This document shows, piece after piece, positions 1 through 64,000 of a DNA stretch of 64,000 nucleotides. Position 1 is the first letter of the stretch. Each line of letters starts with the position of its first letter. Below the pieces are notes generated by a model. It had not been told where the DNA came from, searched no databases, and worked only from the letters and a program-made list of their open reading frames with translations. The position numbers and the translations under genes were made by a program. This DNA is from Gammaproteobacteria bacterium (GTDB lineage: Bacteria > Pseudomonadota > Gammaproteobacteria > Pseudomonadales > Azotimanducaceae): assembly GCA_026707945.1 (NCBI GenBank), contig JAPOVV010000115.1, positions 248,001 through 312,000 of the forward strand, read 5' to 3'.

Positions 1-510
1 GGGAATCCGAAGAACGAGACCGACGAATTTGCCGAGCCAAACATGCTGTTCAGAGGGCAATATCGAAATCAGTTGGTTCGATTTGAACCAATGCAACAGA
101 TCGATGGGACTGCAAACCCGCAAATACATACGAGTCGAGCACTAGCGGTTGGCGACATTGATCTCGATGGCGATCTAGACGCTGTTATCGTCAATCGAGA
201 TTGGCCTGCCTACGTTCTAATCAACTCGATCGGACAAGATAACAATTGGATTCGCTTCCGCGTTCTAAATCGTCACGGTAGCGACGCGATCGGCGCAATG
301 GTGACGCTTACGATCGGCGAAAAGCGCCAAGTGCGACACGTCAAGGTCGCGGGCAGCTACCTTTCGGCACATGATCCTCACGTGCACTTCGGTCTAGGCG
401 AGATAGACGCGGTTTCAGAGGTGCTAGTACGCTGGCCAACCGGTGAGGAGCGGCAATTCGGTGATTTCGAGGTAAACCAAATCGTTGAGCTAGCGCTTTC
501 CGATAGTTGA
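1..510 (+). CDS. ASPIC/UnbV (CRTAC1-like) repeat protein, 3' part
   Basis: The frame is open to the left edge, so only the last ~169 residues are seen and the start lies outside. A calcium-binding FG-GAP/VCBS-type motif (DIDLDGDLDAV) is followed by an ASPIC/UnbV domain: G-x-x-A-I-G-A-x-V-T, then the S-Y-L-S-A-H-D-P-x-V-H-F-G-L-G core, then V-R-W-P-T-G. These proteins are secreted beta-propellers of unproven function, often near carbohydrate-utilisation genes. It is convergent with the HIT gene, with 14 nt between them. Family assignment is firm; substrate unknown. Confidence 0.85.
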   Translation, partial: GNPKNETDEFAEPNMLFRGQYRNQLVRFEPMQQIDGTANPQIHTSRALAVGDIDLDGDLDAVIVNRDWPAYVLINSIGQDNNWIRFRVLNRHGSDAIGAMVTLTIGEKRQVRHVKVAGSYLSAHDPHVHFGLGEIDAVSEVLVRWPTGEERQFGDFEVNQIVELALSDS

Positions 511-524
511 TTTCCAATCGCGGC

Positions 525-941
525 TTAGCTTGATATGCCCATTGCGTCGGACACAAACGCGATACGTTTCGACCGAACGTCGTCTTCGTAAGGAACCGCA
601 ACGCCAACGCCCCAAACTGGTCCTGGCCATGCCACATCATTCTTTAATCGCCCAATAACGTGAACGTGTAGCTGGGGTACTTGGTTACCTAATGCTGCGA
701 CGTTGATCTTATCAGCGTTAATCATCGTTTGCGCGGCTCTGGACGCGGATTCGATTTCGTCGAATAATGTCGATCGATATTCGGCGGGTACTTCATGGAA
801 ATCTCTTAAGCCCTCGATTCGAGGTACGAGAATCAGCCACGGAAACCTTGCATCGTTCATGAGGAGCACGCGACACAAAGCCGCGTCACCTATCACCGCA
901 CAGTCGTTGAGAAGCTGGTTATGGACGTCAAACGTGCTCAT
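525..941 (-). CDS. HIT family nucleotide hydrolase
   Basis: 138-residue histidine-triad protein. The motif V-P-Q-L-H-V-H-V-I-G-R near residues 89-99 is the nucleotide-phosphate binding and catalytic triad, followed by W-P-G-P-V-W-G, typical of the short proteobacterial HIT branch. Such proteins hydrolyse nucleoside 5'-phosphoramidates or dinucleoside polyphosphates; the substrate here is unknown. I chose the ATG at 941 because it overlaps the stop of the upstream gene as ATGA, a sign of translational coupling. It is the last gene of a minus-strand operon with DUF3604 and two GAPDH-family genes. Confidence 0.85.
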   Translation of the reverse strand: MSTFDVHNQLLNDCAVIGDAALCRVLLMNDARFPWLILVPRIEGLRDFHEVPAEYRSTLFDEIESASRAAQTMINADKINVAALGNQVPQLHVHVIGRLKNDVAWPGPVWGVGVAVPYEDDVRSKRIAFVSDAMGISS

Positions 942-3490
942 AGCGTCTTGTATCCACCGATCCAAACAGGGCTCGACCAAGCGATGGCATCGTTCGTGAG
1001 GACTGCACGAACGTAGTAGTAGTCGCCTTGAAGCGTGCCTTGATCGGTCAACTCGAACGAAACGTCACGAGAACCGTCACTAATGATGCGTCGGATTCGA
1101 ATGTGATCGACGTAGTCCTTCATGGGTACATGCTGGAGGCTTCGTTCACCATTCGCGCTTTGCAATGGCATGGTAATCGTCTGTGCTTCAAACGGTTGGT
1201 GTTGACGAAATGAGGGCGGTCCACCTCCATACTCTCTTCCCGCGTTCAAGGCGATTGTCAATGTAGCATCGGCCGAGATGTCGGTCAGCGTAAGGTCGAT
1301 TGAGGTTTCATCGCCTCGAGAATGAGTACTAAAGCGTATTACGTCCTCTTCATTAACCGATAGACTCTGCGATTGTGTGTTCGAGAAGTCCATTCCTGTG
1401 GCGTTGACCAACTTAGCGCCATTGACGCTTATCGTGCCGGACCAGTGTTTCCACCCACGAGGGTTATCGTGCTCGTGGTGAGGGTGCGAATCAGAACCAA
1501 AACTCAGCTTGAACGTACCTTCCGCTACTGGCTGATCCCCAGATGCAGTGACGTAATCCTGATGCCAAATTGGCTTCCCATTCTTCAGAATGAATATCTC
1601 TGCAACGGGCCATGCGGCGATCACGCGTCCGCCGATGGTCCGCTCCTGACTAAATGGTGCGCGTTTACCCATGGGTGTGTTGTTCACGCTGAAATCCAAG
1701 ATGACTCGATCGCCGGTCGTCGCATAAGCGTTGATGTTCTTCATCGCGTCGAAGAGACTATCGCGAGTTTTTTCGGGGGCGATCAACGCACCCAGACCGC
1801 CTCTTTGACTTAGACCGCCTGCTTTGGGCGCGGTGTATCCCGGTTGACTTAGATGGTTATCACTAGCTGCCGTGAAACCGACCTCATGTCCATGGTCAAG
1901 GTACTTCTGACCGAACCACTCAAAAGTTCCATGTTGCGACATGATTTCAACGAGAGGTTCTAAATCGGGGTCGACCAAGCGATAGTTTCCCGGCTGGTGC
2001 GCGTGCGGAATAACGACGACATCATTCGGGTCGTGGTATTTATGAAGGCCACGATACAGTTGCGACAAAGTCCCAAAAAGTTGGGCGGGGACTCGCTCGC
2101 GACCTTCAGCCGTACGAAATAGCACATTGTGATGACCACCAAGGCGCTTGCTGCGTGTCCATTCATAACCTAGAAACGCGATAAAGTTCGAATCGCTGTA
2201 CTTTTTAACGTTGTCGATCAGCACCTGCCACTCATAGTCGTCCATCCAGATATCGTGCTCAGAGTGAGTGACGTAATCTAGCGCCGCATCCTCTTTCGCC
2301 CATCGCATGAATCGATCGGGAGTCCCGAGTCCTTCTGCGAATCCGGAATGACCATGTGTATCGCCCCAATAGATGTACCGCTGGGGATCATCTTCAGCGA
2401 GGATTGCGTTGCCATAGCCGGACAGGCTGCCGTCTTCTGACGCTATGGTCAATTGGTACACGCCCGCGCTCGATAGCCCCTCTGTAAGGTCGACGCGTGA
2501 AATGGGGCTCTCTTTCGGTTGTGTTTTTGCGACAGTCTCACCGTTGAGCATTACGGTCCACGCAGGTGAAGGTTGCGAAGGTCGGTTGTAGAACCGGTCT
2601 CGAGAGCGTATTGAGATTTCGAATGGCTGTCCGGTCTTGACGACGGACGGCGCGAAGCCGTGGACGCCGGCGACTGCACCACCGACGATGGAAACGGGCT
2701 GGATGGGTAGGGCGACAAATTGATCGTTAGTGTCGAATGCCAAGTACAAAGGAAAGACCATGAAATCCGTCCCGATGTCTGGCATGAGGAGTCCTTGTCC
2801 GCCGTTGCTCGTATCGCCATAGACGATCGTTACCTGGTCTCCCTCCGTCAACGTGCCTTCTGCCACTCGGAATACGAGCGCACCGGTAGCGCCTCGGAAT
2901 CCACCATGCATTCCTCTCAACGGTGTCGAGTCAACCGTGAACTCAACATTTGGATTGGAAGAATCGATGGATATGTAGTTGTCGCCACTAGGGTTTTCGG
3001 TTTGAAACCGATAACCTGCCATGAAGTGCCGACCGACAAGGAATCCACCACCGGTTTCGACATTAGCGGTACCCACAACAAACGTTTGCGTTAGCGTGCC
3101 GAAAGTAGCGGCTTCGTACGGATCGCCTTCCGCTTTCAGCGATCCAAGTCTTTGCGGGTCCGCATCAATGAACGCAAGTTGATTGACGTAGCCGTCGATG
3201 GCGCGGTGCTGTGCTGTGCTGGTTGGAGCATCGACACCTAAGATGCCATTGACAACCGTAGTCAGATTCACTGGTACGAATCGTCCTGCGAGAGCCCATT
3301 TGTTCGTCCAACGCCAAAGGTCGTCGGCGCGTTGGTGAACGTTCTCAGAATTGGTCGGTGACGCTTGTACCGACGCTATCAGCTCATCGACTTCCGTCCG
3401 CAATTCTTGATCAAGGTAGTCGGCGCCGTGATGAATGCCAGCGCAGAAAATGAGCCCAAGAATGATTGCAGAATGCAGTTTTCCAAACAT
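938..3490 (-). CDS. Secreted DUF3604 (PHP-like) protein
   Basis: 850 residues with an N-terminal hydrophobic stretch (residues ~8-20) that looks like an export signal. The central W-G-D-T-H-G-H-S-G motif (~373-381), T-H-S-E-H-D (~409), I-P-H-A-H and A-S-D-N-H (~540) are the metal-binding His/Asp set of DUF3604 proteins, which resemble PHP phosphoesterases. Function in this family is not established; a metal-dependent hydrolase outside the cytoplasm is an inference. It starts 6 nt after the GAPDH stop and its TGA overlaps the HIT start, so it sits in the middle of a four-gene operon. A secreted hydrolase between cytoplasmic enzymes is odd. Confidence 0.8.
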   Translation of the reverse strand: MFGKLHSAIILGLIFCAGIHHGADYLDQELRTEVDELIASVQASPTNSENVHQRADDLWRWTNKWALAGRFVPVNLTTVVNGILGVDAPTSTAQHRAIDGYVNQLAFIDADPQRLGSLKAEGDPYEAATFGTLTQTFVVGTANVETGGGFLVGRHFMAGYRFQTENPSGDNYISIDSSNPNVEFTVDSTPLRGMHGGFRGATGALVFRVAEGTLTEGDQVTIVYGDTSNGGQGLLMPDIGTDFMVFPLYLAFDTNDQFVALPIQPVSIVGGAVAGVHGFAPSVVKTGQPFEISIRSRDRFYNRPSQPSPAWTVMLNGETVAKTQPKESPISRVDLTEGLSSAGVYQLTIASEDGSLSGYGNAILAEDDPQRYIYWGDTHGHSGFAEGLGTPDRFMRWAKEDAALDYVTHSEHDIWMDDYEWQVLIDNVKKYSDSNFIAFLGYEWTRSKRLGGHHNVLFRTAEGRERVPAQLFGTLSQLYRGLHKYHDPNDVVVIPHAHQPGNYRLVDPDLEPLVEIMSQHGTFEWFGQKYLDHGHEVGFTAASDNHLSQPGYTAPKAGGLSQRGGLGALIAPEKTRDSLFDAMKNINAYATTGDRVILDFSVNNTPMGKRAPFSQERTIGGRVIAAWPVAEIFILKNGKPIWHQDYVTASGDQPVAEGTFKLSFGSDSHPHHEHDNPRGWKHWSGTISVNGAKLVNATGMDFSNTQSQSLSVNEEDVIRFSTHSRGDETSIDLTLTDISADATLTIALNAGREYGGGPPSFRQHQPFEAQTITMPLQSANGERSLQHVPMKDYVDHIRIRRIISDGSRDVSFELTDQGTLQGDYYYVRAVLTNDAIAWSSPVWIGGYKTL

Positions 3491-3496
3491 GGTGAA

Positions 3497-4498
3497 TCAG
3501 CCAAAAGATGCCATGGTTTCGAGGAGGTCGCAGACTCGGTTCGAATAGCCCCACTCGTTGTCGTACCAGCAGAGAGATTTCAGAAAGCGACCGTTACTTA
3601 TTTGCGTGAACGACCCATCGAAGATTGACGAGTGCGGATTGCCAATGATGTCGGAGGATACGACCGGCTCCTCGGTAAATTCAAGTACGTCTTTCATGCG
3701 GGGCGATTGTGAAGCGTTGTAGATCGCTTCATGCAGGTCTTCTACCGTTGTGGGTTTCTCCAATTCAAGGAACAAATCCACGACCGAGCCGTCCAGGACG
3801 GGAACTCGTGAGGCAATGCCATCTAAGCGACCGTTTAGTTCCGGTAGTACCTCACCAACAGCCTTGGCAGCGCCCGTTGACGTGGGAATGATGTTCTCTG
3901 CCGCGGCTCGACTACGGCGCCAGTCCGAGTGGGGCACGTCGGCGAGGCTCTGATCATTCGTGTAGGCGTGCACGGTGTTGATCACTCCTTCACGGATCCC
4001 GAAGCTTTCATGAAGAACCTTGGCCACCGGTGCAAGGCAATTTGTTGTACAACTGGCATTTGAAACGATATGGTAGTCGGGTTGGAGACCTGCCTCGTTA
4101 ACGCCAAGCACCACCGTGTAGTCAATTTCGTCCTTCGCAGGAACAGTCAAAATGGCACGTTTAGCGCCTGCTTCGAGATGCATTGCAACTTCGGCTCGTG
4201 CGCGAAAGACACCTGTCGACTCCACCACGACATCGATGTCAAGTTCGTCCCAAGGCAAACGGCGGGGATCTCTTTCGCACACCATTCGAGCTCTGGTATG
4301 AGGGGTCACTAGAACATCGTCTTCGATTGCTACGCCACCTTCAAATCGTCCCATGACCGTGTCATACGTCAGCAAGTAGGCGAGAGCGTCGTTGTCGAAT
4401 AGATCATTAATCGCGACAACTTCGAGCTGGTCGTTACGCTCGGCAATCCTGAATACCGCGCGACCGATCCGACCAAAACCGTTAATGGCAACACGCAT
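3497..4498 (-). CDS. gap: Glyceraldehyde-3-phosphate dehydrogenase (canonical)
   Basis: 333 residues, normal length. N-terminal Rossmann motif I-N-G-F-G-R-I-G-R, Asp32 in I-N-D-L for NAD preference, catalytic S-N-A-S-C-T-T-N with Cys150, His177 in H-A-Y-T-N-D-Q, phosphate-site T208/G209 and R231, and the C-terminal W-Y-D-N-E-W-G-Y-S-N-R. It should oxidise glyceraldehyde-3-phosphate to 1,3-bisphosphoglycerate in glycolysis/gluconeogenesis. Its ATG overlaps the stop of the upstream GAPDH-like gene (TAATG), which implies coupled, similar-level synthesis of the two proteins and hints at a mixed complex. Confidence 0.97.
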   Translation of the reverse strand: MRVAINGFGRIGRAVFRIAERNDQLEVVAINDLFDNDALAYLLTYDTVMGRFEGGVAIEDDVLVTPHTRARMVCERDPRRLPWDELDIDVVVESTGVFRARAEVAMHLEAGAKRAILTVPAKDEIDYTVVLGVNEAGLQPDYHIVSNASCTTNCLAPVAKVLHESFGIREGVINTVHAYTNDQSLADVPHSDWRRSRAAAENIIPTSTGAAKAVGEVLPELNGRLDGIASRVPVLDGSVVDLFLELEKPTTVEDLHEAIYNASQSPRMKDVLEFTEEPVVSSDIIGNPHSSIFDGSFTQISNGRFLKSLCWYDNEWGYSNRVCDLLETMASFG

Positions 4499-5535
4499 TA
4501 GGCGACTCCCTTGTACTGAGGTTGTTCGAGGTCTGCATACATTGCCGCGAGGTCCAAAATACGGCTGGCATGACCAAGCGTTTCATGCCAGGCCAATACC
4601 TTAATCATCTTGGATCCAGCCTTCAACGTACCTTTTAGGTCAACGAGGATCGACTGTGAGCACCCCTTCACGTCGGAAGATACGATCGGGTCTGACGTCG
4701 CATCGATCAGCTCCGGCGTTGACGATGACGCAGCGAGAAAGTGTTCGTTCACCGTTTCGACAGACACATCTGCGTGACTAAATGCGACGGTCAAATCCAG
4801 AAGTGATCCGGTTTGAACAGGCACATTCAAGGCAAATCCACTCAGTTTACCTGCCATATCGGGCATTAGTCGCTCCACCCACTGTGGTGCGGGAGTCTCG
4901 TTGGGGATGATGTTCTCAGCGCCAGAGCGGCTGCGACGATAGTCCGGGCCAGCGTAATCCTGCAAGATCTGATCACTCGTGTAGGAATGCACGGAGGTCA
5001 TCGTCGCATGCTCGATGTCGCCTGCTTCCGACATGACCTTCAGTGCAAGGGCTAGGGCGGTGGTCGAAGAGGACCCCGCTGATACGATTTGATCGCGGGC
5101 ATCGATCGACGCCTGATTAATCCCGAATAGCACGACCCTATCGATGTCGCCGTCTGGGACCGTCGACAGTATGACACGTTGAGCGCCATTCACAAGGTGC
5201 GGGTCTAGGGCTTGTCTAGAACGAAACGTGCCGGTTGTGTCGACGACGATCTCGGCGTCAAGAATGTCCCAGGGCACGTCTGCCGGATTGTGAGCACGGA
5301 GCAGGCGAGTACGCTTTTCGGACCCACTCGTGACGTCTCGGAAAACGAGGTAATTTCCTTCAAGCCGTACCGGCAATCGAGGCGTAGTTGACTTTGTCAA
5401 CAAGTGATGGAGTATCTCTGGTTGACCAATGTCGGACACCGCGACAATCTCGAAGCGTTCATCATCGAGTGACAGCCTATAGATTTGCCGGCCAACGCGT
5501 CCGAAACCCATCATGCCGATCTTGACTTTGGTCAT
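4498..5535 (-). CDS. GAPDH-like paralogue lacking the catalytic cysteine
   Basis: 345 residues, GAPDH fold throughout: G-F-G-R-V-G-R at the N-terminus, H-S-Y-T-S-D-Q with the catalytic-position His183, and a conserved R-R-S-R-x-x-A-E-N-I-I-P segment. An ungapped alignment to the neighbouring enzyme puts Ser156 at the catalytic Cys, with the flanking TTN also altered. The phosphate-site Arg (R231 in the partner) is Asn237, G209 is Pro and K212 is Gln, and the W-Y-D-N-E-W-G-Y motif is degraded. Canonical GAPDH chemistry is therefore very unlikely. A structural or regulatory subunit, or a new substrate, is inferred. ATG 5535 is preferred over TTG 5541 because AGG lies 6 nt upstream of it. First gene of the operon. 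Confidence 0.88.
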   Translation of the reverse strand: MTKVKIGMMGFGRVGRQIYRLSLDDERFEIVAVSDIGQPEILHHLLTKSTTPRLPVRLEGNYLVFRDVTSGSEKRTRLLRAHNPADVPWDILDAEIVVDTTGTFRSRQALDPHLVNGAQRVILSTVPDGDIDRVVLFGINQASIDARDQIVSAGSSSTTALALALKVMSEAGDIEHATMTSVHSYTSDQILQDYAGPDYRRSRSGAENIIPNETPAPQWVERLMPDMAGKLSGFALNVPVQTGSLLDLTVAFSHADVSVETVNEHFLAASSSTPELIDATSDPIVSSDVKGCSQSILVDLKGTLKAGSKMIKVLAWHETLGHASRILDLAAMYADLEQPQYKGVA

Positions 5536-6124
5536 GTGCAACCTGTGAGTTGTCAGCCATTAACGTAACGCGTCGCCGCATCGTTGCCACTACACGGTAT
5601 CTCTTCGCAGATGTTTTACCAGAGTCGTCGATGCCGAACGCTATCAAAGATTTTAGGTTTCAAGCGACTAATCCACTAAGGTGAGTTGAACCGAGCGATC
5701 CACCTGGAGCACTCCTCGAAAAGACGTGCTGCGAACTGAGCCTAAGGTGTGTTCGGTCGCGTGGTTCGCTACCGCCTCCTACCGTTGGATGAGATAGGAA
5801 CACTGGTTCGAAGTGCCTTCCGAATAGCTATCGATTGACATTTGATTTTGCGGTGAAGCCCGATACGCTCAAAACGTAAGCGCCTCTGTCATAACTGCGA
5901 TGTTGGCAGGATTCGACATCCTGATCTGCTCTATGAGGGAAATTTGAAGTCTCGCCTTGATTTTCTTAGGCTGGCGGTTGTACTGTCGTTAAAATCTGTG
6001 GAGGCTTGCCACGTTCTGAAAAGGTAGTTGGGGCTTATGGTTCAACTTACAGACAAAGCCAAGTCAATCACTCGCTTTGGGCGGCTGTGAACCGCTAGGA
6101 CTTTACCGGAAGTACGACGTACAC
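5536..6124. other. Divergent intergenic region upstream of two operons
   Basis: 589 nt between the GAPDH operon (minus) and the di-iron operon (plus). It must hold both promoters. I see TTGACA at 5835-5840 without a well-spaced -10, and TAAAAT at 5990-5995 with a poor -35. A short frame of 17 codons at 6037-6090 (start ATG, ends TGA) precedes the first di-iron gene and might be a leader peptide. Nothing here is convincing enough to call. Confidence 0.4.
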
Positions 6125-7195
6125 ATGGATCAAGAAACACACAACGGCGCTGAATTCGATTTGGATTTAGGTTGGATGGAAAAACAAGGTGAGTGGGGTA
6201 CACACGCAGAACCGAGCAAGAACGGTTTAACGCTCGCTGACATCCAAGTTGGTTCCTACGCAGAAGCACCAGAGGAGAGTCGCAATCTAAGTGGTCGACC
6301 GCGTGGTGCCGTCCCCCGTCCAGGCAGCATGCCCATCGGCAACTACACGGTTCGTACAAAAAGTGAAATCTGGCTCGAGAACGCGTCGTTTCTCTATGAA
6401 GAAGCGCTGCAGCGTCAATGGAGCTCTGCGACCGACATTCCATGGGACACGATTGAGCCGCTTCCGGACGACGTTGAGCAAGCTCAGTGTCAGATGGCGA
6501 CCTTCCTGACGGAAGTCGAATTCGTTGCTGGCGATGTTCCCAGCAGGTGGGTCTCAAAGACATCGCCTGATTTTTATGAAGCGAGAAACGTTCTGATGGC
6601 GCAGGTGATGGACGAGTCTCGTCATATGGACGTATTTAGAAAACGCGCGTTGGCGAACGGTGGCGGACTTATGCGTGCGACCGGAGCAACGGCGGGTTTT
6701 GTCGGCGGGATCGACTTGGCACGGGACTTTACTGAAATGTCCTCGCGATTGCATCTTTCAGGAGAAGGCGCAGTACTGACTATTTTCCGCATGGGTGAAT
6801 TGATGGCATATAACGATGCGGAAAAAGCGATTTACCGACTTTGTGCGCAAGACGAGGCGCGACACGTAGCGTTCGGGGTAATGCACATGCGCTACATGGC
6901 CGCGAATGCACCTGAACGCCGTGAAGAGATCGAGTCGTATCTCGACGAAGCTGAAGCTGGCATGTTGACCGACGCAGCGAATCCCGCGGGTCAGCTCAAC
7001 CAGACTTCAGAATCGTTGTCCATCATGCTCGGTGGTGGTAGGAAGTACTTCGATGAGGGCTTCCGGAAGTTAGTTTCTATCCGTAAGCGTCAACTTCAGG
7101 AATACCAAAAGCGCGTGACGTCTGCTGGTTTTGGTGATCGATTCAAGAATGGTCGGTCCAGGCTAGGTCAGATGATGGCAAACGTTGCCAACTAA
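6125..7195 (+). CDS. Ferritin-like di-iron protein, ligands intact
   Basis: 356 residues. The four-helix di-iron ligand set is visible: Glu130 or Glu132 in T-E-V-E-F, E164-x-x-H167 in M-D-E-S-R-H, Glu225 in M-G-E-L-M, and E244-x-x-H247 in Q-D-E-A-R-H-V-A-F-G. This ExxH...E...ExxH layout is that of R2-like/AurF-type/multicomponent oxygenases, so oxygen activation is expected. The substrate is unknown. I start at ATG 6125 (GGAAG 12 nt upstream) rather than an in-frame site at 6077. First gene of a five-gene operon; 19 nt separate it from a paralogue that has lost all ligands. It probably forms a catalytic alpha subunit. I do not recognise a characterised orthologue. Confidence 0.82.
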   Translation: MDQETHNGAEFDLDLGWMEKQGEWGTHAEPSKNGLTLADIQVGSYAEAPEESRNLSGRPRGAVPRPGSMPIGNYTVRTKSEIWLENASFLYEEALQRQWSSATDIPWDTIEPLPDDVEQAQCQMATFLTEVEFVAGDVPSRWVSKTSPDFYEARNVLMAQVMDESRHMDVFRKRALANGGGLMRATGATAGFVGGIDLARDFTEMSSRLHLSGEGAVLTIFRMGELMAYNDAEKAIYRLCAQDEARHVAFGVMHMRYMAANAPERREEIESYLDEAEAGMLTDAANPAGQLNQTSESLSIMLGGGRKYFDEGFRKLVSIRKRQLQEYQKRVTSAGFGDRFKNGRSRLGQMMANVAN

Positions 7196-7214
7196 ACGCA
7201 CTAAGGTTTAGCGA

Positions 7215-8315
7215 ATGGCAACTGCGAAAGACGCAGACCGCGTCAGACCGGCACTAACGCTCACTAAGGAAGAACTTGAGGTCGAGGTTCCCGAACCACG
7301 ACTCAATTGGATGAATCAGTGGCGCGAATGGGGCGTGCGCGTCAAACCAGGAGAGAAGGGGCTGACCCTTGGTAGTCTGAACGTAGGCTTATATGGGGAG
7401 ATCCCCATGAACTGGCCGGATCGATCACGAAACCCGCGCGGCGCGATTGGAGTGACCGGGACGCCGCCCGTCGCGATCCAGATAAAAGATAAAGTAGACC
7501 TTTGGGCGCCTTGTGCCGCGGAGCTGTATGAAGAAGCAATACAACGACGTTGGGCTCCTGCAACGGATGTAGATTGGACGGCGATTCACCCATTGCCAGA
7601 AGACATCGAGCGCGCAATTTGTCAAGTCTGCACAGAGATCTGTCAATACGCGATCATCGACGTTGAGGTGATCACAAATTGGCAACACCAAATGGCGTAT
7701 GGTTATCACGAGGTTAAGCAGTTTCTGGCCACGACCACTTTGGATGCGACCCGCCGGCACGAAGCATTTCGAAAACGTGCGCTCGTCAACGGTGGTGGAC
7801 TTGGTTACGAGGGACCTTGTCAGGTAAGCCGGTTACTGCTCGAAAGTAGCGGCGGTTGGACTGAAACCGTCACGGGACTGGTATTGGTCCGAGCAATGTT
7901 CACGCAGATGATGATCCGTTATCTGACGCGATTTGCTTACAACGGTGTCGAACGCAAGATTTACGAATGCGTCACGCAAGATCTCGCTCGACTCATCACC
8001 TACGGTATTGAACATCTCAAGTATGCGTTGGCGCATGCGCCGGAGAAACAAGGTTCCATTCTTACGACGTTAGCTATTGGATTCCGAATGTTCAATCGGG
8101 ATTTGCGCGATCCGGTTCTGCGTGAAGCATTGGCAATCGTTTTCGGTGGTGGGATTGCAGGTGCGCGTAGTGAAGGTATGCATGTGTTCTATGAGATGCT
8201 CGATGAATACGTTGAAGAATTGCTCAATACGTGTCAGTACTTAAGACTACCGGTTGCGATCGAACAGTTGCCAAAGGTATTTCAAAAGGACCAGCGGTCC
8301 TTACCAGGTGAATAG
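7215..8315 (+). CDS. Ligandless paralogue of the di-iron protein
   Basis: 366 residues, collinear with the preceding protein. Shared landmarks include G-x-K-G-L-T-L, R-G-A, L-Y-E-E-A-I-Q-R-x-W-x-x-A-T-D, F-R-K-R-A-L-x-N-G-G-G-L and A-Y-N. Every metal position is changed: E130 to Q144, E132 to A146, E164 to A178, H167 to R181, E225 to T238, E244 to L257, H247 to L260. It therefore should not bind a di-iron centre. By analogy with PaaC or MmoY it is likely the structural partner of the upstream protein. ATG has AAGG 8 nt upstream. The next gene begins inside its last codons. Confidence 0.82.
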   Translation: MATAKDADRVRPALTLTKEELEVEVPEPRLNWMNQWREWGVRVKPGEKGLTLGSLNVGLYGEIPMNWPDRSRNPRGAIGVTGTPPVAIQIKDKVDLWAPCAAELYEEAIQRRWAPATDVDWTAIHPLPEDIERAICQVCTEICQYAIIDVEVITNWQHQMAYGYHEVKQFLATTTLDATRRHEAFRKRALVNGGGLGYEGPCQVSRLLLESSGGWTETVTGLVLVRAMFTQMMIRYLTRFAYNGVERKIYECVTQDLARLITYGIEHLKYALAHAPEKQGSILTTLAIGFRMFNRDLRDPVLREALAIVFGGGIAGARSEGMHVFYEMLDEYVEELLNTCQYLRLPVAIEQLPKVFQKDQRSLPGE

Positions 8316-8751
8316 ATTTTTGGCGAAATTTCCTTCGGTGGCGTGGTTCGACGCCGTACGTGATGTGTACAACAAAGATGACGCAATGCATGGCGCTGGA
8401 AGTGGCACGTGCAATTGTGTTGTCGGCGTGCAAGTAGGTCGAGAGTTATTTCAGCTTACGTTCGAAGGCTTTGAATGTAGCCGAGCCGAAAAGATCACGA
8501 AATCGAAGCTCGACGATTGCGATTTCTATCTGCACATGACAGCGAAAGACTGGCGCAGCATGTTGCAGAACATCCAGGAGCACGGGCACGCGACGGACAA
8601 CTTCACGCTAAATACGCTTGACTTGGGGCGAGTCGAGGGACTGTCTGCGTCCACCCACAATGACCAGTATCGTGAAGACTTGTTCTTCCGCTACAACCAG
8701 ACGTTGCAGTTCTTTTTTGACGGTTCCGCGCGCATCAAGACCACTTTCTAG
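8308..8751 (+). CDS. Small SCP2-like protein A
   Basis: About 147 residues from GTG 8308, which overlaps the upstream stop by 8 nt; no ATG fits the conserved N-terminus F-P-S-V-A-W-F-D-A. The middle (V-G-R-E-L-F-Q-L-T-F-E-G, then D-F-Y-L-H-M-T-A-K-D-W-x-S-M-L) has the spacing of SCP2 sterol-carrier domains, where the second block normally reads like x-V-x-x-x-M-S-x-E-D-F/W. SCP2 domains bind sterols, fatty acyl chains or other lipids in a hydrophobic tunnel. A substrate-presenting role for the di-iron proteins is inferred from the operon. The SCP2 assignment is by pattern and is moderate. Confidence 0.6.
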   Translation: MNRFLAKFPSVAWFDAVRDVYNKDDAMHGAGSGTCNCVVGVQVGRELFQLTFEGFECSRAEKITKSKLDDCDFYLHMTAKDWRSMLQNIQEHGHATDNFTLNTLDLGRVEGLSASTHNDQYREDLFFRYNQTLQFFFDGSARIKTTF

Positions 8752-8764
8752 ATCGAGTTGGGTA

Positions 8765-9157
8765 ATGGCAGTTTTTGATTGGATGCTGAACGCGAAAACA
8801 GAGGCTAACTCAGACCCGGCTTTTCGCGCGTTGGGTAGCGCTGATGCGACCGTGTGCTTCCAATCTGGAAAGCATGGTCGACGTGTAGTGTTTCAGGCGT
8901 TCGGGATCGAGAGCGTGACTGAAGCAGACGTCGACGCCATCAAGGACGACAACATTCTTATCGCAATGTCGACGCGGGAATGGAACTCATACCTCTACCG
9001 TCGCCGTCTCGGTCGTGCGCCGAGTCTTCTAGGACTCGATGCGGAAAAGGATGACGTTATCCAGACGAAGGATGTAAGCGCTAGATTACAGTTTGAGCGA
9101 ATATCGCGATCGATTCAGGCGTTTGTTGATTACGGAGCGCGCGCGAGCGGCCGTTAG
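8765..9157 (+). CDS. Small SCP2-like protein B
   Basis: 130 residues from ATG 8765. An in-frame start at 8618 would read through the preceding gene and is rejected. It shares with protein A the block V-F-Q-A-F-G-I-E-S-V-T-E-A-D followed by N-I-L-I-A-M-S-T-R-E-W-x-S-Y-L, matching the SCP2 core, so the two are likely distant paralogues. It lies 13 nt after protein A and 2 nt before the FmdB gene. Function unknown; a lipid or hydrophobic-substrate carrier is inferred. Confidence 0.6.
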   Translation: MAVFDWMLNAKTEANSDPAFRALGSADATVCFQSGKHGRRVVFQAFGIESVTEADVDAIKDDNILIAMSTREWNSYLYRRRLGRAPSLLGLDAEKDDVIQTKDVSARLQFERISRSIQAFVDYGARASGR

Positions 9158-9159
9158 CC

Positions 9160-9444
9160 GTGCCGTATTACGAGTATCGCTGCGCAGAATGCAGCAAAAT
9201 CTCAACGATCTTTGCACACATTGAACAGAAGCCGACGTCCATTCCGTGCGAACACGGCTGTAGCACGCGTGCGACCCCGATCGTCTCAAAAATGAATGTC
9301 AAGCTATCGAGTCTATCGAAAGTTGAACGACAAGATCCGAAGTACGACAAGATGGTCGATCAGGCGATGAACCGAGATCCAAAGTCGGATCCGATGCGAT
9401 ATGTCAATCGAAGAGGTGATCCCGCCAAGGGGAAGCCTGATTGA
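9160..9444 (+). CDS. FmdB-type zinc-ribbon protein
   Basis: 94 residues from GTG 9160, 2 nt after the previous stop. It begins M-P-Y-Y-E-Y-R-C-A-E-C, the hallmark of FmdB-family zinc ribbons, with a second cysteine pair C-E-H-G-C at ~31-35. The C-terminal half is charged and low in complexity. FmdB proteins are called regulatory, but their mechanism is not known; several occur beside metalloenzyme operons. Here it closes the di-iron operon, so a role in assembly or regulation of that enzyme is an inference. Confidence 0.8.
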   Translation: MPYYEYRCAECSKISTIFAHIEQKPTSIPCEHGCSTRATPIVSKMNVKLSSLSKVERQDPKYDKMVDQAMNRDPKSDPMRYVNRRGDPAKGKPD

Positions 9445-9451
9445 TGGTCGC

Positions 9452-9658
9452 CTAAAGGAATCCCAACAAATCTAGTGCATAGGCGACGGCAAATATCCCG
9501 ACGGCGCCGCCGATCCCAAGCACAATGATCAGTGTCGGTGCACTTATCGCAGGTTTATCTTCACCACTCGTGGGTGTGTTCTTGCTGCGAGCGTATAGAA
9601 GAACGAGCACGAGGATCAGTGCGACGATAGGTATAACGTAATAGATTATGACGCGCAA
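9452..9658 (-). CDS. Small two-TM membrane protein
   Basis: 68 residues from TTG 9658 with GAGGA upstream. Two hydrophobic helices (~4-22 and ~43-66) are joined by a polar loop. No family recognised. It is convergent with the FmdB gene (7 nt between ends) and 56 nt from the divergent symporter gene. Reality is supported by the hydropathy pattern and the ribosome-binding site only. Confidence 0.55.
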   Translation of the reverse strand: MRVIIYYVIPIVALILVLVLLYARSKNTPTSGEDKPAISAPTLIIVLGIGGAVGIFAVAYALDLLGFL

Positions 9659-9714
9659 GGCACCGGTTCCTCATCGCCTCGTGATGCTCAAACTGAATTT
9701 TAGAAACCGTCGCA

Positions 9715-11223
9715 TTGAGCGCTAGCTCGTTCCTGTCGGACCATTGGTTCGCAGTGTTACTACTCATCGGTTATAGCGCGATTCTTCTGTGGCACGCGAG
9801 ACTTGGCTTCAAGCGTAGCGGGACGATCGGCGGCTACCTAGTCGGCGGTCGCCATATGGGTGGCGTCATCATCGGCGTGTCGTTTTTCGCCACGTTCGCA
9901 AGTACCAACAGTTACCTCGGTTTGGCTGGAAAAGGCTACAGCTTTGGTGCGCCTTGGCTGTTATTTCCATTAATGATGGTCGCGGCGACCTACCTCTCCT
10001 GGCGATTGGTCGCTCCCGAGTTGCGTCGCTTCACGGCAATGACGGATACCGTCACTGTGCCCGAATTCTTGGCCGCACGATTCGCAAGCCAAAGTGTGCG
10101 GGTGCTCACTGGCTTGATCATCGCACTCGCGAGTTTGCTTTACCTCATTGCGATATTCAAGGGAGCCGGCAACTTATTCCAAGTGTTCCTCGGTATCCCG
10201 TACGAAGCCGCGGTGGGATTGATGTTCGTAGTGGTGCTTGTTTACACGTCTGTTGGAGGTTTCGTTTCAGTTGTGCGAACGGACGTGATTCAAGGCGTAT
10301 TGATGTTGCTCGGTTCCGTGGTGTTATTTGGATTCGTGACCACTCACATTGGTGGTCCGGGTCGCATATTCGATCTCATGACGATGCCTGAGAAGGAATA
10401 TCTATTCACTTGGAATGCGGGGGCACCGATCCTGGTTGTCCTGGGTATCGCGCTCGCCGGATCTATGAAACTACTGATTGATCCACGCCAGATTTCGCGT
10501 TTCTACGGATTGCGTGATGCAGCGAGCGTTTCACGAGGTATCGGTTTTGCCATCGGCGGATTACTGATCATCCAATTCTGTTTATTCCCACTTGGACTCT
10601 ACGCCCACTTTCTAATCGACGACATCGCGGACACTGATCTCATTGTGCCGATGCTCATTCAAGACCCAGCGATATTTCCTTTGCTGATAGCCGACTTTCT
10701 TGTCGTGGCAATCCTAGCTGCGGCGATGTCGTCGATGGACAGCGTTCTATTGGTTGCAGGATCAGTCACGACGCGGGATGTCGTCGGCGTCGTAGTACCC
10801 ATGAGCGAGGCGCGCCAGACCTTTTACACGCGGATTGGCGTCATCGCATGTGCCGCATTTGCTGCCTTGTTTGCGTTAAACCCCTTCGGAGACATCGTCG
10901 AAATCACGATACTCTCTGGCAGTCTATACGCCGTGTGTTTCTTGCCCGCGATCATGGTAGGACTTCACTGGGCGCGCGGGAACGCGATCGCGGTGATCGC
11001 TTCTTATGGAGGAGGGATTGCGACGATTCTGCTCTGGCGTAACCTTGGACTAAGTGCTACGCTGCACGAGGTGCTTCCTGCGTTAGCGATCTCCATGGGG
11101 TTGTACTTACTTGTAGCGTGGACAACGCCGCGCGTAAGCACAACCGAGGTTATCGAGTTCTTTTTGACGAAGAACACTACATCCGACAACGAAGCTCAGA
11201 GAAATTCAACCCAACCCGTTTAG
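9715..11223 (+). CDS. Sodium:solute symporter (SSS family)
   Basis: 502 residues, about 13 membrane helices. The N-terminal block G-Y-L-V-G-G-R-x-M-G-G and S-F-F-A-T-F-A-S-T-N-S-Y-L-G, and V-Y-T-S-V-G-G-F-V-S-V-V-R-T-D in the sixth helix region, are typical of the SSS (PutP/SglT) family. It should take up an organic solute with Na+; the solute cannot be told. Start is TTG 9715 with no clear ribosome-binding site; no ATG lies early enough. The last 18 nt overlap the 3' end of the convergent hydrolase gene. Confidence 0.92.
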   Translation: MSASSFLSDHWFAVLLLIGYSAILLWHARLGFKRSGTIGGYLVGGRHMGGVIIGVSFFATFASTNSYLGLAGKGYSFGAPWLLFPLMMVAATYLSWRLVAPELRRFTAMTDTVTVPEFLAARFASQSVRVLTGLIIALASLLYLIAIFKGAGNLFQVFLGIPYEAAVGLMFVVVLVYTSVGGFVSVVRTDVIQGVLMLLGSVVLFGFVTTHIGGPGRIFDLMTMPEKEYLFTWNAGAPILVVLGIALAGSMKLLIDPRQISRFYGLRDAASVSRGIGFAIGGLLIIQFCLFPLGLYAHFLIDDIADTDLIVPMLIQDPAIFPLLIADFLVVAILAAAMSSMDSVLLVAGSVTTRDVVGVVVPMSEARQTFYTRIGVIACAAFAALFALNPFGDIVEITILSGSLYAVCFLPAIMVGLHWARGNAIAVIASYGGGIATILLWRNLGLSATLHEVLPALAISMGLYLLVAWTTPRVSTTEVIEFFLTKNTTSDNEAQRNSTQPV

Positions 11224-12174
11224 AAATCCGATCAAGCCTTCGTTAACCGCGTCAGGCGCTTCTTGTTGCGTCCAGTGTCCGATGTCTGGTAGTACAACGA
11301 CATCCCTCAGGTTAGGTAAGACTGCCATCATTGCGGCCTTAGCGTTTTCACTGTACGGGACTACGTCACGTGTGCCTGTCATGAAGAATGCAGGCTGTTC
11401 AATCTTCTTCCCTTGAAGACTTCCCGAGAGTTCCCAGTTCCGATCGATATTTCGATACCAATTTAGACCACCACGAAAACCAGCTTTTTCGAATTGACTG
11501 ACGTAGTAGTCAACGTCCTCTTTAGTTAGCCACTCGGGTAAATCGTCCCCTGGGTCAGGCATTCTTTCGAGCATAAACGCTGAACTAGGCGGCGAATCAC
11601 CGCGTTCGAAAAAGTTGCCGCGATTGACAGATCCTGAAGCGCCGAACAACATCTTGCGCATCGTTTTCGGAATGTCGTTCTGAAGCTCGTGCTCAGCCAC
11701 TCCTGGCGTTTGAAAATAGAGTTGGTAGAAGAAGCGATCGCCCATGAGTTCCTTTATCCCAACGAGAGGTGGCGTCGACCCCCGAGGACCTATTGGTACG
11801 GACAGCGATGCTACGGCACGGAATACATCAGAGCGCAGCATCGCGCAATTCCACGCAACGGGTGAACCCCAATCGTGACCGACGACCACTGCTTGGGTTT
11901 CGCCTAACGCGTCTACCAAACCGACGATATCACCAACAAGGTGGAAGATCGTGTAATCGTCAATGTTGGGTGGTGCGTCTGTGCTGCCATAACCGCGTTG
12001 ATCAGGCGCTACGACGTGATAACCAGCATCTGAAAGTGCACGTAGCTGGTGTCTCCATGAGTACCACGACTCGGGGAAGCCATGGCATAGCACAACAAGA
12101 GGACCTTCACCAGCCTCCGCGATGTGCATGGTGAGTCCATTCGATTGAATATCGCGTTCAGTGATGTCGCTCAT
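11206..12174 (-). CDS. Alpha/beta hydrolase, epoxide hydrolase-like
   Basis: 322 residues. Oxyanion-hole H-G-F-P-E-S-W near 31, nucleophile Asp in V-V-G-H-D-W-G (~99-105), D-Q-R-G-Y-G-S-T, and the catalytic His in I-G-H-W-T-Q-Q-E-A-P (~300). An Asp nucleophile with HGFPES is the soluble epoxide hydrolase / haloalkane dehalogenase-type arrangement; epoxide hydrolase is favoured. AGGAA lies 7 nt before the ATG. It overlaps the symporter tail-to-tail by 18 nt. Confidence 0.85.
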   Translation of the reverse strand: MSDITERDIQSNGLTMHIAEAGEGPLVVLCHGFPESWYSWRHQLRALSDAGYHVVAPDQRGYGSTDAPPNIDDYTIFHLVGDIVGLVDALGETQAVVVGHDWGSPVAWNCAMLRSDVFRAVASLSVPIGPRGSTPPLVGIKELMGDRFFYQLYFQTPGVAEHELQNDIPKTMRKMLFGASGSVNRGNFFERGDSPPSSAFMLERMPDPGDDLPEWLTKEDVDYYVSQFEKAGFRGGLNWYRNIDRNWELSGSLQGKKIEQPAFFMTGTRDVVPYSENAKAAMMAVLPNLRDVVVLPDIGHWTQQEAPDAVNEGLIGFLNGLG

Positions 12175-12425
12175 GAGATGTTCCTGTGGGTGGTACCGCG
12201 TTCGAAGGGTGCTGGGTGAGCGCCTGTATTAGGCGTGAGAGATTATCAATTTGCATCCATGTCGGGTTCGCAGTCAATCGAGTTGTATTTAGCAAGGCGA
12301 GCGCGGTCTTGGACCGCACCACTACATTCGCAGGACGACCGGATATAAATTCGCGAGTACCGCGATAGCGTCGAATCGCTCCGTGCTACATTCTTAACTA
12401 ACGAACCATCTCAATCGAAAGCGTC

Positions 12426-13625
12426 ATGCCCGGCCCACTTGATGGAATTCGCGTCGTCGATTTCACGACCATGATTGCGGGTCCTTACGGCACGATGATT
12501 CTCGCTGATCAAGGCGCCGATGTCATCAAAGTCGAAGCACCTCTAAACAGCGATCATGCACGACGTGCAGGTTATGGGCAACGCCATTTTTCTGCGGCTT
12601 TCGTAAACAACAATCGCAACAAACGCTCGATTGCCATTGATGTCAAGCAGCCGGATGGGCTCACGTTGTTATTGAGATTAGTGGAAACTGCAGACGTATT
12701 CGTTCAGAACTTCCGACCAGGCGTTATGAAGCGCCTTGGCATTGACTACGACGACTTGTGCGAAGTGAATCCCAAGTTGATTTATCTATCGATGAGCGGA
12801 TGGGGTGAGGAAGGTCCCTGGGCACATAAACCTGTATACGATCCAATCATCCAAGCGTTGTCCGGTCTTGCGTCCGTTCAAGGCGGGAGCGATGACGCAC
12901 GACCTCGATTGATTCGAACTATTCTGCCTGACAAACTTACGGGTATTACTGCCGCACAAGCGGTCGCGTCAGCACTATTTGCCCGAGAGCGTACCGGCGA
13001 AGGACAGCATGTTCGACTATCGATGCTTGATTCGATCGTAGCGTTCATGTGGTCGTCGGACATGGGCAGCCAGACGTTCATTGGCAAGGAAGTGGACATA
13101 GCGGCAGCAGCAACATTTATCGATTTGATCTATGAAACGTCAACAGACTACATAAGCGTGAGTGTCATGACGAACGATCAGTGGCACAACTTATGCGCTG
13201 CTTTCGATAAACCTGAATGGCTTGCAGACGATCGTTTCAAGACACCAGCAGGTAGGGATCGATTCGCAAATGAGAGACTGGAACTAATCCAGAGCGTGCT
13301 CAAGACTCGATCGGCTGAGGATTGGCTCGAGCGATTGGAGGCGGCGGGTGTACCTTGCGCGCCCGTGCTCAAGCGACATGAAATGATTCGCCATCCACAG
13401 GTGGAAGCTTCTGGTGTCGTTGTGGAAGTGGAGCACCAACATGCCGGTCAGTTACGGCAGGCTCGCAATGCAGCGAGGTTCGAAGGAACACCGACTGAAA
13501 TGCGACACAGCGCCCCTCATTTGGGTGAGCACTCCCGCAAGCTCATGGACGAGCTAGGTTACTCCCAGCTCGAACAAGATCGATTGGTCGATTCCGGGGT
13601 GGTCGCTTCGTCGATCGACGCCTAA
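12426..13625 (+). CDS. CaiB/BaiF family CoA-transferase (family III)
   Basis: 399 residues, full length. N-terminal P-L-D-G-I-R-V-V-D-F-T, G-A-D-V-I-K-V-E-A-P, N-N-N-R-N-K-R-S-I-A-I-D, F-R-P-G-V, and the catalytic-Asp region R-L-S-M-L-D-S. It transfers CoA between carboxylic acids; the acids are unknown. It stands alone between divergent and convergent neighbours. Its TAA interlocks with the stop of the next gene (CTAA, 4 nt). One of three such genes in the window. Confidence 0.93.
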   Translation: MPGPLDGIRVVDFTTMIAGPYGTMILADQGADVIKVEAPLNSDHARRAGYGQRHFSAAFVNNNRNKRSIAIDVKQPDGLTLLLRLVETADVFVQNFRPGVMKRLGIDYDDLCEVNPKLIYLSMSGWGEEGPWAHKPVYDPIIQALSGLASVQGGSDDARPRLIRTILPDKLTGITAAQAVASALFARERTGEGQHVRLSMLDSIVAFMWSSDMGSQTFIGKEVDIAAAATFIDLIYETSTDYISVSVMTNDQWHNLCAAFDKPEWLADDRFKTPAGRDRFANERLELIQSVLKTRSAEDWLERLEAAGVPCAPVLKRHEMIRHPQVEASGVVVEVEHQHAGQLRQARNAARFEGTPTEMRHSAPHLGEHSRKLMDELGYSQLEQDRLVDSGVVASSIDA

Positions 13626-13996
13626 GCGGCTCGTTCTGCTGTCACGAGATTGCGAGAATTCTCGGAGACTTGCGACAATGCGCTTTCTAGCGTGTCACGT
13701 TCTTCAAGATTTAGTTTGTCTGCACCTGCCGAGTCGACTAAGCCCTCGAATCGCTCAGTCAGAAACCTGAGAGACCATTCCGTTGCATCATTGTCATCAA
13801 TCGCTGTGATTTCGTTTTTACCGTACACTTCGACGTGATAGTGTGGGCGGTTGTCGAAACAATCAAAGCGAAGCAGTTCCCGTGTTTCATTTGCAACGGG
13901 ACCGCTAACGCGGATTGACAATCCTTGGTCGCCACGCATTCGACGGTAAGAGATGTCGAATTTAAAACGTCCAACTTCCTGTGAATAGGTTGTCAT
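13622..13996 (-). CDS. Conserved-looking protein of unknown function
   Basis: 124 residues with GGAGG placed 7 nt before the ATG, so translation is well supported. Polar with no signal or membrane segment. A beta-rich N-terminal part (F-K-F-D-I-S-Y, F-D-C-F-D-N-R-P-H-Y-H-V-E-V) is followed by a helical C-terminus. I do not recognise the family. It interlocks at the stop with the CoA-transferase gene. Confidence 0.65.
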   Translation of the reverse strand: MTTYSQEVGRFKFDISYRRMRGDQGLSIRVSGPVANETRELLRFDCFDNRPHYHVEVYGKNEITAIDDNDATEWSLRFLTERFEGLVDSAGADKLNLEERDTLESALSQVSENSRNLVTAERAA

Positions 13997-14069
13997 CGCA
14001 ATCCTCCGGAGACCAGCGGAACGACTATATGTTCAATCGCACCAATATGCTAATCGTAATCGCTAAAGC

Positions 14070-14924
14070 ATGACGCTCGACCATTCGAAACGGGTTTCAC
14101 ACTCCGATTTATCTTCGCTGGTTCGATTTGTGCGTGAACATCGGCCGCTTTGCGTCATTTCGGGCGCAGGTTGCAGTACCAATTCAGGCATATTTGACTA
14201 TCGAGACGATGAAGGCAACTGGAAACGACCGCAACCTGTCTTACTCGACGAATTCCTCAGTTCGGTCAATTCCCGTCGACGCTACTGGGCTAGGAGCATG
14301 CTTGGGTGGCCACTGTTTGCTAAAGCGACGCCAAATACCGCCCATCTAGCTCTAAAACGCTTAGAAGATCTGGGACTCGTTGGTAGCGTGATTACACAGA
14401 ATGTCGATGACCTGCACGAAAGCAGTGGGCAGAAGAACGTCATTGCACTTCATGGTTCGCTTAGAACCGTGACGTGCCTTAACTGCCAGACGTGCTTTAG
14501 TCGCGAGGAAATTCAGAAGCGGCTTGAGGCAACAAATCCTCTGTATGTTTCAACGGCAGTCATGCCAGACGCAGGCGGCGAGGGGTACTACTCGATCAAT
14601 ATCGATGAATCGTTTGTTGTGCCAGTTTGCGATACGTGTGGAGGCGTATTGAAGCCCGATGTCGTGTTTTTTGGTGGAAATATCAATGCGAATGTGAAAC
14701 AGGCGGCAAATGACGCTATTCACAAAGCTCGTGGGGTACTCGTTGTTGGGTCGTCGTTAATGGTCTATTCGAGCTTCCGGTTGGTGAAATTAGCCCGCGC
14801 CCGAGGAACCCCGATTGCAATACTGGGTCATGGGGTCACTCGTGGTGACGCGCTCGCTACTCTGACGATACGATGTGAAATCACGTCGACATTTGAAGAA
14901 CTGTTAAAGTGCTTAAAGGTCTAA
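14070..14924 (+). CDS. Sir2-family NAD-dependent protein deacylase
   Basis: 284 residues. G-A-G-C-S-T-N-S-G-I-x-D-Y-R NAD motif near 37, T-Q-N-V-D-D-L-H (~111), catalytic His in A-L-H-G-S-L (~127), zinc cysteines C-L-N-C-Q-T-C and C-D-T-C-G-G, then K-P-D-V-V-F-F-G and V-V-G-S-S-L-M-V. The T-Q-N-V-D-D-L-H and zinc spacing suggest a SIRT4-like (class II) sirtuin. It removes acyl groups from lysines using NAD+. No obvious substrate gene sits beside it. Confidence 0.93.
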   Translation: MTLDHSKRVSHSDLSSLVRFVREHRPLCVISGAGCSTNSGIFDYRDDEGNWKRPQPVLLDEFLSSVNSRRRYWARSMLGWPLFAKATPNTAHLALKRLEDLGLVGSVITQNVDDLHESSGQKNVIALHGSLRTVTCLNCQTCFSREEIQKRLEATNPLYVSTAVMPDAGGEGYYSINIDESFVVPVCDTCGGVLKPDVVFFGGNINANVKQAANDAIHKARGVLVVGSSLMVYSSFRLVKLARARGTPIAILGHGVTRGDALATLTIRCEITSTFEELLKCLKV

Positions 14925-14980
14925 TGAATTAGGTACGATTACTGTCGTACGGTAGAAAGAAGTCGTTTCACGAGGTAGTA

Positions 14981-15547
14981 ATGGAACTCTCGTGGAGCCC
15001 TCAAAAGGGTTCGATTGCGATGCAAGCAATTCTTGCTAAAAGAGGGCGTACGAGATTGGTTCAGTTGTTCTCTGTCTTGGTGGTAGCCGCATTGGTTTCA
15101 CTCGGAGCTATAGCAGAGGAAGTCGAACAACAGACACCAAGCGAAGAGGTAGATAAAGAAGTCCCGGTCACATTAGCAAGCATCCTGGACTCAAAACCTA
15201 ATCCTAAGGACTACCAGAAACGGACCCACTGTATTTCAAAAATCGCGATTCGTGATCATGAGGTACTTAGTAAACGCCATATCGTGTTCACCATGCGGGG
15301 TGAAGGGCGACCCAAAGTTCTTGTCCAATTTGGGCGGCATTGCTTTGGATTACACCGTAAGGCGCTCATAAATTTGGAGTCACGCGGTTCTTCAAGATTG
15401 TGCGTAGGTGACTATGTGCGAACCGAAGTATTTGAATTTGGACGTCGCACTTGGGGTCCGCGATGCACCATTCCCGATTTCGAACCGATCACCGACTACC
15501 AATTGGAATTACTGCGCGACGCACTTCAGACAGGGCGCGTGGAGTAG
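14981..15547 (+). CDS. Secreted protein of unknown function, possibly DUF6491-like
   Basis: 188 residues from ATG 14981 (GAGG 6 nt upstream). An ATG at 15020 would give a more usual signal peptide. The hydrophobic stretch L-V-Q-L-F-S-V-L-V-V-A-A-L-V-S-L ends at A-I-A-E-E, suggesting export. The mature part has four cysteines and the pattern C-I-S-x-I...I-V-F...C-F-G-L...R-L-C-V-G-D, which recalls DUF6491 proteins; that match is from memory and uncertain. Function unknown. Confidence 0.65.
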   Translation: MELSWSPQKGSIAMQAILAKRGRTRLVQLFSVLVVAALVSLGAIAEEVEQQTPSEEVDKEVPVTLASILDSKPNPKDYQKRTHCISKIAIRDHEVLSKRHIVFTMRGEGRPKVLVQFGRHCFGLHRKALINLESRGSSRLCVGDYVRTEVFEFGRRTWGPRCTIPDFEPITDYQLELLRDALQTGRVE

Positions 15548-15735
15548 CGTAGAAGCAACTTAGACGGACTTCATCAGGGTTTCGTCAGTAGTTGACTTGC
15601 GATGTACGGCGCCGCAACACGACGACGAGGTGCGCGTACTAAAGGTCGTTGGTAGAAGTAGCATTTTGTTAGTTTGCAAAATAAGGATCGGTAGTAAAAT
15701 CAGGTTCAGTGCAGTAAGCACATGGCGTAAGAAAC

Positions 15736-16605
15736 ATGGATGTTGACCGTAAGACGATTAACGGGTTTACGACTCAAGAAGTCTGCGGCAAGTCAGGGCT
15801 GAACGAGTACCAACTTAAGCAGCTTCGCAAGAAGCAACTTCTCGAACCGGTTAAACAAAATAACGCCAAGCTCGTCTACCGATTTCAGGACATGGTCGTT
15901 GCCTGTGATATCGGCAAACTTGTGGACGCGGGCACGAGTTTCGCGAAAGTCGTTGACGCCTATTCAACTGTGCGTCGCGCTCGCGGCGAAGAACTCACTC
16001 ACTCATCGGCGATAAAGTTCATCAAGAACTCCGGACTAGCGGGTGGCGACATCCTAGTTCAATCTGAGCATGGATTGCTTGACCCAGAAACGGGCGAACG
16101 TGCGTTTGATTTCGACGATGTATTGCAGCCAAAGCGCGCTCGTTTGGTTCGGACACTAGAGTCGTTACGGGTGGCGCAACGAGTTCGTTCAGAATCACCT
16201 GACGCGGAGGATTGGTATCAGTATGCACTCGATTGCGAAGACGATGAAAACGATACAGAAGCGAAACGCGCATATGAGATTTGTATTAGCCACGACGAGA
16301 GCAACGCTGACGCCTGGGTTAACTTGGGTCGACTTCACTTCTTAAGTGGACGTCAGCTCGACTCGCGTTATTGTTATGAGAAGGCGTTGGCGGTTGATTG
16401 CGCGCACCAGATCGGCAACTACAACCTCGGGATTCTGTTTGAGATGTTCGAGTCCAATGAACTGGCAATTGAACATCTCAAGCGCGCCGATGGCATACTC
16501 GAGTCATTTCAATGTTTGGCACGAATCTACAAGAAGATGGGTGACGCGAAACGTGCCGATGACTGTATGAAGAAGTTCTTCGAACTTTCGTTTAAAGAAA
16601 CGTAA
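15736..16605 (+). CDS. MerR-type HTH fused to TPR repeats
   Basis: 289 residues. Residues ~10-40 (G-F-T-T-Q-E-V-C-x-K-S-G-L-x-x-Y-Q-L-K-Q-L) look like a MerR winged HTH in which the usual R-Y-Y/W-E is replaced. From ~160 to the end there are three to four tetratricopeptide repeats (for example A-D-A-W-V-N-L-G-R-L-H-F-L-S-G and N-Y-N-L-G-I-L-F-E-M). A DNA-binding protein with a protein-interaction tail in place of a ligand domain is inferred. No target gene is obvious; bfd lies convergently downstream. Confident that it is a gene, moderate on the HTH. Confidence 0.75.
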   Translation: MDVDRKTINGFTTQEVCGKSGLNEYQLKQLRKKQLLEPVKQNNAKLVYRFQDMVVACDIGKLVDAGTSFAKVVDAYSTVRRARGEELTHSSAIKFIKNSGLAGGDILVQSEHGLLDPETGERAFDFDDVLQPKRARLVRTLESLRVAQRVRSESPDAEDWYQYALDCEDDENDTEAKRAYEICISHDESNADAWVNLGRLHFLSGRQLDSRYCYEKALAVDCAHQIGNYNLGILFEMFESNELAIEHLKRADGILESFQCLARIYKKMGDAKRADDCMKKFFELSFKET

Positions 16606-16608
16606 TCG

Positions 16609-16635
16609 AAAAATCATCCGCATAAATCTTGCGGA
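16609..16635 (-). terminator. Rho-independent terminator downstream of bfd
   Basis: On the minus strand a 6-bp stem TCCGCA/TGCGGA with a 7-nt loop is followed by TGATTTTT. It lies 25 nt past the bfd stop and just after the end of the convergent MerR/TPR gene. The plus strand lacks a T-run. Confidence 0.5.
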
Positions 16636-16659
16636 ATACTAGACGCGTAAGTGTGCCGC

Positions 16660-16863
16660 TTAGCCGGCCGCGAAGAAGAGCGGCTCGGTATTATCTTCGT
16701 CGCCTTTATGAAGGTCGATCATCGCCTCGATGCTGGTCATGCATGATCCACAACACCCAGCGGCACCTAGTTCTCGATTGATCGCATTCACCGAGTCATG
16801 CCCTTCGTTAATGGCATTGACGATCTCGGTGTCGGTCACTCCGAAGCAAATACACACATACAT
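16660..16863 (-). CDS. bfd: Bacterioferritin-associated ferredoxin
   Basis: 67 residues from ATG 16863. It starts M-Y-V-C-I-C-F-G-V-T-D, the Bfd/BFD [2Fe-2S] signature, with the second Cys group in A-G-C-C-G-S-C. Spacing is C-x-C ... C-x2-C, with an extra Cys directly before the last pair. Bfd reduces bacterioferritin to release stored iron. It is divergent from bfr and has a Fur-box-like sequence 16 nt upstream of its start, so repression by iron is expected. Confidence 0.9.
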   Translation of the reverse strand: MYVCICFGVTDTEIVNAINEGHDSVNAINRELGAAGCCGSCMTSIEAMIDLHKGDEDNTEPLFFAAG

Positions 16864-16878
16864 GCGGTTATTGTATAC

Positions 16879-16897
16879 GATAATGAGATTGATTACC
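16879..16897. promoter_or_regulatory. Fur box (putative) between bfd and bfr
   Basis: GATAATGAGATTGATTACC matches 15 of 19 positions of the consensus GATAATGATAATCATTATC. It lies 16 nt before the bfd start and 109 nt before the bfr start, in AT-rich DNA. Fur control of bfd fits known iron-starvation induction of bfd in other proteobacteria. Confidence 0.65.
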
Positions 16898-17005
16898 AAT
16901 TACATTAAATAAACGATTTTCCTAGTGAAGCATACTGCAATTTAACTGAATAGATATACAGGATAAATTTGCTAATATTTCCTTAAGCACGATCAAGGAT
17001 GAGAC

Positions 17006-17482
17006 ATGAACCCTCAAGATTCGAAGGTCATTGGACTATTGAATGACGTTTTGAAGAACGAACTTACTGCAATTAATCAGTATTTTCTGCATTCACGTAT
17101 GTTTAACAATTGGGGATTGAAGTACTTAGGAGAATATGAGTACAAAGAGTCCGTCGACGAAATGAAACACGCTGACACGTTGATCGAGCGCATTCTGTTC
17201 CTTGAAGGCTTACCGAATCTTCAGGACCTAGGTAGGTTGTATGTGGGGGAAACACCTAAGGAAGCTTTGGAGTGCGACCTAAAGTTAGAGATGGAGGCAA
17301 TGCCAAGTCTTCGAACAGGTATAGAGTATTGTGAAACCGTTCAAGACTACATTTCCCGAGAAGTTTTCGAGCGTATCTTGGAGTCCGAAGAAGAGCACGT
17401 GGATTGGCTAGAGACCCAGTTAGATTTAATTGAACGCGTTACGTTGGAGAATTACCTACAACGACAAATGCGTGAGGATTAA
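17006..17482 (+). CDS. bfr: Bacterioferritin
   Basis: 158 residues, standard length. Ferroxidase ligands are visible in N-E-L-T-A-I-N-Q-Y (Glu18 region), [13 protein letters not shown] (Glu51, His54, with Met52-type haem ligand), E-M-E-A-M near 94 and E-S-E-E-E-H-V-D-W (~127-130). It stores iron as a 24-mer with haem between subunits. AAGGATGAG lies just upstream of the ATG. Divergent from bfd and followed after 6 nt by an ankyrin gene, so the two are probably co-transcribed. Confidence 0.95.
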
Positions 17483-17488
17483 GTCCGA

Positions 17489-18490
17489 TTGCCAAGAATT
17501 GCATACAAACCACTATGCAGTGCAATTTATCAAGGCGGTGTAAAAGAGCTTGAGCAGCTAGCCAAGGGAGACCCGGCTGCCGCACAGCACTGGAAGCCGA
17601 TTATGGATGCCGCTTTTACGGGTAACGCGGCATGCATTGAGGTGTTGGTCAGTAACGGCGCCGATGTCAATGTTAAAGCGGGCACTGGCGCTAAGCACAC
17701 GCCTCTAACGAGGCTGTGTCAATATCACAAAACCATCCCGAAACATGAGGGGCATCCGGCCGCCCTAAATCAGCTGCTCGCGTACGGAGCTGACCCAACA
17801 CTAGCGGCAGGTCCACTCGTGTTGACGCCGCTGGGTTACGCGGCAATGGGTCCACTTGATGAGCTCATAGAGATTCTGGTGGACAAACTACAACCGTTGG
17901 ATGCTTGGTCCGCTTCCTTGCTTTGCGACATAACACGGCTAAACGAACTCGTACAGGAGCAGGCGCTTACTAGGACCGATAGTGAAAAGCGAACACCGCT
18001 GCATTACGTTTGTATGTCTGGACTCCATAAAGATCAAGGAAACCAAGCCGCGATTAGCTGCGTCGACTTTCTTCTTAACCAAGGTATCGAGATCGATGCT
18101 GCACAGCCGATCGTTGAAGGTGACGAAATCTTTCACGCAACCGCGCTCTGGTACGCAGTATCCTGGCAGGGCAATCTAGAGTTGACGAAACACTTGTTGA
18201 CCCATGGTGCTAGTCCGAACCCAGCAGTGTTTTCGTCGCTGTTTCACGGTGACGTAGAGATTTGTGAGTTACTTGACGAGTTCGGTGCAGACTGGAATTT
18301 GATCGTTGGGGGTGCCAGCCCTTTGATCGATATGATGAAATGGAAACGAAGCAAGCTCGTTCCATGGTTACTGGAGCATGGCGCGGATCCGTCTATCAAG
18401 GACCACGATGGTTTATCCGCACTGGACCATGCGCGCAATCGTAAGGTTCGTCAAGACGTAATCGACCTGTTGATCGAACACGGCGCGTGA
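17489..18490 (+). CDS. Ankyrin-repeat protein linked to bfr
   Basis: 333 residues from TTG 17489, which has GAGGA from the end of bfr about 10 nt upstream. About six ankyrin-type repeats (for example N-G-A-D-V-N-V-K-A, Y-G-A-D-P-T-L, H-G-A-S-P-N, H-G-A-D-P-S-I-K-D-H-D-G). No signal peptide, so cytoplasmic. Ankyrin proteins linked to redox/iron proteins include AnkB beside catalase KatB in Pseudomonas aeruginosa. A partner role for Bfr is an inference from the 6-nt spacing. Confidence 0.85.
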   Translation: MPRIAYKPLCSAIYQGGVKELEQLAKGDPAAAQHWKPIMDAAFTGNAACIEVLVSNGADVNVKAGTGAKHTPLTRLCQYHKTIPKHEGHPAALNQLLAYGADPTLAAGPLVLTPLGYAAMGPLDELIEILVDKLQPLDAWSASLLCDITRLNELVQEQALTRTDSEKRTPLHYVCMSGLHKDQGNQAAISCVDFLLNQGIEIDAAQPIVEGDEIFHATALWYAVSWQGNLELTKHLLTHGASPNPAVFSSLFHGDVEICELLDEFGADWNLIVGGASPLIDMMKWKRSKLVPWLLEHGADPSIKDHDGLSALDHARNRKVRQDVIDLLIEHGA

Positions 18491-18704
18491 TCTGTGAAGG
18501 GTTGAGGCGCAAGAAGTTATGTGGATTTGACCCGATTTGTAGCAGATCCAACGTTCTAGATTAGGGTAGCGAAAGGAAGACGGAACTAGAAAGTTGACGT
18601 AGCAGTTAGCACGAATTTCGATTCACGGTTAAGGCCATTAATCGCTTGGTTTAACAATGGTGTTTAATACGAAACAGGTATTTGTTTGACTAATCGGGGG
18701 TTAG

Positions 18705-20147
18705 ATGAGCATGTCAGAAGCCTCACAGTTACGTACTGATTTAGGTCATCCGGTCATTGATGCGGATGGTCATTGGCTGGAATACGGACCAGTTGTCCGA
18801 TCCGCAATGGAAGCAATTGGTGGTAAAGCCGCGACACGCGCAATGGAGATGAACGGCGCTCGTGTTGGCAACAGTCTTCGAATGACGGTGGCCGACCGGC
18901 GTCGAGCGAACATCGCGCAAGAAGCCTTTTGGGGTTCACCTACTAAAAACACGAAAGATCGAGCCACCGCTATGATGCCAAAACTGCTATACGAGCGACT
19001 CGACGAGTTCGGAATCGACTTCGCGATCCTCTACCCAACGGCTGGTCTAGGCTTGCCGCGAGTCAATGATGAAGAAGCACGGTTGGCTGCGTGCCGCGCG
19101 TTCAATATTTACTGCGCTGAGTTGTTCGAGCCTTTCAAAGATCGCATGACACCGGCGGCGGTCATTCCGATGCACACACCAGAAGAAGCATTGGCTGAGC
19201 TTGACCATGCGGTCAACGACCTAGGTCTCAAGGTGGTCATGCTGAACAGCTTGATTGATCGACCGATTGAGAAGATTGTCACGGAACAACCGGACTCCGC
19301 AGATTTGGTGTCCTGGCTAGATACCTTCGGTATCGACAGTGCACACGACTACGATGTGGTGTGGGAAAAGTGCCAGGAGTTGGGTGTGTCGCCAACATTT
19401 CATCGTGGCTCACGTGGGAAGTTCTTCCGAATTTCTGTCTCAAACTTCTGCTACAACCACATCGGGCATTTTGCAGCTGCATCGGAAGCAGTCTGTAAGT
19501 CGTTATTCATGGGAGGCGTTACCCGCCGATTCCCGGACCTTAACTTCGCTTTTCTCGAAGGCGGCGTAGGGTTCGCCGTACTCTTGTACGCTGATCTTAT
19601 CAATCACTGGGAGATTCGCAACGGAGAAGCTCTGAAGTTCACCGATCCTAGCGCACTCGACCTGAATTTACTCAAAGAGCTAGCAGAGGAATACGCGGGT
19701 CCTGCGATGCAAGAAGCGATCATTGAGGGTCGTGGTTTGAGTACAAAGAACGGACCTACAACGACGGGTGGTCTAAATCAACTAGACGACTACGCTGCGT
19801 GTGAAATCAAAGAGAAATCTGATTTCAAGTCCCTTTTCGCAGATCGTTTTTATTTCGGTTGTGAGGCGGACGATGCAACGAATGCACTGGCTTTCCAAAG
19901 ACACAACAATCCGTTCAACACCGAAATCAAGACTTTATTCGGGTCGGATATCGGACATTTTGACGTTCAGGATATGGCTGGGGTTCTACCGGAAGCACAC
20001 GAGCTTGTCGAAGATGGACGCATAACGACTGAGGATTTTCGGCACTTCGTATTTGAAAACCCAGTGCGGTTTTGGGGTGAGACCAATCCAGATTTCTTTG
20101 AAGGTACAGTACTCGCAGACGCTGCCAAAGAGGTTTTGACTGCGTAA
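18705..20147 (+). CDS. Amidohydrolase family 2 metal-dependent hydrolase
   Basis: 480 residues. N-terminal V-I-D-A-D-G-H-W-L-E replaces the HxH of classic amidohydrolases, as in the amidohydrolase-2 branch; later F-H-R-G, N-H-I-G-H-F and F-G-S-D-I-G-H-F-D supply the remaining metal His and Asp. This TIM-barrel family includes decarboxylases and hydrolases of aromatic or cyclic acids. Substrate unknown. GGGGG lies upstream of ATG 18705. Single gene with 214 nt of non-coding DNA before it. Confidence 0.85.
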   Translation: MSMSEASQLRTDLGHPVIDADGHWLEYGPVVRSAMEAIGGKAATRAMEMNGARVGNSLRMTVADRRRANIAQEAFWGSPTKNTKDRATAMMPKLLYERLDEFGIDFAILYPTAGLGLPRVNDEEARLAACRAFNIYCAELFEPFKDRMTPAAVIPMHTPEEALAELDHAVNDLGLKVVMLNSLIDRPIEKIVTEQPDSADLVSWLDTFGIDSAHDYDVVWEKCQELGVSPTFHRGSRGKFFRISVSNFCYNHIGHFAAASEAVCKSLFMGGVTRRFPDLNFAFLEGGVGFAVLLYADLINHWEIRNGEALKFTDPSALDLNLLKELAEEYAGPAMQEAIIEGRGLSTKNGPTTTGGLNQLDDYAACEIKEKSDFKSLFADRFYFGCEADDATNALAFQRHNNPFNTEIKTLFGSDIGHFDVQDMAGVLPEAHELVEDGRITTEDFRHFVFENPVRFWGETNPDFFEGTVLADAAKEVLTA

Positions 20148-20235
20148 TGTGCTAGTTGACGCGTTCTATTCTGCGATAGCTAGATTCTGACTGGGAATTA
20201 GTCGCAGCTACGTTGGAAAAGACTCGATGAGGTAT

Positions 20236-20312
20236 TGGCGCGCCCGCAGGGACTCGAACCCCGAACCCCCAGGTTCGAAGCCTGGTGCTCTATCCAGTTG
20301 AGCTACGAGCGC
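20236..20312 (-). tRNA. tRNA-Arg (anticodon TCG)
   Basis: 77 nt on the minus strand. Acceptor GCGCTCG pairs with CGGGCGC, with discriminator G and encoded CCA. The D-arm contains GCTCAACTGGATAGAGC, the anticodon arm CCAGG-CTTCGAA-CCTGG gives TCG, and the T-arm contains GGGGTTCGAGTCCC. It reads the CGA arginine codon, which is frequent in the genes here. Confidence 0.95.
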
Positions 20313-20323
20313 CGAGCGCATGG

Positions 20324-20329
20324 ATTATA
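20324..20329 (-). promoter_or_regulatory. -10 element of the tRNA-Arg promoter
   Basis: Perfect TATAAT on the minus strand ending 11 nt before the mature tRNA 5' end, the usual spacing for a short processed leader. No good -35 is seen at 16-18 nt. Confidence 0.5.
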
Positions 20330-20449
20330 AAAATGGAAATACCTATTCAGCGGGTTTTATGAACGACGTTCAGAACGGAAATCTACATCGGTTTTGCGCT
20401 TGTCTTTTTTTCGCGTCTAACATGGAGTCTGCTAATCCATTCACTGCAC

Positions 20450-21526
20450 ATGCATAAGACCGATCTCTCGAAACGAGAACAGAGTGATTTCGTAAGGGAT
20501 GGTTTCGTCGTTCTTCGCGATGTCATCCCCTTGAATTTCGTTAAACGTGCCCGTGCATTGATCGAGTCGGGCATGTCGTTGACAGAACGTCGCTTACTAC
20601 CTCCTCGCGAATTGGCGACTCATCCAGACGTCGTGAGGCTTTTTAAAGAGACTTGCCTTTCGGAAATCATGCGAACCACGATGGGTCCATATCCGGAAGT
20701 CGTGAGCTGCCAGATCGCAGTCACGCCTGCACGGAACGAACTTGGCGGTCGACCTTCACCTCACGTCGACGGCAGTTGGTCGGGTCCCATTCCAACCGAT
20801 CCTTCGGAAATTGATCCAGTACGGGGTCGACCGTTAGATGCGGAACGGTATTTTGGAAAGAACGATGAGAGACGCGGTACGAATGATGGTTTGCTTTGGC
20901 AGGATCCTGACCGGCGCATATCTCTAGGGAGCTATACGGCGCTTGTAGGTATCGCGCTAAATAATCAATTAGAACCTGGTCACGGCCAATTCGCGGTGCT
21001 AAGAGGAATGCACGAGGAAGTGGAGAAGTCGTTTCAGATGCAAAGAGACTCCGGCAGTGTCATTGGTCCCGAAGGGACTGGGTGGCCGCGACTTCGTAAA
21101 TCGGAGAAGGACGGGCGTGTCTACTTAAATGGACTACCGAAAACTGTCCGAGAGAAAATGTCAAAAACCGGTAACGAGAAGGAACGCCGCGAAGGCTGGC
21201 CATGGCCGGAATTAACGCCAGTTTGTCTAGCAGAAGGTGATGCGGTTATCGCACTACATGCGTGCCCACATACAGCGACGCCAAACCTAGGACCTAACCC
21301 ACGAATGAACCTGTACTTTCGTATCCGTCGATTGCGAGAGAACAATCCATTCGAAGGCGTGCGGAAGGTGGGACACGGTGTTAGTGACCATCCTGACCGA
21401 GGCTATTTTGGTCAGTTTTTGGACTACCCAGAGTCCTACGACGCGTGGCAGACGTCAATCGACAAGCTATGCGATCATTGGTCCGAATGGAATTTCGTTA
21501 AGGAATACGAAGACTTAGAAAGCTGA
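20450..21526 (+). CDS. Phytanoyl-CoA dioxygenase family protein
   Basis: 358 residues. Fe(II) facial triad: H-V-D-G near 103-106 and a distal His in A-C-P-H-T-A-T-P-N (~271), with the 2-oxoglutarate Arg probably in L-Y-F-R-I-R-R. These enzymes hydroxylate using 2-oxoglutarate and O2; substrate unknown. It shares the C-terminal G-V-S-D-H-P-D-R-G block and overall plan with the protein at 29160-30284, so the two are paralogues. Stands alone. Confidence 0.85.
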   Translation: MHKTDLSKREQSDFVRDGFVVLRDVIPLNFVKRARALIESGMSLTERRLLPPRELATHPDVVRLFKETCLSEIMRTTMGPYPEVVSCQIAVTPARNELGGRPSPHVDGSWSGPIPTDPSEIDPVRGRPLDAERYFGKNDERRGTNDGLLWQDPDRRISLGSYTALVGIALNNQLEPGHGQFAVLRGMHEEVEKSFQMQRDSGSVIGPEGTGWPRLRKSEKDGRVYLNGLPKTVREKMSKTGNEKERREGWPWPELTPVCLAEGDAVIALHACPHTATPNLGPNPRMNLYFRIRRLRENNPFEGVRKVGHGVSDHPDRGYFGQFLDYPESYDAWQTSIDKLCDHWSEWNFVKEYEDLES

Positions 21527-21833
21527 CTTGGTGGTGTCTTGCTTGGTCATGTTCTTTCTTGCCGCAGGATACAACGTTAAGCGTCGTTCTGGCATTCCTT
21601 CTAAGCTGATAGGTTGCTATCGACCACGGTCACATGGACACTATCAGAGTACGATCTATTTGCAGTAATCAGAATCCCTCCCTAGCAGTTAAGGGGGTTC
21701 TTTAAGTGAGGTACTACTTGAACCGGAGACAACGAAAAACGGGCACCAGAACCGTTCATAGCTCAACCTGTCGATATACCGCCAATTAAATCGTCGTGAG
21801 TATTTGAGCGCTTACGTTGATGACATCGAAGCA
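21527..21833. other. Gene-free stretch
   Basis: 307 nt between the dioxygenase stop and the end of the small membrane-protein gene. An imperfect hairpin with AGGGGGTTCTTT is seen near 21680-21705 and could be a weak terminator. No convincing gene. Confidence 0.3.
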
Positions 21834-22292
21834 TTAGCGGACGCGAAAACTCTGGATGGTCAGTATCAATTGTGCAAGGAGTGTTGCATTGATCAATCTC
21901 CGTCCTCGATGCCTTAACTCAAATAAGAGATTAAAACCCCACCAAAGACCGACGCCCACAGCAAACCCTACGATGCCACCTGCGACTGTGTCGACCTCCC
22001 GATCTCGTATCCCAGTGTAAATAACGTAGGGAGCGCCGAACACTAGACCAAGCACAAGCAACCAAAAAACTAAACCGACGAACAGGACGACCGGAGCCAA
22101 AAATCCGAAGATCACACCGAATACCGGGTCGATAGCAATTGCAGTTCCTAACAACGAGAGTGGCACGGCGAATACCAAGTAGCCTATGAGAAAGGCCGTT
22201 CTATGTTCCCTCACCCACGTAATCGCGGTACGCACAACTCCAACCAGCGCTTTTACCATTTTCTGTTTTCTTCGTGTCGGTTCTTGCGTCAT
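21834..22292 (-). CDS. Small multi-pass membrane protein, unknown
   Basis: 152 residues with three to four hydrophobic helices (~32-54, ~56-90 as one or two, ~103-122). Basic N-terminus. No family recognised. The ATG at 22292 has CAGG directly against it, too close to act; an internal ATG at 22259 is an alternative start. Isolated gene. Confidence 0.6.
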   Translation of the reverse strand: MTQEPTRRKQKMVKALVGVVRTAITWVREHRTAFLIGYLVFAVPLSLLGTAIAIDPVFGVIFGFLAPVVLFVGLVFWLLVLGLVFGAPYVIYTGIRDREVDTVAGGIVGFAVGVGLWWGFNLLFELRHRGRRLINATLLAQLILTIQSFRVR

Positions 22293-22669
22293 CCTGCAAG
22301 AAGTGTAGTTAACGCCTTAGAGACTCTGCTAACTTTGGATTCTTTATGTAGCCTCGCTTGTTGTTCGCGTCTATCAAGCGAGATAGAGTGTACGTTTGAG
22401 ATTTGAGTCGATCGCAATGACCGCATTAATAACACCGAAACCTAGGATCCACGACGCCTTGGTTCTGGTGAACAACCTGTCGAGGTTAGCGCTAATCTAA
22501 CAATAAGACGGAGGGATTTTTGCGTCTCGTTCTTCCGACCTCCGATAGGTACGGTAGGTGCATGGTAAATCGAGTGCAAAGACCTAATTAAAATCGCCGT
22601 TGTTCGATGCACTCCTAATTACGGGGGGTGTTCTTGCAGCTTTAGTGGCTAATGTAAGGAACGACGAAC
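22293..22669. other. Gene-free stretch upstream of substrate-binding lipoprotein
   Basis: 377 nt between divergent genes. It contains an inverted repeat CGGAGG...CCTCCG near 22511-22546 with a long loop, and a short hydrophobic reading frame on the minus strand without a ribosome-binding site. No gene or clear promoter is called. Confidence 0.35.
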
Positions 22670-23944
22670 ATGTACAAATTAGAGTCCCATTGGGACTTCT
22701 TCCCACGTTCGGCATTTGCGACTCTTCTCTTGAGCGCGGTGCTATTCCTGGTATCTTCTTGCGCGGGAGAAGGATCGAGCGAAGCTCCGACGGACGTTTC
22801 GCCGAATGCGAATTCGACGGAATTAGAGCTATCGGCGGCAGATCAAGGCAACGCCGGTGTCTTCGACGATCGTGTCGTGTTCGGTCAGTCCGCTGCCTTC
22901 GGTGGACCAGCCCAAGCTCTAGGCAAGGCGATGCGAATGGGCATCGAATCCGCATTCCACGAACAGAATCTGGCAGGCGGTGTACATGGTCGTACGTTAG
23001 AACTGGTAACGATGGATGACCGATACGAACCTGGCTTTGCCTACGCCAACACGCGTGATTTGATCACGAGAGAAAAGGTGTTCGGACTTATTGGCGGTGT
23101 GGGAACTCCGACGTCGCGTTCCGCGCTCAGCTTGGTCGAATCTCATGCAGTACCTTTTCTAGCGCCGTTTACCGGAGCGGGTTTCCTTCGAAATTCGGAG
23201 TTGGTGTCGGTTGTAAACCTGCGAGCGTCGTATGCTCAGGAGACCGAGTACATGGTTGAACGCCTTACTCAGGATCTCGGCATCACGAAAGTTGCGGTCA
23301 TGTACCAGAACGACTCCTACGGGCAATCTGGATTGAGCGGCGTACTGGATGCACTTGCGCGGCGCAGCCTTGAACCGGTGAAGACATGGTATTACGAGCG
23401 TAACTCAAGTGCGGTCAAAGCTGCAGTGTTCCATATCGCAGCGGCGAATCCGGAGGCAGTCATCATGATTGGCGCATACCAACCCGTAGCGCGAGCTATT
23501 TCGCTGCTTCGCGAAGACATCGACCCTGTATTCATGGCAGTTTCGTTCGTAGGCGGCAACGCATTGGCTAGGGAACTAGGGAGCGAAGCGTCCGGGGTGT
23601 TTGTAACTCAAGTGGTCCCGGTGCCTGAAGACGTCGATACGCCTATCGTGGCGGAATATCGTGCGGCACTCAACGCGTTTGACGCGAATGCGGAGCCGGG
23701 CTTCGTTTCTCTCGAAGGATATATGGCTGGAAGATTAGCGATCATCGGACTTGAGTCCTGTGAAGATCTGACCCGCGCATGCTTTTTAGATTCCCTTCAA
23801 AACTCGCAGTCCATAAATCTCTCGGGCGTAGCGCTGCAGTATGGACCTGGTGATAACCAAGGTTCTGACGAAGTAATCATCACCATGATGGATGAGGTCG
23901 GTAAGTTCATACCACTATCCAATCTCGCAGAACTACCGCAATGA
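22670..23944 (+). CDS. Branched-chain-type substrate-binding lipoprotein
   Basis: 424 residues. The signal ends in a lipobox L-V-S-S-C (~Cys31), then a low-complexity Ser/Ala/Asn linker and a Peripla_BP_6 (LivK-like) domain starting V-V-F-G-Q-S-A-A-F-G-G with G-R-T-L-E-L-V-T-M-D-D-R-Y-E-P and V-A-V-M-Y-Q-N-D-S-Y-G-Q-S-G. AAGGAACGA precedes the ATG. No permease or ATPase genes are nearby; instead its stop overlaps the start of a periplasmic helical protein (ATGA). A sensing rather than transport role is inferred. Confidence 0.87.
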   Translation: MYKLESHWDFFPRSAFATLLLSAVLFLVSSCAGEGSSEAPTDVSPNANSTELELSAADQGNAGVFDDRVVFGQSAAFGGPAQALGKAMRMGIESAFHEQNLAGGVHGRTLELVTMDDRYEPGFAYANTRDLITREKVFGLIGGVGTPTSRSALSLVESHAVPFLAPFTGAGFLRNSELVSVVNLRASYAQETEYMVERLTQDLGITKVAVMYQNDSYGQSGLSGVLDALARRSLEPVKTWYYERNSSAVKAAVFHIAAANPEAVIMIGAYQPVARAISLLREDIDPVFMAVSFVGGNALARELGSEASGVFVTQVVPVPEDVDTPIVAEYRAALNAFDANAEPGFVSLEGYMAGRLAIIGLESCEDLTRACFLDSLQNSQSINLSGVALQYGPGDNQGSDEVIITMMDEVGKFIPLSNLAELPQ

Positions 23945-25752
23945 ATTGTTCGCGTATGACAACTCGACCAGTCTTGAGGAAGTTCATCCTGATGGGTGTT
24001 GTTGCTGCGATAACGGTCACGGGCGGAATGGTTGTCGGGAACTCGGATTCTCAACCTGACGACGACGTAGGAATTCAAGCGACAGTTGCTGCTTTGTCAG
24101 TTGCTAGACAATTGAGATCGCTAGCTAAGACCGCATCCGCGAGGACCCATGCTGACATGTCCGCGGAGGCGATGGCCGCATCCAAAGCTGCTATTGACCT
24201 CGAAGCGGTGGCGATTCAACGACAACTCGACGAATTGGCCAACGCGGGTTATGTGGATGGAGTGACGAGCATGCGAGCGGTGCTCAAGGAATTGGTGCTC
24301 AATGCAATGCAACTTGAAGACGGACGCTCACAGCTAGCTGAGGTCCTCCGCGACTCGCAGAACAGACGCCAACAGCTAATCGCCGAGACTACGTGGGAGC
24401 TCCTACCTGCAGCCGTTACGAGCGAGGATGATCTATTCCATCGTCTCATTACTGATACAGAGACTACAAAGCGACAGGGGTCCCAGGTAGGCGGGTCTGT
24501 TTCAGCCGAAAACCTATTGCTATTTGACCGTTTAGCGCTCCTTAAGCAACAGATCGATCAAGGTTACATAGTGCTGGAAGTAGCGACTAGGCAGACTGAC
24601 AGCGCGTTCATTGCAACGGTGGAAGAGAACGCAAACCTGGTGATGTACCAGCTTCGCGAGAACATCACGTTCCTATCGAACATCGTTCTTGAAGATGTAG
24701 ATCCCAAGCTGGTTCCACTCGCTCGCAACTTGCTGGACGCCGCCTACGGAGAGTCGAACCTAATCGAGCTAATGAAGACTCGCTTACGATTGAGTGAGAA
24801 GGAAGCACAGCTCGCTGCCCGCATCGATGCCCTTGCGTCGACTCTGCAGCGAGAAGTACATGTAGTTCTTGAAGACGCCATCAGTGCGATTGAGCCCACT
24901 GGTAACGGACGCGAGACTGCGAAAGCGCTCGAGGCAGGGTTGGCGGTAAGTCAACACGCAAACGGAGCGATATTCAACTCATCTGAGGAAACCAGTGTTA
25001 ACACAAGGATTCCTGAGATACCGACGGTGCAGGGGACTGTCGGAGCACATATTTCGGGAATGCGTAAGGCGTTGGCGACGCTAGAGGAAGCAGGTTTTCT
25101 CGGCGAATTCGCGCACCTACACTCACAGGTCGATCGTATCGATTCGATCGTTGAGCGAATTTTCAATGGTCGCGCCGAACTGTCCGAAGCACTACAGTCA
25201 GCCGCTAGCGAACGAGCTCAGTTACGGAGTTTCTTGGACCACCAACTCGAACCGGCTGTGATTGCGAGCTTGGATAACCAGCTCTACTACATGCTAACGG
25301 GTAGAAGCGATTTCAGAGCGGAAGGCAGTGTCGATCTAGATCCTCTGTCGCAAACAGAATTCTTGCGTTACTGGCACCTTGCATCGGTCAACGAATCGAT
25401 ATTTCGAACGTTTTCAGGGCTAATCATCGCCATCATCATGCGGGACGCGACGCTAATCGGAGAAGGTGAAGAACGTTTCATCACGGCGTCTCATCGTCTT
25501 GAGAAGAGCATCGATTTTCTGGAGCAAGAGGGAGGTGCTGAAGTAGATTCTCAATTAGTCCCATTGGCTCGGCAATTCATTGCGTTTGGCAACGGTGAGT
25601 CGAATGTGTTCGATTCGCTTCGACATAGATTGCCCCTTGTCGCTACTGAAAGAGAGTTGATTGCAGCAAATCAACGGATTTTTGATTCGATGCAAGTCGA
25701 TATCGATTCGCTGCTTGACTCAATTCTCGAGAACGCGACTTCATCGAGCTGA
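23941..25752 (+). CDS. Membrane-anchored helical protein with tandem-duplicated sensor-like unit
   Basis: 603 residues. One N-terminal membrane helix (~14-33), then all-helical, acidic, rich in Ala, Leu and Glu. Two ~280-residue units align: G-R-S-Q-L-A-E-V-L (~128) with G-R-A-E-L-S-E-A-L (~410), and L-V-P-L-A-R-N-L-L...G-E-S-N (~257) with L-V-P-L-A-R-Q-F-I...G-E-S-N (~539). The pattern resembles the periplasmic helical sensor part of TorS-like histidine kinases, but no HAMP, kinase or cyclase domain follows. Coupled by ATGA to a substrate-binding lipoprotein, so they may act as a sensing pair. Function is inferred. Confidence 0.7.
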   Translation: MNCSRMTTRPVLRKFILMGVVAAITVTGGMVVGNSDSQPDDDVGIQATVAALSVARQLRSLAKTASARTHADMSAEAMAASKAAIDLEAVAIQRQLDELANAGYVDGVTSMRAVLKELVLNAMQLEDGRSQLAEVLRDSQNRRQQLIAETTWELLPAAVTSEDDLFHRLITDTETTKRQGSQVGGSVSAENLLLFDRLALLKQQIDQGYIVLEVATRQTDSAFIATVEENANLVMYQLRENITFLSNIVLEDVDPKLVPLARNLLDAAYGESNLIELMKTRLRLSEKEAQLAARIDALASTLQREVHVVLEDAISAIEPTGNGRETAKALEAGLAVSQHANGAIFNSSEETSVNTRIPEIPTVQGTVGAHISGMRKALATLEEAGFLGEFAHLHSQVDRIDSIVERIFNGRAELSEALQSAASERAQLRSFLDHQLEPAVIASLDNQLYYMLTGRSDFRAEGSVDLDPLSQTEFLRYWHLASVNESIFRTFSGLIIAIIMRDATLIGEGEERFITASHRLEKSIDFLEQEGGAEVDSQLVPLARQFIAFGNGESNVFDSLRHRLPLVATERELIAANQRIFDSMQVDIDSLLDSILENATSSS

Positions 25753-25860
25753 ATTTCCGCTGCAGCTGGTTAGTGCCTATCACGCTGGATAGGAACAGCC
25801 CGTCAATCTCGGAATTCCGGTCTTCGAAGACGTCATGGCGATTTCATTCGTGGAGAGGCG

Positions 25861-28071
25861 ATGCCCATGAACACTCAGAACTGGTCTCAACGACCACATG
25901 TTCTCTCACTGCTGACCACGTTGTTTGTTGTCAGCATCGTTCCTTCTTACGCGCAGGAGAATGAAGGACTAGAGGAAATCATCGTTACTGCGCAGAAAGT
26001 AGAGCAAAACCTGGAAGATGTGCCTTCTTCCGTTTCAGTCGTTCCTGGTGCGCTCATCGAGGAATCCGGCGCTAACAACATTTCCGATCTGAACGGCGTT
26101 GCGCCTAATGTCATTTTGCAGGATATGGTGTTCATTAAGAACACGGCAAACATGGCCATCAGAGGCATTGGATTCTTTGATACGGATCCCTTTGCCGATC
26201 AAAAGACGCAGGTACTGATTGACGGCATTCCCCACGCGCGCGTGACAGGTTTAGGGCATGATCAGATTGATGTTGAGAGGGTTGAGATACTCCGCGGTCC
26301 TCAGGGGACGCTCTTCGGCCGCAACAGTCTTGCGGGGACGATCAACATTATTACGCGCGCAGCTGATCAAGAAGCTGGTATTGCAGCTCGCGCGACGGTG
26401 GGGGATTTCGGGCTTTCAAAGTATGTGGTATCTGCCGAATCGGGCGAGATTTTGAACGACTCTCTCCGAACCCGTGTAACACTTTCCAAGCGAAGCTATG
26501 ACGGGCACGTTACCAATGCATTCAGCAACAGTAGGTTAGGAGCTCAAGATTCGAGCACACTCAGGCTCAAATTGGATCACAGCCTTTCGAACTTATCTAC
26601 CACGCTGACGTACTATCAGGTTGACGAAGAAACTGACGGTATAGCAACGTCGAATGTGATCCAGGATCCTTACGGAACTTCGGATGGCGACGTCCATCTC
26701 GTGAACATGGATACAGACGGCTTCAACGAATCCAACGAGAGTGGATTCACCTTTTTATCGGATATTGAATTTGAGCCAGGCACCGTCTATGTCGCCGCAA
26801 ATTCTCACGATAGCGATTTTCTGCTGTATACGGATCTGGATGGTCGAGCGGGTGCACAGCCACCAGCCCGAGGTCCCAATCCCCGGCTCAACGTGAACAT
26901 CGGATTCGATATCGACCATGGACAGGATAGTTTTGAAATTCGATTTCACGATGCTCACTCTGCGCGCTGGGACTATGTTGTTGGTATGTTTGCATTCCAG
27001 GAGAGTGCTCGTCGATTCTTCTATCAGAACATCGGACCGCCTTTTTCAGCGACGTTCGCATTTGAAGATGCGGCTCGAACGACGATCGCCGAGCAGGAAA
27101 CGAAAAGCGTCGCGGCATTTGCTCAGACCGATTTTCGTTTGAGTGACCAGTTTATTCTGATCGCTGGCGGGCGGATTACACAGGACGAGAAGCAGGTCAC
27201 GGTCAGCAACTTCGGGCTTCCAGCACCCGCTCCGCAACGACCTCCTATCGTGCTGAACGCCAAGACGACGTGGGATCAGCCTACTTGGAAACTGGGAACG
27301 AAGTACGAACACTCCGATTCATTGATGGGGTACGCGACGATTTCGACTGGTTACAAGTCCGGTGGCTTCACTAGTCGGGCGACCGTACCGGAAAATGTCG
27401 GGCCATATGATGCGGAATACGTAACGAACTACGAAAGCGGTTTGAAAGCCAATCTGCTACAGAATCACTTACGTCTGTCCGCGGCAGTGTTTTATTCGGA
27501 CTACGAAGACCTTGTAGGGTTTGTGCGACGCACTAATTCGACCGGTCGAGGGAACGAACCAATCAACGAGAATTTAGGAAACGTTGACATTAGAGGCTTT
27601 GAATTCGAGTCCGACTGGTTATTGCAACCAAATCTCAGTATCGACTTCGCTCTTGGTTTGTTGGATGCGGCGTGGGATACGTTCATGGTCGATCTCAATA
27701 ACGATGGTCGTGTCACTGACAATTCGGATCTCGATGTACTGATGGCGCCTAGCCTAACCGCATATGGTGCGGTCAATTACACGTCGTACATAAGAGAAAG
27801 CACGTTTGACTATCGCCTTGAGGCACGTTACCAGTCCCGCTATAACTCGTTTGGCGAGAGCAATGACGCGATTTTCTATCGACCAGGCACGACTTTGATC
27901 AACGGATCGATTAAGTGGTCTTGGGGCGCACGTGATAACAGCGTATCCGTGTTCGGACGAAATCTAACGGACAAAGGTGTGCCAAAACTGACCATCGGTG
28001 CATCCATCTTTCCCGTTGCTGTTTACGAAGCACCGCGGACACTAGGTTTGGAGTTGAGATTAAATCTCTAA
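25861..28071 (+). CDS. TonB-dependent receptor
   Basis: 736 residues with a signal peptide ending S-Y-A-Q-E (~30) and a TonB box L-E-E-I-I-V-T-A-Q-K (~37-46). The plug contains V-E-I-L-R-G-P-Q-G-T-L-F-G-R-N-S-L-A-G-T; the barrel ends in E-L-R-L-N-L. It should take up a bulky ligand across the outer membrane; ligand unknown. GGAGAGG precedes the ATG. It lies 108 nt after the duplicated helical protein on the same strand and may share its transcript, in which case the binding lipoprotein and sensor-like protein could serve this ligand. Confidence 0.93.
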   Translation: MPMNTQNWSQRPHVLSLLTTLFVVSIVPSYAQENEGLEEIIVTAQKVEQNLEDVPSSVSVVPGALIEESGANNISDLNGVAPNVILQDMVFIKNTANMAIRGIGFFDTDPFADQKTQVLIDGIPHARVTGLGHDQIDVERVEILRGPQGTLFGRNSLAGTINIITRAADQEAGIAARATVGDFGLSKYVVSAESGEILNDSLRTRVTLSKRSYDGHVTNAFSNSRLGAQDSSTLRLKLDHSLSNLSTTLTYYQVDEETDGIATSNVIQDPYGTSDGDVHLVNMDTDGFNESNESGFTFLSDIEFEPGTVYVAANSHDSDFLLYTDLDGRAGAQPPARGPNPRLNVNIGFDIDHGQDSFEIRFHDAHSARWDYVVGMFAFQESARRFFYQNIGPPFSATFAFEDAARTTIAEQETKSVAAFAQTDFRLSDQFILIAGGRITQDEKQVTVSNFGLPAPAPQRPPIVLNAKTTWDQPTWKLGTKYEHSDSLMGYATISTGYKSGGFTSRATVPENVGPYDAEYVTNYESGLKANLLQNHLRLSAAVFYSDYEDLVGFVRRTNSTGRGNEPINENLGNVDIRGFEFESDWLLQPNLSIDFALGLLDAAWDTFMVDLNNDGRVTDNSDLDVLMAPSLTAYGAVNYTSYIRESTFDYRLEARYQSRYNSFGESNDAIFYRPGTTLINGSIKWSWGARDNSVSVFGRNLTDKGVPKLTIGASIFPVAVYEAPRTLGLELRLNL

Positions 28072-28215
28072 AAACTTGGGACGTGGGCGATCCACTAGTC
28101 TGACTTTTGACGATTTCGACGTTGCTGTGGCGATTACTGCTATCGGCGAACGAGGGTTCTGGCAGCGAACATTCGGCATCTGAATAACGCCGAACCCGAA
28201 TCGGAATTAGGTCGC

Positions 28216-29139
28216 CTAACTGCCCGGTCTGAAGACACGAGAGATGAATTTACTGGGCGGTCTGAACGGGCGCCCGTGATTGAGTATTGCGTCCATCCGC
28301 ACTTTCGCTTGGTTGTATATATGACCGGGATCCTCTTCCGCTTCGGCGAGAATGTAGAAATCCCCTGACTGAATCGCTTTGAACACCATGTCGGCACAAC
28401 GACTTGGTGGCATCCCGTAATTCTTGAATCTCGTTACAAGGGCTTCGGTTGCGGGTGAGGTCGGCGTTGGTCCACCGAAACGTTCAGGACGATGCGTGCC
28501 TGACCGTACGATGTTGGTGCCCACGACATTCGGGCAAAGTACATGCACCGACAGACGTCCTTGTAATTCCTGATAGAGTGCCTCGCAAAGCGCAACGCAC
28601 GCGTGTTTGGTCACGCCGTAAACGCCCTGCGCTGCGCACAGGCCGTCTTGTGAGGATGTCGCGACGAACGATCCAGGCGCATCTTGTTCGAGCATCCGCG
28701 GCACAAAGTGCCGTGCGAAATGAGCTACGCCTTTCAGATTGACGCCGATGACGAAGTCCCAGTCAATGTCGCGCGCTCCAACGACACCTCCGCCAGCACC
28801 GACACCGGCGTTACAGACGAGCAATGAAATAGGCACATTGGGCATCTGTTCAGCGATTGTTTTCTGAAGCGAAAGAACGCTTTCCTCGCTTGAAACGTCT
28901 ACCTCAATACCGATGACTTGCAGCTCGTTGCTGTCCGCACCACGTTTCAGTTTGTCGCGTGCCTCTTCGATCGCATCGCTGTCGATATCTGCGATAACAG
29001 CATGTAGCCCATGCGCGACTGCAGCTTCCAATATGGCATAGCCGATACCAGACGCGCCACCCGTGACGATTGCCAGACCGCCGGCAAGTTTCGAGAGATC
29101 TGGGTGCGCGTTATTGTCAGTCGCGTACTCATTCGCCAT
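28216..29139 (-). CDS. Short-chain dehydrogenase/reductase (SDR)
   Basis: 307 residues. Cofactor motif T-G-G-A-S-G-I-G (~24), A-D-I-D after the second strand (NAD preferred), N-A-G-V-G (~99), catalytic Ser in T-S-S-Q-D-G and Y-G-V-T-K (~166). Oxidises or reduces an alcohol/ketone; substrate unknown. It follows the dioxygenase gene after 20 nt, so the pair probably hydroxylates and then oxidises one compound. Confidence 0.9.
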   Translation of the reverse strand: MANEYATDNNAHPDLSKLAGGLAIVTGGASGIGYAILEAAVAHGLHAVIADIDSDAIEEARDKLKRGADSNELQVIGIEVDVSSEESVLSLQKTIAEQMPNVPISLLVCNAGVGAGGGVVGARDIDWDFVIGVNLKGVAHFARHFVPRMLEQDAPGSFVATSSQDGLCAAQGVYGVTKHACVALCEALYQELQGRLSVHVLCPNVVGTNIVRSGTHRPERFGGPTPTSPATEALVTRFKNYGMPPSRCADMVFKAIQSGDFYILAEAEEDPGHIYNQAKVRMDAILNHGRPFRPPSKFISRVFRPGS

Positions 29140-29159
29140 TTCAGTAATCCGGACGAGAG

Positions 29160-30284
29160 TTAGCCAGCGGCTTGCTGCGTCTCCATCTCAGCGACAACCT
29201 CACGCATGCCTTGCCACTCGTGCCACATGTTGCAGATCGCGTACTTGGACCGCTCCCAAGGATTGTTACCTTCCTCGTATTCAAGCCACTCGCCACGCTG
29301 ACCTCGGTCCGGGTGATCCGAAACACCATTCACCATGTGATTGGGTTGGCGACTCTTGTTACGAATCCGGAAGATGATGTTCTTACGTGATTCTGTGCCA
29401 TGCTCATTCCGCGTGCCGGAATGGGGCATATTGAACAATGTAACGCACGCGTCTCCAGGTTCCATTAGCGCTTGTGTTGGTCGCGGCCACTTGACCCCGT
29501 CTGGTGTGGATTCTGACGTGTCGTCGATGAATTTTTCGCGAACGGACTTAGGTAGGTAGGTGTGTCCGCACCCGTTCGGCGCGTCGTAGTTCAAACGCGG
29601 CCAACCCGGGCCTTCCGGACCAATATGTCCATTCGTCGCATACTGCCATCGAAAGAACTCTTGCGTTACATGGTGAGCGCCTTTCAACAGAGCAGTTTGC
29701 CCGCATCCTTCGCGCGTTTGATCATTGAGGCATACGAATACAAAGGCCGTGAATGAACCCATACCTAACGTCATGTCCGGATCTTCGAAGAGAGGTACCG
29801 AGTTATGCCCCATGACATCTGGGCTACGACCGATATCACCCTTAGGACCACTTGAGATATACATCTTGTAGACCTCTTCGTTTGTGCCTTCGACAGGTTT
29901 TTGTGGCACGCCGATCGTGCACAAACCGTCCATGTGAGATTCGGCACCGTAGTAAGGCATGTCGCGGTCACGGTAACCAAGATTGTTGAAGTGGTCACCT
30001 GGGTCACGACGCTTAAGGACACCCACTTGACAGGTAACTGGCGGGTCGAAGTACCCCATGGCTTTATGCAGGATCGGGGTAACGTCCGACGCGTTTACCA
30101 AGTTGGTAAGGTGCTCCGAAGAACCCACGTACTCGCCTTTCTTTGCTGTACGCATACGGTTTAGAGCGTTCTCAACAAGCTCATCCGAGACCGCCTTCTT
30201 GATGATCACGTAGCCGTCTCGATATAGGTCTTGTTTCTGTTCTAGGGTTAGTGTGCGTGCGTTTCCCAAGCTGCTAGCTCGCAT
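29160..30284 (-). CDS. Phytanoyl-CoA dioxygenase family protein
   Basis: 374 residues. H-M-D-G supplies the HxD pair (~117-119), distal His in F-N-M-P-H-S-G-T-R-N and Arg in I-F-R-I-R-N. Overall plan and C-terminal G-V-S-D-H-P-D-R-G match the protein at 20450-21526. A 2-oxoglutarate/Fe(II) hydroxylase is expected, first in an operon with the SDR. Substrate unknown. Confidence 0.87.
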   Translation of the reverse strand: MRASSLGNARTLTLEQKQDLYRDGYVIIKKAVSDELVENALNRMRTAKKGEYVGSSEHLTNLVNASDVTPILHKAMGYFDPPVTCQVGVLKRRDPGDHFNNLGYRDRDMPYYGAESHMDGLCTIGVPQKPVEGTNEEVYKMYISSGPKGDIGRSPDVMGHNSVPLFEDPDMTLGMGSFTAFVFVCLNDQTREGCGQTALLKGAHHVTQEFFRWQYATNGHIGPEGPGWPRLNYDAPNGCGHTYLPKSVREKFIDDTSESTPDGVKWPRPTQALMEPGDACVTLFNMPHSGTRNEHGTESRKNIIFRIRNKSRQPNHMVNGVSDHPDRGQRGEWLEYEEGNNPWERSKYAICNMWHEWQGMREVVAEMETQQAAG

Positions 30285-30474
30285 TTACCTACAAACTCGA
30301 GTGCGCATTTTAAGAGGGTCGTGTGACATGCCGAGGTAATGCACCCACCATTGAAACGCGAGTGTAAGCTGCACGTTCAGTTGCCAACGGTATAAATCCG
30401 CGCATCTCACAGATTGCATCAAGACGACTGATTCGAGACCGGCACCTGATTCATCAGACCCCTCGGAACTTGTC

Positions 30475-31689
30475 GTGAGACCAATGGAAATGCCTACCGA
30501 TCAGCAACAACCTCTCTCCGGCGTCACCGTGCTCGACATGGGTCAGATTTACAACGGTCCCTATTGTGGGTATCTACTGGCCATGGCAGGTGCAAGGGTG
30601 ATCAAAATCGAGTCGCCGATTGGTGAGACGCTGCGCGGCGCAGAACGGGCTACAGGAGAGGGCTACCCGTTTTGCATGTTGAACGGAAATAAAGAGACGA
30701 TCACACTTAATTTGAAGAGTGAGCGTGGTCAGGAATTGCTCAAGCAACTAGTCCGACACGCAGATGTGTTACTGGAGAACTACGCGCCAGGCACAATGGC
30801 GAAGTACGGTGTGGGTGGCGATGACCTTACGGCGATCAACCCACGGCTAATCTACGCGGCTGCCACTGGTTTTGGTCAGCAAGGACCTCACTCAGACTAT
30901 CGGGCGATGGACGTGACCGTACAGGCGATGAGCGGCGTTGTTGCGATCACCGGATACGAAGACGAACCCCCGCTGAAATCGGGACCGGCGCTATGCGACA
31001 TATTGGGTGGCGTTCATCTCTATTCGGCGATCGTTACGGCATTGCTGCGACGCGCGACGACGGGCGAGGGGGCGGTTCTCGACGTCTCGATGCAAGACTC
31101 GGTCATCCCGACGCTATGTTCGGCGCTCGGAGCGTACTACCGGTTTGGCGACGACCCGCCGCGGGTTGGCAATCACCATCAAGCGAAAGCGGTTGCACCG
31201 TACAACATATACGCAACGCGAGACGGGCATGTTGCCATCATCTGCATTCGTGAAGGGCATTGGCGAAAACTGATCAAGGCGATGAATCGACAAGATCTCG
31301 TGGATGACGAAAGATTCTCCAATATGGCTACACGTTCTGAGAATATGGCAATAACCGATGAGGTGGTGGAGTCGTGGACGAAAACCCTGAAGACTCAGGA
31401 AGTATTTGAAGTATGTCAGGCGCAAGAGGTCATTTGCGCGCCGGTGCAGTCGATATCGGACGTCCTGACGGACCCGCACCTGATTGCGCGCGGAGCGCTT
31501 CAAAAACTGGAGCATCCTGAATTAGGCCCCTTGATGATTCCAAGCACGCCTCTTCGCTTCCAAGGGTTAACGCCACCTCCCGTTGCGCTCCCTCACGCCA
31601 TCGGTGAGGACAACAAAGCCGTGTATGGCGAGCTACTTGGCCTAAGCGCGGACGACGTCGAGGTTTTGAAGGAAGCGTCCGCTATTTAG
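30475..31689 (+). CDS. CaiB/BaiF family CoA-transferase
   Basis: 404 residues. P-L-S-G-V-T-V-L-D-M-G, G-A-R-V-I-K-I-E-S-P, L-L-E-N-Y-A-P-G and the catalytic-Asp block L-D-V-S-M-Q-D-S. GTG 30475 has GGAA 6 nt upstream; ATG 30484 is an alternative. It is divergent from the dioxygenase/SDR operon across 190 nt and could act on the same acid. Its TAG interlocks with the GH51 stop (TTAG, 4 nt). Confidence 0.92.
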   Translation: MRPMEMPTDQQQPLSGVTVLDMGQIYNGPYCGYLLAMAGARVIKIESPIGETLRGAERATGEGYPFCMLNGNKETITLNLKSERGQELLKQLVRHADVLLENYAPGTMAKYGVGGDDLTAINPRLIYAAATGFGQQGPHSDYRAMDVTVQAMSGVVAITGYEDEPPLKSGPALCDILGGVHLYSAIVTALLRRATTGEGAVLDVSMQDSVIPTLCSALGAYYRFGDDPPRVGNHHQAKAVAPYNIYATRDGHVAIICIREGHWRKLIKAMNRQDLVDDERFSNMATRSENMAITDEVVESWTKTLKTQEVFEVCQAQEVICAPVQSISDVLTDPHLIARGALQKLEHPELGPLMIPSTPLRFQGLTPPPVALPHAIGEDNKAVYGELLGLSADDVEVLKEASAI

Positions 31690-33185
31690 CCTAATTGAAG
31701 CGATAGCGCCGCAAAACTCTGAGGCGGTAGTTGCACTCGCACCTGACCTTCCATTAGTTCAATTTCTTCGAACGCTGTTGACGCGACTTGTGTCGGATTC
31801 TCCCACGTGTTCTCAGCGTTCAAATCGGAGTGGCAAAGCAATTCACTTTCGTTCACTGCATTGCACGGTCGATCTGCGCATGCAATGATCAGATCCATGG
31901 CTTCCGTTAGATGGCGATTGACTGCGAAAACTTTGAGTTCTTCACCATCGATGATCGCGGCGCTGTCGAGGTACGCGACGTCGCCGTAAGTTTTGCTCTT
32001 ATACGAATCACAGGAGATCGCTTGGTGCAACGCCTGACCGCCTTTCCGTGATGAGACCATACGGAACGCGTGGTAGATCGATTGTTTTAGAACCCCATCT
32101 TCGTTGGTCTTGAGGGGTGCGATAACGTTGACGAGTTGGGCAAGATTCGCGATCTTGACGACGTCAGCGTGTCGGATGAAGCTCAGTAGGAACATCGCAA
32201 CAACGAGCGCATCCTCAAAGTTGTAGGTTTCATCAAGCAAAGGCGGTGCGAACTTTCCTACGCCGTCCACGTCCTCTCGCGTTCGGGCACGGTACCACAC
32301 ATTCCATTCGTCAAAACACAAGTACGTGCGGCGACCGGAATTCTGCCGCGCCGCGACGGTTCTGGCGGCGGCGTCAATGCTCTCGATCTGTTGGTCGACT
32401 GATTTTGTAATCGCGAGGTAATCCTCAGAGTCGCCCTCAGAATTTCCCACGTAGCGATGCAAGCTGATGAAATCTGCCAAATCGGGACCGAGTCTCCGCA
32501 TCACATGCTGGTCCCACTCAACGTAGGTCGGCATTCGTGGCGCTGAGGAACCGCACGCGACCAGCTCGATACCTGGGTCGCAGTCTTTCATCATTTTCGC
32601 AGCCATCTGCGCACGATTGCAGTATTCGTCGACGGGCACATGTCCGAGTTGCCAAGGGCCATCCATTTCGTTTCCCAAGCACCAGATCGGCACGCGCAAT
32701 GGCGCTTCATCGCCGTTTCGTACGCGTTGATCGGCATAGTAAGTACCGCTGTCTAAATTGCAGTACTCAACCCAGTTACGAGCTTCCTCTGGAGACCCAG
32801 TGCCGAGATTCACGGCCAACATCGGTTGCCAATTCAGTTTACGGCACAGATGGACGAACTCATTGGTACCAAAATGATTGGTTTCGGTGCTTTGCCATGC
32901 AAGCTCTCGAACCGTTGGCCTCGAATCGCGATTGCCTACACCGTGTTCCCAGTGATAACCTGACGCGAAATTGCCTCCCGGATAGCGTACGATGGATACG
33001 CTGAGATCTTGAAGCGCTTCACGTACGTCGCTTCGTAGCCCACCATCGTCACTAAGGTGATGATCAGGTTCGTATACCCCGTGGTAAATACAACGTCCAA
33101 GGTGCTCAAGAAAGCCGCCAAAGATGCGGTCATCAACCGTGCCGATTTGGAATTTCGTATGTAAATTAACGGTCGCAACGCCCAT
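31686..33185 (-). CDS. GH51 alpha-L-arabinofuranosidase
   Basis: 499 residues, cytoplasmic (no signal). G-F-L-E-H-L-G-R near the N-terminus, V-R-Y-P-G-G-N-F, acid/base Glu in L-G-N-E-M-D-G-P-W and nucleophile Glu in F-D-E-W-N-V-W-Y are the GH51 signature. It releases arabinofuranose from short arabinoside oligomers. No sugar transporter or other glycosidase is next to it. Confidence 0.93.
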   Translation of the reverse strand: MGVATVNLHTKFQIGTVDDRIFGGFLEHLGRCIYHGVYEPDHHLSDDGGLRSDVREALQDLSVSIVRYPGGNFASGYHWEHGVGNRDSRPTVRELAWQSTETNHFGTNEFVHLCRKLNWQPMLAVNLGTGSPEEARNWVEYCNLDSGTYYADQRVRNGDEAPLRVPIWCLGNEMDGPWQLGHVPVDEYCNRAQMAAKMMKDCDPGIELVACGSSAPRMPTYVEWDQHVMRRLGPDLADFISLHRYVGNSEGDSEDYLAITKSVDQQIESIDAAARTVAARQNSGRRTYLCFDEWNVWYRARTREDVDGVGKFAPPLLDETYNFEDALVVAMFLLSFIRHADVVKIANLAQLVNVIAPLKTNEDGVLKQSIYHAFRMVSSRKGGQALHQAISCDSYKSKTYGDVAYLDSAAIIDGEELKVFAVNRHLTEAMDLIIACADRPCNAVNESELLCHSDLNAENTWENPTQVASTAFEEIELMEGQVRVQLPPQSFAALSLQLG

Positions 33186-33492
33186 CGGCTACTCCAGATT
33201 TCCATTTGTTAAAACGATCACCGCCAGGCGAAAGTAACGCCAAGCTTGTGCTACTACGATATGAAAGCTCTTCGCACAATTCATTCTATTTCGAAGCAAC
33301 GGTGGTTTAGATGAGGAGGCGGCTAGCGAGTCGAGATAAATTGCCGTCGACAAGTCGAACGATGAGCTTCTCATTGATTCGTAGGGAACGATTGCAGCAC
33401 GTTCGACGGAACGGCGTCATTACAATCAAGTAAGCGGCGGCAGCGGTCGTTTGCCGACCCGTACCACATCGAATCACATAAAGGAAATAAGT
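33186..33492. other. Divergent intergenic region, GH51/DUF1993
   Basis: 307 nt between two divergent genes. The only element I can support is AAAGGAAATAAGT, the ribosome-binding site of the DUF1993 gene. Confidence 0.35.
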
Positions 33493-34011
33493 ATGGCGCT
33501 TACTCTCTACGATGCTACAGTTGGGACTTACAAGCAGATTCTTAGCTCAATTGGAGGTGTCCTGTCCAAGGGGCGTGAACATTGTGAGGCAAATGGCGTT
33601 GATTTGAATGATGTCGTAGAGACTCGTTTGATCGATGATATGCTGCCGTTTCGCTTTCAGGTTATCTCCGTAGCTCATCACTCATTGGGCGCCATGAAAG
33701 GTACGGATGCAGGTGTATTTGGTCCACCGAGTCAGGGAGATCAGGATTACGCTGCGCTGCAGTCCTTAGTCGCGGAAGCGCTTGCAGGACTGGACGACTA
33801 CTCGGAGGACAAAGTGAACGGTTTCATGGGTAAGGAGATGGTGTTCAAAATGGGTTCGATGACCATGCCATTCATCGCCGAAGACTTTCTGCTTACGTTC
33901 TCACTGCCAAACTTCTACTTTCACGCAACCACCACTTACGACATCATTCGAATGCAAGGCGCTACGATTGGTAAGGGTGACTTTCTCGGTCGCATGCGAC
34001 TCAATAGATAG
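33493..34011 (+). CDS. DUF1993 family protein
   Basis: 172 residues from ATG 33493, with AAAGGA just upstream; a longer in-frame start is rejected. M-x-L-T-L-Y-D-A-T-V-G-T-Y at the start, V-A-H-H-S-L-G-A, and F-S-L-P-N-F-Y-F-H-A-T-T-T-Y-D-I-I-R near the end are typical DUF1993. The conserved His residues suggest a DinB-like helical fold. Function unknown. Confidence 0.88.
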   Translation: MALTLYDATVGTYKQILSSIGGVLSKGREHCEANGVDLNDVVETRLIDDMLPFRFQVISVAHHSLGAMKGTDAGVFGPPSQGDQDYAALQSLVAEALAGLDDYSEDKVNGFMGKEMVFKMGSMTMPFIAEDFLLTFSLPNFYFHATTTYDIIRMQGATIGKGDFLGRMRLNR

Positions 34012-34045
34012 TGATTCGAGTCTATTTCTCTAAATATTCAGCACT

Positions 34046-35146
34046 GTGAATTCGGAAAAGATCTTCGACGACGTCGAAGACGCCATTGATGCGATAGCGC
34101 GCGGTGAGCTCATCGTCGTTGTCGACGACGAAGATCGCGAAAACGAGGGTGACCTCATCATGGCTGCGTCCAAGGCATCGCCTGAAGACGTTGCGTTCAT
34201 GGTGCGTTTCACTAGCGGGATTTTGTGCACGCCTATCACGGAGGATGTTGCCGAGCGCCTCAAACTCGACCCTATGGTTCCTAAGAACAACGCGCCACTA
34301 TCGACGGCGTTCACCGTAAGCGTCGATTACACCCAAGGCATGTCGACCGGCATATCGGCCGAAGAACGCGCCAATACGGCTCAAGCACTCGCGAACAACA
34401 ATACGCAAGCCGACGATTTTGTGCGACCAGGTCACATCTTTCCGTTGATTGGTCGACAAGGGGGTGTGTTGGTTCGATCTGGCCATACGGAAGCAGCAAT
34501 CGATCTTGCTGAGGCCGCAGGTTGCCCGCCAGTTGGATTGTTGGCGGAGATCGTCAATGATCAGGGTACGGTTAAACGACTGCCTGAACTACTTGCATTT
34601 GCCAAGGAGCATGATCTAAAAATCATCTCCATTGAAGATCTTATTGCATGGCGCCAACGGCGTGAAAAGCTTGTTGATCGCGTCAGTGAGTTTCAAGTTA
34701 GAACGCGTATTGGTCCTGCTAAGGCTTACTCGTATCGCACTAAATTCGAGCAGGCAGAACATTTGGCGATCGTATTCGGCAACATTAGCGCTATGGATGT
34801 CGTTCCCGTTCGCATTCACCGCGAAAAACTCATCGAGGACGTTTTTGGTTCACAGTCGAAACATCCCAACCGGCTCATCGATGTCGCGCTCGACAAACTT
34901 GAGGCCCAGGACGGTGGCGTGTTTATTTATCTTCGAAGTGGGTTTGCCGGCGTACCTCTCGACTTACTTGATACGCAACACTCGAGCGCGAGTAAACGTG
35001 CAAATCAGTGGCTCGAAGTAGGCATCGGGGCACAGATCCTCAGAGATCTTGGTGTGCGAGACATCCGCATCGTATCTGGGCGTGAAGTCGATTTGGTCGG
35101 TATCGAAGGATTTGGTCTTCGAGTCGTGGCTAGCGAAATTCTGTGA
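34046..35146 (+). CDS. ribB: 3,4-dihydroxy-2-butanone 4-phosphate synthase with degenerate GTP-cyclohydrolase II domain
   Basis: 366 residues. The N-terminal half (~1-205) has D-D-E-D-R-E-N-E-G-D and S-G-H-T-E-A-A of an active RibB, which makes the four-carbon riboflavin precursor from ribulose-5-phosphate. The C-terminal half follows the RibA fold, but the zinc cysteines are gone: the usual V-H-S-E-C reads I-H-R-E-K and the C-D-C segment reads K-H-P. GTP cyclohydrolase activity should be absent, so ribA must lie elsewhere. Start GTG 34046 has no clear ribosome-binding site. pdxA overlaps its stop (GTGA). Confidence 0.92.
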   Translation: MNSEKIFDDVEDAIDAIARGELIVVVDDEDRENEGDLIMAASKASPEDVAFMVRFTSGILCTPITEDVAERLKLDPMVPKNNAPLSTAFTVSVDYTQGMSTGISAEERANTAQALANNNTQADDFVRPGHIFPLIGRQGGVLVRSGHTEAAIDLAEAAGCPPVGLLAEIVNDQGTVKRLPELLAFAKEHDLKIISIEDLIAWRQRREKLVDRVSEFQVRTRIGPAKAYSYRTKFEQAEHLAIVFGNISAMDVVPVRIHREKLIEDVFGSQSKHPNRLIDVALDKLEAQDGGVFIYLRSGFAGVPLDLLDTQHSSASKRANQWLEVGIGAQILRDLGVRDIRIVSGREVDLVGIEGFGLRVVASEIL

Positions 35147-36099
35147 GTTCGTCAAAACCACGCATCGGTATCACGCTCGGCGATCCTGCTGGAATCGGCC
35201 CAGAAATCCTCGTAAAAGCGCTACCTGAGATCGTGGCACGATGCGAACCCGTCGTATTCGGCCCGCGCTGGGCGTATGAAGACGCGTTAGCCGTGGCGGA
35301 AGCGAAACTCGACGACGAACCTGAATTCACGGACCTCGACGTAGCGCGTCCGAGTGATTTTGCGTTTGGACGCGTATCCGCAGGGAACGGGGAGGCGGCG
35401 ATCCAAGCCGTTCATGCCGCGGCACGCGAATGCATCAACGGAACGATCGACGCGATGATGACTTGCCCGTTGAATAAGGAAGCGATCCATGCGGCGGGGT
35501 CGACTCACATTGGCCATCAGGAAATGCTGGCAGCGATCGCAGGGATTGCAAGCGCAGCTACCATGTTGATGACGCCTGGCTTAAGGGTCGTTCATTTGTC
35601 AACGCACAAGTCGCTGGGTAAGGCAGTCGAGTTCGTAACTCACGACAACGTCATAGCTAAACTCGAACTCATGCAGAGTTCGTTTAGCTCCTGGGGATTG
35701 CAAGCACCACGTATTGCGGTGGCGGCGCTTAACCCACATGGTGGCGAAGGCGGCTTGCTAGGACGTGAAGAGATAGAGGAATTAAGCCCCGCAGTGACAG
35801 ACGCACGCGAGAGAGGCATTGACGTAACCGGTCCACTGCCAGCCGATTCGGTGTTCAGTCGTGCAATAGATGGTGAGTTTGACGTCGTACTGGCCTTATA
35901 TCACGATCAAGGGCATATCGCGATCAAGGTCCACAATCTTCACGAGAGCGTTTCCGCGACGCTTGGATTGCCATTCATACGTACTTCGGTTGACCACGGC
36001 ACCGCGTACGATATCGCGGGCAAAGGTGTAGCCAACGAACGTAGTACGATAGCCGCGATCGACGCTGCGGTCACGTTGGCGAATGGTGAGCTCCGTTAG
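35143..36099 (+). CDS. pdxA: 4-hydroxythreonine-4-phosphate dehydrogenase
   Basis: 318 residues. I-T-L-G-D-P-A-G-I-G-P-E at the N-terminus, T-C-P-L-N-K, G-H-Q-E-M-L-A (first metal His), Y-H-D-Q-G-H-I-A-I-K (second metal His), and T-S-V-D-H-G-T-A-Y-D-I-A-G (third). Makes the aminoacetone-phosphate branch of pyridoxal phosphate synthesis. Start GTG 35143 overlaps the ribB stop by 4 nt, so two vitamin pathways are translationally linked. Confidence 0.95.
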   Translation: MSSSKPRIGITLGDPAGIGPEILVKALPEIVARCEPVVFGPRWAYEDALAVAEAKLDDEPEFTDLDVARPSDFAFGRVSAGNGEAAIQAVHAAARECINGTIDAMMTCPLNKEAIHAAGSTHIGHQEMLAAIAGIASAATMLMTPGLRVVHLSTHKSLGKAVEFVTHDNVIAKLELMQSSFSSWGLQAPRIAVAALNPHGGEGGLLGREEIEELSPAVTDARERGIDVTGPLPADSVFSRAIDGEFDVVLALYHDQGHIAIKVHNLHESVSATLGLPFIRTSVDHGTAYDIAGKGVANERSTIAAIDAAVTLANGELR

Positions 36100-36116
36100 T
36101 TCGCAACTCAAAAATA

Positions 36117-36138
36117 AACGGCATTAACATAAGCCGTT
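36117..36138 (+). terminator. Possible weak terminator after pdxA
   Basis: 6-bp stem AACGGC/GCCGTT with a 10-nt loop, 18 nt past the pdxA stop. The T-run after it is short (TTTCTGGCTTT). Weak. Confidence 0.3.
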
Positions 36139-36174
36139 TCTGGCTTTAACTAAGTTCACAAGGAGACCTTAAGG

Positions 36175-37257
36175 ATGAAAGCAGCTGTATTCCGCGAAGT
36201 CAATCAACCTATGGAAATCGAGGAAGTTGAGCTAGCCGATCCAGGACCACGTGAAGTCGTCGTACGAACGAAGGCCGCAGGCGTGTGCCATTCGGATCTC
36301 CACTTCTATAACGGCACGTATCCAGGTCAGACACCGGTCGTCCTGGGTCATGAATCTGCGGGGGTCGTCGAAGAGGTTGGCCGCGACGTGACATATGTCA
36401 AGCCCGGTGACCATGTGATTACATGTTTGTCGGTATTCTGCGGACATTGCGAACACTGCCTGACGGGTCATATGTCTCTCTGTGGCTCTTCAGAGACGCG
36501 CCGGGGACATGACGATGTACCTCGATTGAGCCAAGGTGGTGGGATTGTCCATCAATTCGCTAGTTTGAGCTCATTCGCTGAACGGATGCTCGTCCACGAA
36601 CATGCGGTCGCGAAGATCCGCGACGATATGCCGATGGATCGAGCTGCGTTGATCGGTTGTGGCGTGACAACCGGTGTGGGCGCTGTCATTCACACGGCTA
36701 GCGTGGAACCTGGTTCAACCGTTGCGGTAATTGGATGTGGCGGTGTAGGGCTGTCGTGTATCAACGGTGCGGCGCTCGCAGGAGCCTCGAAAGTTATTGC
36801 AGTTGACCAGATTGCATCGAAACTTGAACTCGCGAGAAAGTTCGGCGCGACCGACACGGTTGACGCATCGGAAAGCGATGCTGTCGATGCTGTGCGCCAA
36901 TTGACGGACGGTGGTGTTCATTACGCGTTTGAGGCAATTGGTTTGAAGATCACCGCTGAACAGGCGTTTCGAATGCTTCGTCGGGGCGGAACTGCGACCG
37001 TGATTGGCATGATCCCACCAGGGGAGATGGTGACGCTCCATGGGCCAGATTTCCTGCAAGAGAAAACCATCCAAGGGTCCATGATGGGTTCCAATCGGTT
37101 CAGGCTCGATATGCCAAGGTTTGTTGACTTCTACCTTCAGGGGAAACTGCATTTGGACGACATGATCTCGAGCAGGATTGGACTTGAAGATATCAACGAC
37201 GCGATGGCACAGCTAGAGACTGGTGAAGTCGCTCGAAACGTTATTGTTTTTGATTAA
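36175..37257 (+). CDS. Zinc-dependent alcohol dehydrogenase
   Basis: 360 residues. Catalytic zinc Cys/His in G-V-C-H-S-D-L and G-H-E-S-A-G, structural-zinc cysteines in C-G-H-C-E-H-C-L-T-G-H-M-S-L-C, and the NAD motif G-C-G-G-V-G-L-S. Resembles class III/mycothiol-type long-chain ADHs. Substrate unknown. A strong AAGGAG lies upstream. The FAH-family gene follows after 12 nt, suggesting one catabolic route. Confidence 0.93.
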   Translation: MKAAVFREVNQPMEIEEVELADPGPREVVVRTKAAGVCHSDLHFYNGTYPGQTPVVLGHESAGVVEEVGRDVTYVKPGDHVITCLSVFCGHCEHCLTGHMSLCGSSETRRGHDDVPRLSQGGGIVHQFASLSSFAERMLVHEHAVAKIRDDMPMDRAALIGCGVTTGVGAVIHTASVEPGSTVAVIGCGGVGLSCINGAALAGASKVIAVDQIASKLELARKFGATDTVDASESDAVDAVRQLTDGGVHYAFEAIGLKITAEQAFRMLRRGGTATVIGMIPPGEMVTLHGPDFLQEKTIQGSMMGSNRFRLDMPRFVDFYLQGKLHLDDMISSRIGLEDINDAMAQLETGEVARNVIVFD

Positions 37258-37269
37258 GGAATTCGCTCG

Positions 37270-38112
37270 ATGCGTTGGGTCTCATTTCGTCGGGATGGCG
37301 AGGAAACATTCGGTTACCTGGATTCGGACAATCAGGTTGTCTGCGTAGGTGCGGAAAGCCCGTATGCCACCTTAAAGGACGCACTTACGGCGGGTGCGCT
37401 TAATGAGCTGGCGTCTCAGACCGTTGAAAAGGCGAACGTCGCGTTAGACGATATTGAGTATCTACCGACCGTCACCAATCCTGACAAGATCCTTTGCGTT
37501 GGTCTAAATTACCGTGACCACCAAGCTGAAACCGGTCGAGGAGGCGAGGACAATCCGACGATCTTTGTTCGTTTTGCAGCTGCTCAAGTCGGGCATCTCG
37601 AGAACATGGTTCGACCGTTCGAGTCAAGAGCGCTGGACTATGAAGGCGAGATAGCGATGATCATCGGTCGCCACGCACGACGGGTAGAGGCAGGGGACTG
37701 GCTTGACTATGTCGCCGGATTCAGCTGTTACAACGACGGTAGCGTGCGCGATTACCAGCGTCATACGAGTCAATTTACACCTGGGAAGAACTTCACAGGT
37801 ACTGGCGGATTCGGTCCGTGGATGATGACGCCAGATGAAGTCGGTGATCTTGACGAAATGGAGATCACCACACGACTAAACGGAAATGTGATGCAAAACG
37901 CGAAGTCCAAACAGCTCGTGTTTGGATTCGCTGACCTGCTCGCCTACTGTTCTACGTTTACCGACTTGGTCCCTGGTGACGTCATCGTAACGGGTACGCC
38001 TGGTGGTGTAGGTTCTGCTCGCAATCCACCCGTTTTCATGGACGAAGGCGACGTGATTGAAATCACCGTCGATCCGATCGGCGCGTTGCGTAACGCCGTG
38101 GTCGTCGGCTGA
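37270..38112 (+). CDS. Fumarylacetoacetate hydrolase family protein
   Basis: 280 residues. C-V-G-L-N-Y-R-D-H, D-Y-E-G-E-I-A (metal acids), K-N-F-T-G-T-G-G-F-G-P-W and V-T-G-T-P-G-G-V-G-S-A-R are diagnostic for the FAH/MhpD-like fold. Members cleave or decarboxylate acylpyruvates. It probably works with the ADH just upstream. Confidence 0.92.
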   Translation: MRWVSFRRDGEETFGYLDSDNQVVCVGAESPYATLKDALTAGALNELASQTVEKANVALDDIEYLPTVTNPDKILCVGLNYRDHQAETGRGGEDNPTIFVRFAAAQVGHLENMVRPFESRALDYEGEIAMIIGRHARRVEAGDWLDYVAGFSCYNDGSVRDYQRHTSQFTPGKNFTGTGGFGPWMMTPDEVGDLDEMEITTRLNGNVMQNAKSKQLVFGFADLLAYCSTFTDLVPGDVIVTGTPGGVGSARNPPVFMDEGDVIEITVDPIGALRNAVVVG

Positions 38113-38166
38113 CTTCGTTACGCTATAAGAATCGCCAACGATCGCCGAATTCGCGCGCTGTGCGAC

Positions 38167-38637
38167 CTAAGCGGATAGCGCGTCAAGCACCTTTTGTGGA
38201 TGATCAGCGGCTTTGGGTACGCGGCGCCAGTGTCTTACGACTTTGCCGTCTTTACCGATCCATACGGTTGAACGAATCACACCCATCCGGGTTTTACCGT
38301 ACATCTTCTTTTCGCCGTACGCCTCGTATTTCTCCATCACCTTGTGATTTGCGTCGGTAAGGAGGTCATAACGCAGTTTGTAATCTCTTCGAAACTTCTT
38401 GTGAGAGTCGGCATCGTCCATCGAGATACCCAGCACTACGACGCCTCGCTTAACTTTGCGAATATCTGGGAGGAGCTCTTGAAATCCACAAGCTTCTTTC
38501 GTGCAACCAGGCGTGTGGTCACGAGGATAAAAAAACAGAATGACATCTTTGCCGATTAGCTCGCGTAGCGCTATTTTCTTGCCTGATTGGTTAGGCAACG
38601 TGAACAACGGCGCTTTCTTGCCTTCTTCGATCGCCAT
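38167..38637 (-). CDS. bcp: Thioredoxin-dependent thiol peroxidase (Bcp/PrxQ)
   Basis: 156 residues. Peroxidatic Cys in F-Y-P-R-D-H-T-P-G-C-T-K-E-A-C, with the resolving Cys five residues on, the PrxQ arrangement. Reduces H2O2 and organic peroxides. Divergent from the SLT lipoprotein gene across 91 nt. Confidence 0.93.
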   Translation of the reverse strand: MAIEEGKKAPLFTLPNQSGKKIALRELIGKDVILFFYPRDHTPGCTKEACGFQELLPDIRKVKRGVVVLGISMDDADSHKKFRRDYKLRYDLLTDANHKVMEKYEAYGEKKMYGKTRMGVIRSTVWIGKDGKVVRHWRRVPKAADHPQKVLDALSA

Positions 38638-38728
38638 GAGTTTTTCCGAGTGAGGTCGGTTAAGTAGTATATGTGCCGAATATTGTCAAAAATATACCCA
38701 TACTTGTTAGTCTGATAATATCAATGTA

Positions 38729-39379
38729 ATGTTGAACATGATTCCAACCTTGACTAGTTTGAACGTACGACGCTGGACAAAGTACGTGGTTCTTGCAACC
38801 GTCCTTGCGGCTGCATTTGTGCTCCCTGCATGCGTATCTACGTCAACACCGAGCAACACGGACGATCTGTGTCAGATATTTGACGAGAAGCGATCGTGGT
38901 ATCGATCGGCGACCCGTAGTGAAAGGAAATGGGGCATTTCTATACCTATCATGATGGCTGTCATCTACAAAGAGTCTAGTTTTCGAGCAACAGTGCGTCC
39001 ACCTCGGAAGAAGATCCTCGGCTTTATTCCGGGTAAGCGCTTGTCAACATCATTCGGCTACTCACAAGCTAAAGAAGAGACGTGGAGTGACTACATTCGG
39101 GATACCAAGAACCGTACCGCCAGCCGCTCTAATTTCGCTGACAGCATTGACTTTGTAGGCTGGTATCTCAGTCGAGCCGTTGAACATTTAGGTGTCGCGG
39201 CGACTGATACAGAAGCACTATACGCTAGCTATCACGTCGGACTGAGTGGTTATCAGTCTGGATCGTGGCGAAACTCGCCTAGTATTAGAAATTCTGTCGC
39301 CACATTTCAACGTCAAGTGCAACGCTACGAGCGTCAATTGAGAACGTGCACGGTTAGGAATAGGCGAGGGAGGCGCTAG
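38729..39379 (+). CDS. SLT-domain lipoprotein, putative lytic transglycosylase
   Basis: 216 residues with a lipobox L-P-A-C (~Cys35). The SLT core I-M-M-A-V-I-Y-K-E-S-S-F contains the catalytic-position Glu; F-G-Y-S-Q-A and Y-A-S-Y-H-V-G follow. Cleaves peptidoglycan glycan strands, probably at the outer membrane. The start could be ATG 38729 or 38738. The basic C-terminus interlocks at the stop with the next gene (CTAG). Confidence 0.85.
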   Translation: MLNMIPTLTSLNVRRWTKYVVLATVLAAAFVLPACVSTSTPSNTDDLCQIFDEKRSWYRSATRSERKWGISIPIMMAVIYKESSFRATVRPPRKKILGFIPGKRLSTSFGYSQAKEETWSDYIRDTKNRTASRSNFADSIDFVGWYLSRAVEHLGVAATDTEALYASYHVGLSGYQSGSWRNSPSIRNSVATFQRQVQRYERQLRTCTVRNRRGRR

Positions 39380-40476
39380 TCCGCTTCTCCTGAATATGTA
39401 ACTCGATAAATTGCGCCGTTACGATCATCACTAATTAACAGACTGCCATCGCGAAGCACTAGTACGTCGTTTGGGGTGCCACTGACTTCACCATCGACAA
39501 GCCATCGGTCGGCGAAGGGGTCATAACGTAAGCCGTTTTCAGTTTCGCGAATAACCGACACTTGATAGCCACGTGGCGCACCAGGTGCATGGTTCCATGA
39601 TCCGTGTTCGGCTACGAATAACGCATGCTTATATTCGGCAGGAAATTGATCGCCTGTGTAAAAAGCCACACCTAGTGCGGCTGAATGCGCCCGAATGTAG
39701 AACGTTGGTTTTGTATAGTCCTCTGGATTCTTGTCAGCACCGTATGTTGGGTCCTTGACGACACCTGCGTGAATGAACGGATAGCCAAAGTGCTCGCCTG
39801 GGGTCGTGACGACGTTGATTTCCTCAAGGGGTACCTCAGGTCCCATCCAATCGCCACCGTTGTCAGAAAACCACATTAGACCGGTTATGGGATGCCACGC
39901 AAAGCCAACGCTATTTCGAACACCACGAGCGTAAATTGTGGTATCTCCCGTTGCGGGATCCATGCGCAGAATGCTGGCAAATCGTTCGTCGTCGGATAGA
40001 CAGATATTGCACGGTGCGCCTACATTGAGATAAATGAATCCTTCGGCATCATGGTCCAGATATTTCCACCCATGGTGTCTCTTGTCTGGTAGGTTATCGG
40101 TGATCATTTCGAGGGACGGTTTGTCCGCATAGACTTCGTCGATGTCGCGTATGCGCAATATCTGATTGAGTGCGCCGATGATGAGGTCGCCGTCAAGTAA
40201 CGTTAAGCCGGAAGGCATGGGCAGGTCCGATGCGATGACATGCACTTCCGCGTCGGTCTTTTCTTCGTTCGGAACAACAGCGTAGACGTTTCCACTACGG
40301 CGAGAACCAACATAGATATTGCCTGATGCAGATTCGATCATTTGTCGTGCGTCCGGTACTTGATCCGATAGAACTCGCAGGTCGAAACCATCCGGTAGTG
40401 CCCACACCCAGCTAGACCCTAAACTTACCGCCACGCTGAATACGACGGACTGGCAGGTCTTAATCCTCAATTGCAT
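39376..40476 (-). CDS. PQQ-type soluble sugar dehydrogenase-like beta-propeller
   Basis: 366 residues from ATG 40476, giving a good signal peptide that ends near V-W-A-L-P. A GTG at 40509 is rejected for that reason. P-D-A-R-Q-M...G-N-I-Y-V-G-S-R-R-S-G-N-V-Y, H-G-W-K-Y-L-D-H-D-A, G-V-R-N-S-V-G-F-A-W-H-P and W-F-S-D-N-G-G-D are typical of YliI/Gdh-B-like periplasmic aldose dehydrogenases. Its start codon shares CATG with the divergent DinG gene. Confidence 0.85.
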   Translation of the reverse strand: MQLRIKTCQSVVFSVAVSLGSSWVWALPDGFDLRVLSDQVPDARQMIESASGNIYVGSRRSGNVYAVVPNEEKTDAEVHVIASDLPMPSGLTLLDGDLIIGALNQILRIRDIDEVYADKPSLEMITDNLPDKRHHGWKYLDHDAEGFIYLNVGAPCNICLSDDERFASILRMDPATGDTTIYARGVRNSVGFAWHPITGLMWFSDNGGDWMGPEVPLEEINVVTTPGEHFGYPFIHAGVVKDPTYGADKNPEDYTKPTFYIRAHSAALGVAFYTGDQFPAEYKHALFVAEHGSWNHAPGAPRGYQVSVIRETENGLRYDPFADRWLVDGEVSGTPNDVLVLRDGSLLISDDRNGAIYRVTYSGEAD

Positions 40477-42565
40477 GTCTGAATCCGAATTGCTGTTTGA
40501 AGAAGCCACGCGACTTTACGAAGCTTGGTTAAGTGATCAAGGTTACTCAGCGCGTCAAGGTCAGCTGGACATGATGCAGTTCATCGCTAAGTCCTTAACG
40601 CGGAAACGGCATCGGATTGGCGTGGTCGAAGCGGGTACCGGTACTGGAAAGACGGTCGCGTACTGTATCCCGGCTGCCATTGAAGCGCGGCGGACAGGCA
40701 AAACGCTAGTGATCGTCACGTCAACGGTGTTGCTACAGCAACAGCTCCTACGTTCGGAGTTGCAACAGCTTGCGCAGTTGTTCTCGCCCGGATTGACGTT
40801 TGGCATCATCAAGGGTCGCCGTAGATACGCATGCATTGATCGACTCGATAAGAGTGTCAATTCATACAGCGGCGAATCGGTTGACCTTTTCGGCAATGCA
40901 AATCCTTCGCGAACGGATCGTCAATATGCTGGCGAGTTACTAGATCGATTCAACACTAGGCAGTGGGACGGTGACATGGATGCGGCGCCCATCGCACTAG
41001 CGCCGCGGCAAAGAGGCGCCTTTACCACTGACGCGCTTGGGTGTCACCGCCAATCATGCGAGTACGCGAAACCTTGTCCGTATTTCCGAGCTCGGAACAG
41101 AATCTCACAACTGGACGTGGTCGTAACAAATTACAGTCTGTTAATGGCTGCGGGTCGAGATGGAATCGACATGATTCCAGCCCCCGAGGACTGTGTCTAC
41201 GTGTTCGATGAAGTACACCGTTTGGCTGATATCGTCATGAACTCAGGCGCTATGAGCGCTAGCACAGCTTCCGTGACGAAGGTCGTTGCGGAGGTTGAGG
41301 ATTTCATAAATCGACTGATGAACAACGTTGAAGAAGGTCATCCACTCACTAGCGCACGACAGGACATTCTCGACGCCGTGCCGCGTGTTGCGCCGTTAGT
41401 GGAGCAACTTCGGAAGCACTTCGCAAATCTGACGCGAACGAGTGCAGTCGAACCGGATTCGCAACGTAATGTCTTTCGTTTTGTAGCAGGTCGCGTGGAC
41501 AACACAACGAACAATCAAGCGCGGGTCTTAGCGAATTTGCTAGGTGGGTTGTTGGCTGCATTAATCGAGCTATTTAAGACCCTCGATGACGCACGAGCAA
41601 ATTTGCCCATGTGGATCAACACCGATGTACTTGGCCGAGCGGTGCGTTCATTGAGTGAACTGCTAGTGACGATGCGGGATGTCTACGCGTTGTTTGAAGA
41701 CTGGGGTTCAACCACATCAGGTGGCTCGGCGCGTTGGTTATCCCCGGACGGAGATGATTGGCGACTGCATACTGTACCGATCGCTGTTGAAGAAATCCTC
41801 AATAGCACGGTTTGGTCACAAGCGTATAGCGTGATTTGCACTTCAGCTACGATTTACTCAAGTCAAGGGTTTGATCAGTTCAAGCAGGAAGTCGGCTTAA
41901 ACCTACCTGACGAGCACTTCAAACGCATTGCGAGTCCGTTCGACTTTCGACGAAATGTCAGATTCCAAATCGCGAATATCGGCTTCAGTCAGCCTGGTGG
42001 TGACGCGTTCAACCGTGCCGCTGCGTCTTACTTACCGCAACTGCTGGCTAAGGACAGGAGTGGATTAATCCTGTTCACTTCGCGCGCCGATATGCTGAAG
42101 GTATATCGACAACTACCGGACGAATTTCGCGGGCTTTGCCTCATTCAAGATGAGCTCTCTATGGCTGAAACGCTTAGAAAGCACCGCGAGACGATCGACA
42201 AAGGTGGTCACAGCTACATCTATGGACTGGTCTCGTATCGAGAAGGTGTAGACCTCCCAGGCGATTACTGTCAGCATGTCGTGATCATGCGTATCCCATT
42301 TAACGTTCCCGACGATCCAGTGATCAAGTCTCAAAAAGAGCTGTTAGGACTGGAGAACGCGTTTATGCAATACGACGTACCACAAGCTTCATTACGTTTG
42401 TTTCAAGCATGCGGAAGGCTTCTCCGAAGTGAAACCGACCGCGGCTCGATAACAATATTGGATCGACGAATCATTGAGAAAAAACAATACTGTGACGAAC
42501 TCATTCGTCCGTTACCTGAGTTTGAGATCGTAGACCTGAAGAATCCGGTCAATCATGTTGCTTAA
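40475..42565 (+). CDS. DinG-family ATP-dependent DNA helicase
   Basis: 696 residues. Walker A E-A-G-T-G-T-G-K-T (~53), DEVH box in V-F-D-E-V-H-R, motif VI Q-A-C-G-R-L-L-R-S. The iron-sulphur cysteines are seen at Y-A-C and C-H-R-Q-S-C-E-Y-A-K-P-C-P-Y. An XPD-like 5'-3' helicase that unwinds D-loops/R-loops; close to the E. coli DinG type. The 5' end shares CATG with the divergent dehydrogenase; the 3' end overlaps the M16 gene by 17 nt. Confidence 0.92.
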   Translation: MSESELLFEEATRLYEAWLSDQGYSARQGQLDMMQFIAKSLTRKRHRIGVVEAGTGTGKTVAYCIPAAIEARRTGKTLVIVTSTVLLQQQLLRSELQQLAQLFSPGLTFGIIKGRRRYACIDRLDKSVNSYSGESVDLFGNANPSRTDRQYAGELLDRFNTRQWDGDMDAAPIALAPRQRGAFTTDALGCHRQSCEYAKPCPYFRARNRISQLDVVVTNYSLLMAAGRDGIDMIPAPEDCVYVFDEVHRLADIVMNSGAMSASTASVTKVVAEVEDFINRLMNNVEEGHPLTSARQDILDAVPRVAPLVEQLRKHFANLTRTSAVEPDSQRNVFRFVAGRVDNTTNNQARVLANLLGGLLAALIELFKTLDDARANLPMWINTDVLGRAVRSLSELLVTMRDVYALFEDWGSTTSGGSARWLSPDGDDWRLHTVPIAVEEILNSTVWSQAYSVICTSATIYSSQGFDQFKQEVGLNLPDEHFKRIASPFDFRRNVRFQIANIGFSQPGGDAFNRAAASYLPQLLAKDRSGLILFTSRADMLKVYRQLPDEFRGLCLIQDELSMAETLRKHRETIDKGGHSYIYGLVSYREGVDLPGDYCQHVVIMRIPFNVPDDPVIKSQKELLGLENAFMQYDVPQASLRLFQACGRLLRSETDRGSITILDRRIIEKKQYCDELIRPLPEFEIVDLKNPVNHVA

Positions 42566-45371
42566 ACACCGTCGGATCAGTGATTTCTACACCTTGCGTT
42601 AGAGTCGCGCCCTTCTCACCAGGGCTGAAAACCTCAAGACGCCTTGGGCTGTCCAAATCGAGAAGTCGGTCGTAGGCTATTCGAAAATCGTCCAATGTCG
42701 TTTCGCGAATAACCTCCGCCAACTGCTCTCTGGTGTTAAAAGAAGGGTTCTGGATAACGAGGTCGTTTCGATATCGCGCTGACCGTTGTCCTAGATTCTT
42801 GTCTTTTTCAAGGAGACTCGTCAAGAGACCCTGTTTGTACCCATCAAACTCTTCTTCGGTCATATCGTCAAGTTCCAATCGACGTTTCGCGACAAATTGA
42901 TTTGTGGCGGTCTGCAGATGTGGTACGTCTGCGACGGGTGATTGCACCAAGAACACCATCGAGGGGTGTGTGAACAGCTCGGAATACTGAGCAATCGTTG
43001 CGTACCCAAGCTGTTGTTCTGTGCGTAAGTCATTGAAGTACGCGGCTGATACGACTTGCGCTATGAGTCTCAGCACACCGCGTTCCGCGATCGAGTTATC
43101 TTCGCCCTGGAAGCTAACGAGATAGACGGCGTCGTTGTGTTCGATGTTTAGGTTTCGCGTATGAAGATCGCTCAAGCGATGAACGGATGGTACACGACGT
43201 TCACCGGCTTCGAGGTCCATGTTGTCGGCTATGGTGTCCCCAATCTCCTTGCTATCTTCCGGGGTCATATTCCCTACGATGAGCACCGTCGCGGCAACGC
43301 GAGCTAGACGTTCATTCATCCACTCGGTGAGTGTTGCACTCGAGACCCCGCCAACTTCGGCTTCTAACACACTTGGCGCCCAAGCTGAACTCATCAATGT
43401 GTGAGAAATCGTGCTGAACGCTTGCTGATATGGGCGCACATCTTTGAAGTTCGTGTATTGTTTGGCGAGTTCGACCTTTTGGTTTTCTAGTTGTGCCGCA
43501 TCAATGTCAAAATTGTTGAGCAAATTCAACATATCACGCAACAAGAGCTTTTGCTTGTCGTCGTAGCCGTTTACGGTGATTGACAATCCTTCAGAATGCG
43601 TTCCAAACCCACCGCTGAGACCTGCAATGACAGCGGGATACGACCGAACGTTAAATTTGATGTTCAACAAACGTGCGAGTAACGCGTTATTGACGACATC
43701 GCTTGGTGTTGGAAGTGGTTGTGCGTATTGCAGGCGTACGGTAATGTAAGCCCTTGGGACACTGAACGCAGTGTCGGTTGCGTGCCAGAGCTGAATTCCA
43801 TCTGCATCGTGCAATAGAGAAGGTACCGCGTCCTGCATACCGGCAAGCACGGACGTGTCATCAGGCACGTACACGTTCGGCTCAGGTAGGTCGAACGCGT
43901 GTTCGACAACATGGTTCGTATTGATGTCGGGTGTCAACGTATACGGGACGTTAAACCATTTCTCTGTCTGGTCCGTTTCAATGTCCGGAGCCGAAATGCG
44001 CGTTATCGCATTTTCCCGAGTTAGATAAGTTAGGTAGTCGCTGATGACAGCTGGCTCAAAGCCGGTCATCAGGTACGGACCTTGAAGGAAATCTTCTGGT
44101 TCGTATATCTGAGCGTTATTAATCAATTGATTTACTGTACCGATCGCCGATCCCTGCTCTACGAAGCGAAAGCTCAACCGCCTCATAGCCGCTTGTTCCT
44201 CGTATCGCCACTCTTCGACTGGGTGCGCTCTTAAACTGTCGATGTACGCATAGATGAGACCATGTATTTCATTGAGGTGTTGCCATCCGCTGTCAGTCAC
44301 ACCGACTGTGACGCCGAAGTCGGAATTGCCGCGATCAGATCGGAACCCTCCCGCCGACAGTGAATTGATCCAACCGCGATCTTGAAGCAATTGGTGCAAA
44401 CTGCCTTCTCCTTCATGTCCAATCAAGTTGCCGAGGTAGTTAAGCGGTTTGGTTCGAAGGTGTGGCGTGACGTCAGGTACTGGCCATTCGATTGAGAGCG
44501 TGCGGTTCGACATGACGGTTTGGTATCCGTACGCGAACGGTAATGATTCCTTGAGATAAGCGAGCGGAGGAGTTGGCGAATCACCCAGCTCTCTATTTGG
44601 GACATCGCTAAAACGTTCGCGCACTAGCGCTTCTTGTTCGTCTAGGCTGCGTTCGCTGACTGTTACGAGCACCATTTGATCCGCTGAGTAGTTTTTCTCA
44701 TAGAAATCCTTCACTAGATCTCGGTCCACATCTGCGAGTGTCTCGTTACTCCCGATATTGAACTTCGACATCGGATGACCTGGATTCATGACTGTCTTAA
44801 GTACCGACATGCCGCGCCAAACGTCGCTACGCATTTGCATTTGATATTCGGAATGAACGGCGTTCTTCTCCCGATCAACATACGTTTCATCTAGCAATGG
44901 AGCGGTGAAAAACTGAGCGAATCGATCTAGTGCTTCGGGGAAATGCTCTTCATCGATATCGAAGAAATAGTTCGTCAGCTCAGTCGCTGTATAAGCGTTG
45001 CGGTTTCCACCATATTTCGAAATGAAGTCCGAATAACCATCTGGATCGGGGTACTTTTCGGTACCTAGAAACAACATATGCTCTAGGAAGTGAGCGATTC
45101 CTTCGTGTTCGGGTAGATCGTCGTTCGACCCTCTAGCTACCCCGAGTGCCGCTCCTGCTTTACCTTCCTCTGGCCGATGAACCAAGATGGCCGTGAGGGC
45201 ATTGTCCAATTCCAGATAACGGTAGGATTGTTTGTCGTTTGGACTCTTCACGATGGTGATTTCGGCCGATATTTGCTGAGGGTCGGGAGAGTCGGTCGTC
45301 GCACACCCGAGCAACCATACAGCGAACGCGCTAATAGTTACGAGTAGCTTAAGGGAACTTGAGAGAGTCAT
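42549..45371 (-). CDS. M16 zinc metalloprotease lipoprotein (pitrilysin-like)
   Basis: 940 residues, the length of E. coli protease III. Lipobox L-L-G-C (~23). Inverted zinc motif H-F-L-E-H-M-L-F-L-G-T (~90-100) with the third ligand in the T-E-L-T-N-Y-F-F-D region and downstream Glu. Two M16 halves are evident. It degrades peptides in the periplasm. A member with a lipid anchor is likely held at a membrane. Confidence 0.92.
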   Translation of the reverse strand: MTLSSSLKLLVTISAFAVWLLGCATTDSPDPQQISAEITIVKSPNDKQSYRYLELDNALTAILVHRPEEGKAGAALGVARGSNDDLPEHEGIAHFLEHMLFLGTEKYPDPDGYSDFISKYGGNRNAYTATELTNYFFDIDEEHFPEALDRFAQFFTAPLLDETYVDREKNAVHSEYQMQMRSDVWRGMSVLKTVMNPGHPMSKFNIGSNETLADVDRDLVKDFYEKNYSADQMVLVTVSERSLDEQEALVRERFSDVPNRELGDSPTPPLAYLKESLPFAYGYQTVMSNRTLSIEWPVPDVTPHLRTKPLNYLGNLIGHEGEGSLHQLLQDRGWINSLSAGGFRSDRGNSDFGVTVGVTDSGWQHLNEIHGLIYAYIDSLRAHPVEEWRYEEQAAMRRLSFRFVEQGSAIGTVNQLINNAQIYEPEDFLQGPYLMTGFEPAVISDYLTYLTRENAITRISAPDIETDQTEKWFNVPYTLTPDINTNHVVEHAFDLPEPNVYVPDDTSVLAGMQDAVPSLLHDADGIQLWHATDTAFSVPRAYITVRLQYAQPLPTPSDVVNNALLARLLNIKFNVRSYPAVIAGLSGGFGTHSEGLSITVNGYDDKQKLLLRDMLNLLNNFDIDAAQLENQKVELAKQYTNFKDVRPYQQAFSTISHTLMSSAWAPSVLEAEVGGVSSATLTEWMNERLARVAATVLIVGNMTPEDSKEIGDTIADNMDLEAGERRVPSVHRLSDLHTRNLNIEHNDAVYLVSFQGEDNSIAERGVLRLIAQVVSAAYFNDLRTEQQLGYATIAQYSELFTHPSMVFLVQSPVADVPHLQTATNQFVAKRRLELDDMTEEEFDGYKQGLLTSLLEKDKNLGQRSARYRNDLVIQNPSFNTREQLAEVIRETTLDDFRIAYDRLLDLDSPRRLEVFSPGEKGATLTQGVEITDPTVFKQHD

Positions 45372-45469
45372 TGTTTTACTCCTAGGTGCGGCATCAGCGC
45401 AGAAGGGAAGGTGGGGTCGAAACCAAAGATCATAGGTGTAGCAGAATCAAGAATTACCTTCCAACTAAT

Positions 45470-46576
45470 TCAAAAGCTACTGAAACATTCGAGCAAATCG
45501 CTGGCAAAAAGTTCCGGTTGTTCAAAAGCAGCGAAATGACCTCCACGGTCTTGAATTCGATAGTGTTTTAAGTTTTTAAAGCGTCTTCGAACCCATCGCT
45601 CTGATGCCTTAAAGATCTCCTTAGGATAAATCGTTACACCCGATGGGATCGTGACATCCTTTGCGCGACCACCGCGACCAAAACTCTCCCAGTACAGTCG
45701 TGCGCTAGATGCGCCGCTTCCCGATAGCCAGTACAACATGACGTTGTCGAGCAGTTGGTCGCGAGTAAGCACGTTTTCCGGATGTCCGTTGCAGTCAGTC
45801 CATTGATAGAACTTTTCGAGAATCCATGCTGCTTGACCGATCGGTGAATCGACGAGTCCGTAACCCAGCGTTTGAGGGCGCGTGCTTTGCTGCTTCGAAT
45901 ACCCGGAATCCCAATCCTGATAAAACTGACTGCCCTTAAGCGCATCTTGCTCAAATTCCGTCAGATCGTCCATCGTGTCGCGATCAGGTCCTACGGTCGG
46001 CATATTCGTGTGCATTCCGACGCAATGGTCATCGTGATTCGTAGCGAGAGACGTCGTAACAGCCGCGCCCCAATCCCCACCTTGTGCAAAGTACGTGTCG
46101 TACCCGAGTCGAAGCATGATCGTATTCCAGGCGTTTGCGATCTTTTCGACGTTCCAGCCATGATGCGTGGGTTTACCAGAAAAGCCGTAACCTGGTAGGC
46201 AAGGAATGACCAGGTGAAACGATTCACTCAATGGCTTAATCACGTCTAGAAATTCGACGATTGAGCCTGGCCAACCGTGGGTCAGGACGAGCGGCTGTGC
46301 ATTGGACGATTCACTTTTGATGTGCATAAAGTGAATGTCTAGGCCAAAGACCTCTGTGGTAAATTGGTCATACTGGTTGATGCGTGCCTCGCATCGTCGC
46401 CAGTCGTAATCGTTTTGCCAATAGCTTTTGACCTCGCGAATGTACGAAAGCGGGACGCCTTGTGTCCAGTCTTCAACAGTTTCTGCCTCTGGTAATCGAG
46501 CGAGCTCCAGCTTTGACGTGAGTGACGCGAGGGCACCATCGTCTATGTCAACGGAATATGGCGTAAGTTCAAACAT
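45470..46576 (-). CDS. Epoxide hydrolase, EHN-type
   Basis: 368 residues. The N-terminal EHN domain includes W-x-x-G-V-P-L-S-Y and Y-W-x-x-x-Y-D-W-R. H-G-W-P-G-S is the oxyanion motif, nucleophile Asp in G-G-D-W-G-A-A (~165), catalytic His in R-G-G-H-F-A-A-F-E-Q-P. This is the microsomal/juvenile-hormone-type epoxide hydrolase architecture. I chose ATG 46576 (GAAG 7 nt upstream) over TTG 46588. Confidence 0.92.
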   Translation of the reverse strand: MFELTPYSVDIDDGALASLTSKLELARLPEAETVEDWTQGVPLSYIREVKSYWQNDYDWRRCEARINQYDQFTTEVFGLDIHFMHIKSESSNAQPLVLTHGWPGSIVEFLDVIKPLSESFHLVIPCLPGYGFSGKPTHHGWNVEKIANAWNTIMLRLGYDTYFAQGGDWGAAVTTSLATNHDDHCVGMHTNMPTVGPDRDTMDDLTEFEQDALKGSQFYQDWDSGYSKQQSTRPQTLGYGLVDSPIGQAAWILEKFYQWTDCNGHPENVLTRDQLLDNVMLYWLSGSGASSARLYWESFGRGGRAKDVTIPSGVTIYPKEIFKASERWVRRRFKNLKHYRIQDRGGHFAAFEQPELFASDLLECFSSF

Positions 46577-46643
46577 AGGATGCTTCAATAAATGTGGTTC
46601 GTAGCAACTAGCATATCAAGCGAGGTTTGGATGAGGACGAGTC

Positions 46644-47504
46644 TTGCCGTCGATCTTTGATTTAGTGGACGCGAGTTATAAGACCGATGTTGCCCTAGCT
46701 AGTTTTAAAAAACTTGATCCTAATGCACCTAGAGACTATCGCGAACTCGCGGTGATCTTGGCAAATTACTGGCGTCAGCATGACCATAAGGTCATTGGAT
46801 TGAGCGGAGGTCAAGGTGCTGGCAAGAGTACGTTGAGCCGCCTGATTGAGACAGCCTCGTTGCATCTTGGCGAGCATGTCATCGTTCTGGGATTGGATGA
46901 GTTCTACCTCACACGCAATGAGCGGGAACGTCTGGCGAACGAAAAGCATGCTTTATTTGCAACGCGTGGTCCACCTGGTACGCACGATGTCTCGCGACTT
47001 CTAGACGCCATTGACGGGTTAGTGGCGGGTCGATCGGTAGAAATTCCACAATTTGACAAAGGCGTTGACGATCGATCAGGTACTCGAAGGATTGATCCTC
47101 CGTGTCATCGCGTGCTTATTGAAGGCTGGTGCGTAGGCGCGAATCCCCAGCCTGAATATATGTTGACTGAACCGCTAAACACTTTGGAACTTAAGCACGA
47201 CTCAGATCGTACGTGGCGACACGCAGTGAACGGATATCTAACCGAAACATATGCAGAGCTTCATGACCGATTAAATTCTCTGGTCTACCTACGAGTTCCG
47301 GATATTGATAGCGTGACGCGATGGCGACTTCAGCAGGAGGAAGATCGTGCGCCTGAGCAACGGAGAGATATCGAATGGATTTCTCAATTTGTACAACACT
47401 ACCAACGGATTACCGAATGGATGTACGACGATGTGGCTGGTCGTGCGGATGTGTTAGTCGAGTTGGATGCCAACCACCGGGTGGTCGCAACGACATTGCG
47501 CTAA
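46644..47504 (+). CDS. Glycerate 3-kinase-like P-loop kinase
   Basis: 286 residues. Walker A G-G-Q-G-A-G-K-S-T (~54), L-D-E-F-Y-L-T, R-G-P-P-G-T-H-D, I-E-G-W-C-V-G and W-R-L-Q-Q-E match D-glycerate 3-kinase (GLYK-type), related to uridine and pantothenate kinases. It should phosphorylate a small hydroxy acid, probably D-glycerate. TTG 46644 with AGGACG upstream is the only start that fits. Its stop interlocks with the DUF349 gene (CTAA). Confidence 0.85.
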   Translation: MPSIFDLVDASYKTDVALASFKKLDPNAPRDYRELAVILANYWRQHDHKVIGLSGGQGAGKSTLSRLIETASLHLGEHVIVLGLDEFYLTRNERERLANEKHALFATRGPPGTHDVSRLLDAIDGLVAGRSVEIPQFDKGVDDRSGTRRIDPPCHRVLIEGWCVGANPQPEYMLTEPLNTLELKHDSDRTWRHAVNGYLTETYAELHDRLNSLVYLRVPDIDSVTRWRLQQEEDRAPEQRRDIEWISQFVQHYQRITEWMYDDVAGRADVLVELDANHRVVATTLR

Positions 47505-50230
47505 TCGCCGAGACGCTTGAGCAGCAGGTCCATTGCACGATTGAACCGTTCGCGCATGGGCTGTTCTCCATGAGCGACCGCAACCCAATCGCGGATCAAC
47601 CCTTCCGCGATCTCTTTTTGAGACACTTCGCTTCGACCCATCGTGGTCGCTAGAGCGCCGACACGTAACTGAAGACGACGATCTTCGTCTTCCGTGTTTG
47701 CAGGTTCGATTTCTGCCTGAATCTCTGCTCTAAGCACAATGTCTCTTAACGTCGAATCGTCGTTTAGCGGTGTCCGCGACTCGAACAGAATCATGTCATT
47801 CTGGACGGCGTCATACCACTCGACTGGAATCGGTGAATCGCTTGTTTCGTAGCCAGCCAACTCTGCGTCTTTCTCGAGAAGCAACTTCAGTCGTTCGCTA
47901 GCTTCCATCTGTAATGCAGCCAACTTTCGATCTGCAAGAATATCGTCGACTTGTGCGAGTTTACGATCTAGATCTTTCTTAATTCGTGCAGGTAGGACGA
48001 GTTCAGCGAGTTGCTCCTCAACTTCGTGGACTGCGTTGACGTTGAATTGTTGTTTGCCACCGCGAGCGCGACGCAACAATTTGTCGACCATGTCCTTTGC
48101 TTGTTCAATATTCTTAGTGATCGTTTCCTTACGCTCTTCTCGTTGTACTCGACGAGTCTCAAATACGGAGTTGCATAGTGTTCGAAATTCGTTCCAGAGT
48201 CGTTCCTCTGCCTTGTGGAAAGTGGGACCGACGGCCTTCCATTCAGCCTGCAGACCCTTAATCGCGTTGATACGCTCCTGATCGTCAAGCTCTTCCTGAT
48301 TGCAAACCTCTTTGGCTTGCTCAATCAGGATTTCCTTCACTTTGCTCGTTTCCTGTCGGTGCTTGATCAGTCGATCGCGAATCGTCTGATACGCGCTAAA
48401 AAATCGTTTGTTGACGGCGCGACTACGCGAACGGTCAGTATCACCGACCTCCTTGAATTGTTTTAGGTGCTGACTAAGTACATGTTGCACTTCGCGCCAA
48501 TCCGGTGCGTCCCAGTCGGTGTCTTCAATTACGTTCTCTAATTCTCTTGCGAGCGCTTCCTTTCGATTTGTGTTTTCGACCCGGTGCCGTTTTTGTTCTT
48601 CAAACCACTCCGCGCATATCCGCCAAGCACCTTCTGCGGCATCGTCATAGCGCTTCTGTAGTGAGACCTCGTCACGATTACTAGGTGGTCCGAGTGCGTT
48701 CCAGTCCGCGCGTAACGCGCGTACTTGATCAAACTGTTGCTGCGGCGGTAAGGGCGAGTCTCGTAGTGACTCAATCTTGCTGCACAGTTCCTCCCGCTTC
48801 GGGAGCGTCGCAAATGCTTTCCAGTTCAGTAATTGCTTGAGTTCTGCAGATAACGGCGCAAGCAGATCAAATTGGCGCTTACGAGCGCCTTCCGGTAAGC
48901 GAAGTATCAGATTTCGGGCATGACGCTCGGTATTGATTGCCTGTTGTAGTGCGCCTTCTTGAATCTTCTCCTTGAGCGATGGCATCGTATCGTCGATACC
49001 CTTCAGGGTCTCGTCGAACAATTGATCTACACGTTCAATAATGGTCTGACAATGTTGGCTCAATTCTGTGAGTTGCTGACGCCACCTACTTTGTGTCTCG
49101 GTGTCTAGCGATACGAAATCGCGATGCTCTACGAATCGCTCGATGTTTTGACGATGATCTTTCGCAAGTTTGCTCACGCGCCAGACGTTCGCCCAGTTCT
49201 CCTTGACCTTGAGATCGGGAATGGCCAGTTCGACTGAAGTGAGCTTCTCAAAACGTTCGGCGAGTCGGTCGACAACAACATCGTGTTTTTGTTCAGAACG
49301 AATACGAGCCGTCAATTCAAAAAACTGATTGGATAGTTCTAAGGGCACTTTTTGAGCTCTTAACGCTTCCAACCAGGCTTTCTCGGCATTCTCGAGCGCT
49401 TCCGTTTGGTTTTCAGCTTGATTTAGTGCGGCGATGATGGCTGTAAAACGCGCTGGGTCTTCAGCGTTCTCGTCGATCGATTTGGCACGCCGCGGAAATC
49501 GTGTTCGCAACATATCTAGGTCAAGGTTCTCGACCCCGAATTCTTGCAAGCGTTTGTTTAGCTCTGTCAACTCACCGAGAATCTCAGCCCAACTGGTTTC
49601 CTGTGCTTCTCTTAGCGAAGCGTAATGTGCATCAGTAGCAGTTGTGCGAGTTGCTGATTCGATGAGTTGCTCGGCACGCGCAAGCGTTTCGTCGCGGTTC
49701 GCTTGGAGACGTTTGACCTCGCTGAGTCGATCACGGATAAAACGATTGACTGATTTGTCCTTGTTTCTCGAAATCCTCTCACAGTGACTTAAAACTTCGA
49801 CATTCGCTATCAACGCGACAGCGTCGTGACGCACAGTCGCTGAACTAGCAAGAAAAATCGTTTCAGCGATGTCTTGCGTTGAATTCTGTTGTTGCGCTAT
49901 CTCCACGAGTTCGGATCCGCTCTCAATATGTTCGAGCATGTAGTTGCGGACGTTTTCGTGGCTCAACAAAGAGTGTTTTGTATCAATCTGCGCACAGACG
50001 AGCTGGACAGCTTCGTTCGCAAGTTCCTCATCGTCTAAGAAATTGGATAGTTCGTCAAGAGAGGTTAGTCGCTTAAGGGCAGCTGTTCTAACCCCGATGC
50101 TTGTGTCTTCGCGAGCGAGCGAAAGAATGGTGTCTTGATCTGAACTAGACAGCGTTGCCAGGGCTTCCAGGCGCTTTTCAGCGTTGGGATGGTCTAACCT
50201 TGGTTTTCGATTGAAGATACGTTCGAGCAC
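47501..50230 (-). CDS. DUF349 coiled-coil protein
   Basis: 909 residues, cytoplasmic, highly charged and helical. The N-terminal ~180 residues have HEAT-like helices; several DUF349 repeats follow, with cores such as L-R-A-D-W-N-A-L-G-P-P and L-Q-A-E-W-K-A-V-G-P-T-F-H-K-A-E-E-R-L-W. Function not established for the family. GTG start at 50230. Confidence 0.9.
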   Translation of the reverse strand: MLERIFNRKPRLDHPNAEKRLEALATLSSSDQDTILSLAREDTSIGVRTAALKRLTSLDELSNFLDDEELANEAVQLVCAQIDTKHSLLSHENVRNYMLEHIESGSELVEIAQQQNSTQDIAETIFLASSATVRHDAVALIANVEVLSHCERISRNKDKSVNRFIRDRLSEVKRLQANRDETLARAEQLIESATRTTATDAHYASLREAQETSWAEILGELTELNKRLQEFGVENLDLDMLRTRFPRRAKSIDENAEDPARFTAIIAALNQAENQTEALENAEKAWLEALRAQKVPLELSNQFFELTARIRSEQKHDVVVDRLAERFEKLTSVELAIPDLKVKENWANVWRVSKLAKDHRQNIERFVEHRDFVSLDTETQSRWRQQLTELSQHCQTIIERVDQLFDETLKGIDDTMPSLKEKIQEGALQQAINTERHARNLILRLPEGARKRQFDLLAPLSAELKQLLNWKAFATLPKREELCSKIESLRDSPLPPQQQFDQVRALRADWNALGPPSNRDEVSLQKRYDDAAEGAWRICAEWFEEQKRHRVENTNRKEALARELENVIEDTDWDAPDWREVQHVLSQHLKQFKEVGDTDRSRSRAVNKRFFSAYQTIRDRLIKHRQETSKVKEILIEQAKEVCNQEELDDQERINAIKGLQAEWKAVGPTFHKAEERLWNEFRTLCNSVFETRRVQREERKETITKNIEQAKDMVDKLLRRARGGKQQFNVNAVHEVEEQLAELVLPARIKKDLDRKLAQVDDILADRKLAALQMEASERLKLLLEKDAELAGYETSDSPIPVEWYDAVQNDMILFESRTPLNDDSTLRDIVLRAEIQAEIEPANTEDEDRRLQLRVGALATTMGRSEVSQKEIAEGLIRDWVAVAHGEQPMRERFNRAMDLLLKRLGD

Positions 50231-50428
50231 GATACTTATTGTTAGAAACTCAAATCCGCGTTACGAGTCTTCGGTAAAGACGACTCTTGCGCGTTCTAAG
50301 TAGAGATGGAAACGAAACATAATGATATTTGGGAAAAGGCTCAGATGAAGCCCCTGCGGTGAAACACGGTACTAGAAATCGGCGTTTCAGTCGGACGGGG
50401 AATGCCAGTATGAGACGAGGTCACGGCT

Positions 50429-51322
50429 ATGGCGCGATGGGATAAACGCACGTCAGGGAACATTCCAGATTGGTTTTGGACGAATGTTGAGACGAAACCA
50501 GAGCAATCGAAGGTGGAAGTTGAGGATTGCGACGTTGCATATCAGTCATGGGGAAATCCAGATAAAGGACAAGGTGTGCTACTGATCCACGGAATGAATG
50601 CACACAAACATTGGTGGGACTTTATCGCTCCGCAGCTGCTACCGGATTACTACGTTGTGGCGATGGACCTCACGGGAATGGGCGACTCTGATTTTCGGTA
50701 TGAATACGATTCGGAAACATACGCCACAGAGATCGTTAGCGTTTGTGATTCAGCCGGATTAGATGATCAAGTCGTTTTGGTCGGACACAGCTTCGGAGGT
50801 CGTATGGCTACAAAAGCCGCTAGTGTGCGACCAGAACGATTTGGCTCGCTGATTCTTGTCGACTCGGGTATACGGCACCCCGATGAACCCGAACCGGATT
50901 ATCCGATGATGGGAGGTGGTAGAGCAAAGGTCTATCCGAGTCGAGAAGCCGCAGAGGCGAGATTTCGCTTGTTTCCGCCACAGCCATGCGCAAACGAGTA
51001 TCTATTGACGTATATTGCGAGAAAGTCTCTGTTGTACCTTGACGGAGGTTGGGGATGGAAATTCGACGAAGAACTACCGCTAGTTCTTAAAGACGCGGAG
51101 TCGACGCCAGAAGATTTCACCGGTTTGCAGCTACCGGTAGCGCTCATCTACGGTGCGAACAGCATGTCATTTACCGATCAGACGGCAAGTTATGTAGCCT
51201 CTCTCGTGCCGAATTTAGTGGCGACCGAATGTGTAGCAGACGCGCAACACCATGTATTTTTAGACCAACCGTTAGCGTTCGTAGAAGCATTGCGTCGTGT
51301 GCTTCAGTCAGTCACTCAATGA
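50429..51322 (+). CDS. Alpha/beta hydrolase
   Basis: 297 residues. L-I-H-G-M-N-A oxyanion loop, Ser nucleophile in V-G-H-S-F-G-G (~117), and catalytic His in D-A-Q-H-H-V-F-L-D-Q-P (~276). Serine-type esterase/lipase-like, unlike the two epoxide hydrolases here. Isolated gene; substrate unknown. Confidence 0.87.
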   Translation: MARWDKRTSGNIPDWFWTNVETKPEQSKVEVEDCDVAYQSWGNPDKGQGVLLIHGMNAHKHWWDFIAPQLLPDYYVVAMDLTGMGDSDFRYEYDSETYATEIVSVCDSAGLDDQVVLVGHSFGGRMATKAASVRPERFGSLILVDSGIRHPDEPEPDYPMMGGGRAKVYPSREAAEARFRLFPPQPCANEYLLTYIARKSLLYLDGGWGWKFDEELPLVLKDAESTPEDFTGLQLPVALIYGANSMSFTDQTASYVASLVPNLVATECVADAQHHVFLDQPLAFVEALRRVLQSVTQ

Positions 51323-51460
51323 CGGCCAAGCCGAACGCCTAAACCAAAATTCGTTTAAAACGTGAAGTCGGTTATGGAGGGAGTATTAAGTCGAGGTTTT
51401 CTCGTATCTCTTCTTGTTGTTGCACCGTAGGCACATATCGCGCTTACTCATCAACAAGAA

Positions 51461-52699
51461 TCACCAATCGCCTTTATCCCACTGAATACCGCCACCGATT
51501 TGGTAGTCAGCAACGTTTTGTTCGAAGAATGCGACCTGCTTTTGCTGATCGATCGTTCGCGTCATCCATGGGAAAGGATTTACAGGTGCGTCGTACTGCT
51601 CCGGCAGTTGAAGCGATGCAAATCGACGGTTAGCGATGTACTGTAGGTAGGACGTCATCAACTCTACGTTCATTCCTTGAATGCCGCTTGGCATCGAGTC
51701 ATGTGCAAACGCTACTTCGAGCTCGAGCCCTTCTTTGATCATGCGAATTGCCGTGTCTTGCATTTCCGCATCCCAGAGATGCGGATTCTCGTGCTTGATT
51801 TGATTAATCATGTCGAGCCCGAAATTGATGTGCATCGATTCATCACGCATGATCATTTCGAATTGCTTCGCCGTATTGATCATCTTGCCTTCGCGTGCCA
51901 TTGACAAGATGAGGGCGAAACCGCAATAGAAGAAGATCCCCTCGACAACACAGTAGTAGGCGATCAGGTTTTCAAGGAGACGTCGATCTGATGCGAGCGT
52001 ACCGGTGTTAAAGTGCGGGTCCGTGAGCAAGCTGGTCTGTTTGAGCGCCCAAGCCGACTTGTCGCCTACCGACTTAATTTCCCGATACATATTGAAGAGC
52101 TCACTCTCCTCCATACCAAGTGACTCAATGCAGTATTGGTAAGCATGCGTATGGAGCGCCTCTTCGCTAGCCTGCAAGAGGAGGTAGTTACGACATTCTG
52201 GGTTTGTGATTAACCTGTATACCCCGAGAACGATGTTGTTTGCAACTAGAGAGTCCGCAGTTGCGAAAAACCCTAGGCTACGTTTAACAACCTGACGCTC
52301 TTCTTCGGTCAAAATCCCTTCGCTCTTCCACTGCGTGATGTCGTCTTGCATCGGGATTTCATCAGGCATCCAATGGTTTTTTCGAGCTAAAAGGTACTTT
52401 TCCCAGGCCCAAACGTACTTGAAGGGAATCAGCTGGTTGAGGTCTGCACGACAGTTGATCATCGCCTTTTCGTCGACCTGAACTCGTTGCGTTGTAGCAA
52501 ACGCGTTAGCGAGGTCGTCTCCCATGCCTAGATTAGAGCGATCATCGACCGTTGGCTCGTCAACCCGCTTCGGAGCCGGTTTAGGTGGCGATGGAGGCGG
52601 TGTCTCCTGTTCGATAGGAGTTGATTTAGCGACTGTTTCGTGTCGTTCTTCTATGTTCGGGACTGTTGCCTCTTCCGTGTCCCAATTTGCCAACCGCAT
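51461..52699 (-). CDS. nrdB: Ribonucleotide reductase class Ia, beta subunit
   Basis: 412 residues from ATG 52699, which has AAGGG at 8 nt; GTG 52708 is too close to it. A Pro-rich, low-complexity N-terminal extension (~1-60) precedes the ferritin-like core. Ligands and the radical Tyr appear in S-E-E-A-L-H-T-H-A-Y (Tyr four residues after the ligand His), then V-E-G-I-F-F-Y and R-D-E-S-M-H. Provides the tyrosyl radical for deoxynucleotide synthesis. 194 nt separate it from nrdA. Confidence 0.95.
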   Translation of the reverse strand: MRLANWDTEEATVPNIEERHETVAKSTPIEQETPPPSPPKPAPKRVDEPTVDDRSNLGMGDDLANAFATTQRVQVDEKAMINCRADLNQLIPFKYVWAWEKYLLARKNHWMPDEIPMQDDITQWKSEGILTEEERQVVKRSLGFFATADSLVANNIVLGVYRLITNPECRNYLLLQASEEALHTHAYQYCIESLGMEESELFNMYREIKSVGDKSAWALKQTSLLTDPHFNTGTLASDRRLLENLIAYYCVVEGIFFYCGFALILSMAREGKMINTAKQFEMIMRDESMHINFGLDMINQIKHENPHLWDAEMQDTAIRMIKEGLELEVAFAHDSMPSGIQGMNVELMTSYLQYIANRRFASLQLPEQYDAPVNPFPWMTRTIDQQKQVAFFEQNVADYQIGGGIQWDKGDW

Positions 52700-52893
52700 C
52701 CGTTTCACCCTTACAGTTAGTTTTGAGCCGTACTAATCTAACGGGATTACGCGCAAACTAGCTAATGCTCCGCCATTGTTAGTACCAAGCTAACATGCTA
52801 TTTATATTCTAAATCTTTGAATCGGGAAACTGCAGAATTGCGGGTTCTTTATGAGTATAGGAGGTGATCCACTTTATTTACGTAACGTGCTCC

Positions 52894-55875
52894 TCAACCA
52901 GCGCATGACTCGCAGGTTGGGTCGTTGATATCGCAAAAATCGTAGTCGGCTTCGATGTCTTCGACTGCTTCTGCTACTTGCGGTTTCGAAGGCGAAGCGA
53001 ATTGTTGATTTTCAACAGTTGACTTCTTACTTTCTACGGGGACGCGTCGCAACCGAGAGTCGCTAGACGATGTTTTTTCAACACTCGTCGCACTACGCGA
53101 ATGCAGGTAATAAGTCGTCTTAAGACCGAGTTTCCATGCGTTTAAGTACCAGAGCTTCACTTCGCGTGGCGAAACCCCTCGACTAGGATCAACATAGAGA
53201 TTCAGTGACTGACTCTGGTCAATCCACTTTTGCCTTCGTGCGGCGCATTCGATTAATGCTGGGTTACCGACTTCGAAGGCAGATTTGTAAAGATCCTTCA
53301 ATTCCTGTGGAATCGACTCAATTGCACTGATGTCACCATCCTGGTCCATGATCTCGTCGTACAGGTCAGCCGACCATAGACCGATGGCTTTCAAGTCTGC
53401 TGTGAGATAAGGATTGATGACCTGAAACTCGCCGGACATGTTCTGTTTAACGAACGTGTTCATAAAGAACGGTTCGATCGAAGCCACTGAACCGACGATG
53501 TTCGCGATTGTCGCGGTCGGTGCAATCGCCATCACGTTGGAATTGCGCATACCTTGTTGCGACAACTTCTCGCGTAATTCACGCCATGGCATGGTCTGAG
53601 AGTAATCGAGCAACGCGAAATCCGAACCTCGCTCTTCTTCGAGCAGCTTCAGTGAGTCAATCGGCAAGATGCCCTGTTGCCAAAGCGAGCCTTCATAGGA
53701 TGGGTACGACCCTCGTTCGAGCGCGAGATCACTGGAAGCTTGAATTGCGTAGTACGAAATCCACTCCATCGAGCGATCAGCGAAATCAATCGCCTCATCT
53801 GAATCGTAGGGTTCTCGGCGACGGTAAAGCACGTCTTGGAAACCCATCATTCCTAAACCGATGGGTCGGTGGCGTTGATTGGAATTAGCTGCCTTATCGA
53901 CGGCGTAGAAATTGATATCAATTACGTTGTCCAGCATGCGAATGCCGGTTCGAACCGTTTCGCGAAGCGCTTCTTGATCAATTTCACCTGCATCGTCGAC
54001 ATGTTTGATGAGATTGATGGAACCCAGATTGCAGACGGCAATCTCATCGCGAGAGGTGTTTAGCGTTATTTCAGTGCAGAGATTCGAGGAATGCACTCGT
54101 CCGACATGACGTTGCGGCGAGCGAATGTTGCAAGGATCCTTGAAGGTAATCCATGGGTGACCCGTTTCCGCGAGCGCTCGGAGCATGGACTTCCAAAGGT
54201 CATTGGCTTTAACGCGCTTAAATAGTCTGATAGCACCAGTCTTTGTGTCGTTTTCATAGCGTTCATAACGCTCTTCAAACGCGCTGCCGTACAAATCGTG
54301 TAAGTCTGGTACGTCACTCGGTGAGAACAACGTCCATTGCCCATCCTGTTCAACGCGCTTCATGAACAAATCGGGTATCCAATTTGCGGTGTTCATGTTC
54401 GGCGTACGCCGCATTGGGTCGCCCGTGTTCTTGCGAAGATCGAGAAATTCCTCGATATCGAGATGCCAGGTTTCTAAGTAACTGCAAACGGCACCCGCTC
54501 GTTTGCCGCCTTGATTGACCGCCTTAGCGGTCGCATCAACGACTTTGATAAACGGCACGACGCCATCGGACTTCCCGTTGGTCCCTTTGATCTCTGACCC
54601 CATGGCTCTGACTGGCGTCCAGTCATTCCCCATGCCTCCGGCCCACTTTTGAAGCATCGCATTGCCATAAATCTGGGCACCGAAGATGGACTCAAGGTCG
54701 TCCTCTACGGTTGATATGTAGCAAGACGAAAGTTGTGGATGGCATGTGCCAGCGTTGAACAAGGTTGGCGTAGACGAAATGAACCGGAACGAAGAGAGTG
54801 CGTCATAGAACTCAATGGCGCGCTCTTCGCGGTCATCTTCGTCGATCGCCAAGAACATTGCTACGCGCATCCAAAATGCTTGCGGCATTTCAAAACGAAC
54901 GCCGTCTGATTGCAGTACGTAGCGATCGTAGATCACCTGGAGTCCATGAAAGTCGAACTGTCGGTCGCGGTCAGCAACAAGCGCTCGACCCAATTTGGTT
55001 AGATCATAGCTCAACAAACGTGGATCTATGAGTTCGTTTTCTACGCCGAATTCAAGAGTGTGTTTCAAAACGACTGCATATGCGTCGTCTAGGTCAGCAT
55101 GACTTTCAGGTAAAAACGAGCGACCGCCAATCGGGATATCGAGTAGCTTCAAACACTCTTCCCGAAGCTGGATCAGAAGACAGTGCGCTGCAACCGTGTC
55201 GTAGTTCGGATCGACCTTGATCATGTCAGTGGCTGAATCAACCATGGCTTGTCTGAGCTCGTGCTCTGGCATATCCTCGCGGATGTTGCGCCTGATGTTT
55301 TCAACGATCAGGTGTTCGTCAATGTCAAGGACACCGTCGCAAGCTTCTTCAACCTGTAGGTGCAGCCGTCCCCAATCCACTGGGACTCGTTCGCCATCGT
55401 TCGTGACGATGTGCACAAGAGGCTCGCTCTCCGTTTGCATCAAGGATTGACTGTCACGCTCTTCTTTGCGCTTCTGGCGGTACTTTGAGTAGCACTCGGC
55501 GACTGCTCTCTGTTCTGCGTCGATTAGGCGAGCTATGACGTTATCTTGAATCTCTTCAATGTGGATATGTCCACCTTGTGGGTAACGAGATATAAGGCTC
55601 TCGTGGACGTTGCTCGTTACGCGATCGACAAGCTCTTGAATGCTCGATGATTTCGTTGTTTCTGAGCCTAATTCGCTAATGTATGCCTTCTCAATCGCGT
55701 TAAAGATGCGTTTTCGATCGAACGGTATGGTCTGGTGATTACGTTTGATAACGTTCCATACACCGGGAGGGGATATGACCGGCTGATTAGCGGCACCGTT
55801 GCTAGTCATGGCGGTCCCGTTAGCTTGTCTAGATCGTAAATTAAGGTCGGACCACGGTTGAACTTCCTCTGGCAT
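52894..55875 (-). CDS. nrdA: Ribonucleotide reductase class Ia, alpha subunit
   Basis: 993 residues. Two ATP-cone domains in tandem (starting near W-N-V-I-K-R-N at ~40 and V-H-I-V-T-N-D-G-E-R at ~150). Active-site cysteines in S-S-C-Y-I-S, N-L-C-T-E-I and A-V-C-N-L-G-S-I-N; the C-terminal redox pair is C-E-S-C-A-G. The double cone suggests full dATP inhibition. AGGAG precedes the ATG. NrdR-like boxes lie directly upstream. Confidence 0.96.
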   Translation of the reverse strand: MPEEVQPWSDLNLRSRQANGTAMTSNGAANQPVISPPGVWNVIKRNHQTIPFDRKRIFNAIEKAYISELGSETTKSSSIQELVDRVTSNVHESLISRYPQGGHIHIEEIQDNVIARLIDAEQRAVAECYSKYRQKRKEERDSQSLMQTESEPLVHIVTNDGERVPVDWGRLHLQVEEACDGVLDIDEHLIVENIRRNIREDMPEHELRQAMVDSATDMIKVDPNYDTVAAHCLLIQLREECLKLLDIPIGGRSFLPESHADLDDAYAVVLKHTLEFGVENELIDPRLLSYDLTKLGRALVADRDRQFDFHGLQVIYDRYVLQSDGVRFEMPQAFWMRVAMFLAIDEDDREERAIEFYDALSSFRFISSTPTLFNAGTCHPQLSSCYISTVEDDLESIFGAQIYGNAMLQKWAGGMGNDWTPVRAMGSEIKGTNGKSDGVVPFIKVVDATAKAVNQGGKRAGAVCSYLETWHLDIEEFLDLRKNTGDPMRRTPNMNTANWIPDLFMKRVEQDGQWTLFSPSDVPDLHDLYGSAFEERYERYENDTKTGAIRLFKRVKANDLWKSMLRALAETGHPWITFKDPCNIRSPQRHVGRVHSSNLCTEITLNTSRDEIAVCNLGSINLIKHVDDAGEIDQEALRETVRTGIRMLDNVIDINFYAVDKAANSNQRHRPIGLGMMGFQDVLYRRREPYDSDEAIDFADRSMEWISYYAIQASSDLALERGSYPSYEGSLWQQGILPIDSLKLLEEERGSDFALLDYSQTMPWRELREKLSQQGMRNSNVMAIAPTATIANIVGSVASIEPFFMNTFVKQNMSGEFQVINPYLTADLKAIGLWSADLYDEIMDQDGDISAIESIPQELKDLYKSAFEVGNPALIECAARRQKWIDQSQSLNLYVDPSRGVSPREVKLWYLNAWKLGLKTTYYLHSRSATSVEKTSSSDSRLRRVPVESKKSTVENQQFASPSKPQVAEAVEDIEADYDFCDINDPTCESCAG

Positions 55876-55895
55876 CGCAACTCCTGTCGTGAACT

Positions 55896-55935
55896 ACTGA
55901 TTATATATTCAGTAGTCACAACTGATATATACAGT
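55896..55935 (-). promoter_or_regulatory. nrdA promoter with two NrdR-box-like palindromes
   Basis: ACTGATTATATATTCAGT (55896-55913) and ACTGATATATACAGT (55921-55935) are inverted repeats with AT cores, 21 and 46 nt before the nrdA ATG. A TATAAT -10 (minus strand, 55900-55905) lies inside the first. The shape fits NrdR boxes; centre-to-centre spacing is ~23-24 nt, shorter than the usual ~31. Confidence 0.5.
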
Positions 55936-56415
55936 ACTCTTCGATTGATTCTTGGGCTGGGTTCGGACGTCCTTGTCATGACCCGGTCACATCTGAGTCC
56001 TCCGTGACGAATGGCATTCTAACAACTAGCGTTAACTTATTCAAGAACCCCATATTTGTCGATCGAACGCGACTGATTGATGGCGCTTCTGCGTCAATTT
56101 TTCGGCATCTTGCGCGCCTTTCACAAACTAGGTAAAAATCAGTCTCTTGCGCATTGACTGGATCGCGTTACAAGAAAAAGACTTGGGTTTAGTAAATGTG
56201 TCAATTGAAGCTCAAATATCGGTATATTCGGTTCACATTGATTTTTATAGAGTGATTAATTGAACAACCGCCTCGTCTTTGATCACACGAAATCGCCTGA
56301 ATTTACGATTTATGACATGGAGACGCCTATTTGAATAATCTGACACGAAACGTAAAGAAACACGTTTTTTCCGCGTTACGCGTTTCGCAATTCAATTGAG
56401 TGGCTAAAGTCGCAG
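55936..56415. other. Long gene-free region between nrdA and the ankyrin gene
   Basis: 480 nt, AT-rich toward 56200-56400. It holds a 24-codon frame at 56260-56334 (TTG start) and, after it, a weak stem AAACGT/ACGTTT with a 6-T run (56348-56370). These could form a leader/attenuator for the ankyrin gene, but neither is strong. No promoter called. Confidence 0.35.
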
Positions 56416-58680
56416 GTGTCAGAAGGTGTTCAAAAAGTGATTAACCGAGTTTCTACAGGCATCAAAGTTAAGACTCTTTCTCAGTCCGCATTTCAATTGC
56501 TCGCGCAAGCCAATCGACGACGCATTGGTGCGATCGCCCGATTACGTCGTTCTTCGCGCGAAGCGATAGAAATTCCAATCGAGTTGCGAACTGCTCAAGA
56601 CTGCGTTGCAATTGAGATGGGTCACACAGATTGGGATTCAATGTATCGACACATCGTAGAGCCACCTTCCGATCCACTAGAGGCGGATTTGTGGCTCGTA
56701 CGTCATTTACTCGAGGGCGAAGTAGAAGACATTGATATTGACAGGCTCGTCTCGCGCGCGAGTTCAACCAGTTCCTTGGGTTCTCGTTTAGCGATGCTCG
56801 ATCCAACCGTTTCGGTGAATCAGTTAATAGAGAACGGAGTGGATAGACCTCTACCGCCACTCGATGTCCCGGCGCTGGTGTACGTATGTTGCTCTAAATA
56901 TGGTTCAACGAACGCCAGGATGCGCGCTTTGCGGCGTGAATGGAGCGATGCATTGCTACAGAACGACGCGGATCCGAATGTAGGAATGCGCGAACGAGAT
57001 TCCATTCGTGGATTTCGGACGTGCTTGGGTGGTGCGATTGGATTTGCGCGAGACGCCCAGCTCGCTAAGCAGCTGCTTGCCGCTGGGGCGGATATCAATG
57101 ATGGACCCACGCTTTATGAAGGGAGCGCGATGTGGGAAGCGGTGCGTTTGTGCGATCACGTTGCGCTCGATGTCTTGATCAAAGCTAACCCGCCGGAATG
57201 GCATGTTTGCCATGCGCTCACCCATTGCCTGCAATTTCACGACGAGGGCATCTTAGAAACGCTCTTTGAGGGCGGTGCGGATCCAAATTGGGATAAGACG
57301 GTCTTCGGGATGGGCGGTAATGCGCTTCACGAAGCGATTCATTGTGACACTTCCATCGCGACGATTAAAACACTCGTGAATCACGGTGCGAGTATCGATG
57401 CGACTGACGAAGGCGGACGAACGCCTTTGGCCATCGCCGTCGCGCTAGGTCGTGAAGACATCGTTGCAACACTCATCGAAAGAGGGGCAGAATTTACGGA
57501 AGCTGACGATTTTGAGCGATTCGTCGGTGCGTGTTTTCGCGAGAACGAAACTGAAGCTGGAGAGATTAGGAGAAACGGTGCTATTTCGAAGGCAATGTCT
57601 TATCACGATCAGCTATGGCTACATGAAGCAATTAAGCGAGGGTCTCACAAGACACTTGAGCTGTTGCTTGCAATCGACTTTGATCTCGACACTATCGACT
57701 ACCAAGGAGAGACGGCGTTACATCGTGCTGTCCTGGAAGAAGATGAATACGCACTTGAGAGATTACTGAAACTCGGCGCTTCTGCCTCAACTCAGAACTT
57801 CGAAGGCGAAACGGTCATAGATTTAGCGGTTCGAGGTACTTCTCGACGCAACTTTCACATCGTTGACTCGCTTGCAAACTCACTCACGGAAGATCAATTC
57901 AATGTGCGTGGCGCACGCCTTTGCCCTCAACACGTTGAGTTGTTCGAACACGCCGCAGATGCGATCGCGAATGGAAATGCGGACGAACTAAAGGATTTGC
58001 TAACGACAAACCAGTACTTCAATAAAGCTCGCTCGATGCGACCGCATCGCTGCGCGCTCATAAATTACATCGGTGTCAACGGGTTCGAAGGCGAACGACA
58101 AAAGTCGCCCGAAAACGCGGTTGAGATCATCGAGATACTCCTCGATGCCGGCTGTGATCCGAACACCTTGTGCTACACCTATCGTGGCGGTCCAGGAGAA
58201 AACACACTCGGTTTGTTACTCTCAAGTGGCGTTGTGTCGTCGCCCCAACAGCAGATGGCGATGGTCCGTACGCTCGTAAAAGGCGGTGCGACCATCGGTG
58301 CCGAGTATCAGCTTTTCTTTGCACTCCTCGATGCAAAGGAGTCCAATACAGTCGCTGATTTCGTCAGCTCAGTTGATATCCACGACGATTCACTGCGAGA
58401 GGTCTTTTTCGCTCTCGCCAGCAATCGCGAACTTGCACTGATGGAAGAATTGCTAGATGCGGGATTGGATATCAACGCAAGCAACGATTTAAATCAAACT
58501 GCCCTTCACTGGGCAGCGTTCAATGGCGACGTGACGGTTGTTGATTGGTTACTCGAACATGGCGCAGATCACACGCTGCAAGAATTGCAGTTCGATGGCA
58601 CCTGCGCCGGATGGGCGGATGCAGGTGGCCACTCCGATCTAGCGAAACGGCTTGCGCAGCTGAAATCCGATCGATCATAA
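56416..58680 (+). CDS. Large ankyrin-repeat protein
   Basis: 754 residues from GTG 56416. The N-terminal ~130 residues are basic, non-repetitive and unrecognised (A-F-Q-L-L-A-Q-A-N-R-R-R-I-G). More than ten ankyrin repeats follow in two blocks (for example A-A-G-A-D-I-N-D-G, N-H-G-A-S-I-D-A-T-D-E-G-G-R-T-P-L, D-A-G-L-D-I-N-A-S-N, E-H-G-A-D-H-T-L). No signal peptide. It ends 3 nt before the convergent argF stop. Function unknown; not close in sequence to the bfr-linked ankyrin protein. Confidence 0.85.
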   Translation: MSEGVQKVINRVSTGIKVKTLSQSAFQLLAQANRRRIGAIARLRRSSREAIEIPIELRTAQDCVAIEMGHTDWDSMYRHIVEPPSDPLEADLWLVRHLLEGEVEDIDIDRLVSRASSTSSLGSRLAMLDPTVSVNQLIENGVDRPLPPLDVPALVYVCCSKYGSTNARMRALRREWSDALLQNDADPNVGMRERDSIRGFRTCLGGAIGFARDAQLAKQLLAAGADINDGPTLYEGSAMWEAVRLCDHVALDVLIKANPPEWHVCHALTHCLQFHDEGILETLFEGGADPNWDKTVFGMGGNALHEAIHCDTSIATIKTLVNHGASIDATDEGGRTPLAIAVALGREDIVATLIERGAEFTEADDFERFVGACFRENETEAGEIRRNGAISKAMSYHDQLWLHEAIKRGSHKTLELLLAIDFDLDTIDYQGETALHRAVLEEDEYALERLLKLGASASTQNFEGETVIDLAVRGTSRRNFHIVDSLANSLTEDQFNVRGARLCPQHVELFEHAADAIANGNADELKDLLTTNQYFNKARSMRPHRCALINYIGVNGFEGERQKSPENAVEIIEILLDAGCDPNTLCYTYRGGPGENTLGLLLSSGVVSSPQQQMAMVRTLVKGGATIGAEYQLFFALLDAKESNTVADFVSSVDIHDDSLREVFFALASNRELALMEELLDAGLDINASNDLNQTALHWAAFNGDVTVVDWLLEHGADHTLQELQFDGTCAGWADAGGHSDLAKRLAQLKSDRS

Positions 58681-58683
58681 GAC

Positions 58684-59577
58684 CTAATTGAGTAGAAACT
58701 CCATCAGGGCTTTTTGTGAATGAAGGCGATTGCCGCTTTCTTCCCAGACCAACGAACGAGGATCGTCTAGAACATATTCGTCGACTTCTTCACCGCGATG
58801 CGCGGGTAGGCAGTGCAGAAATATGGCGTCGTGTTTTGCTTTATCAAGCAAGTTTGATGTGATCTGAAAGCCGTCGAATGCCTTGACCCGGTGAGTATCT
58901 TCTTCATGACCCATCGAAGACCAGACGTCAGTCACTACAACGTCCGCATTTAGAACTGCATCTGACGGTGAATCCATAAATTCAACATGGTTGCTACATT
59001 TGACGTACTTGGCACTTGGTCTGTAGTCGAGCGGCGTAGCGACCTTTAAATCAAATCCGAAAATCGTGGATGCCTCGATGAACGATTGACACATGTTGTA
59101 ACCGTCACCAACAAAGGCAACTTCACGCCCTTCGATCTCACCTTGCGATTCAACGATTGTCATGATGTCTGCCAGTAACTGGCAGGGATGCAGTTCGTTG
59201 CTCATGCCGTTTATCACAGGTATGTCCGAGTGACGGGCGTACTCGTCGATTGTCGCTTGATCCTTCGCGCGAATCATGACGATGTCGACCATCTTCGCAA
59301 GTACGCGGGCGGTATCTTTGATTGGTTCACCACGACCGAGTTGCGTATCTCTGGGACTCAAGAAAATCGATTGACCGCCGAGTTGAGCGATACCGGCTTC
59401 AAATGCCACTCGGGTTCGCGTTGAACTAAGTTCGAAGATCATCGCGAGCGTCTTATTAGCACACGTTTGATGAGGTGAGCCGTCATGACGTAAACGTTTG
59501 AGCTCGATTGCGCGCTCGATCAGATTGTTTAACTCATCAACGGAGAAATCTCTGAGCCTTAAAAAATGGCGAGACAT
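58684..59577 (-). CDS. argF: Ornithine carbamoyltransferase
   Basis: 297 residues from ATG 59577, which overlaps the argD stop as TGATG; a GTG one codon earlier is possible. S-T-R-T-R-V-A-F-E binds carbamoyl phosphate, H-P-C-Q-L-L-A-D, and H-C-L-P-A-H-R-G-E-E. Makes citrulline from ornithine in arginine synthesis. Confidence 0.95.
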   Translation of the reverse strand: MSRHFLRLRDFSVDELNNLIERAIELKRLRHDGSPHQTCANKTLAMIFELSSTRTRVAFEAGIAQLGGQSIFLSPRDTQLGRGEPIKDTARVLAKMVDIVMIRAKDQATIDEYARHSDIPVINGMSNELHPCQLLADIMTIVESQGEIEGREVAFVGDGYNMCQSFIEASTIFGFDLKVATPLDYRPSAKYVKCSNHVEFMDSPSDAVLNADVVVTDVWSSMGHEEDTHRVKAFDGFQITSNLLDKAKHDAIFLHCLPAHRGEEVDEYVLDDPRSLVWEESGNRLHSQKALMEFLLN

Positions 59578-60737
59578 CACACGTGGTTCTTTATCAAATC
59601 GGTCACGATCTCAACCATCTGATCGGCTTCATCGGACGTGATGTTCAACGGCGGTAGAAGGCGAACGACTGTATCCGTCGTGACGTTCATTAACAAGCCT
59701 TTGTCCATGGCTTGCAGCACCAATTCCGCGCATGGTTCGGTCAGTTCGATCCCGATCATCATGCCTTTGCCACGGATCTCTTTAACGTTGTTGCAATCCG
59801 CAAGGTTTTTTGCGAAAGCGTCGCGCATCCTCTGTCCTGTTCGAGCGGCTTGCTCAATCACCCCGTCTCGAAGTTCGGCTATCGTGGCGTTTGCAGCGGC
59901 ACATGCCAGTGGATTGCCTCCGAACGTGCTTGCGTGTGTACCGGCAACGAGTGTCTCAGCCGCAACGCCGCGCGCAAGACAAGCCCCGATTGGGACGCCA
60001 TTGGCTAGACCTTTAGCGAGCGTTACGACATCAGGGAGTATGGTGGTATGTTGAAACGCAAAGTACTTGCCTGTACGACCATTGCCCGTTTGGACTTCAT
60101 CTAGCATGAGCAGCATGTTGTTCGCGTCACAAACGCGGCGTAATTCTTCGAGATAGTTATCCGCGGGCACGTGGACGCCGCCTTCGCCGAGAATAGGTTC
60201 GACGAGAATGGCAACGACGTTTGGATCCACGGCGCGTTCTTCAACAGCCCCAACGTCATTGAAGGGGATGTGTTCAAAGCCTAGTGGAAGGGGATCGAAG
60301 CCAGCTCGTACCTTCTCTTGGCCTGTCGCGGTCAGTGTCGCAAGGGTACGGCCATGGAAGCTACCTTCGATTACGAGTGTCGTTGGAACTGAGACGCCGC
60401 GGTCATTTCCATACTTTCGAGCGAGCTTGAGCGCCGCTTCATTCGACTCTGCGCCGGAATTGCAGAAAAACACGTTGTCCATGCCACTGATCTCGCACAA
60501 CGTCGTGGCGAGTATCTCCTGTTCGGGAATGCCGTAGAGATTTGAAGTGTGAATCAGTTTGTTGGCTTGAGTCGAGAGAGCGTCCGCGACTTTTGGGTGT
60601 GCGTGACCCAGCACGCAAACGGCGATGCCGGACAAACCATCGAGGAACCGTCGACCGTCGTCTGCTGTGAGGTAAGTACCTTCTCCACTCACGAAGGTGA
60701 CCGGGTAACGGTTATAGGTTGGCATGATGCTAGTCAT
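59577..60737 (-). CDS. argD: Acetylornithine aminotransferase
   Basis: 386 residues. N-S-G-A-E-S-N-E-A-A-L-K, G-S-F-H-G-R-T, L-M-L-D-E-V-Q-T-G-N-G-R-T-G, and the PLP Lys in T-L-A-K-G-L-A-N-G-V-P. Class III aminotransferase of arginine (and possibly lysine) synthesis. AAAGG 9 nt before ATG 60737. Coupled to argF. Confidence 0.95.
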   Translation of the reverse strand: MTSIMPTYNRYPVTFVSGEGTYLTADDGRRFLDGLSGIAVCVLGHAHPKVADALSTQANKLIHTSNLYGIPEQEILATTLCEISGMDNVFFCNSGAESNEAALKLARKYGNDRGVSVPTTLVIEGSFHGRTLATLTATGQEKVRAGFDPLPLGFEHIPFNDVGAVEERAVDPNVVAILVEPILGEGGVHVPADNYLEELRRVCDANNMLLMLDEVQTGNGRTGKYFAFQHTTILPDVVTLAKGLANGVPIGACLARGVAAETLVAGTHASTFGGNPLACAAANATIAELRDGVIEQAARTGQRMRDAFAKNLADCNNVKEIRGKGMMIGIELTEPCAELVLQAMDKGLLMNVTTDTVVRLLPPLNITSDEADQMVEIVTDLIKNHV

Positions 60738-60775
60738 TGCACGGTACCTTTAAAGTCCTTAAGCACACAAAAACA

Positions 60776-60801
60776 AAAAAGTAGCCGTGCGGCTACTTTT
60801 T
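60776..60801 (-). terminator. Rho-independent terminator after the PatB/MalY gene
   Basis: Perfect 11-bp stem AAAAAGTAGCC/GGCTACTTTTT with a 4-nt loop; on the minus strand it continues TTTTTTGTTTTTG. It lies 43 nt past the PatB stop and separates that gene from argD. It may also work in the plus direction. Confidence 0.9.
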
Positions 60802-60843
60802 GAAGCGGGATAGTTTAAGCAGATAAGTTAAAAGTTCAAAGCG

Positions 60844-62004
60844 CTAATTTGAAGTGGGCGCACAGGCCGATGCGGTTTCGAGTCGACTGATCCCTCGTTT
60901 GAGAACTGATTGTGGCGTGGCGAAATTGAAACGGACAAAACCTGGCGCACCAAACTCGACACCGTCCGAGAAGCCGAGACCATGTGACTCGAAGTAGGCT
61001 GCATGGTCGCTGACAGGTATCTTGCGCGCGTCAATCCAGCCGAGATGCGTACCCTCGACGGGCGCCATGGAGAGGTTCGGTAACTTGCGGACGGAGTCTG
61101 TCAATATGTCTCGATTTGCGCGAAGATACGTCTGCAGTTCGTCCAACCAGGTTGAGTTGTCACTGTACGCAGCGATCGCGGCGGCATACGCTAAAGGTGA
61201 TACGCTGCTCATCCATCCGTTCTTTGCCGTATCGAAACGCTCACGAAGCTCTGGATTTCGTATCACCGCGAAGGCGCTTTGTAATCCTGCGATGTTGTAG
61301 CTCTTCGTATGAGAGATAAGAGTGATTGTGTTTTCTTCAATTTCTTCACCGAGCGTCGCTAACGGGATATGGGTAGAGCCTGGTTCAAGGCAGATTCCCC
61401 AGTGGATTTCATCGCTGACGATGGCCGTATTCGTACGAAGGCAGATTTCCGCGAGAGCTTGAAGTTCGTCGCGGGTATAGATGCGACCGGTTGGGTTCTG
61501 AGGGTTGCTGAGCATGACCGTGCGAGACGATTTGTCGCTTGTCTTGCTTTCGATGTCGTCGAAATCCATGACCCATTGATCGTTGTGTAATTGCAGCGGC
61601 GACCTGATTTGTTCGCGATGATTGATTGCGGCCGTTTTGAGAAATGGTGGATAGATGGGTGTCATGACGACGGACGCGTCGCCATCGTCGCCCACGCAGC
61701 GAACGGCCGCGTTTAAGCCGGGTACAAGCGATGTGAATGCGACAAGCCAATCGGGATGGATTCGCCAGCCAAAGCGTCTTTCAGCCCAATCAATAAACAC
61801 ACCGGCTAGTTCCTCGGGGAGTTCGGTGTAGCCGATAACAGGGTGATCCAGTCGAGACCGAATCGCATCGAGAATGAACTCAGGGGTCGCAAAGTCCATA
61901 TCGGCAACCCAGAAAGGCAGGATATCTCGTTCGCCGTACTTCACCCACTTGGAACTTGAAGAGACACGACGGTCGTATACGGTGTCAAAATCGAATACAG
62001 GCAT
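60844..62004 (-). CDS. MalY/PatB-type PLP aminotransferase (C-S lyase)
   Basis: 386 residues. W-V-A-D-M-D-F near the N-terminus, V-I-G-Y-T, L-S-N-P-Q-N-P-T-G-R-I-Y, V-S-D-E-I-H-W-G, and the PLP Lys in S-H-T-K-S-Y-N-I-A-G-L. This branch includes cystathionine beta-lyases. C-S lyase activity is likely; a role in methionine synthesis is inferred. Confidence 0.9.
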   Translation of the reverse strand: MPVFDFDTVYDRRVSSSSKWVKYGERDILPFWVADMDFATPEFILDAIRSRLDHPVIGYTELPEELAGVFIDWAERRFGWRIHPDWLVAFTSLVPGLNAAVRCVGDDGDASVVMTPIYPPFLKTAAINHREQIRSPLQLHNDQWVMDFDDIESKTSDKSSRTVMLSNPQNPTGRIYTRDELQALAEICLRTNTAIVSDEIHWGICLEPGSTHIPLATLGEEIEENTITLISHTKSYNIAGLQSAFAVIRNPELRERFDTAKNGWMSSVSPLAYAAAIAAYSDNSTWLDELQTYLRANRDILTDSVRKLPNLSMAPVEGTHLGWIDARKIPVSDHAAYFESHGLGFSDGVEFGAPGFVRFNFATPQSVLKRGISRLETASACAPTSN

Positions 62005-62166
62005 GCGTTAAACCGATGGAGTTGTATTCATTTGGAACGTCCGGACAGTAGGAATTGAGCGAGTTCACGGCACTTCTGACACGTAAAGTGCTAATTGGTT
62101 TCGTGTGTATTGAGGGAGAATACTTGGCGTCGTACTCTAAACTGCGCAGCTGGTTGTAGAAGGAGT

Positions 62167-64000
62167 TCAGTTGGCGAGTCGTTCGTCGAGCGTCCCCGTG
62201 AGATCCTCTTCGACGAGTGACCGGTAAGTCGCTGCATCCATTCCTAGCTCTTGGTCAAACACTTCCTGGCTATGTTGTCCAACGCAGGGCGCAGGTCGGA
62301 TCGGGGGTGTGCCTAGGGTAGAAAATCGAAACGGTCGTCCTGGCATCCAGTTGCTACCTGATTCAGGATGATGCACCTTTTCGATAAAACCAGCATCTCG
62401 AAGCGCTTGGTCAGGTTTGCTGTACAGCTCTATTAGTGGAACGACTCTCGATGCACAAATTCCAGCGTCTCGCAACTGGGTTGCCAGATGCTCTGCATCT
62501 TTATTGCACACCCACTCGTTTAGGACTTGGTCGATATCCGCTTCTCTCGCTTTTCGAGATATCTCGTCTCTGAATACTGGGTCCACTAGACGATCGTCCG
62601 CCACCAGTCGGACGAGAGCAGACCACATTTCGTCAGTCTCTACTGCGATCGCAATCCAATCGTCCCCTGCCGCCTTGTACATGTTGTGAGGAGCGTGCGC
62701 TAGATGCCTATTCCCTCCTGGTGAAGGGATTTCTCCACATGCGTCATATTCGATGACCGCGTCGCCTATGGCCGAAGAGACGGCTTCCATCATGGACAAG
62801 TCAACACGTTGTGGTTCACCTGTCCGATCCCGGTGTTGCAGTGCTGCCATGATGGTTGCGACAAGGAAATAACCACTGATCGGATCGGGATACAAACCGC
62901 CAGTATTCATCCCGGAGTCGCCGTCGTAACCATGAATCGACGACAAGCCAGCCATGGGTTCAGTCGTCGCGCCGTTCGCGGGATAGTGACTATAAGGACC
63001 GGATTCCCCATACCCAGAGATCGACGCCCAGATCATGCCTGGTTTCACAGCATGGAGTCGCTCGAGTGTGACGCCCCAGCGCGGCAGAACGGTCGGGCGG
63101 AAATTGTCAATGAGCATGTCGAACTTCGGGATTAGCTGCCAAAGGATCTCCTGTCCTTTCGGATGAGTCAAATCGAGGTCGATCTCTCGCTTATGCAAGT
63201 TCACTGAGTTGTAGTGTCCTTGATTATTTGGAACGTGCTGAGTGCGCGTTTCGTCTCGTACGCCCGCAGGAACGACATTGCTAATGCGGCGAAAGGCGTC
63301 GGGGTGTTTTATCGATGCAATTTGCACGACATCTGCACCAAGTAGCGCCAACAGTTCGGTAGCGAACGTACCGGACCACGCTTGGCCGAAACTCAACACG
63401 CGTATTCCGGAGAGAGGACCCTCAGAATACGATCGTGCAGCTTCAGATTGTGGGGATTCCGTTTTAGTGCGACGGACTTCGTCTAGCGAATGCTCCCCGA
63501 GTCTCGGCGCAGGGGTGTGCACCCGCCATGGCGATGGGTGTAACTTGGCTGGCGCGCCGGAAACTCGAACTTTATGACCGGCGATTGCGGTTTCAGCGAA
63601 ATAGTCACGATCCTGCAAGTGTTCGTTTTCTACCAAATCATCAATGTTCTGTACGACACCGATAACGCATCGCAACTCCGCTAGTGCATGAAACACTGGC
63701 CATCGCTGCAATTTTGGCAGGGATTCGGCGAGGCCGTGCACAACATCTCGGAGGTCTTGTGAGTGACGACCGATATCGGAAATGAGTTCCGGTCTTCTAC
63801 CTTGCGCAGGAAGCCCACAAACGTTCATAGCGGCGGTCCAGTTGTGAAAATCGGCCAAACCTAAGTTCATACGGCCGTCTGCTAGGTTCCATAACGGACC
63901 AGGCGACCCACGAGGTCTGCCACCGCCTGGACCACGATTGGCCGATCGCCCGTGATATACGCCAGCAACACCCCAAGGATGAACGGTTAAGGCGTACGCC
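62167..64000 (-). CDS. Tandem-fused CaiB/BaiF CoA-transferase, 5' end beyond window
   Basis: The frame stays open from the stop at 62167 to the window edge, so at least 610 residues are seen. The first part ends a CoA-transferase domain (G-R-M-N-L-G...D-Y-F-A-E-T, then L-G-E-H-S). A second, complete domain begins G-P-L-S-G-I-R-V-L-S-F-G-Q-A-W-S-G with G-A-D-V-V-Q-I, and V-D-L-S-M-M-E-A where Glu stands at the usual catalytic Asp. Two-domain CaiB proteins are known. Substrates unknown. Confidence 0.9.
   Translation of the reverse strand, partial: AYALTVHPWGVAGVYHGRSANRGPGGGRPRGSPGPLWNLADGRMNLGLADFHNWTAAMNVCGLPAQGRRPELISDIGRHSQDLRDVVHGLAESLPKLQRWPVFHALAELRCVIGVVQNIDDLVENEHLQDRDYFAETAIAGHKVRVSGAPAKLHPSPWRVHTPAPRLGEHSLDEVRRTKTESPQSEAARSYSEGPLSGIRVLSFGQAWSGTFATELLALLGADVVQIASIKHPDAFRRISNVVPAGVRDETRTQHVPNNQGHYNSVNLHKREIDLDLTHPKGQEILWQLIPKFDMLIDNFRPTVLPRWGVTLERLHAVKPGMIWASISGYGESGPYSHYPANGATTEPMAGLSSIHGYDGDSGMNTGGLYPDPISGYFLVATIMAALQHRDRTGEPQRVDLSMMEAVSSAIGDAVIEYDACGEIPSPGGNRHLAHAPHNMYKAAGDDWIAIAVETDEMWSALVRLVADDRLVDPVFRDEISRKAREADIDQVLNEWVCNKDAEHLATQLRDAGICASRVVPLIELYSKPDQALRDAGFIEKVHHPESGSNWMPGRPFRFSTLGTPPIRPAPCVGQHSQEVFDQELGMDAATYRSLVEEDLTGTLDERLAN

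Follow-up and report, generated by a model that had tools for sequence, protein, structure and literature searches.

A candidate multicomponent diiron oxygenase system with a ligandless twin subunit and small partner proteins in Pseudomonadales and Chloroflexota

Five tightly spaced genes on one strand of a gammaproteobacterial contig, lying within a 64-kb window that is the whole stretch of DNA analysed here, form a real operon (genes A to E, Table 1). Taken together, their products probably constitute a multicomponent diiron oxygenase that works in the manner of PaaA/PaaC and matches none of the named families compared, and we put the probability of this joint model at about 0.7. Pfam and NCBIfam searches match A to D to no named family, and the titles and abstract openings listed in literature searches yielded no description of an A–E system. 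The five-gene arrangement reported in the initial annotation is present, with correct spacings of 19 nt between A and B, 13 nt between C and D and 2 nt between D and E. The 8-nt overlap reported between B and C requires GTG 8308 as the start of C, whereas a start at TTG 8320 leaves a gap of 4 nt. Since several homologues of C, those in loci L051, L054, L056 and L094, start with MAKFPS, for which the matching position here is TTG 8320, the overlap is probably a start-site artefact.

Table 1. Genes of the operon, with positions counted from the first letter of the window
Gene	Position	Strand	Length	Description
A	6125-7195	+	356 aa	R2-type dimetal (presumed diiron) catalytic subunit, predicted
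B	7215-8315	+	366 aa	Collinear ligandless homologue of A; presumed structural subunit
C	8308-8751	+		Small alpha/beta protein; SCP2-like by predicted fold; start probably TTG 8320
D	8765-9157	+	130 aa	Paralogue of C; second copy mainly in proteobacterial loci
E	9160-9444	+		FmdB-type four-cysteine protein (zinc-ribbon or rubredoxin-like); conserved C-terminal tail

By its ligand set and predicted fold, A is a member of the ferritin-like/R2-type dimetal superfamily, with a dimetal site (Fe/Fe or Mn/Fe) presumed to be diiron. The ligand residues E132, E164xxH167, E214 and E244xxH247 (numbering of A) are spaced as E-32-ExxH-47-E-30-ExxH. The reading of the first gene as carrying a full di-iron set holds well beyond this genome, all six ligands being kept in 79 of the 79 A sequences from 80 loci in which those columns are filled. 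In the AlphaFold model of A, which has a mean pLDDT of 80 and is weak over the first ~80 residues, the ligand-bearing helices span residues 115–145, 151–177, 202–222 and 231–261. A Foldseek search with this model gave 35 PDB matches at E ≤ 0.001, all of them chains of VlmB or its homologue, R2, R2lox and sMMO, and the E-values for VlmB, R2, R2lox and the sMMO hydroxylase range from 8e-5 to 1e-3. The model thus predicts an R2-type helical bundle with the ligands on four helices, in agreement with the four-helix metal site expected of the first protein. The 13 Pfam families touched by 42 A members at E ≤ 1 include no PaaA/PaaC or BMM family.

A and B are homologous over 338 columns with 29% identity (hhalign E 1.4e-81). 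The four acidic ligand positions of B hold neither Asp nor Glu in any of the 74 filled rows from 79 loci, and of the two His positions, the first is His in 48 of 75 filled rows and the second in 51 of 74. Those 74 rows do not include the B protein of L094, whose score placed it with A; its only acidic ligand is Asp at position 214. The proposed pair of an active and an inactive dimetal protein is well supported by this homology together with the retention of the ligands in A and the loss of the acids in B. The A and B trees, judged by eye, branch similarly, and no PaaA/PaaC or BMM family is found among the 15 Pfam families touched by 50 B members at E ≤ 1. Locus L264 has A' and C, and neither B nor E was found there; therefore, B is not needed everywhere.

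Active/inactive pairing of alpha and beta chains occurs in sMMO and its relatives. The sMMO/BMM proteins share the R2-type fold, and sMMO alpha chains match the model of A. They differ in that their chains have ~510 residues against 356 in A, in that A has no sequence-family match and in that the genome carrying the operon has no Fer2 reductase frame of matching size. PaaABCE(D) likewise contains a catalytic diiron subunit and a homologous metal-free structural subunit and, as in this system, one additional subunit and an accessory protein, both of them small. It differs in that A and B members lack a Pfam PaaA/PaaC match and in that the genome has no PaaE-sized Fer2 frame, and no search match ties the small partners C to E to either PaaB or PaaD. 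The ligands of PaaA, placed at positions 42, 72, 75, 126, 155 and 158 (PMC4498308), have a spacing close to that of A.

A together with B recurs in 80 retrieved loci from three phyla, so that the gene order is conserved far beyond the strain in which it was noticed, and the A–B association is far more frequent than expected by chance. Most proteobacterial loci have the order A-B-C-D-E; the order A-B-E-C is seen in some Chloroflexota and in a single locus from Vicinamibacterales. Among 97 relatives, C is present in the same 23 as A (lists compared by eye), and full-length E occurs in 21 of the 23 A-bearing relatives against 0 of the 74 others. Where A-B stands apart, C is found elsewhere in the genome in all 13 Chloroflexota genomes searched, and the unlinked C is adjoined by E in all nine Chloroflexota genomes of one type. 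In L064 and the two loci labelled Klebsiella, D has no E next to it. A plasmid search gave a single weak A-like match, in Xenorhabdus, and no match for C, and 169 pattern matches in viral contigs contained no relative. B was not found beside the weak homologues L159, L160 and L161, of which L160 scores above the Pfam AurF cut-off and L159 and L160 have sub-threshold R2lox matches. Names of records, ALOHA and SAR202 among them, suggest that the habitats are partly marine.

Two neighbouring gene families, both named from their sequences, recur in the flanks, which were searched over up to 16 kb per locus: of the 80 loci, 23 have a CaiB/BaiF-like CoA-transferase cluster and 18 a sodium/solute symporter-like one. 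The recurrence of the CoA-transferases is not evidence on the substrate, because three such genes lie in the window (about one per 21 kb) and flanks of up to 16 kb were searched. The symporter, also set aside as a substrate clue, accompanies other conserved neighbours of proteobacterial loci, and its linkage may be plain synteny.

The description of E as an FmdB zinc ribbon stands in part. The protein is FmdB-like, and Cys 8, 11, 30 and 34 are invariant in 33 rows, but the window protein falls slightly below the NCBIfam FmdB cut-off (TIGR02605; 29.3 bits, cut-off 31.3) and below that of Pfam Zn_ribbon_8 (27.5 bits, cut-off 34.4). Its conserved C-terminal tail is specific to the system among the relatives searched.

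C and D do share a common core, being homologous (hhalign E 1.9e-39), whereas the SCP2 identity ascribed to them is weakly supported. C may be a cofactorless coupling or effector subunit in the role of MmoB, TmoD or PaaB, which would dock on A/B and tune the metal site, and we give this reading nearly even odds. C is the component that tracks A most strictly, both in the 23 relatives and in the 13 genomes with unlinked genes, and it accompanies A' in L264, where B and E were not found. C has 12 invariant residues, seven of them polar or charged, which would fit a surface for binding proteins no less than a carrier, and an invariant D124-x-F-x-R128 motif lies close to its C terminus. The predicted fold of C, however, is probably unlike that of MmoB/DmpM.

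It is possible, at somewhat longer odds, that C and D are instead true lipid or acyl carriers with SCP2 function, extracting a hydrophobic substrate and passing it to A, much as ubiquinone intermediates are held by UbiJ for its hydroxylases. In the model of C (pLDDT 92), the predicted order of helices and strands resembles SCP2 in our judgement, and Foldseek matches this model to UbiJ-SCP2 at a probability of 0.90–0.93. These matches have an E-value of 0.06 and ranks of 12, 14 and 15, however, SpnK and GppA-type chains outrank them, and nothing is found at E ≤ 0.001. Pfam SCP2 (PF02036) is the commonest family touched by C, in 3 of 34 members at E ≤ 1 (best E 0.086), but is touched by 0 of 31 D members. 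The C profile touches four PDB sequences at E ≤ 10, one of which is 2cx7 (Sterol carrier protein 2; E 1.6). Against SCP2 proteins of relatives (19 of 30 SCP2 loci, one further locus having no frame), hhalign gives E-values of 0.24 for C and 0.17 for D, with reversed controls at 0.14 and 0.4, and sequence homology is not significant. The polar and charged invariants of C also speak against a carrier. UbiJ and UbiT, small SCP2 proteins that serve hydroxylases (PMC6747719), offer a precedent, and the predicted fold of C bears a weak resemblance to that of UbiJ.

The azoxy synthase VlmB, whose pathway partner is VlmO (PMC11705231), and AurF give the best structural and profile match of A, suggesting an N-oxygenase with an amine or hydrazine substrate, a reading that we consider unlikely. 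The PDB entries 6d9f and 8wvr (VlmB) rank first and fourth in the Foldseek search with A, and the 6d9f/VlmB sequence is the only PDB match of the A profile below 0.1 (E 4e-4). The entry 6d9f is annotated as a putative VlmB homolog and also as Protein 60 with aldehyde deformylating activity. Pfam AurF is touched by 2 of 42 A members (best E 0.22) and 10 of 50 B members (best E 0.0045). A is only 17–18% identical to VlmB, however, no A1 or A2 member examined scores above the Pfam AurF cut-off, R2, R2lox and sMMO have almost equally good Foldseek scores, and N–N biosynthesis genes were not noticed in the flanks read. Neither AurF nor VlmB is known to be a heterodimer, and VlmB has no known ligandless partner, C or E. 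It is very improbable that A belongs with the ligand-binding Mn/Fe oxidases typified by R2lox or generates a radical as R2 does. R2lox and R2 share its fold and ligand pattern and stand high in the Foldseek search, and there is a weak NCBIfam R2lox match (23.5 bits, cut-off 194), but the tyrosines expected from R2 and R2lox numbering are absent. The place of the R2 radical tyrosine, at first His ligand + 4, holds Phe171 (79 of 79 filled rows), and that of the R2lox cross-link tyrosine, at helix-E Glu − 5, holds Leu209 (79 of 80 rows, Met in one). R2 classes that lack the radical Tyr would be compatible with the Phe.

The observation that no reductase or ferredoxin adjoins the operon is right within the window, and relatives do give ferredoxin leads. 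No dedicated flavin/[2Fe-2S] reductase is linked within the window or represented by a fitting Fer2 frame in the draft genome, where seven Fer2 matches lie in frames of 108–181 and 950 aa, none of them PaaE-sized. The gene order in L264 is A'-C-2[4Fe-4S] ferredoxin-CbbQ/NorQ-type ATPase-VWA, and in L057 a [2Fe-2S] ferredoxin gene lies 100 nt upstream of A. A second ferredoxin clade is present in 22 of 23 A-bearing relatives versus 8 of 74 others; it is a clade only under the root drawn for the tree, and matches at least ~55% identical to the first ferredoxin (G000:C2) are assumed in this count to fall on the other side. This co-occurrence may reflect genome size and kinship. Of 19 Chloroflexota genomes searched, 18 gave no member of the clade and one gave a weak match, and L057 is the only one of the 80 loci with such a gene in the retrieved stretch; therefore, this donor may not be general. 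The [2Fe-2S] ferredoxin G000:C2 itself was rejected as the donor, being too common (63 of 97 relatives at E ≤ 1e-12).

The ligands and fold of A, the homology of A and B and the linkage of A, B, C and E across phyla are computational results, and the joint model of a PaaA/PaaC-like oxygenase builds on them as follows. A and B would form a putative heteromeric complex that activates O2, in which A would carry the dimetal site, most likely diiron, in a four-helix bundle. B would be an ancient duplicate of A that has lost the metal site and, like PaaC with PaaA, would now give the complex its shape and stability. C, with its copy D, may bind A/B as a small partner that the system cannot do without, acting either as a gate to the site or in bringing in the substrate. 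E may bind metal in an accessory role, perhaps by loading iron or transferring electrons. The ferredoxin leads partly support free ferredoxins that differ between lineages, in place of a fused flavin-[2Fe-2S] reductase, as the source of electrons. By family analogy, the reaction would insert one oxygen atom by hydroxylation, epoxidation or N-oxygenation. We tentatively suggest, at somewhat less than even odds, that the system represents a separate class of multicomponent diiron oxygenase of Chloroflexota (one record titled SAR202) and Pseudomonadales, in which a catalytic/pseudo-catalytic pair is joined by an obligatory SCP2-like docking subunit, whose part is to present or gate the substrate, and by a four-cysteine FmdB partner in iron loading or electron entry, with lineage-specific ferredoxins in place of a dedicated reductase, and which acts on a common, perhaps marine, organic compound.

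Diiron oxygenases catalyse the first step in degrading chemically recalcitrant molecules. Uncultured bacteria of at least three phyla carry this enzyme system, which is without a name and is apparently a metal-based, oxygen-using one, and the cross-phylum A–E system may be an entry point into environmental organic carbon that has gone unrecognised. A and B offer a clean natural example of an enzyme and a pseudoenzyme inherited strictly together with a small partner; therefore, omitting the parts one at a time can test what each does, and the chemistry of the system is now open to testing.

The five genes A to E lie in a row in the 3.8 Mb draft genome that contains the window, and none of them matches any family above the cut-off in Pfam or NCBIfam; E, encoding an FmdB-like four-cysteine protein, comes near FmdB. 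The tight spacing reported in the initial annotation stands except at the start of C, which is probably TTG 8320 instead of GTG 8308, judging from where its homologues start. A scan of bacterial genomes gave 83 relatives of A, the dimetal subunit gene, and the best 80 of these 83 loci, all stemming from MAG records, were kept. By taxon label, 47 belong to Proteobacteria, Gammaproteobacteria or Pseudomonadales, 30 to Chloroflexota (labelled Chloroflexi, Dehalococcoidia and, once, SAR202), one to Vicinamibacterales and two, on contigs of a single assembly, to Klebsiella pneumoniae. The gene order proposed for a search in other genomes recurs as A-B-C-D-E in 36 of the 47 proteobacterial loci, including one with a split A frame (L093) and two with a B frame read too long upstream (L034 and L055). 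Another two lack one small gene (L050 and L059), one has a further gene after D and no E beside D (L064), and eight end at a contig edge. The Chloroflexota loci are arranged as A-B-E-C (9 of 30), A-B-C-D-E (1), A-B-C (2, including L094, whose second gene is labelled A by score) or A-B only (18, including L084, cut just past B, and L099, with a broken B frame). The Vicinamibacterales locus reads A-B-E-C, and the two Klebsiella-labelled loci read A-B-C-D. C is found elsewhere in the genome in all 13 searched of the 18 A-B-only cases; E lies directly upstream of C in 9/9 genomes of the L080-L092 type, and was not found in the stretch around C in four genomes of the L095-L098 type.

Among 97 related genomes, 33 match A at an E-value of 0.001 or below, 23 of them strongly (E-value < 1e-60), the remainder being weak ferritin-like matches and a remnant in genome G011. 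C is present in the same 23 genomes and, among the partners, follows A most strictly. Full-length E (E-value < 1e-20) occurs in 21/23 A-bearing relatives and in 0/74 others, where at most its zinc-ribbon part is matched. In a class-wide even sample of 369 genomes, A was found at an E-value of 1e-30 or below solely in the own genome and in genome G234.

Glu-132, Glu-164, His-167, Glu-214, Glu-244 and His-247 are kept in all 79 A rows, of 80, in which these columns are filled, in agreement with the full di-iron ligand set first ascribed to A. The homology of A and B spans almost the full length of both. The loss of all ligands from B stands for the acidic residues, all four of which are gone in 74/74 complete B rows (of 79), the commonest replacements being Ala at 132 (66), Ala or Ser at 164 (68), Gly at 214 (64) and Lys at 244 (54). 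It does not stand for the two His positions, which are still His in 48/75 and 51/74 filled rows, and B of L094, scored as A and so outside the 74 rows, retains a single acidic ligand, Asp at 214. In a 66-row tree, A and B form two old groups that branch alike, except for the divergent A'/B' pair of L157. Since the long branches of this pair prevented its placement, the tree does not prove that B arose only once.

The predicted model of A (mean pLDDT 80, poor over the first ~80 residues) places the ligands on four long helices, and Foldseek matches it to VlmB, R2, R2lox and sMMO hydroxylase with E-values of 8e-5 to 1e-3, in keeping with the expected four-helix metal site. In a PDB search, the A profile matches the VlmB homologue 6d9f (E-value 4e-4). 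Phe-171, present in 79/79 A rows, and Leu-209, in 79/80, occupy the presumed positions of the radical Tyr of R2 and the cross-link Tyr of R2lox, respectively. The ligand-to-ligand steps of A are 32, 3, 47, 30 and 3 residues, compared with 30, 3, 51, 29 and 3 in PaaA according to published residue numbers (PMC4498308).

C and D are homologous to one another, as claimed along with a shared SCP2-like core. The well-predicted C model (pLDDT 92) begins with a helix and three strands, followed by a helix, a strand, further helices and a long final helix. It resembles UbiJ-SCP2 with a Foldseek probability of 0.90-0.93 but an E-value of ~0.06 (ranks 12, 14 and 15), and SpnK and GppA-type chains rank higher. 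Pfam SCP2 is touched by 3/34 C members (best E-value 0.086) and 0/31 D members, and a PDB search with C gave four weak matches, one named SCP2 (E-value 1.6). Aligned by hhalign with 19 SCP2 proteins of relatives, C and D gave E-values of 0.24 and 0.17; the corresponding reversed controls gave 0.14 and 0.4. Since sequence comparison does not support SCP2, C and D are SCP2-like by predicted fold only, and the label is to be softened.

Features in the window and at divergent or remnant loci
Feature	Sequence	Positions	Strand	Remarks
Genes A-E	window	6125-9444	+	five genes
First GAPDH-like gene	window	3497-4498	-	one-base overlap with next; family read from sequence
Second GAPDH-like gene	window	4498-5541	-	family read from sequence
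Alpha/beta hydrolase, epoxide hydrolase-like	window	11206-12174	-	downstream of operon; read from sequence
L158	G011:C96	4681-6064		operon remnant: B-like gene (326 aa) and C/D-like gene, A missing
L157	G032:C155	6508-9288		divergent; C-B'-A' on one strand
L264	G234	7243-12422		A'-C-2[4Fe-4S] ferredoxin-CbbQ/NorQ-type ATPase-VWA gene, without B

All six ligands are intact in the divergent A' of L157 and of L264 and absent from B' of L157. A' of L264 overlaps C, the ferredoxin gene follows 11 nt on, and B was not found anywhere in the G234 genome; this arrangement comes from one genome with an estimated contamination of 6%. The ATPase/VWA pair suggests metal-site maturation. Transposase-looking frames lie upstream of the L158 remnant, towards the contig end. 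The assembly Klebsiella pneumoniae MAG MaH-04nov19-284 carries two operon copies (L060 and L066), whose A genes fall among other proteobacterial copies in the tree, and its label is probably wrong.

No reductase is linked to the operon within the window, as originally stated. Since the frames that hold the seven Fer2 matches of the own genome measure 108-181 or 950 aa, no PaaE-sized reductase is seen among them. L057 alone of the 80 loci, within the stretch examined per locus, has a [2Fe-2S] ferredoxin gene (106 aa) ending 100 nt upstream of A on the same strand. A group of [2Fe-2S] ferredoxins with branch support 95/98 occurs in 22/23 A-bearing versus 8/74 other relatives (Fisher p 3.5e-14, kinship ignored) and, within the genus, in 9/10 versus 0/8; its gene adjoins a putative coaE, away from the operon, in 9/15 A-bearing loci examined. 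The lack of a match in 18/19 Chloroflexota genomes counts against this group as a general donor. A motif scan found no dicluster ferredoxin near A in the 80 loci.

Beside the operon, the first GAPDH-like gene keeps SNASCTTN, and since SAGSSSTTA replaces it in the second, the latter seems to lack the catalytic Cys, so that the two seem to form another active/inactive twin pair. The alpha/beta hydrolase, kept in 7/80 loci (L022, L024 and L026-L030), may point to epoxide chemistry or simply reflect synteny. Luciferase-like flavin monooxygenases, as read from sequence, lie near the operon in both orientations in 7/80 loci (L054, L056, L062, L072, L078, L080 and L082).

Ligands and predicted fold suggest that the dimetal site of A would activate O2 and that metal-free B would support A, B being likened to PaaC, the structural partner in the Paa system, where PaaD is a small protein required in vivo (PMC4498308). 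From linkage, C may dock on A/B as an effector or substrate presenter, by analogy with UbiJ (PMC6747719), E may aid metal or electron handling, and ferredoxins may supply A with electrons. Of these roles, only those of A and B have direct sequence and fold evidence. No description of the system appears among the open-literature matches listed (titles and abstract starts); because subscription papers lie mostly outside this literature, novelty is likely, not proven. Genes A to E are a real, conserved and unnamed system, predicted to be a multicomponent dimetal oxygenase.
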